Positions 1 to 23,824 of a stretch of DNA of 23,824 nucleotides are shown here, piece after piece; positions within the stretch are counted from its first letter, which is position 1; the number at the start of each line of letters is the position of its first letter. The DNA is from a virus. Under the pieces are notes generated by a model. It worked only from the letters and a program-made list of their open reading frames with translations. It made no database searches and was not told the DNA's origin. The DNA lies in IMG/VR virus record IMGVR_UViG_3300031757_000021, positions 1-23,824 of that record. The stretch is one strand, 5' to 3'. The translations under genes and the position numbers were made by a program.

Positions 1-3000
1 TTTTCCAGCAAGTGCGGGGAATAGTCTATTGGAACTTCATTCTTAATGATGTTCATAGTCCCAAGCTTAAAATCTTTAGTGACGGATGGGGACAACTGGC
101 TCCGGTAAAACTCTCCGACTTCTTTTGACCCCGCAAAGTAAAGCCCATGCCCATAGGCTTGCGCTCCCTCGCCCGTTCCGATTTGCGCCGACCTGAATCG
201 GCCCAGCGGCGCTCCCTCCTCGGCCTTGAACGTGTGCGGAGTCCCGTGGTAGGCGGCCGGCATAAAAAGCATGTTCGGATCGCCGGCGTCGAACGTTCCG
301 CGATTGCTAATAACTTCTATTTTACCAGATTCTATCTGGATAGGAATAATCCCACTTTCTGCTTTTAGTTCTACTTGTTTGCCCTCTAAAAGCCGTAAAA
401 TCTCGTCTAGCGTTAACTTGTCGATTTTAGCTTTTATCGAATCATTTAACGGAGAATCTTGAAGAATATCCGCCAGACTTGCTAAAATGTTGTCAAAATT
501 TGCTTCGGACGGCCTCGAAGATTTTTGAAATATTTCTGGCGGCTCCGGCCAATTTTTATTTTCGTTAAAAGTGGCAACATTATCCCAAGCATCGTGGGCA
601 AACTCTGCTTCAAAGTTAGACGAAAATTCAATTTCTTTTGGGACAACCTTTGACACAAGCAATTTATCGACTTTCTCTTGTATGGATAAAATGTCTTCAT
701 AATTCGGACTTTCCATCAAATTGTCGTCTTGAAGGTTTTGCCGAAAGCCCTCAAGTTCCTCTTTTAATGCTAGTAAATGCTCTCTATCTTTAACTGGAAA
801 TCTTTTCCCGACCATTTTTGTGGTTTTCAGAGCTATAGATGGAGCGAATGGAGCTAAAGACAATAATTTCAAAACTTGCCTTCTATTAATTGATTTTTTC
901 GCAGCGTTTCTAGCCGGCATAAACAACTTGTCCCGGCCATAAGCATCCTTCGAGCGAACGTTGCCCGAACTGGAAAAGCCGTCCTGGGCTTCGTCCGCCA
1001 GCCTCTTGGCCTCAGCCATCTCCGCCTTGGTCCGGTCGACGTTTATCATTCGCCCGAAGCCTTCGCCGGGCTTGTCGCCGGGAAGCTCGTCGAATGGAAG
1101 CGGAATCGTGTCGTCGGGTTGGTTGGGTTTTCGGCGGGGCATGAAATTCTCGGCAATCTTCTCGTAAGAGATTGGCCTCTTGCCCGAAAGTTGAACCACT
1201 TTGCCAATGCGTTCGATACGGCGAGAACGGTAGACGGGTCTAGTGGCCTTACTTCCCGTAAGGCCGGCAAGCCAAGGGTTGGCGTCCAGTTGGCCTTTGC
1301 GGCCTTCGCCGAACGCCGAGTTCAGCAGGTTGCGCCTTGCCTCGGCAATTTGAGGGTCGGCATGAAGTCCAGTCGCTCCGGGTCGTCCTGCGGCGTGGTT
1401 GCGGTGGTAAGTATCCAAGTCGTCTAGGATCAAATCCTTGGCGAGGGCCTCGTCAGACCCGTACAGGCGACTTACCTCGGCCTTCTGCGTCCTGACCAGT
1501 TTCTCGACGTTCTTGACGAGTTGGTCGATGGAAACGGTGCGAAAGTTGATGTTGCCCGCCTTCGTGATTTCAATCCCGTAGGGGACTTCGGTCAAATGTT
1601 CGACTTTGGCGTTAACGTACTTCCGACCGCCTTTGGTCGTCGCCTTGAAGTAAGAGATTAAATACTCATTCCCTTCGCCGGACTTCAGTTTCTCGTTTAA
1701 GTTTCTAAGAAGACCGATCTGTTCCTTGCTCCATCCTCCCGCTTGCTCGACGGCGTCGATCACTTTGTCCGAAAGAAACGTTCCCTCGAAGGCTCCCTCG
1801 ACTTTAGCGGAGGGTCTAACGTGGACTGCCGATAGCTCGCCCTTGGCGTCGGCATCTTCAATGGCGATCTTCAAGGCTTCCGAAAAGCTCTTGTTGTACT
1901 TGGTCCTCTCGCGAGGGGTCATTGCATGACTGGTCGAAAGAGTGCCGTCTTGGTTAACTCGGAAAAACGTGCCGGCGCGGAGAAGGTCTTGCAAGCCGGG
2001 GTGCTTGGCGAAGTCCGCTCCCTTGACCTCAAAAGTGTTTTCGCTTTCGGGGAGTGGAAACTTCTTAGCTCTTGTCTCCGGGTCCAAGCCTTCGAGCTTT
2101 CGGTTGTACTTGCGTATCAATTCAGTCACGGCAGGCGTCCTGCGAAGTTTGCCGAAGATGGCATTGTCGGCCATTAGCGGGCCTTCGGGCCGAAAGCCTC
2201 CACCGAGAATGCCGATCAAATTCTTGAGTAGGGGACGATTTTGGACTAACTCCGTTTCCATGAGTGTGCGCATCATCGCTCCCAGCGGCCCTTCGTGCAG
2301 GTCGCGGTAGCGGCGTTTGTCCTTCAGGAGGAAGTCGGGGCCATGCTCGGCTACGATTTCCCTGACCGTCCTATGGTCGGTCATCACTACGCCCTCCGCA
2401 CCCTCGGTAGCGCCTATCGGTTCGCCGTAGTCCTTGCGAAGGGCCTCAAAGTCGGAGTTGGTCTTGTAACGGCGAGGATTGGTCGGACTTCCCGCCTCCC
2501 CGATTAGGATCGGTTCGCCTATTTCCAAGTCGGGGTACTTTGACTTAGTCTCGGGCGTGACTCGTTCCGAATAAACTCCGGGCTGCTCTGTCAAGGGATT
2601 GCCGATGAGAATGTCGTCGAATTTCTGCATCCCGCCTCGTTTGTCGATGTCGTGGATGATTTCATGGGAAAGGACGAACTCCAGCGCGCGGGGAGAGTCT
2701 ACGTTTATTGCGATATGGCTCGTCTGGTCTTCGACGTAGTGATGCCCCGGCGAGCCGTCCTTCCCCTTGTTCTCGAAATGCATGACGAGGTCGGGGTGGC
2801 GCAACTGCATCGAGGCCATCGCGAGTTGCTTTTCTCGCGGCAACTTGAAATACGCCTCTTTTTGCCCTGCCGGAAGGTAGTTGTCCTTGAAGTGGAGCCA
2901 ATCGCCATAGCGGGCTTTAACGAGTTGAGCGGGGTCGTCGAACCTGCGGAAATGCCCGAAGGCGGCTCCCCCCATGCCAAGCGTCAACCCCATGCCAAGC

Positions 3001-4769
3001 CCTTGGAGGGTCGGGTCTATGTCTTCCCCTCCTCCGGCGACGTACCCGAATCCTGCGCCTATTCCGGCGGCGGGGATTGTAGCTGCTCCGATGCGTCCTC
3101 CTGTTTCGGCAATCCTGCCGAGCTTACTGTCATCTAAAAATCGGGCCAACTGGGCCGAGCCGGGGCCTAGCTTGCCGATTGCTCCCGTTTCGTCGGTAAG
3201 TCCAAAGGCCCTTCTCTTGAGTCCGCCCTCCGCCGCCCCATAAGACCGGCGAAAGCTCGATCCGTACGTCGAGCCTAACGTAGTTCTGTCTATAGCTTGG
3301 TCTATGAGGCGCTCGGGATTGGTCGAGCGAAGTCTTCTGAAGTAGGGCAAGTACTGCTCCGCTTTCATCATCTCCCTTCCCGCCAAGGCCATGTCGCGGC
3401 CATAGCGGGAAAGAAACGCAGGGCCGAGGGCCGTTGCCATAGCCAGCAAAACGTCATCTTCGTCGGCCCCTAAAAGGGCGAATGCGCCCGCTCCTGCCGC
3501 CCCCCTCATTCCCCACTTCGATGCGCTGCCTTGCATCAGACTGGCGGCGGCTTCTTCCGACATTCCAAATTTCCCCAAAAGAGTGATAGCTGTTTCGGGG
3601 GCAATGGTAGAAAGGAAGTCGAGGACGGACCCTATGTTCTCGGCGGTTTTTCCTGCGGCTACAGTCGCGCCTCCGACCACCGTGGCGGCAAGGGGAGCGC
3701 TGCTCTTGATCGGAACGCCCTCCAAGGCGTTCTCAATCATTAGTCTTGCTGGGCTTCCCTCCTCAAGCCCTTCGGCAAATGCTCGCAGGCCAATGTCCCG
3801 CTTCTTGGCGATTGGAGCCAACTTGGCCGCATTCTCGGCTATCTTCCGTTCGAGGACTTGAATAGCCTCGCCGGCCCGAACCGCCTCGCGGCCTGCCTGA
3901 AGTCCTGCCCTACCCCCAACGCGCCCGCCTTGGACCGACCCCGGAGCCGCTTTCGCTACTTGCTCCAGCGCGCGCTGCTGGGAAATCATTTTCAAAGTGT
4001 CTTGAATCAGCGCTCGGTTGGCCCCCGTCAGAGTACCTCTGCCGCCTACCCCGAGGGCCTTCGCCGCCACCCCGAACGGAATCCAGTTCACCGGGTCCAT
4101 GATGAGTGAGCCGCCCATTGCCGCCTTCTGGTCCGGCGTAGCTTTTCCCGATGCCATCAACTCGACGATCTCGGGCTGCATACCTGCGGTTTTCCAGTCG
4201 TCGTCCTTGGCGTATTCTACGGCTACGCCTGCTCGTTGCTTTTCCAGTTCAGCTACACGCTTCCAGTACTTGTAAGACGACTGGAGGTCTTCCTCGGAGT
4301 CGTCGTCCATCATCATGCGGTCGATTACTCTGCCCCCGCCGGTCTTTAAGTGTTTCCAGTTCAGCAGGACGTTACCGCCGGTCTGCTGGGCAGTGGCTTC
4401 CGCTTCTGCGATTTGTTGGTTGGTCCTGCCGCCCGTTACACGTCGAAACGCATCCCTGCCCCAGTACGGCAGCATCCCGAGGGCAGTTACGTTGCCCTCC
4501 TCGTCCTCGTCCCATGAGAATATGTCGGAGAGTAAATGCGAGCCGCCCTCCCATATCATCTTCCCGGCCTCAACGCCGGTATCGATAACGCCTTCCGCCT
4601 TGGCGACGTTCCCCTTGAACGCCCCTTCTTTCTTGAGGGTCTTGAAAAGTTCGTAGCTGGAAGTCATGTCTTCCAGACTTAACGGCATCGCTGGACGCGA
4701 GGCCGCTTCTAGGTAGTTAAAATCCTCCTGTGTCAGGGGACTGGCTACCGGATAAGGAGAGGCTGCCAT
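1..4769 (-). CDS. Large polyvalent ejection protein with zinc metallopeptidase and ADP-ribosyltransferase domains (3' end beyond window)
   Basis: The frame is open from the ATG at 4769 to the left edge: 1589 complete codons with no stop. The N-terminal third is helical and Ala/Gly-rich, with a DPVNWIPF segment at 225-232 of a kind common in large phage internal proteins, and a glycine-rich, membrane-prone stretch at about 550-605. A zincin motif HEIIH lies at 702-706, with EIVAEHG at 804-810 as a candidate third-ligand helix; this fits the MPTase-PolyVal domains of polyvalent proteins. From about 1505 the sequence resembles ART-PolyVal: YHGT (H1508), GTGEGAQAYG (1531-1540) and GLYFA (Y1544), the first two members of a PARP-like H-Y-E triad. 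The third residue would lie past the edge. F-M-P motifs occur at M1210, M1284 and M1503. Last in the ejection module, it sits where T7 has gp16, so I infer it is injected with the DNA. It follows its upstream neighbour by 6 nt. Confidence 0.85.
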   Translation of the reverse strand, partial: MAASPYPVASPLTQEDFNYLEAASRPAMPLSLEDMTSSYELFKTLKKEGAFKGNVAKAEGVIDTGVEAGKMIWEGGSHLLSDIFSWDEDEEGNVTALGMLPYWGRDAFRRVTGGRTNQQIAEAEATAQQTGGNVLLNWKHLKTGGGRVIDRMMMDDDSEEDLQSSYKYWKRVAELEKQRAGVAVEYAKDDDWKTAGMQPEIVELMASGKATPDQKAAMGGSLIMDPVNWIPFGVAAKALGVGGRGTLTGANRALIQDTLKMISQQRALEQVAKAAPGSVQGGRVGGRAGLQAGREAVRAGEAIQVLERKIAENAAKLAPIAKKRDIGLRAFAEGLEEGSPARLMIENALEGVPIKSSAPLAATVVGGATVAAGKTAENIGSVLDFLSTIAPETAITLLGKFGMSEEAAASLMQGSASKWGMRGAAGAGAFALLGADEDDVLLAMATALGPAFLSRYGRDMALAGREMMKAEQYLPYFRRLRSTNPERLIDQAIDRTTLGSTYGSSFRRSYGAAEGGLKRRAFGLTDETGAIGKLGPGSAQLARFLDDSKLGRIAETGGRIGAATIPAAGIGAGFGYVAGGGEDIDPTLQGLGMGLTLGMGGAAFGHFRRFDDPAQLVKARYGDWLHFKDNYLPAGQKEAYFKLPREKQLAMASMQLRHPDLVMHFENKGKDGSPGHHYVEDQTSHIAINVDSPRALEFVLSHEIIHDIDKRGGMQKFDDILIGNPLTEQPGVYSERVTPETKSKYPDLEIGEPILIGEAGSPTNPRRYKTNSDFEALRKDYGEPIGATEGAEGVVMTDHRTVREIVAEHGPDFLLKDKRRYRDLHEGPLGAMMRTLMETELVQNRPLLKNLIGILGGGFRPEGPLMADNAIFGKLRRTPAVTELIRKYNRKLEGLDPETRAKKFPLPESENTFEVKGADFAKHPGLQDLLRAGTFFRVNQDGTLSTSHAMTPRERTKYNKSFSEALKIAIEDADAKGELSAVHVRPSAKVEGAFEGTFLSDKVIDAVEQAGGWSKEQIGLLRNLNEKLKSGEGNEYLISYFKATTKGGRKYVNAKVEHLTEVPYGIEITKAGNINFRTVSIDQLVKNVEKLVRTQKAEVSRLYGSDEALAKDLILDDLDTYHRNHAAGRPGATGLHADPQIAEARRNLLNSAFGEGRKGQLDANPWLAGLTGSKATRPVYRSRRIERIGKVVQLSGKRPISYEKIAENFMPRRKPNQPDDTIPLPFDELPGDKPGEGFGRMINVDRTKAEMAEAKRLADEAQDGFSSSGNVRSKDAYGRDKLFMPARNAAKKSINRRQVLKLLSLAPFAPSIALKTTKMVGKRFPVKDREHLLALKEELEGFRQNLQDDNLMESPNYEDILSIQEKVDKLLVSKVVPKEIEFSSNFEAEFAHDAWDNVATFNENKNWPEPPEIFQKSSRPSEANFDNILASLADILQDSPLNDSIKAKIDKLTLDEILRLLEGKQVELKAESGIIPIQIESGKIEVISNRGTFDAGDPNMLFMPAAYHGTPHTFKAEEGAPLGRFRSAQIGTGEGAQAYGHGLYFAGSKEVGEFYRSQLSPSVTKDFKLGTMNIIKNEVPIDYSPHLLE
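264..920 (-). other. AT-rich module inside the polyvalent gene, with a Tat-like signal at its start
   Basis: This part of the large gene encodes residues 1284-1502, exactly the piece between the second and third F-M-P motifs. By eye its lines are about one third to 40% GC, against clearly over 50% in most of the window, and codons such as AAA, TTA and AAT dominate. Just after the second motif comes SINRRQVLKLLSLAPFAPS, with the twin-arginine pattern RRxVLK followed by a hydrophobic stretch, as in a bacterial Tat signal. The rest is charged and helical and is not recognised. It ends in NRGTFDAGDPN just before the ADP-ribosyltransferase domain. I infer a horizontally acquired cassette; the reading frame is intact through both borders. 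Confidence 0.6.
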
Positions 4770-4775
4770 AGAGAT

Positions 4776-6137
4776 TTAGAGTTGCTTCTCCCAAGGCGTT
4801 CCTTGAAATGCTTTCCGAGGGTCCGGGTCAACCGTATCCGGGGCCGGAATCTTGTGAAACTCCCCGGCGCCATCCTTTACTATAAGAAAGCCCGGAGGTC
4901 CGGGGCCGACAATCGTGACGCCCTCGACCGACCCTCCGGGGAGTACTGTCTGCAAGGTCGAACCCGGTTTGTTCGTCGGGGCCTTTACGGCCCTGTCCCC
5001 CGACAATCCGGTGCGGCGAATCTCTAGGAACTCGGCCGGCACTATATCCTCGACCACCGCCCCTTGCCTTCCAGCTACGTCGGAATAAAAATCCACGTAG
5101 CTGGCAAGTTCATCGAACTGCGCTTGGGCGGTATCTTCTGCGGATTTCCTAAACATTTCCCGCTGATCAGGCGTTAATCTCTCGCCCGTTTTTAATTTAT
5201 TGAAAAGATTCCAGATTTTTGTGTCAACGCCTCCGGCATTCGCCGCAGTGGCGAACTCTCCTTCCCTGACCGTGCTGCCCGGATCAAGAATCTTCATGTA
5301 GCCGAATATCAAGGAAATGTCGTCTGCGGGGCCTGCCCCTTTTGCGGCAACTTTCACTTTTTCGTAAGCGGCGTTGACCTTGTTGAAGTCCTTTACGCTT
5401 GGTAAGGCTATAAACTCTTTGCGTAGGTCTGCGGTGGGCTTTTGCATGGCTGCTTTAACGTCCAACCCGGCTTTCAGTCCGGCGTAGTTTGCCGTCCCCT
5501 CCTTGATGGCCAACTCACGCTCGGCGAGTTTCCCCGCAGTCTCTGCCTTCTGCAATTCAAGCTGGCGGCCTAGTAGCATTTGCTTGGCCTCCGGGCTTTT
5601 GATTGGCGGCATCCCCTCAAGTCGAGCGGTAAAAGCGGAAGGAGATCGGACCGAGCCTAGCCCCGCCGCCGCAGCGTCAGCCCGCCCTTGGGCGAAAAAG
5701 TCTCTAATTCCAGAATCCGAAGGCTCGACAGTCTCGGCCTGCGAAGGCAGCATTAAGTCCAGATACTCCGTTGCCCCCTTCCTCGCCCTGTCCTTCTCTT
5801 GGAAGCGGGAAAAGTCTTCAGACAATTGCCGGGCTTCCGGGTTGTTGAAATAGGTCTTACCGGCTAGGCGAACTTCTACCGAGTCGTCCGGATTTAGCCC
5901 GAGACTCTTCGCGAACTCGGGACTTTTGGAAATGCGAGCCTCGAAAGAGTCGATGAAGTCGCGTTCCTTCTTTTTTGCTTTCTTATGCTCGCGATGCTTT
6001 TCGACCGCCTGCCCCACCGTCTGGCCAATCGACTTAAACGCCTCGCCCCAGTTTCTGCCCGGCGCCGTGGCGGCCTGCATATCCATGCGGGCTATCTGCG
6101 GCGCTGGTCCTCTTCCGAAAAATGGTGTTCTTGCCAT
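4776..6137 (-). CDS. Internal virion (ejection) protein, gp15-like by position
   Basis: A 453-residue protein without a clear family match. A short N-terminal tail rich in Pro, Arg and Met precedes a strongly basic, probably coiled-coil helix (about 40-65, lysine- and glutamate-rich). The middle is charged and helical, and residues from about 395 are rich in Gly and Pro. There is no signal peptide or membrane helix. The ATG at 6137 follows a near-perfect Shine-Dalgarno, TAAGGAGG, which also contains the stop codon of the upstream gene. This is one of only two strong AGGAGG sites in the window, suggesting high expression. It lies between a Gly/Ala-rich structural protein and the giant polyvalent protein, where T7-like phages encode core protein gp15. 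That role is inferred from order only. Confidence 0.65.
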   Translation of the reverse strand: MARTPFFGRGPAPQIARMDMQAATAPGRNWGEAFKSIGQTVGQAVEKHREHKKAKKKERDFIDSFEARISKSPEFAKSLGLNPDDSVEVRLAGKTYFNNPEARQLSEDFSRFQEKDRARKGATEYLDLMLPSQAETVEPSDSGIRDFFAQGRADAAAAGLGSVRSPSAFTARLEGMPPIKSPEAKQMLLGRQLELQKAETAGKLAERELAIKEGTANYAGLKAGLDVKAAMQKPTADLRKEFIALPSVKDFNKVNAAYEKVKVAAKGAGPADDISLIFGYMKILDPGSTVREGEFATAANAGGVDTKIWNLFNKLKTGERLTPDQREMFRKSAEDTAQAQFDELASYVDFYSDVAGRQGAVVEDIVPAEFLEIRRTGLSGDRAVKAPTNKPGSTLQTVLPGGSVEGVTIVGPGPPGFLIVKDGAGEFHKIPAPDTVDPDPRKAFQGTPWEKQL

Positions 6138-6145
6138 AGTTTTTT

Positions 6146-6151
6146 CCTCCT
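6146..6151 (-). promoter_or_regulatory. Strong Shine-Dalgarno AGGAGG for the 453-aa internal virion protein
   Basis: On the minus strand the sequence reads TAAGGAGG, eight bases before the ATG at 6137. The first T of the AGGAGG complement is shared with the TAA stop of the preceding gene. Most other genes here rely on overlapping stop/start codons instead, so this site stands out. Confidence 0.75.
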
Positions 6152-7137
6152 TATTTTGCCCACCTGCCGCCTTCGGAAAGTCCGCCTGTAGCCATAGCTG
6201 CCCCCCCGCTAATTAAAGCAGACGTCATTGCCGACTGATTAGCAGCCGAGGCCGCCCTAGCGTCCATGTCGCCCTGCCAGTTTTGCGTGGCCAGCGCTCC
6301 GGCGTAAGCCGATTCCGGATTAAAGATTGCGGGCGAGGCGTCGAGTCCGAATCCCGCAGTTCCGAATTGGTTGGCGACGTTTGAGCCGGTGTTGAACTGC
6401 TGGCCCGTCAGAGCGAGCAGAGGATCGCCGTATCCCATCCCGAAGGCTGCGGACGCATTTTGCATTCGCTGGGCCTTGGCTCCTCTATCGCCCGATATCT
6501 TGGCTTTCATTCTGGCGTAGTCGGACACGTTCTGCCCGACCAGACCTCGCTGGGCCGCCATTGCAAGAGCCTGCTGGTCCGTATCGCGAGTTTCTTGGGC
6601 GGTCATTCCTCCCCCCGCCTGCATGTCTTCGAGGGCCTCGGTCATTACGCTCTGGCGGAGGCTTTCGGCCAATGGGTCGGCGGCTCGTTGAGCCTCGACC
6701 AGTTGCGGGCCAAGCTCGCGAAGCATATCGATGTCGCCCTGAACTCCTGCCCGTTCTTGCCGAACTAAGCTCGGGGCGATGTAGTCCTCGTAAGCTTCGA
6801 GCAGCCCTATGCCTCCGGGGATGCCGAGCAGCCCCAGTTGGATTTGCTTTTCTAGGTCGGCGTATTCAGGGCGAGTCTCTTTTTCCGCCGCTAAAAGGTC
6901 CGGAGCTAATTCTATCTGCTTGGCCAGAGTGTCGCCCATTTCCTTCCCCAAATTCCGAGGTGGAGGCGGAGAAACATCGCCCTTCTTGTAGCTGGGAATG
7001 CCTCCAGCGGCCGGCTTCCCCTGCCCTCCTGCGGCCATCAGTCCCGCCTCTTCGAGCGGGTTGACGAATGCGAGGCGTTCGCCCGGAGGCGCTGCCTCGT
7101 TCAAAGTGTTTGCGGCGTTTCTAAATGGATCGATCAT
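6151..7137 (-). CDS. Internal virion (ejection) protein with glycine-rich hydrophobic C-terminus, gp14-like by position
   Basis: A 328-residue protein, rich in Ala, Gly, Gln and Met and mostly helical. It has a Pro-rich patch near 55-60 (SPPPPRNLGK) and a hydrophobic Ala/Gly segment at the C-terminus (SALISGGAAMATGG, about 307-320). This layout, long Ala/Gln-rich helices followed by a small-residue hydrophobic tail, is typical of podovirus internal core or DNA-ejection proteins that insert in the host envelope. The ATG at 7137 overlaps the upstream stop codon as ATGA, implying translational coupling. It is the first of three successive proteins of increasing size (328, 453, over 1589 residues), matching the gp14-gp15-gp16 order of T7-like phages. 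No specific family is recognised. Confidence 0.6.
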   Translation of the reverse strand: MIDPFRNAANTLNEAAPPGERLAFVNPLEEAGLMAAGGQGKPAAGGIPSYKKGDVSPPPPRNLGKEMGDTLAKQIELAPDLLAAEKETRPEYADLEKQIQLGLLGIPGGIGLLEAYEDYIAPSLVRQERAGVQGDIDMLRELGPQLVEAQRAADPLAESLRQSVMTEALEDMQAGGGMTAQETRDTDQQALAMAAQRGLVGQNVSDYARMKAKISGDRGAKAQRMQNASAAFGMGYGDPLLALTGQQFNTGSNVANQFGTAGFGLDASPAIFNPESAYAGALATQNWQGDMDARAASAANQSAMTSALISGGAAMATGGLSEGGRWAK

Positions 7138-7511
7138 GCTAATTTCCCGTACATTTTTTCCCAGCTATAAGTTCGTAATTTCGTTTCGCCGTTCGGCGTG
7201 ACTCGCCGGAACATGACGAATGGCAATGGCTCGACGGCGTCCATCATGGCCTTGAGTCCGCCTTGGCCTGCGGCCCAGCGGACGTACCAAGTGTCCGGCT
7301 TTTCGGCGAACCACTGGCCGCTCGGATCGACTGTCTTGTCAATCGGCTTGAGCATCATAAAAAGCTTGGGCGATGATACGACCAGCCCGCCGACCAGATA
7401 GTTGTTCAGCTCGGCGAAGAATTTCCTCCTGTCCTCGTAGAGCAAAGCAATCTGCTCGAAGGGCGCGTAGCCCTTCAGCTTGGTAAGCAAATCTGTCTTA
7501 ATGTGGCCCAT
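7134..7511 (-). CDS. Small virion-associated protein, possibly gp13/GNAT-like
   Basis: A 125-residue protein of mixed alpha/beta pattern. Features include a hydrophobic strand VGGLVVSSPKLFMML (about 40-54), a TWYVRWAAGQGG segment (about 74-85) and the ending FVMFRRVTPNGE...LRTYSWEKM. The pattern, an early central strand, an aromatic strand and a final YSW motif, recalls small podovirus proteins between the tail and core genes that are sometimes annotated as GNAT-like (T7 gp13 position). I cannot confirm acetyl-CoA binding motifs, and catalysis seems unlikely. It starts two bases after the tailspike stop and overlaps the next gene by four bases, so it is part of the ejection operon. The functional call is tentative; the gene itself is secure. 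Confidence 0.55.
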   Translation of the reverse strand: MGHIKTDLLTKLKGYAPFEQIALLYEDRRKFFAELNNYLVGGLVVSSPKLFMMLKPIDKTVDPSGQWFAEKPDTWYVRWAAGQGGLKAMMDAVEPLPFVMFRRVTPNGETKLRTYSWEKMYGKLA

Positions 7512-7513
7512 TA

Positions 7514-9769
7514 TTATTCGCCAGCCAAAAGACTCTTTTGGAACATGATCTGTCCCGAAAGTTCGTTATGAGTTCCTAAAGGGTCTACGGCAGCATCGTT
7601 GAAAAAGTCGTCGAGGTTGTACTGCGTATTTGCATTCGGACTGTAAAATCTTAAAACGCTTCCGTTTCTGGCTATCATTTGGAAACTATTCGTGTCCGTT
7701 AACTTCCCGTTCGTGTATAGAGTTGCTTTCGCTGAAAAGTTAAGGTCCGACGTGCCGAGTAGCATGGGGTTTTGGGGTAATGTGAGATTAGCGGCGCCCG
7801 CAGGCATCGTGCCTTGGAATTTAACGTAAAAATTCACGCAAACTAAAGGGCCGGATACGTACCAATTACCTACTTGCTCGGTGTAAGTAACGCCCGACCC
7901 CGCCCACGCAGGCGTCCACGTTCCTTGATCCCTGTCCCCCTCGATTATGGAATCGGCGACAATAGCGTATTTAACGCCCGTAGCATAGGAGTACACGTTG
8001 TCCGTGAGTAGAAGCTCGTCTAAGGCGCTGGAGGCGTCCAGTCTATAGATGTAGTTAAAACCTTTGAAGGTGTTGTTAGCTACTTCCAACGACGTCGTCT
8101 TCCCCGCTGTAGTCTTGTTTCGCAGACCGTAAAGCGCCGTATCCCCTGAAAAGTTGTTGCCGACGATCTTAATGGGTCCGGTGGTCTTCCTATAAATGTA
8201 AGCATCGACGCCTGTTTCGTTTACCGGGGGCGTCGTCAAAGTGATTTTCGTGTAATCGACAAAACTGGCTATCGTGAAATCCGCATCGTTCGAGGCAGTC
8301 CCGGTAACGGTAATGACTTTCCCGGCGGCGTAAATGGTAGGGTCGAATTCTCCTGCGGCCAACGTTATGGATGAATCCGCAGCGGCGAAGGTCATCTCAC
8401 GATTGTCTATAGACGCATCGTTTCTGTAGTAAACCCCATAACCACCCTTTAAGTTAGTTACGGTATTGCTTTCAATTATAATGTCGTCCGTTAACTTTGC
8501 GTAGTATGTAGTAGTACCGACGACAGTACCCGACCCCATGAAATCACGAAAACCATTAACGACGTTATTGCTCACCACGACATTCGATAAACCCTCTACC
8601 GACGTCCCTAAAGCGATGGCGTGGCTGTAATCTAAAGTGTTCCTAGTGCTTCTTAAATCTTTGAGGATGTTGTTGGAAACTATGCAGTGACTTCTCTGGA
8701 TTCCTAAAGCGGGGCAATCGTAGCTCGTATCCGTAAATTCTACTACGTTGTTAGCTACGAGCGTGTAGTCACTGAATTGATTTGCGTCCTCTATTCCTCG
8801 CCCTTTTACGGTTATGGCGCCGTCATGGCTGTTTCCACCATTCAATACGTAGTTATCGGTTATTCTTGAAAACGCGGACTTCACGTAAATAGCTTCTGCA
8901 TCATCGCCGTGATCGCTCTTTACGTTCTCTATGTGATTACCACTGATCACGGCGGATTCGCCGTAAACTAAAAAAGCGTGGACCTCGTAGCCTGAAGAAT
9001 TTGAAACTAAAACATTCCGGACCGTATTATCGCTTATTTCGACGCTGGAAACTCTGTCGTCGTTAGACCCTATGATGATTGCACTACAAGCGTGTCCGCC
9101 GGTGTTGCCGAGGCTTTTAAAATAACAGTTCGTGACTTTGTATCTACTCTCTAACCCGGCCACGGAATTTGATCTCAAAAGCAAAACCTGTCTTGAGAAA
9201 TTTCTAAACTCGCAGTTATCAATATATACCTCGTTTACCGTGCAAGCTGTGTCGATTTCAACAGCACCTTCTTGCGTACCGTCGGTTTGGAAAATTGCAT
9301 CTTTAATCGAGAGCGTGTCGTATGTCGTGGCCGTGTCATAATAAACGACCTTTCCGGTAGTTAAATCGTAAGAATTAGAGCCATAAGTTCCTCCTTCGAT
9401 TTCAAGCCAGTCGATATTCGATAGAAAGTTAAACGTAGTGCCGGAAAAGTTGATAGTAGCGCCAGCGGCGTACAGGCGTAAGGAAGGGACGCTATCCGAT
9501 ACTCCGTCAATGCCGCTTGATATTTTGTAATCCCCGGCGGGGACTACCACCGGCCTGCCGTCAGCCGCTTTAATAGCCGCTTTAAACGCTGCCGAGCTAT
9601 CCGTGCCTACATCGCCCACGGCCCCATAGTCCAACACGTTGACGGCGTCCGATGCTCTGTCCGCTAAAGACCTTGCCTCACTCCCGCCGGTGGAAATGAT
9701 GGACGGGTTGACCGTGTTTAGTTTTTCGGAAGTTACTAGCTCGCCGGGAGAAAAAGTAGTGTTCGCCAT
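7514..9769 (-). CDS. Tailspike with pectate-lyase-type right-handed beta-helix
   Basis: A 751-residue protein. The first ~40 residues (FSPGELVTSEKLNTVNPSII) look like a particle-binding leader. Next comes VLDYGAVGDVGTDSSAAFKA (about 45-64) followed by VVVPAGDYKI, the hallmark start of the Pectate_lyase_3 superfamily in phage tailspikes. Residues ~100-640 show many short repeats of the form ISxNxVxN, typical of parallel beta-helix coils. An extra beta domain interrupts the helix at about 459-527. The C-terminal ~110 residues (DQGTWTPAW, then a strand-rich region with LTLPQNP) resemble the C-terminal modules of phage fibres. The likely role is binding and cleaving a surface polysaccharide at the tail tip. 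It begins two bases after the nozzle-like gene ends. Substrate and catalytic acids cannot be assigned by eye. Confidence 0.85.
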   Translation of the reverse strand: MANTTFSPGELVTSEKLNTVNPSIISTGGSEARSLADRASDAVNVLDYGAVGDVGTDSSAAFKAAIKAADGRPVVVPAGDYKISSGIDGVSDSVPSLRLYAAGATINFSGTTFNFLSNIDWLEIEGGTYGSNSYDLTTGKVVYYDTATTYDTLSIKDAIFQTDGTQEGAVEIDTACTVNEVYIDNCEFRNFSRQVLLLRSNSVAGLESRYKVTNCYFKSLGNTGGHACSAIIIGSNDDRVSSVEISDNTVRNVLVSNSSGYEVHAFLVYGESAVISGNHIENVKSDHGDDAEAIYVKSAFSRITDNYVLNGGNSHDGAITVKGRGIEDANQFSDYTLVANNVVEFTDTSYDCPALGIQRSHCIVSNNILKDLRSTRNTLDYSHAIALGTSVEGLSNVVVSNNVVNGFRDFMGSGTVVGTTTYYAKLTDDIIIESNTVTNLKGGYGVYYRNDASIDNREMTFAAADSSITLAAGEFDPTIYAAGKVITVTGTASNDADFTIASFVDYTKITLTTPPVNETGVDAYIYRKTTGPIKIVGNNFSGDTALYGLRNKTTAGKTTSLEVANNTFKGFNYIYRLDASSALDELLLTDNVYSYATGVKYAIVADSIIEGDRDQGTWTPAWAGSGVTYTEQVGNWYVSGPLVCVNFYVKFQGTMPAGAANLTLPQNPMLLGTSDLNFSAKATLYTNGKLTDTNSFQMIARNGSVLRFYSPNANTQYNLDDFFNDAAVDPLGTHNELSGQIMFQKSLLAGE

Positions 9770-9771
9770 GA

Positions 9772-11415
9772 CTATTCGTATTTCGTGGTTAAATTGTTCG
9801 AGCTATCGGTAAGCTCGGCCCGCATTCCTCGGAGCTGCATCATGCCTGTGCCGGTAAAACGGTACTGGAGTGCCTGCCCGCGAGTTCGCAGGCTGAAACG
9901 AGTTAGAAAGTTTTCGTCGGCAGTTGAGGGGATGCTCGGCGTGAAGGTCGAAGTCGAGTCGGGATCGCGAGCGTAAAGACTGACGGTCAGGCCAACGCTC
10001 GACTCTTTAGTTTCCCCGGCAAATCCGCCTCGCCGGAAGCTTTCCACGTCCAAGTTGTTCCCGCCGTAGTGGCGAGTGTCGAGCGTCCATGCGATCTTTG
10101 CCGCCCCATCCAAAGCCCCCTGCTCTAGAAGAATCAGTTTGCCGTCATTCGTCGCGGCGTAGAGCCGCTCGACAGTTTCGCCGGTTGGCGTGGCCCGGAC
10201 GAAGTCCTTGATTAGGAAAGAATATTCGTCGCGAGACTCCCACGCCTCGATTTCCGAATTGAAAATATAAATCTTTGTGCCTGTTCCATTCTTGAAGGCC
10301 AGATAGTAGCGATTGTCGAAGTAGACGCTTCTGGCGGAGGTCTGGGCCTCCTTCATGTCCTCGGCGAGAATCTGGTTGTTGATTGGTTTGGAAAGAGGTT
10401 CGGATCGTAGGTCGAACTGGGTAAGAACTCCTCGCGTGTTCGAGGCATCCACGCCCACGTCGAAGGCGTACACGCCCTTGTCCGATAGAAAGAATATAGC
10501 CGAACCGATGTTCTGAATCGTATGCCGTGAAACGCAGCCGATATTTCCACTGACCTGAGTTATGGCCGCATTGGGAAGAAGCTCCAAATCCGAAATAGCC
10601 CAAGTGGATCGGCGTTTGAAAACGATGGCGGCGTTTTCCGGCACGGGGGCCATTCCGACTACGTCGTCGCCATCTCCCTTGCCGAAGGTAAATTTGTTCA
10701 GGACGTCGAAGTTCGACGGGTTGGCGAGATCGGAAAATGCTATCTGATCCTTATCCGACTGGACGGCCATCCTGTCGCCTACGACTATTCCATAGTCCGT
10801 TTCCGGAATGCCGGGATCGACGACGAAATCTCGAACGTCGTTTACTTCGTTGCCGTCCCAGACTTGGGCCGGGCCGCCGAGGTAAAAGGCCGTCAGGGAA
10901 ACGGGGAGGAAGTTTCCGAGGCCTTTGAATACGATTTCCGAGTTATTGAACTGAAGGCCGTCATTACTGCCCGGGAAAGAGCCGAGCGAGACGAAAGCGT
11001 TTGCCTCTTGGACGAGCAAATCCCCGGATTCGGTCAGGAGGCTATACCGAGTTAAATCCGGACTCGTACCGCCTTCCAGTAGGATTAAATTTTGGTCGAA
11101 GCGGACGGTCGAAGTGGCGGACCCGTCCCATAGTTCCATCGATTTTACCTTGAAAAGAGCGACATTGTTAGATCGGTCCGAGCCTATGCCGCCGAAGAAA
11201 TTCGCCGAGTAAGTAGTCGCCCCGAGGCTCACTTTCTGGACGTATCCATAGCGAGTCGTCGCCGTGCCGTCATCCATCCGGACGTTCTTGGCATCCGCCA
11301 CGAATCCGGTCGGAAGTAGGGCCGAGTCCTCGCGGGACATTATGCCACGAACTAAAGCATCGCCGACCTCCCGCATGGGAGAATCCAGTTTTCCTAGTTG
11401 GCGAAACTTTCTCAT
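9772..11415 (-). CDS. Tail nozzle / hub protein (T7 gp12- or P22 gp10-like, beta-propeller type)
   Basis: About 547 residues, almost entirely beta strands. The opening (DALVRGIMSREDSALLPTGF, then AKNVRMDDGTATTRYGY) is typical of podovirus tail hub/stabilisation proteins. Mid-protein signatures also fit: VGDRMAVQSDKDQIAFSDLA, GDDVVGMAPVPENAAIVFKR and the FFLSDKGVYAFD blade motif. Such proteins plug or extend the portal as a hexameric nozzle. Start: an in-frame GTG at 11439 would overlap the preceding fibre gene by 23 bases, with a GGGAG only one base away, too close to serve as its ribosome-binding site. The ATG at 11415 lies one base after that gene's TAG and suits coupled re-initiation, so I prefer it. 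A small inverted repeat, GTTGC-GATT-GCAAC, covers the junction. Confidence 0.75.
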   Translation of the reverse strand: MRKFRQLGKLDSPMREVGDALVRGIMSREDSALLPTGFVADAKNVRMDDGTATTRYGYVQKVSLGATTYSANFFGGIGSDRSNNVALFKVKSMELWDGSATSTVRFDQNLILLEGGTSPDLTRYSLLTESGDLLVQEANAFVSLGSFPGSNDGLQFNNSEIVFKGLGNFLPVSLTAFYLGGPAQVWDGNEVNDVRDFVVDPGIPETDYGIVVGDRMAVQSDKDQIAFSDLANPSNFDVLNKFTFGKGDGDDVVGMAPVPENAAIVFKRRSTWAISDLELLPNAAITQVSGNIGCVSRHTIQNIGSAIFFLSDKGVYAFDVGVDASNTRGVLTQFDLRSEPLSKPINNQILAEDMKEAQTSARSVYFDNRYYLAFKNGTGTKIYIFNSEIEAWESRDEYSFLIKDFVRATPTGETVERLYAATNDGKLILLEQGALDGAAKIAWTLDTRHYGGNNLDVESFRRGGFAGETKESSVGLTVSLYARDPDSTSTFTPSIPSTADENFLTRFSLRTRGQALQYRFTGTGMMQLRGMRAELTDSSNNLTTKYE

Positions 11416-11416
11416 T

Positions 11417-11977
11417 CTACCATGTTGCGATTGCAACACGCTCCCAAGTATTCGTTGCCGTGCAGACGTAAATGTAGCCAGTATCCCATGCGATAGTGCC
11501 GATTGTCCCAGTGGCCGAGGCCTCGGCCGGAGTGCTAGTCGCCAATTTCAAAGAGGTGAGAGTTCCCAGCGAAGTGATCGTGGGCTGGGCGGCGGTAGTT
11601 ACTGTGGCGGCAGTGCCAGTCACGTTGCCAGTCACGTTGCCTGTAAGCGGCCCGCTTAATGCAGTGGCAGTTAAAGTCCCAGTCCCGGCGTTGTAAGCCA
11701 ATCCCGCATCCGTTTTTGCGGCTTGATTCCCCGTGGCAGCCTCGAATAAAGCGACTGAGCAGGACGTGTCAGTAGTGTCGGCGGTGGCCACGGTGTTAGC
11801 GACTGTGGCGGTCGTTGCAGTAGTAGCGTTCCCCGTCAAATCCGACTTCATTAAATTGGCTACGGTAATCTTTTTCGTAGTGGGCGTCCCCGAAACGTCG
11901 ACGAGGGCTAGGACGGAGCCAGTTGCCGGTTTTGCGTCCGCGAATGCCGAAAGGGCTGTGATTTTAGTATTAGCCAT
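11417..11977 (-). CDS. Repeat-rich fibre protein
   Basis: A 186-residue Thr/Ala/Val-rich protein. The start MANTKITALSAFADAKPATG with the following VLALVDVSGTPTTKKIT is a widespread N-terminal module of phage fibre or head-fibre proteins. Low-complexity TGN/TAT repeats occupy residues ~47-70 and 108-130 (GPLTGNVTGNVTGTAATVT). The C-terminal block, GTIAWDTGYIYVCTATNTWE (about 160-179), is a common fibre tip. The residue pattern fits a slender trimeric beta structure; no enzyme motif is present. It starts four bases after the previous fibre gene and ends one base before the preferred nozzle start, so it belongs to the tail/fibre operon. Attachment to tail or head cannot be decided. Confidence 0.7.
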   Translation of the reverse strand: MANTKITALSAFADAKPATGSVLALVDVSGTPTTKKITVANLMKSDLTGNATTATTATVANTVATADTTDTSCSVALFEAATGNQAAKTDAGLAYNAGTGTLTATALSGPLTGNVTGNVTGTAATVTTAAQPTITSLGTLTSLKLATSTPAEASATGTIGTIAWDTGYIYVCTATNTWERVAIATW

Positions 11978-11981
11978 TTTT

Positions 11982-12722
11982 CTACGTAGTTATTGTGCCA
12001 CCGAGAGCCACTATTTTAAAGTTCGAGCCGTCCGAAACTGCCGCCGTAGCCGCCCCGGAATTACCATCGCTCACGAAAATGATTTGTCCGGCAGGCGATG
12101 CCGATGGGGCGGACGAAACTGTGTAGGTTGGTAAAGTCACTATCGTTCCGGATATTGTCCCGCCGGTAATCGCTACGGCGTTCGCGGCCTGAGTGGCGAT
12201 TGTCCCGAGGCCAAGATTCGTTCTGGCAGTCGCCGCTGCCGCTAGGTCGGAAAGGTTGTTGGCGGAGGTAATGAAGCCCGAATCGTTCGCCAAGGTCGAA
12301 ATGTTGTCGCCGGGCTGAGTGGCGGAGTTCGCCAGAGTGCCTTGGGCCGCAGTTGCGAAGTCGCTAGTCGCGGCAGTTGCCGCCGTGCCTAGACCGAGGT
12401 TAGTTCGGGCGGTCGATGCCGCCGCGAGGTCGGAAAGATTGCTGGCCTTCTGGAGCGAGTCGTCGGCTGTCGTCCCTTGGGCGGCAGTGGCAAAGTCGGC
12501 AGTCGAGTCTCTGGATGCGCTGCCCAATCCGAGGGCGGTAATTTCGGCATCCGTAATAGTAGTGGCCTGTGCATCAACTTCGGACTGATTGTAAAGGTCA
12601 GGGAGTCTGGATGCCTTAACGCTTCCCGTGCCGGCAGCATCCTGACCGATTGCCACGGGTTGTCCGCCGTCCGTTTTTACGAACACTCGGCCTTTCCGAA
12701 TTAATGTGGTGGAGATACTCAC
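11982..12722 (-). CDS. Tail-fibre-type protein with internal duplicated repeats
   Basis: A 246-residue Ala/Thr/Ser-rich protein. Two repeat types occur twice each: NLSDLAAASTARTNLGLGT at 95-113 and a one-substitution copy at 156-174, and DFATAAQGT at 76-84 and 121-129. The NLxDLAxxxxARxNLGLG repeat is a familiar phage tail-fibre element. The C-terminus (AGQIIFVSDGNSGAATAAVSDG) is a common tip module. The start codon is GTG at 12722, inside a GTGA overlap with the stop of the holin-like gene, so translation is probably coupled. Strong repetition at DNA level could allow recombination within the gene. It likely works with the neighbouring fibre protein in adsorption. Confidence 0.7.
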   Translation of the reverse strand: MSISTTLIRKGRVFVKTDGGQPVAIGQDAAGTGSVKASRLPDLYNQSEVDAQATTITDAEITALGLGSASRDSTADFATAAQGTTADDSLQKASNLSDLAAASTARTNLGLGTAATAATSDFATAAQGTLANSATQPGDNISTLANDSGFITSANNLSDLAAAATARTNLGLGTIATQAANAVAITGGTISGTIVTLPTYTVSSAPSASPAGQIIFVSDGNSGAATAAVSDGSNFKIVALGGTITT

Positions 12723-12874
12723 TTTTTAAGCACTTGAAAAATCCGAATACACATGAAGACTATCGTGCAGCAGGCTGCCAGCAGGCTTGCCAGATGACTC
12801 CACTGGGCGAGGCCCGTGGCAGTTAAGAGGCCGCCGATGCCGCCCCATATCGTGCGGTCCGCTAGAACTTCCAT
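12719..12874 (-). CDS. Small holin-like membrane protein
   Basis: The preferred product has 51 residues from the ATG at 12874, which is preceded by GAGG ten bases upstream. An earlier ATG at 12901 gives 60 residues but lacks a good ribosome-binding site. The sequence shows two hydrophobic stretches, IWGGIGGLLTATGLA (about 9-23) and LASLLAACCTIVFMCIRIF (about 28-46), then a basic end QVLKK. Small size, two membrane segments and a positive C-terminus fit small class II-type holins that open the inner membrane for lysis. It overlaps the preceding 48-aa membrane gene and ends in a GTGA overlap with the fibre gene. No endolysin is visible in the window, so the lysis role rests on context and topology. 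Confidence 0.6.
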   Translation of the reverse strand: MEVLADRTIWGGIGGLLTATGLAQWSHLASLLAACCTIVFMCIRIFQVLKK

Positions 12875-13008
12875 GTTTTGACTGCCTCGACGTTCGAGCA
12901 TCCGCTAAATAGTTCGATGATAGCTATCGCCACTATGATAAGAGCGAAGCCGGTTAGTATTTTGCCCCGCTTGGACAGGCCATTAAAAATTTCAAGTAGC
13001 TTTATCAT
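12862..13008 (-). CDS. 48-aa single-span membrane protein in the lysis cluster
   Basis: A short ORF from the ATG at 13008 to a TAG at 12862-12864. The product begins MIKLLEIFNGLSKRGK, continues with a long hydrophobic helix ILTGFALIIVAIAIIELF (about 17-34) and ends SGCSNVEAVKTWKF. A basic N-terminus followed by one membrane span suggests N-in topology. The SGC after the helix faintly resembles a lipobox, but Phe at -3 and the long preceding helix make lipidation doubtful. Its start lies inside the last codons of the u-spanin-like gene (17-base overlap) and its end covers the start of the holin-like gene (13-base overlap), so all three are in different frames and probably coupled. It could be a second holin, an antiholin or another lysis accessory. 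Confidence 0.6.
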   Translation of the reverse strand: MIKLLEIFNGLSKRGKILTGFALIIVAIAIIELFSGCSNVEAVKTWKF

Positions 13009-13414
13009 GTTTGTCACAAATTTTCTTTATTTTTTTCGAGTTCGACCGGGTAATGAAAAGAGGTATTGTCAGGAATCCGAGGACTACGAATGCCGCCACT
13101 TTCAGGGCCGTCCAGATCGTGTCCGTAGCCTTCTCGATGGTACTCTGCTGGCCCTTCATCTGGGCCGAGACAATTGCTGAAACGTCGCCACGGCTTAGAG
13201 CATCCACGGTACTGACTAAATCCTTGTTCGTCTCGACAAGGGCGGCTCCCTTGCCTACGGACCAGCCGAGAAGTGCGCCGCCCCCGGCGGCCACCGGGCC
13301 GCCCACCGACCCTGCGGCCCCGCCGACAGTCGCGCCGAGTGGGGCGTAAAAGCCAGTTCGAGAGCATCCGGACAAAGTGAGCATGGCTAAAGTCATTGTG
13401 GCAAGGAGCCTCAT
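12992..13414 (-). CDS. Lipoprotein with C-terminal membrane helix, unimolecular spanin-like
   Basis: A 140-residue protein. Residues 1-17 form a lipoprotein signal peptide: a basic start, a hydrophobic core, then LSGC with Cys17 as the predicted lipidated residue. A glycine-zipper-like stretch (about 27-58, GATVGGAAGSVGG and similar) is followed by a probable helix (60-97). A transmembrane helix at about 98-122 (WTALKVAAFVVLGFLTIPLF) precedes a short basic tail (SKKIKKICDKHDK). Outer-membrane lipid anchor at one end and inner-membrane helix at the other is the architecture of u-spanins such as phage T1 gp11, which fuse the two membranes at lysis, and the length is similar. It overlaps the upstream gene as ATGA and the 48-aa membrane gene downstream. 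A lipidated virion protein is the alternative. Confidence 0.6.
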   Translation of the reverse strand: MRLLATMTLAMLTLSGCSRTGFYAPLGATVGGAAGSVGGPVAAGGGALLGWSVGKGAALVETNKDLVSTVDALSRGDVSAIVSAQMKGQQSTIEKATDTIWTALKVAAFVVLGFLTIPLFITRSNSKKIKKICDKHDKAT

Positions 13415-13671
13415 TCGGGCGGTTCTATGGGATTCCAGTCGGGGTCAAGTTCTACTAGTTCGGAGGAGGGGAATTGGTCATCGCACTTCCATTTGCCTTG
13501 GGTCATCACGGGCATTATATACTTTCCGAAATCAGCATTTTCAGAGTTCTCCACCTCGCTGATTTTAGCGTAGTGCAAAGTTCCATTGCCGTCCGGTATG
13601 CCTAAGTGCGACTCCAGTGAATTATTGCGGGATGCCCATCCGGAGCGTGATGAATATAGTCGGTATTTCAT
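13411..13671 (-). CDS. Uncharacterised 86-aa protein between lectin-fold and lysis genes
   Basis: A soluble 86-residue protein, acidic towards its C-terminus and rich in Trp, Tyr and Asn, with no signal peptide or membrane helix. It starts MKYRLYSSRSGWASRNNSLE and ends with the Pro/Trp-rich tail LDPDWNPIEPPE; the middle contains YIMPVMTQGKWKCDD. Similar small proteins with a final WxP element are often found next to phage fibre or adhesin genes, where an assembly or chaperone role is plausible but not shown. Its ATG overlaps the stop of the lectin-fold gene (TAATG) and its TGA overlaps the start of the spanin-like gene (ATGA), so it is translationally linked on both sides. I do not recognise a family. 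Confidence 0.55.
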   Translation of the reverse strand: MKYRLYSSRSGWASRNNSLESHLGIPDGNGTLHYAKISEVENSENADFGKYIMPVMTQGKWKCDDQFPSSELVELDPDWNPIEPPE

Positions 13672-14492
13672 TATGAAAATGCCGTTGAGGACGGAAGTCC
13701 CGCATATTTATTATTTAAGTAGGTACGAATTACGTTTAAATTTGCGGCGGATAGCTGACTATTAAAGAACAGCACTTCGTAAATCCGGCCGTTGTGGTAG
13801 TAGCCGTTATTGCCCAAAGTGCCGAAGAGTCCAGACAAAGTGTAGCCATACGAGAGCGTCTTGTACGAGTTGTTGCCTTGGAGAAAATACTCTACGTCAT
13901 TGCTGGTGTCCTTCGTTAAAACAAACTGCTGAAGGGAGTTAAAGTGTGGGCCGTATCCGGCTGTAGAAACACTTCCGCTGCCGGCCAGAAAATACGTAGT
14001 GCCGTTGGAATAGTTGAGGGGTAAATAATAAGAATTAATCATCGCTTGCTTCCCGACTGGAGCAAACATTGTCGTGCCGTCTTTGTAGGCAACTGTAATT
14101 AGCGTAAAAGCTTCACCTCCAGTCAAACCGGGTGGGTTATTCACGAATAAATAATCATTAGTGCCGTCAAAATCTAGGTAGGTGTCTTGAAAAACCGGTT
14201 GCTGAGAGGCTGTCCCTTGCACGGCATCGTAGTCCGTGCTTTGCCCAGACCGATTTCCCCAAGTCGCGACTGCCGTCCCGGCAGACGGGTTGTTGGCGGC
14301 GGCAGCGCCATCCAAAATACTAGCGTCAAAATGGTAGATGGGCTGGACTGAGCATTCGTAATTACTCGTCGTCCATAGCCCATTCGGGTATGCCAATTCA
14401 TCCGTTAACGCCACGCCGCCGCCTGCGCCACTCGACGTGGCCATTGCTCCCCCGCCGAGGCCGAGGCCTTGAGCTATTCCGGAGATTGGCAT
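13671..14492 (-). CDS. LamG/concanavalin-A-like lectin-fold virion protein
   Basis: A 273-residue protein. A Gly-rich leader (GIAQGLGLGGGAMATSSGAGG) precedes a jelly-roll type domain at about 50-270: YHFDASILDG (a common start of LamG-like phage domains), YLDFDGTNDYLFVNN, FTLITVAYKDG, and NGRIYEVLFFNSQLSAANLN near the end. The DFDGxNDY and GRIYEVLxF motifs are the classical edges of Laminin_G_3/concanavalin-A-like domains. The likely role is binding glycans on the host surface or decorating the virion. It follows the 84-aa beta protein by one base and overlaps the 86-aa gene by one base. Ligand and virion position cannot be deduced. Confidence 0.75.
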   Translation of the reverse strand: MPISGIAQGLGLGGGAMATSSGAGGGVALTDELAYPNGLWTTSNYECSVQPIYHFDASILDGAAAANNPSAGTAVATWGNRSGQSTDYDAVQGTASQQPVFQDTYLDFDGTNDYLFVNNPPGLTGGEAFTLITVAYKDGTTMFAPVGKQAMINSYYLPLNYSNGTTYFLAGSGSVSTAGYGPHFNSLQQFVLTKDTSNDVEYFLQGNNSYKTLSYGYTLSGLFGTLGNNGYYHNGRIYEVLFFNSQLSAANLNVIRTYLNNKYAGLPSSTAFS

Positions 14493-14493
14493 A

Positions 14494-14748
14494 CTAAGCC
14501 TTGTATGCGATTACGCTTCCGGAAGTCAGGGTAATCGAAGAATATCGGCCATAAATTACCGTGCCGGCGGCGAAGCTCGTTGCGTCCGCTATGAAATTCG
14601 TCTCATTTTCCATATTGCCGGTCAGGTCTGCGAAGACAGTTGCCGCCGTACATTGGATTGCGAAGAAATCCCCGGCATGTGCCGCCGTGTCTTTAATGTA
14701 AAGCGAACCGCCGCCGCCACTTAGATTATATACTGATACTTGTCCCAT
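14494..14748 (-). CDS. Small beta-rich virion protein (decoration or fibre-like)
   Basis: An 84-residue protein rich in Gly, Ala, Thr and Ser, made of short strands with a single acidic loop (GNMENETNF) and the C-terminal pattern GTVIYGRYSSITLTSGSVIAY. The conserved-looking form, a strand VSVYNLSGGGG at the start and GxxxYGRxxxIxLxSGxVIAY at the end, is common in small phage structural proteins encoded beside capsid or adhesin genes. No signal peptide or enzyme motif is present. It starts three bases after the adaptor stop and ends one base before the lectin-fold gene, suggesting that it anchors or accompanies that protein. Function is inferred from size, composition and position only. Confidence 0.55.
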   Translation of the reverse strand: MGQVSVYNLSGGGGSLYIKDTAAHAGDFFAIQCTAATVFADLTGNMENETNFIADATSFAAGTVIYGRYSSITLTSGSVIAYKA

Positions 14749-14751
14749 GAG

Positions 14752-15387
14752 TTATACCGTGGTTTGTGAGATTAAAACTGTTGGCCAGACGGCCGGATAG
14801 GAATTGATGACGATGCGATTCTGTTGCTGAAGGCGCTCGACTCGGTCGATTTCCTGAAGCAGGTATTCCTCCGCCCGAGCCTCCTCTAAATTGCTTTTTT
14901 CATTTTGGGCTTCGGCCCTATAATGGTCGGCGATGCAGGCGGCTAAAAGATGCCGTTCGAGGAATTGCGGGATGTTTGTTTCCGAGCCGCCATAGTCGTC
15001 GCTCGGCACTTGCGATCCAACTACGTAGACAGTCGTTTCCGAAGTGTCTGCGGGCAGAACCAAGTAGCCCCCGATTAAACTATAACTAATTTGGCGAGCC
15101 GTGTCATCCTCCCAAGGGACTTTGTCCCAAACTGCGTATACGTCGAAGAGGTCGGAAGCGTTGTCGATCTGGACTGCCCTGTCGGCCTTTAAAGTGGCGG
15201 ACGAAACTGCGGCTACGGTCTTAGTTACTATGTTTATCAGTTCGGGCCATTTGGAACGTATCCACGCCCCGCGAACTCTATCGGTCAGGCTACGCTTCAG
15301 GGCCGTCTCCTCGGCGGTCAGGAGCGTGTCAACTCCGATGGCCGAAGTGAACCTATCCCTAAAAGCATTGTAGCTGACTGTCCTCAT
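14752..15387 (-). CDS. Head-tail adaptor (T7 gp11-like)
   Basis: A 211-residue protein. The N-terminal half has helices typical of podovirus adaptors (FRDRFTSAIGVDTLLTAEET and RVRGAWIRSKWPEL). A beta-rich middle (residues ~85-130, YAVWDKVPWED and GGYLVLPADTSE) follows. Next comes a helical bundle at 140-185 (IPQFLERHLLAACIADHYRAEAQ, then a long charged helix rich in Glu). The combination of a mid-protein beta sandwich and an IPxFLExxLLxACIADHYRAEGQ-like helix matches tail tubular protein A/adaptor families, which ring the portal and receive the nozzle. Its start overlaps the preceding stop as ATGA. Placement after the capsid gene and its terminator matches T7 gene 11. Confidence 0.7.
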   Translation of the reverse strand: MRTVSYNAFRDRFTSAIGVDTLLTAEETALKRSLTDRVRGAWIRSKWPELINIVTKTVAAVSSATLKADRAVQIDNASDLFDVYAVWDKVPWEDDTARQISYSLIGGYLVLPADTSETTVYVVGSQVPSDDYGGSETNIPQFLERHLLAACIADHYRAEAQNEKSNLEEARAEEYLLQEIDRVERLQQQNRIVINSYPAVWPTVLISQTTV

Positions 15388-15689
15388 CTAAGATTACATT
15401 CCGGATTGTCCCGGCGAAATTCTCTCATCCAAGTTGCATCCGAAGTACAACCGGGATTCTGCTGCTCATGGCGAATTAAAGTGGGCATGTCGTAGACGGC
15501 GGTTGGCCGTAGCCCTCCACCTGACTTCAGGTTCTTTTCGGCGTTGGCTCGAATGCGTCTCATGCGATCTTTGTAGCCTGCCTTTTCGGCAGCCTGCTCC
15601 CGATCCACTCGCTTGGCCAGTGACTCGGCAACTTCCCCATCGCTGACCCTTCCGCTAGAACCTTTTCTTACTATGATATTTACGCTCAT
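15384..15689 (-). CDS. Uncharacterised 101-aa charged protein after the capsid terminator
   Basis: A basic, hydrophilic protein. The N-terminus MSVNIIVRKGSSGRVSDGEV is strand-like, followed by a helix rich in Arg, Lys, Glu and Ala (about 22-58). The C-terminal half contains TAVYDMPTLIRHEQQNPGCT and MREFRRDNPECNL. Two cysteines (in NPGCT and NPECN) repeat an NPxC pattern, but a metal site is not evident. The start is the ATG at 15689 with a weak CGGA upstream. The gene lies just past a strong terminator hairpin, so its transcription needs read-through from the capsid operon. It overlaps the adaptor gene by four bases (ATGA). It may be a connector or assembly accessory; the family is unknown. 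Confidence 0.55.
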   Translation of the reverse strand: MSVNIIVRKGSSGRVSDGEVAESLAKRVDREQAAEKAGYKDRMRRIRANAEKNLKSGGGLRPTAVYDMPTLIRHEQQNPGCTSDATWMREFRRDNPECNLR

Positions 15690-15708
15690 TCCGATTGTTT
15701 GTTTGTTG

Positions 15709-15746
15709 AAAGAAAAGGGGGCCGGCCTTCCCCAAAGCCGGCCCCC
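15709..15746 (-). terminator. Intrinsic terminator after the major capsid gene
   Basis: A perfect 10-bp GC stem (GGGGGCCGGC at 15717-15726 pairing with GCCGGCCCCC at 15737-15746) with a 10-base loop lies 25 bases past the capsid stop codon. On the minus strand it is followed by TTTTCTTTC, the U-rich tract of a Rho-independent terminator; the plus-strand side has none. Because tail genes in the same direction start only about 20 bases further, it probably acts as a leaky attenuator that lowers tail-gene transcription relative to capsid, as T-phi does in T7. Confidence 0.85.
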
Positions 15747-15771
15747 GTAAACCCCATCCCTAAACTATGAA

Positions 15772-16992
15772 CTATATGATCGAACCAAGTGCGCGAGGGT
15801 TAGTCACGCATAGCGAAATCATGGCTTCTACGAATGCCCTCGGACCTGCTGCCAAGTCTGGAAGATTCTGAGTGGTGATGCCTTCGAGGAACTTCAAGCT
15901 GACCGTGTCGTCGCCCGGAATCAAGTAGGCTCGATTCGAGTTGAGGACGCCGTCGTCAGTGTTGTACCCTCTGGTCCAGAGTCCGCCTGTTCCAGCTCCG
16001 GCAGCCCCGGTTTGGCCAGTTATGGTAAATGTCGTCGGAGCCGTTACTGTTATGGCAAACGTCCCGTTGATTGCATCATTCCCAGTAACTCCGCTGATAG
16101 TAACAGTGTCGCCGGTCGTAAGCCCGTGAGCCGCAGTAGTCGTAATGACGGCAGGGTTCGCGGTCGAAGACGAAGTGATGGCAGAACCTACCTCGCGTCC
16201 CAAGAAGAGGTCAGGTATTACCTTAACCGTTCCGTAGTCCGACTGGTATTCGGTAATGCTGAGAGTCAATCGACCTCCGCCTACTTCTTGATTGAAAGCC
16301 GCAGAGTTTGCGTTGGCTCTCGACATGTCCGAGATCGCGTTAACGATGGCCGGGCCGGCGAACAAACGATAGTCTGTCTTCGATCCGGATGCTTCGTAAA
16401 CGGCCTGAAGAACCGAGCGCAAATTCGCTTCGGTCATTGCTCCCGGTGTACTGTAGTTGAAGCGTGAACCGGAAACGGACCTAACGCTCGCAGGAACGTC
16501 GGCGGCAACGGCGGCAGGATCGGACCAGATGCCCAGACCTTGCGACTTAGCGGCTACTGAACCGGACCCGGCTACTTGAGAAGCGCCAGAACCGATAACC
16601 GTTTCGATGTCAGTTTTCAGCTCGGTGAGCGACTTTGCCTTGGAGGCGGCCATGAGGCTCTCTCCGGGGGCTACGTCGATCATCTGAGCTTGGCGCGAAA
16701 CAGCGTAGGCTCGGCGAACCGTCTGGACACGATTCCCGAGGCGAACTCGGGAATTGATCTGGTCCTCAAAACCCGTGTTGAAAACCATGTCGACGCCGTC
16801 GATGACGCCGTTTGCGTCAGGGCTGGCGAGAACGTCCCCAAGCCATTCCGTAAGGACGGCCTTGGGAGCTGCGGACTGCTTCAATGTGGAATACATTGGA
16901 GTGGTTGAGGGCGAAACGAAGCGCAAAATATTTGCGAGGTCTTCCCTCGCGCCTTGCGTACTTGTAACGTTGAAACTTGTTGCTACTGCCAT
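15772..16992 (-). CDS. Major capsid protein, SU10/DUF5309-like HK97-fold type, with an inserted beta domain
   Basis: A 406-residue protein. REDLANILRFVSPSTTPMYS (16-35) followed by TEWLGDVLASPDANGVIDG is the recognisable N-terminal pattern of SU10-type capsid proteins. The central helix-rich region includes ELKTDIETVI and DYRLFAGPAIVNAISDMS, and the C-terminal part has YGTVKVIPDLFLGR (253-266) and NRAYLIPGDDTVSLKFLEG (353-371). Between these two lies an extra Thr/Val-rich domain (about 270-338), which explains why the protein is longer than the ~300-340 residues usual for the family. The ATG at 16992 is preceded by AGGAGG with a ten-base spacer. It follows the scaffold gene and is closed by a strong terminator, consistent with very high expression. 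It forms the capsid shell. Confidence 0.85.
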   Translation of the reverse strand: MAVATSFNVTSTQGAREDLANILRFVSPSTTPMYSTLKQSAAPKAVLTEWLGDVLASPDANGVIDGVDMVFNTGFEDQINSRVRLGNRVQTVRRAYAVSRQAQMIDVAPGESLMAASKAKSLTELKTDIETVIGSGASQVAGSGSVAAKSQGLGIWSDPAAVAADVPASVRSVSGSRFNYSTPGAMTEANLRSVLQAVYEASGSKTDYRLFAGPAIVNAISDMSRANANSAAFNQEVGGGRLTLSITEYQSDYGTVKVIPDLFLGREVGSAITSSSTANPAVITTTAAHGLTTGDTVTISGVTGNDAINGTFAITVTAPTTFTITGQTGAAGAGTGGLWTRGYNTDDGVLNSNRAYLIPGDDTVSLKFLEGITTQNLPDLAAGPRAFVEAMISLCVTNPRALGSII

Positions 16993-17002
16993 TTTTTATT
17001 TT

Positions 17003-17008
17003 CCTCCT
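17003..17008 (-). promoter_or_regulatory. Strong Shine-Dalgarno AGGAGG for the major capsid gene
   Basis: On the minus strand TAGGAGG lies ten bases before the ATG at 16992, within an A/T-rich 34-base gap after the scaffold stop. It is one of two full AGGAGG sites in the window and fits the need for hundreds of capsid copies. Confidence 0.85.
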
Positions 17009-17026
17009 AGAATTTTTTAAAAGATA

Positions 17027-18025
17027 TTAAGTTAGTAATTCGGCGAACTTTTCGGGGCTGATATTCCCCTGTGCGATAGCGGCTTTGATTTTCTTATCCT
17101 GTCTGTCAGTCTTCGGCGTTGGTGGCGGCGCCACGGATTCTTCGAGCGTTGCCGGAGGAGTTTTTGCCGGCGTCTTTTTGGCCGGCTTTTTCCCTTTCGC
17201 CTCGGCCTTGAGGGCCTGTATGCCCTTAACCAGAGTGGCGGCTACGAAATCCCCATTAGGCAGGCCGTCCAGTACGCGCTTATACTGCGGGCCATTTCTG
17301 ACCTGCTGGAAAAGCTCGTAGTTTTCGCCCGTCTGTTCGGCTAAGAAAGTGAAGGTCGAACTCGCGTCCGATGCCCACTGCTCCTTTGCCTGTAGGAATT
17401 GCGCCCGCTGCGGAATTTTCTCGGTCAGGTACTCGTCGGCGGCTGCGAATATCTCGCGGATTTCATCCCCGGAATATTCCTTTTCCCCGTCTTCGACGTA
17501 GTCCTTGCCCAGATGTTGAACTGCCCATTTCTTGGCGGCGATTGCTTCCTGACGAACTTTCTCCAAGCTCTCCATGTCGGCGATCTCCTCCAGAACCGGC
17601 GAACCTTGCGATTCGGCCTTTTGCGGTTGGGATTCGAGTGCTGCGATCTTGGCCTGCATGGCCTCGACCCTTTCCTCGGCAGTCTTACTCCGGCTTGTCA
17701 ACCGGCTTATCTGCTTCAAAAGCTTCCCTACCGCTTTGGGCGGTCCTTCGGCGGATTCTTCTTCGGCCTCTTCTTCGGCTTCCGTTTCCTCCCCCTCTTC
17801 CTCCTCGGACTGACTAGACTGTGAAAGAACGTCTTCTGCTTCGGCGTCTTCCTCTCCCGCTTCTGCCGTTTCACCGGCCTCAGGTTCGGTCGTCTCCGGT
17901 TCGGGCGATTCTTCGACACGCTCGATGAACGAGCTTGCCAATTCCTCGACTGTCGTCGGAGTGCCTGCGTTATCTTCTGCTCCCGAATCGTTACCCGGAG
18001 CCTCGGTAATTGTTTCCGTATCCAT
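17027..18025 (-). CDS. Capsid scaffolding protein
   Basis: A 332-residue protein. The first ~95 residues are extremely acidic (for example SEEEEGEETEAEEEAEEE). A coiled-coil helix (about 99-132, AVGKLLKQISRLTSRSKTAEE and following) comes next, then a helical middle. A Lys/Pro/Ala-rich linker (GKKPAKKTPAKTPP) ends in a short basic C-terminal helix (RQDKKIKAAIAQGNISPEKF). Acidic, elongated and helical, with a basic C-terminal capsid-binding element, directly upstream of the capsid gene: this is the standard profile of a phage scaffold that directs procapsid assembly and is then lost. No protease motif is visible, so it is probably not a protease fusion. A 93-base gap upstream holds a possible promoter. 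Confidence 0.8.
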   Translation of the reverse strand: MDTETITEAPGNDSGAEDNAGTPTTVEELASSFIERVEESPEPETTEPEAGETAEAGEEDAEAEDVLSQSSQSEEEEGEETEAEEEAEEESAEGPPKAVGKLLKQISRLTSRSKTAEERVEAMQAKIAALESQPQKAESQGSPVLEEIADMESLEKVRQEAIAAKKWAVQHLGKDYVEDGEKEYSGDEIREIFAAADEYLTEKIPQRAQFLQAKEQWASDASSTFTFLAEQTGENYELFQQVRNGPQYKRVLDGLPNGDFVAATLVKGIQALKAEAKGKKPAKKTPAKTPPATLEESVAPPPTPKTDRQDKKIKAAIAQGNISPEKFAELLT

Positions 18026-18058
18026 TTTCTGCGTTTTAAGAAGTTCGCCGTCTTACCT

Positions 18059-18074
18059 GCGGACCGAAGCCCGC
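18059..18074 (-). promoter_or_regulatory. UUCG-capped RNA hairpin in the leader of the scaffold-capsid genes
   Basis: The minus strand reads GCGGGC-TTCG-GTCCGC, a six-pair stem (one G-U pair) closed by C(UUCG)G, an exceptionally stable tetraloop. No T-run follows, so it is not an intrinsic terminator. It sits just past a promoter-like site and about 33 bases before the scaffold ATG, and could protect the mRNA 5' end or be a processing site. Confidence 0.45.
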
Positions 18075-18082
18075 CAACTTTT

Positions 18083-18091
18083 ATATTAGCA
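18083..18091 (-). promoter_or_regulatory. Possible extended -10 promoter for the scaffold-capsid genes
   Basis: In the 93-base gap before the scaffold gene the minus strand reads TGCTAATAT followed by AAAAG: an extended -10 (TGn) plus a hexamer one or two bases from TATAAT. No convincing -35 is present, which extended -10 promoters can tolerate. It would start RNA just before the UUCG hairpin. Confidence is low because it rests on one short motif. Confidence 0.35.
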
Positions 18092-18118
18092 CCTCGGCCG
18101 GCTACTTTCTCAGGAAAC

Positions 18119-18514
18119 TTAAAGCAGGTGGAAGGCGGCCTTGTACGGCTCGTAGCGGCCCTTGCTGGTCGGGTTGTGCGGAAACAGTTTTACCGCCTTG
18201 GCTTTCCCCGTCAGCTCCTTCGGGAAAACGTACCATGTCCGGAAGTCCGGAACGTCGACGTATAACGCCATAAAGTCGAAGGCGTCCGGGGCATAACTGG
18301 CGATAACCACTTTGTAGCCCGAGGATTCGCGGTAGCGCGTCCCCTTGATCTGAACTCGCTTCAGGCCGAGCCGGCTATCGGTAATGACGTCATAAGGCAA
18401 ATAATCCCCCTCGGGTTGGCTGACCGCGATGCCCCGTTTCAGGCATTCGGTCGTAAAGAGGCTCTCGTAATAACTGCCCTGACTCTTCGCCGAGTCCCGG
18501 TAGTCAGCCGTCAT
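18119..18514 (-). CDS. PD-(D/E)XK nuclease-like protein
   Basis: A 131-residue protein. The order of motifs fits the PD-(D/E)XK fold as seen in Holliday-junction-resolvase-like and PF11645-type enzymes. An N-terminal helix carries Glu17 (GSYYESLF). An exposed GIAVSQPEGDYLPYDVI segment holds Asp42. VQIKGT (54-59) has Gln55-x-Lys57 as the catalytic half-motif. Strands YKVVIAS and FMALYVDVP and an aromatic YVFPKE follow. The size equals a single minimal nuclease domain. It lies between portal-side small genes and the scaffold, an unusual place for a nuclease; a role in resolving branched DNA before packaging is plausible. The ATG at 18514 has AGAAGAGG immediately before it. Confidence 0.7.
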   Translation of the reverse strand: MTADYRDSAKSQGSYYESLFTTECLKRGIAVSQPEGDYLPYDVITDSRLGLKRVQIKGTRYRESSGYKVVIASYAPDAFDFMALYVDVPDFRTWYVFPKELTGKAKAVKLFPHNPTSKGRYEPYKAAFHLL

Positions 18515-18520
18515 CCTCTT

Positions 18521-18628
18521 CTAAGTCGATGTCGCATCGTCCAAGTCGGACTCTTCGAGGTAACGGCTCAACAAGGCCCGAACCTCGTTCGCAAACATTT
18601 CATGCGGGGTTAGATTACTCCTCGGCAT
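18521..18628 (-). CDS. Possible 35-aa protein
   Basis: A short ORF from the ATG at 18628 to a TAG at 18521-18523. The product, MPRSNLTPHEMFANEV then RALLSRYLEESDLDD and a short tail, looks like one amphipathic helix with an acidic end. It overlaps the end of the 68-aa gene by 14 bases and stops six bases before the nuclease-like gene, filling a gap that would otherwise be about 100 bases in a densely packed operon. No family is recognised. Very short ORFs arise by chance, so this is tentative. Confidence 0.4.
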   Translation of the reverse strand: MPRSNLTPHEMFANEVRALLSRYLEESDLDDATST

Positions 18629-18821
18629 GGCTGAAAACTCGAAGCAGCCGGTCGAAGGCCGAAATCTCTCCGGCCAGACGAGCCAACTTCTGAGGGTTGT
18701 CGAGAAGCTCGGGAGTCTGGAAGTCCAGCATGGCCGTCTCCAGCTCGACCTTTATGTGGTCGAGAATACAATCCCAGTCCTCGCGTGTATGTAGTTTAAG
18801 AAGTGCTTCTTGAAGATTCAT
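18615..18821 (-). CDS. Small helical protein downstream of the portal gene
   Basis: A 68-residue, entirely helical, acidic protein with leucine-rich periodicity (LQEALLKLHTREDWDCIL, then LARLAGEISAFDRLLRVF). The pattern suggests a helical hairpin or coiled-coil dimer. Proteins of this size and shape frequently lie between portal and scaffold genes in podoviruses, where a head-assembly role is supposed but not proven. Its ATG at 18821 overlaps the stop of the 41-aa membrane ORF (ATGA), which supports both genes being translated. No enzyme motif or membrane segment is present. Confidence 0.6.
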   Translation of the reverse strand: MNLQEALLKLHTREDWDCILDHIKVELETAMLDFQTPELLDNPQKLARLAGEISAFDRLLRVFSHAEE

Positions 18822-18943
18822 AAGAAAAAGATTTTGGCGATCTGGCCGAGGATAAGAAAAAGCATGTCGGTCAAGGCTTCACGCTCTACGAAGAACAAAA
18901 TGAAAACTACCAGCCAGTATAATTCCTTTTGGACATGGCCCAT
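18818..18943 (-). CDS. 41-aa hydrophobic membrane protein coupled to the portal gene
   Basis: A short ORF whose ATG lies in a TAATG overlap with the portal stop and whose TGA lies in an ATGA overlap with the next gene. The product begins MGHVQKE, then two hydrophobic stretches, LYWLVVFILFFV (about 8-19) and MLFLILGQIAKIFFL (about 27-41), separated by a charged turn (EREALTD). This is the profile of a tiny two-span (hairpin) membrane protein. Exact stop/start overlaps on both sides argue that it is a real gene. It might be a holin-like protein or a membrane-associated assembly factor; its place in the head operon rather than the lysis cluster is odd. The function is unknown. Confidence 0.6.
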   Translation of the reverse strand: MGHVQKELYWLVVFILFFVEREALTDMLFLILGQIAKIFFL

Positions 18944-21015
18944 TAGCCCGTGGCCGGAACGTTACCCGGCGGCGCTCCTAGCTGGCCCGTTAAAGCGTTC
19001 CTCTGTTGTGTTTGCTGAAATTCGAGCTGAGAAGCATAATTCTGTAGTCTGGCCGCAAACTGTTCGTCGGTCTGCATTCGCTCCTGAATGTCCGAAGCCG
19101 GTATTTCTTCCGTTCCTTGGAGATACTGCTGAAGCATTTGCAGGCGTAGCTGAACGTTGGCGCTCTCGGGAGCGTTGACGACCTGCCCGCTGAAGATTTT
19201 GGCGATATCCTCGGAAGTCTCCATGACCTCCTTGTTCGTTGCCTCCTCTGCCGGCGCTATCAGCTTCGAGGCCAGACCCGGATCGATGGCCTCTAAGAAA
19301 GTTTGCAGGAACGCATCGTAGCGAGCTTGGCCCTGCCGGTCGTACTGCGAAAGCACTTGGCCGACAGTCTCCAGCTTTTTCACTACCGCAGCCTCGTCGG
19401 CATTATTCGCATTCCATGAAATCTGAAAATCATATTCATCTGCCGCTTGGTCCATGAGTAGCTGAACGCCCTGCTCCGAGCCAGTGACTCTGAACCACTG
19501 TTCCGGATTTCCATACTGCCTCTCCATCGCCCAGAACTGGCGAAGTACTTGAGTCCAGCCGTGCAGCCAGTTGTTGACTAACGCTTGACGCATCACGTTA
19601 GCCTCGACCGCATCCGCTTCGCTAGTCGCCCGACCAGTCACTTTATCGGCCAACTGGCGGAGCTGCATTTCCACCTCCATCGAGGCAGGCGAATACTTCG
19701 GAATTTCAGCAAACCCAAATTCGCCACGCCGGCGGACAGGTATAACGGAGCCGGGTCCGACCTGCTCGGGCTTTCTGCCGGCCATTACTTCCATAGGCGG
19801 CAACGTGGACATGGAGGCGCGATCTCTTCGACTATCTAATTCCGTCTTGACCGCGAGCTGATACGAGCGGAGCAATTCGGGATAGCCTCGGCTATCGAAC
19901 AGTCTGCGGGACAAATGTTCTCGAGTGATCGCGACGAAGGGATAGCCGTCTCCGTACATCTCGGTTGAGTACTTCGCGAAGCCCTCGACCGTCTCGCTGA
20001 AAATGGTAGTGGTACAGATCGGAACGCCGTCTTCATCGATCTCCTTGCGATAGCAGGTGATTAGACGAATCAAGCCCTCGTACTGGTCGAACGAGCCATA
20101 GCCGCCGGTGACGTAGGTATTGAACATCTCGGGGTTTTGGGCAGGAAAATCGCCCTGACTGTTCTCGATACAGTCCTCGACGAACTCGGAATCCCAATTC
20201 CCGGTAATGACCATTTCCTTGGCCTGCTCGGGCGTTAGATAATGGACGCAGTAGACCGCTCTGGCCGCTTGCAAATCCAACACGTTCGAGTCCACGATCA
20301 AATCCCTGCCCAGCTCATACGCCTTTACCGAAGGACGATTGGCCGTGACTTTCTCCGAGGGAATTTCCGTAACGCCGTCCTTCCGAAGCTCGTTCACCAT
20401 CCGGGTAATCCGCTTCTTGCGAAGATTCGGGAATACGCCCTGAAGCATTTCCACTACCGTCTCCTTCATGTCCGGATCAAGAATAGCCGCAGCCACTTCG
20501 GGGGCTTGCTGCTCGATTTCCGCGATGGAGATGGGCTTGTAGATTCTTTTTACTTCCCGCTTCCAGTACACGCCCAAGAAAGCAATGCCCTGTTCGAGTA
20601 GAAGGTTTGCCGCGACTCCCGCTTCCCGTGGAAGCTCCGACATCGAGTCGAGCCGCCAACGCATAAAGTCCGTAACGGTCTTGGCGGTCGGAATGTCGCC
20701 CGACTCGACCGGCGAGGCCAAAAGATTGCCCTTGTTCAAACTGCTCGTAAGCAGGGCTACGTCCCCGTCGATCAAAGGGTTGATTAGATTCGGCTCTAAA
20801 TCACTTGCCCCCGGCCAAGGGAATGCCCCCTGCCCTTCCTTCTGGCCGTTCCTTCCCTTGCCCGGCCATTCGTTCCGACGACTCTCGCGAGCCTCCTCGG
20901 CCTTGCTCTGCCAGTAGCTAAGATTGTTCCGGCATCGCTCCAGATCGGATTTTAAAAAGTCTACGTCGGGACTGTCCCGATCAAATTCTTGCAGGTCCTT
21001 TTCGCTAGTTTCCAT
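18943..21015 (-). CDS. Portal protein
   Basis: A 690-residue protein. A charged helical N-terminus (1-60) precedes GAFPWPGASDLEPNLINPLID (63-83), a typical motif of podovirus and SU10-like portal proteins. Next come a helical/beta core with LLEQGIAFLGVYWKRE, a clip/stem region with YPFVAITREHL and GYPELLRSYQLAVKTELDSR, and a Gln-rich C-terminal crown (about 620-690). The size is in the range of large podovirus portals (600-730). It forms the dodecameric ring at one capsid vertex through which the terminase pumps DNA. Its start is three bases past the sigma-like gene, with AAGG six bases upstream of the ATG. Nothing is truncated. Confidence 0.85.
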   Translation of the reverse strand: METSEKDLQEFDRDSPDVDFLKSDLERCRNNLSYWQSKAEEARESRRNEWPGKGRNGQKEGQGAFPWPGASDLEPNLINPLIDGDVALLTSSLNKGNLLASPVESGDIPTAKTVTDFMRWRLDSMSELPREAGVAANLLLEQGIAFLGVYWKREVKRIYKPISIAEIEQQAPEVAAAILDPDMKETVVEMLQGVFPNLRKKRITRMVNELRKDGVTEIPSEKVTANRPSVKAYELGRDLIVDSNVLDLQAARAVYCVHYLTPEQAKEMVITGNWDSEFVEDCIENSQGDFPAQNPEMFNTYVTGGYGSFDQYEGLIRLITCYRKEIDEDGVPICTTTIFSETVEGFAKYSTEMYGDGYPFVAITREHLSRRLFDSRGYPELLRSYQLAVKTELDSRRDRASMSTLPPMEVMAGRKPEQVGPGSVIPVRRRGEFGFAEIPKYSPASMEVEMQLRQLADKVTGRATSEADAVEANVMRQALVNNWLHGWTQVLRQFWAMERQYGNPEQWFRVTGSEQGVQLLMDQAADEYDFQISWNANNADEAAVVKKLETVGQVLSQYDRQGQARYDAFLQTFLEAIDPGLASKLIAPAEEATNKEVMETSEDIAKIFSGQVVNAPESANVQLRLQMLQQYLQGTEEIPASDIQERMQTDEQFAARLQNYASQLEFQQTQQRNALTGQLGAPPGNVPATG

Positions 21016-21018
21016 ATT

Positions 21019-21249
21019 TTACCTTACCATTTTTAAATGTAATTTTCTCAAAGCCTTCGCCTCGATCCGCTGGATAGTGTCGTTGGATACGCCCGTGAAG
21101 TCCGCTATCTGATCCAGCGAATACTGGCGAGGCTCGCGGCCCTGCAAGACGGCCAAGCCCTCCTCGACCACCATCGAAGCGAGCAGGGCGTCCAGCCTGC
21201 GATTCCGCTCTTCGAGGGTCTCAAGCAAGACGGTAGAGTCCCGGCTCAT
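21019..21249 (-). CDS. Sigma-70 region 4-like helix-turn-helix protein
   Basis: A 76-residue protein. The N-terminal 40 residues form a charged helix (EERNRRLDALLASMVVEEGL). Residues ~42-72 (YSLDQIADFTGVSNDTIQRI, then EAKALRKLHLKM) match the sigma-70 region 4.2 pattern (YTLxEIGxxxGVSxxxIxxIExKALxKL). Only this domain is present, so it cannot be a full sigma factor. It may bind promoter DNA as a regulator, contact host RNA polymerase like other region-4-like phage factors, or recognise DNA during packaging. The ATG at 21249 overlaps the previous HTH gene by 29 bases. Location between terminase and portal suggests either late-gene control or a packaging role. Confidence 0.7.
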   Translation of the reverse strand: MSRDSTVLLETLEERNRRLDALLASMVVEEGLAVLQGREPRQYSLDQIADFTGVSNDTIQRIEAKALRKLHLKMVR

Positions 21250-21571
21250 ATTCGCACTCGATGACCCGTATTATCGAATTAGGGCGATAATTGAAATTAG
21301 GCCGGACCACGCACTTGGCCATGTCGCTACGCTCCCCGAAATAAATACCAATCAAACGAGGGTTCGGGTATTTTTTCAGCACTCTGGCTTCGACCGGCTT
21401 GGGCGTTAGGTCCGGCGGAGGAGGCGGGGGCGGCTTACCGCTCATCCGCTTTACGACCGCCTGACAGGTCGAGCGAGCATAGCCGCTCTCGGCGGATAGT
21501 TTGGCCCAGCTCATGCCGGCTTCCCGCAAAGCCACGATTTTCAATTCCTCCTCCTCGGTTATCTTTCCCAT
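21221..21571 (-). CDS. Helix-turn-helix protein with polyproline linker, possible small terminase or regulator
   Basis: A 116-residue protein. Residues ~4-45 form a homeodomain-like HTH (EEEELKIVALREAGMSWAKL and SGYARSTCQAVVKRM), as in resolvases, transposases and many small terminase subunits. A linker of seven consecutive prolines (about 48-54) separates it from a C-terminal beta-rich domain (LIGIYFGERSDMAKCVVRPN, IIRVIECEYEPGLYRL) that I do not recognise. It starts two bases after the large terminase stop and runs into the sigma-like gene. A small terminase is expected nearby and this is the best candidate, but TerS usually precedes TerL and is usually longer, so a transcription regulator is equally possible. 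Confidence 0.5.
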   Translation of the reverse strand: MGKITEEEELKIVALREAGMSWAKLSAESGYARSTCQAVVKRMSGKPPPPPPPDLTPKPVEARVLKKYPNPRLIGIYFGERSDMAKCVVRPNFNYRPNSIIRVIECEYEPGLYRLA

Positions 21572-21573
21572 AA

Positions 21574-23214
21574 TTAATATCCCCTAGGTTTGCTGATCGC
21601 CATGTCCTCATCCTCGAAGTGCTCGAACGCCCCGACCGCGAACATCCGAATGCAGTCAACGAAGTCTTTTGCGGGATGCTTCAAATCCCCGACCTGATAT
21701 TCCTGAAGGCAGGAAATCGTGTTCTGGCATTCCTCCGAAATCATTAGCCGAGGCTTGTTCTCCAAGCTCATTGGCTCCTCCGGCTTCCATGCCAGCAGGT
21801 TGTTGATCGCCTGCAAACCCGTCTCGATGTCCAAAGCCTCCGCCGGGTAGGCCGTCAAATTCTCGTCCAGCAAGTCGTCGATGATGTTCGAGCTGCCCTC
21901 GGCCTTCTGATAGCTGGCCGCCCCGAGGCGAGGGTCGATTATACGATGGCATTTCCTGTCGCCCTCCATCTCTCGAATGATTTCGCAGTAGTCCAGTATC
22001 CCGTAGCCGTTCGGCTTGCTCGCCTCGCCGCCCCGGAGCTTGTCCCCGCCGGTCATGTCGATCCATGCCCCGAAGTTGCCGAAGTCGGGAAACTCCTTCA
22101 CTACCCATGAAACGCCGTGGGCGTCGATGCCGATTAAAATCATGCTCCACGGCTTCGCCCCCGCAGGATCGATGCTCAAGACCCATGTCGCCGGATTGCT
22201 CTCCGGGTCGGATAGAATGGGAATCTTTTCCGGCTCGCGGTAGTTCTTGTCCGAAAGAAGTGGAAAAATTGCCCGCGAGGCTTTGACCGGTACGCCGTAG
22301 GCCCGGCACAAGATTACCTCCCTTTTCTCCCCGTCCAGCGTGGCCTTCATCGCCTCCCAGCCCCCGAAGGGATTTTCAGCCGTATGAAAGTACACTATCG
22401 AGGATGCCTTGCGAAGGGGCTGCTGGATCAGCGGGACAGTCTCGCCGGGGAGCAGGTCGGCCTCCGTAGACTTGACCGTCCTTGCTCCGGTAAGCAGGCT
22501 CTTCACGGTTGGATTCCAGCCATCCACGGCGGTAAAGCTGATCAGCCCTTTCGCAGAGCGAACTACGCCGTCAGCCTCTTTATGCGAGCGAGTTATACAG
22601 CGATAGCGAAGTGTCTCGATCCACGGGAGCGGCACAAGCTCGTCCGCCCAAAATCCGATGTTGTGCGTACCCTTGACCGGAGGCTCCGGGCAGCCGATTT
22701 CGCCGCCCTCGATGGTGGAGATGTCCTGACTCCAGTTGCGGAAAATGCAGACGCTCTTGTTTGGTAAAACGAACTTGGCGGCGGTAAATCCGTTCTTAAT
22801 TGAAAAAGTTAAGTATCCGGTCGGAGTTCGACCTAGCCTCTTATGCTCGGGCTTTAGGTACTTGAAAACGAGGGCTTGCTGGAACTGAATCGAATTAGCC
22901 GAAGTTTCGGTCAAGCACCAGATGACAGTTCCGGGGTTTTCGGTCAGGCATTGGACGACTCGCTTGGCGCATAGCTCCGATTTCCCAGCACGATTGCCGC
23001 CCATAAGGAGCAGTTCCGAATGACTTGCAAGCTGCTCGTCCGCCATCTTCCACGGCCCAAGCTCGAATCCGAAGTCGTAAGGACTTTCACGCTCCGCCGC
23101 TATGGCCGCCTCGCGTCTATTATAATAGGCCAAGATTTTCTCTGCCGACATGGCCTTCATTTCCTTCGAAGAAAGAATCGGGAGAGCCGGGTGAGTTGTC
23201 CAGTTCAGGGCCAC
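21574..23214 (-). CDS. terL: Terminase large subunit
   Basis: A 546-residue protein from the GTG at 23214. Walker A is GGNRAGKS (72-79), Walker B is IGFWADE (186-192; catalytic Glu192). The RNase H-like nuclease domain shows SIDPAG (Asp349), HRIIDPRLG (Asp427) and DFVD (Asp517/Asp520). The ATPase drives DNA into the procapsid through the portal and the nuclease cuts the concatemer. Start choice is uncertain: the GTG lacks a Shine-Dalgarno and lies about where a TATAAT promoter would start RNA. ATGs at 23160 and 23151 (residues 19 and 22) have AAGGA upstream, with the better spacing before 23151. It is the first gene of the minus-strand operon. A frame-shifted ORF inside it (21656-22309) is a shadow. 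Confidence 0.9.
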   Translation of the reverse strand: MALNWTTHPALPILSSKEMKAMSAEKILAYYNRREAAIAAERESPYDFGFELGPWKMADEQLASHSELLLMGGNRAGKSELCAKRVVQCLTENPGTVIWCLTETSANSIQFQQALVFKYLKPEHKRLGRTPTGYLTFSIKNGFTAAKFVLPNKSVCIFRNWSQDISTIEGGEIGCPEPPVKGTHNIGFWADELVPLPWIETLRYRCITRSHKEADGVVRSAKGLISFTAVDGWNPTVKSLLTGARTVKSTEADLLPGETVPLIQQPLRKASSIVYFHTAENPFGGWEAMKATLDGEKREVILCRAYGVPVKASRAIFPLLSDKNYREPEKIPILSDPESNPATWVLSIDPAGAKPWSMILIGIDAHGVSWVVKEFPDFGNFGAWIDMTGGDKLRGGEASKPNGYGILDYCEIIREMEGDRKCHRIIDPRLGAASYQKAEGSSNIIDDLLDENLTAYPAEALDIETGLQAINNLLAWKPEEPMSLENKPRLMISEECQNTISCLQEYQVGDLKHPAKDFVDCIRMFAVGAFEHFEDEDMAISKPRGY

Positions 23215-23220
23215 GCTTAC

Positions 23221-23249
23221 ATTATATTACCTAAACTCCTATTTGCGAC
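23221..23249 (-). promoter_or_regulatory. Candidate promoter for the terminase operon
   Basis: The minus strand carries a perfect -10 hexamer TATAAT (23221-23226). The -35 position 17 bases away (23244-23249) reads GTCGCA, a poor match, and lies inside a palindrome. RNA would begin around 23214, at the annotated GTG of the terminase gene, implying either a leaderless message or use of a later ATG. A weak -35 overlapping an operator-like site suggests control by a bound protein. Confidence 0.45.
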
Positions 23250-23261
23250 ATTCAATGTCGC
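23245..23261. promoter_or_regulatory. Perfect 17-bp palindrome, operator-like
   Basis: GCGACATT-C-AATGTCGC: two 8-base arms around a single central base, in the middle of the 79-base gap between two divergent genes. It covers the -35 region of the terminase promoter candidate and lies about 19 bases upstream of a TATACT on the plus strand, so one dimeric regulator could act on both. No second copy was noticed in the window. Confidence 0.55.
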
Positions 23262-23279
23262 GGTTTGGCGAGAGTGCGT

Positions 23280-23285
23280 TATACT
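23280..23285 (+). promoter_or_regulatory. Possible -10 element for the rightward gene
   Basis: TATACT lies nine bases before the ATG of the divergent nuclease-like gene, within GCGTTATACTGG. No good -35 is seen at the usual distance; the palindrome ends just upstream. If used, the transcript would start only one or two bases before the ATG. Low confidence. Confidence 0.25.
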
Positions 23286-23293
23286 GGTGGGAT

Positions 23294-23824
23294 ATGCTGG
23301 TCCATCTAGATGAGGGATTTAGGAATGCAGCCGAGAGCATGGCCGTCGATAGACGAAGGCGATGTCGCGAGCTTGGCCGGGTCGATCAGTCCTCCGGAAA
23401 GGACGAAGGTCAGAAAACCGATTGGGAGTTTATCGGGGCCGCCGGCGAGCTGGCCGTGGCGAAAACCTTTAACCTCTGCCCCGATTTCGGCGAGCAGGCG
23501 GGGCTGGCCGATTTCAAACTTCCGAGCCGAATGTCCCTAGACGTCAAGACCGTCAACCATGATTCGCGAGGTAAGAATTTACTGGTTAAGGAATCCGCAG
23601 TAGACTGCGACGTCTACGTTCTGGTCGAGCACGTAGGCTTCTCTAGGTATAAGCTGGTTGGCTGGGCTTCCGGCGAGGAGGTTAGGAATACGCCGGTCGG
23701 CGAGGTGGTGAAGGGCTGCCATATCGTGCAGGCGGACCAGCTTCGCAACTGCAATTGCCCAAATTTTTTCGAGGCGGCTAATCGGTCGGCGGGCCGGCAG
23801 GCCGGCGATCCGGACCCCCCGCCC
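23294..23824 (+). CDS. PD-(D/E)XK nuclease-like protein, divergent and cut by the right edge
   Basis: The only plus-strand gene: 177 codons from the ATG at 23294, still open at the last base. GGTGG lies just before the start. A conserved helix FIGAAGELAVAKTF (47-59) has Glu52. ADFKLP follows, with Asp73. A strand with SLDVKTV has Asp83-x-Lys85: together the E...D...DxK signature of the PD-(D/E)XK superfamily. VYVLVEHVGF is the next core strand, and a Cys-containing element RNCNCPNF lies near the right edge. It diverges from the terminase operon across a short shared control region, so it probably opens the neighbouring DNA-metabolism or early region; the enzyme may process or recombine phage DNA. 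Another in-frame ATG is at 23339. The frame-shifted ORF at 23310-23540 is a shadow. Confidence 0.7.
   Translation, partial: MLVHLDEGFRNAAESMAVDRRRRCRELGRVDQSSGKDEGQKTDWEFIGAAGELAVAKTFNLCPDFGEQAGLADFKLPSRMSLDVKTVNHDSRGKNLLVKESAVDCDVYVLVEHVGFSRYKLVGWASGEEVRNTPVGEVVKGCHIVQADQLRNCNCPNFFEAANRSAGRQAGDPDPPP

Follow-up and report, generated by a model that had tools for sequence, protein, structure and literature searches.

A recurrent peptide at the module joints of giant phage polyvalent proteins, a candidate processing site

Few early weapons of phages and plasmids are as widespread as the polyvalent proteins. In the portions of their 2017 description that we cite here (Iyer et al., PMC5512222), they appear as large, phage-encoded multidomain proteins that join a zincin to ADP-ribosyltransferase (ART) and other enzymatic domains, are probably injected, are assembled from mosaic modules and are predicted to be processed by their own zincins; P1 DdrB is known to be processed. 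The protein analyzed here is of the same kind. However, the passages that we searched name no cleavage site or inter-domain peptide, whereas here a protein-specific peptide, which we call the seam, lies at the joints and at the edges of exchanged cassettes.

Three other systems invite comparison. As in the polyproteins of RNA viruses, many functions share one chain with an embedded protease, and a short site is repeated between the parts; the protease is of another class, however, and the effector cassettes are swappable, so that the likeness is operational, with cleavage of the giant being predicted only. As in polymorphic toxins, a conserved N-terminal core is followed by exchangeable toxin-like modules, but the giant strings several modules together where those toxins have a single C-terminal tip, its delivery with phage DNA is deduced, and no immunity gene was seen. 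With P22 it shares the gp7-gp20-gp16 gene order and an upstream neighbor homologous to a gp20-type protein, although it is several times longer than gp16, bears enzymes and has no detectable homology to gp16.

The giant gene and its neighborhood

The window that we analyzed (the whole stretch of 23,824 bases, a virus record) contains an open reading frame at 3..4769 on the minus strand that encodes 1589 amino acids from an ATG start, and whose C-terminus is lost at the left end of the contig. No Pfam or PHROGs family scored over its cut-off against this protein. It nevertheless combines a zincin and an ART-PolyVal-type domain, that is, domains of disparate biochemistry, in one phage-encoded polypeptide, and it is a fresh member of the polyvalent proteins, the class to which a preliminary description of this DNA had linked it; the new part is the seam. 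An N-terminal core, from residue 1 to about residue 1206 (1152..4769, minus strand), is common to its relatives according to BLAST, with identities of 96% (P0002), 41% (L019) and 25-28% (L013, L014, L017 and L039). Elsewhere, relatives carry ART, GNAT, ASCH and RHH-like domains. A near relative, L002 (IMG/VR contig 3300048880_000152), is complete at 2529 amino acids and is 96% identical to the giant over residues 1-1289, after which the two proteins are unlike.

The gene immediately upstream of the giant (4776..6137, minus strand) encodes a 453-residue protein in the gp20 position that is homologous to P22-type ejection proteins. Its tblastn matches include Kapi1 (E 3e-8), SEN22 (4e-7) and a virion structural protein of Mx8 (1e-17), and the matching proteins are annotated in SEN22 as 'released from the phage upon host infection' and in Kapi1 as a DNA transfer protein. 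The next gene (6151..7137, minus strand) encodes a 328-residue protein that is assigned to the gp7 position by its location only, as a search for it gave no match. A neck protein at 9772-11439 has a weak match to head closure Hc3, and the same holds in SEN22. The giant itself showed no homology to P22 gp16: an hhalign comparison of its N-terminal core with proteins of the gp16 slot gave a probability of 0.8%. Given the homology of the 453-residue upstream protein to P22-type ejection proteins, we nonetheless place the giant in the gp16 slot of a P22-type ejection set, and from this gene order it is probably ejected with the DNA; it would then enter the cell in the place of P22 gp16. The preliminary description had put it last in a gp14-gp15-gp16-like series. 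The position at the end of an ejection series stands, but the upstream match makes the likeness one to P22 gp7-gp20-gp16 rather than to T7.

Several other genes on the minus strand of the window merit mention. At 7514-9769, a position at which the gene varies among relatives, lies the gene for a tailspike-like protein, whose pectate-lyase-type domain matches PF12708 (3.6e-9). An open reading frame at 12992-13414 encodes a 140-residue, lipoprotein-like product with an LSGCSR lipobox, possibly a spanin-like or surface protein. The major head protein (15772-16992, phrog_1328) has a C-terminal insert that resembles a domain of major tail proteins (phrog_584) and that perhaps decorates the capsid.

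The zincin region and the ADP-ribosyltransferase module

The metallopeptidase domain proposed in the preliminary description is supported. The zincin-type region comprises residues 600-880 (2130..2972, minus strand), as judged from a multiple alignment (A2) and an AlphaFold2 model. Its HEIIH motif (residues 702-706; 2652..2666, minus strand) would supply two zinc ligands and the general base, and Glu804 of EIVAEHG (2358..2360, minus strand; column E205 of A2), located 98 residues past the second His, is the predicted third ligand. H702, E703, H706 and E804 are invariant among 16 homologous giants, whose identity to the window protein in this region is for the most part only 17-25%, and the composition of the proteins in the set would lead one to expect only about 0.05 HExxH motifs per protein by chance. 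The structure prediction that had been suggested as a check gave a zincin topology with moderate confidence: three strands (E63-67, E76-81 and E84-90), a long helix bearing HExxH (H96-122) and a second helix bearing the Glu (H199-216), with a pLDDT of 87-95 over the HExxH helix and 67 overall. The cited portions of PMC5512222 describe the zincins of polyvalent proteins as arranged in this way. Searches with profiles and structures gave weaker signals. No curated Pfam profile for a zincin exceeded its cut-off in the window protein, phrog_87 (metallo-protease) matched it below cut-off with an E-value of 0.07, and the best sub-threshold profiles among its homologs were M48 (0.0068) and, for one protein, Peptidase_M4 (0.0025). 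Matches of the model in a Foldseek search of the PDB were weak, with none significant, and several of the top ones were zincins.

One relative deviates from this pattern. In L015 (6737-13654 of its locus), the zincin motif reads EELGH and so lacks its first His, but the protein retains four seams as well as the downstream Glu. Judged by its motif, this domain may be a pseudoenzyme or have an altered metal site.

The ART-PolyVal-type module (3..254, minus strand) is represented in the window by its first 84 residues, where the contig ends. YHGT, with H1508, and GTGEGAQAYGHGLYF, with Y1544, are both present, as had been noted. The missing part can be read from relatives in which the domain is complete, L010, L009, L012-L016 and L019 among them; complete modules of 13 relatives were compared, and 30 sequences were aligned. 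In this alignment, H15 is invariant and Y51 is at least 90% conserved. The window ends before the next conserved position, which is D or E within KYL[DE]G in nearly all of the complete sequences. These sequences also contain an invariant Asn in a YNYV[IL]F strand, which, as far as can be read off the pattern, would be equivalent to the Glu-bearing strand of PARP (YNEYIVY). The H-Y-E triad of PARP enzymes that was initially assigned is therefore not supported: the third catalytic Glu that was to be sought was not found as such, and the relatives instead have H, Y and [D/E], with Asn where PARP has Glu. An H-Y-D group of ARTs has been described for polyvalent proteins in the cited parts of PMC5512222. 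A model of the L010 module, the closest complete one, has a pLDDT of 87 and matches ART-PolyVal-like entries in BFVD with E-values to 1e-13, while a Foldseek search of the PDB with this model gave nothing significant. Because of these fold matches and the residues found in the relatives, we regard the window module as probably of the H-Y-D kind. As seen in the complete relatives, its YHGTPH type resembles PF18760 (ART-PolyVal) and Tox-ART-HYD2 in fold, in having H and Y in the right strands and in having [D/E] near strand 5, but it differs in a long variable insert, in the invariant Asn of the YNYVIF strand and in scoring below the Pfam cut-off.

A hexapeptide at the module joints

The window protein contains two copies of [KM]LFMPA that the preliminary description had overlooked: KLFMPA at residues 1281-1286 (912..929, minus strand) and MLFMPA at residues 1500-1505 (255..272, minus strand), the latter at the end of NRGTFDAGDPNMLFMPA. 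Among related giants, K-L-[FY]-M-P-A occurs in 2-7 copies in each of 24 distinct open reading frames, with a broader form [KR]-[LMQ]-[FY]-M-P-[AS]. Across five contigs (31-38 kb) of related phages, [FY]MP[AS] is confined to the giant gene, and to one of its frames. The sequences around the seams are unrelated: in 21 non-redundant contexts, pairwise identity outside the motif is 0.04-0.22 per column (0.04-0.1 in most), while the hexapeptide is kept. Our search pattern fixed only F/Y, M, P and A/S, so that the K and L positions lay outside it; position -2 is K or R in 18 of the 21 contexts, and position -1 is biased to L, M or Q. We found no published description of such a motif in the open-access literature.

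The seams coincide with the places where homology ends. In the variable parts of these proteins, 25% of the ends of BLAST alignments lie within 5 residues of a seam, as compared with 4.8% expected from random positions, and 42% lie within 10 residues (9% expected). The window and L002 illustrate this at the DNA level: their sequences are 90% identical over the last 30 bases through the end of the first seam, directly after which they diverge, with an identity of 20% just past it. More generally, the window protein and its relatives part directly after GRDKLFMPA, and the same GRDKL[FY]MPA precedes four different modules in four relatives. The modules found between seams in relatives include a canonical ART-PolyVal domain (the second ART module of L014, which matches PF18760 with an E-value of 9e-26), a GNAT domain over its cut-off, and ASCH and RHH-like domains. 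HExxH is present in 16 of the 17 seam proteins that have a complete core, and it lies upstream of every seam. We are almost certain that most module joints carry the seam peptide, and that the anatomy of these giants is that of a conserved core followed by interchangeable modules.

In the window, the exchanged cassette comprises residues 1287-1505 (255..911, minus strand). Its left edge is the first seam itself, and the next copy, with which it ends, closes it. Its G+C content is 38.7%, as compared with 57.8% in the core, and the cassette appears to be foreign. Within the first 10 residues past the seam, it opens with a Tat-signal-like stretch, INRRQVLKLLSLAPFAPSIA, which has a weak NCBIfam TAT match (E 0.064). 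Such a start would suit an N-terminus that is freed by cleavage, but it is only a hint.

A recurrent peptide at domain joints could be maintained either as DNA or as protein. All four Pro codons and all four Ala codons occur across the seams, and between genes every synonymous codon for Pro, Ala and Phe is used while the amino acids persist. Within individual genes, however, the seams resemble one another in their synonymous codons more than chance would predict (P 0.0004 in L009 and 0.002 in P0002; also in L015), and copying of DNA between seams must therefore also happen. The codon evidence is thus mixed within this family; it is clear in others, which we consider below.

Cleavage, recombination and other readings

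We propose that these ejection proteins are built like polyproteins. The N-terminal core with its zincin would be followed by interchangeable effector modules in series (two types of ART, GNAT, ASCH, an RHH-like domain and unnamed ones); the seam would serve as the recognition and cleavage site, with the giant's own zincin as the candidate cutter; and cutting at the seams, in the virion or in the host, would free the modules as separate enzymes. Newly gained modules would stay functional by virtue of being bounded by seams. Because the seam peptide recurs between modules, self-processing by the zincin is at least as likely a role as modification of the host. We see an even chance that the chain is processed at the seams, with the giant's own zincin as the likeliest protease. 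There are observations that count against this proposal. Pro is unusual in a cleavage site. L015 retains four seams despite its EELGH zincin, and HExxH is not significantly more common in seam proteins (7 of 8) than in other ART-bearing giants (44 of 62; P 0.43), so that a special link between HExxH and the FMPA seam is not supported. Moreover, according to the cited portions of PMC5512222, N4 vRNAP contains a domain of this kind and is packaged without being cut.

The main rival to cleavage is that the seam is a recombination joint only, in which short shared DNA lets cassettes swap and the peptide is simply carried along or forms a flexible linker that does no harm. The sharp breakpoints, the AT-rich cassette bounded by seams and the homogeneity of codons within L009, P0002 and L015 would all fit this. 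Nevertheless, we regard it as unlikely, given that the Pro, Ala and Phe codons all vary between genes while the amino acids stay, that F and Y are exchanged such that an aromatic residue is retained, that the motif occurs in one frame of one gene only, and that comparable words of other polyvalent proteins (see below) survive switches between AGY and TCN serine codons. It is also conceivable that the modular proteins are cut by another protease, either a host enzyme acting after ejection or an unrecognized phage enzyme, while the zincin attacks host proteins. The retention of seams in L015 and the absence of a special tie between HExxH and the seam speak for such a division of labor. However, an S78 prohead protease can be rejected as the cutter, as none is present in seven records, and seam words that differ from protein to protein are easier to reconcile with a private protease than with one host enzyme for all; we consider this reading quite improbable.

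Slightly less probable still is the model of the preliminary description, in which the giant is an uncut, bifunctional effector whose zincin and ART both act on host targets. Zincins are effectors in other conflict systems, and TraC1, like N4 vRNAP, enters uncut (PMC5512222, in the portions cited), but this model does not account for the retention of a single hexapeptide at so many joints. Finally, the seam Met could be an internal translation start from which modules are also made as separate proteins. Most seams do contain an ATG, and the duplex energy is below -5 in 39% of seams as compared with 22% of controls. However, the median anti-Shine-Dalgarno pairing is the same at seams as at other internal Met codons (P 0.36), and some seams read FIPA or YTPA and so have no ATG. 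Lacking a Shine-Dalgarno excess in the median, internal starts were rejected as an explanation and seem very improbable indeed.

We searched other large open reading frames for repeated words with dissimilar flanks, and found, among polyvalent proteins, TLFQ four times in L094 (corrected P 3e-6), TDYS four times in L149 (1e-7), AHFS three times in L150 (3e-4), ETFSL three times in L107, FQR five times in the Methanosarcina virus MetMV and MLSR three times in L109; [FY]SIK (three times in L129) and FSIG (four times in L114) were found by inspection. L149 and L150 are two Akkermansia prophage-like loci with related polyvalent proteins that share an ART junction, VDFSHVSRAL. In each protein this junction is preceded by that protein's own word, TDYS in L149 and AHFS in L150. 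In the words of L149, L150, L107 and L109, the copies differ in whether Ser is encoded by AGY or TCN, which argues for selection on the peptide rather than for copying of DNA.

A possible, though rather doubtful, generalization is that true polyproteins are the rule among polyvalent proteins and that each has a private processing code, in which each protein's seam word (KLFMPA, TLFQ, TDYS, AHFS, FSIG, FQR etc.) co-evolves with its own zincin, and a new effector cassette can be acquired only when it is flanked by the word of the protein that receives it. A test of own words with plain 3-mers in 75 proteins gave a P-value of 0.0006 with the FMPA family included, and a marginal one of 0.04 when that family was left out. 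Repeated words were matched in 18 of 91 polyvalent proteins and in 17 of 154 other large open reading frames, rates that are not very different. The generalization therefore draws on the single proteins named above, for which low-complexity repeats and this similar control rate call for care.

The recurring seams provide exact candidate sites at which to ask whether, where and by what polyvalent proteins are cut, and the processing predicted in 2017 thereby becomes testable site by site. They also separate modules objectively, which is useful for finding new effector domains, and they point to what may be a family of zincin proteases whose specificities are short and differ from one another.

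Two further observations concern the reach and the ends of these proteins. The 3002-residue protein of MetMV (L003, 2970-11978) has HExxH and a YHG-type ART start in addition to its five FQR words, and the arrangement therefore reaches an archaeal virus. Giants of this family, including those of L013, L014, L016, L019 and L152, commonly have one of two C-terminal tails: a 480-residue module ending in IRD[EQA]R, or a 41-residue tail of the form ...MPGNRFMAPAASAG..LSERFR, which may be a packaging signal.
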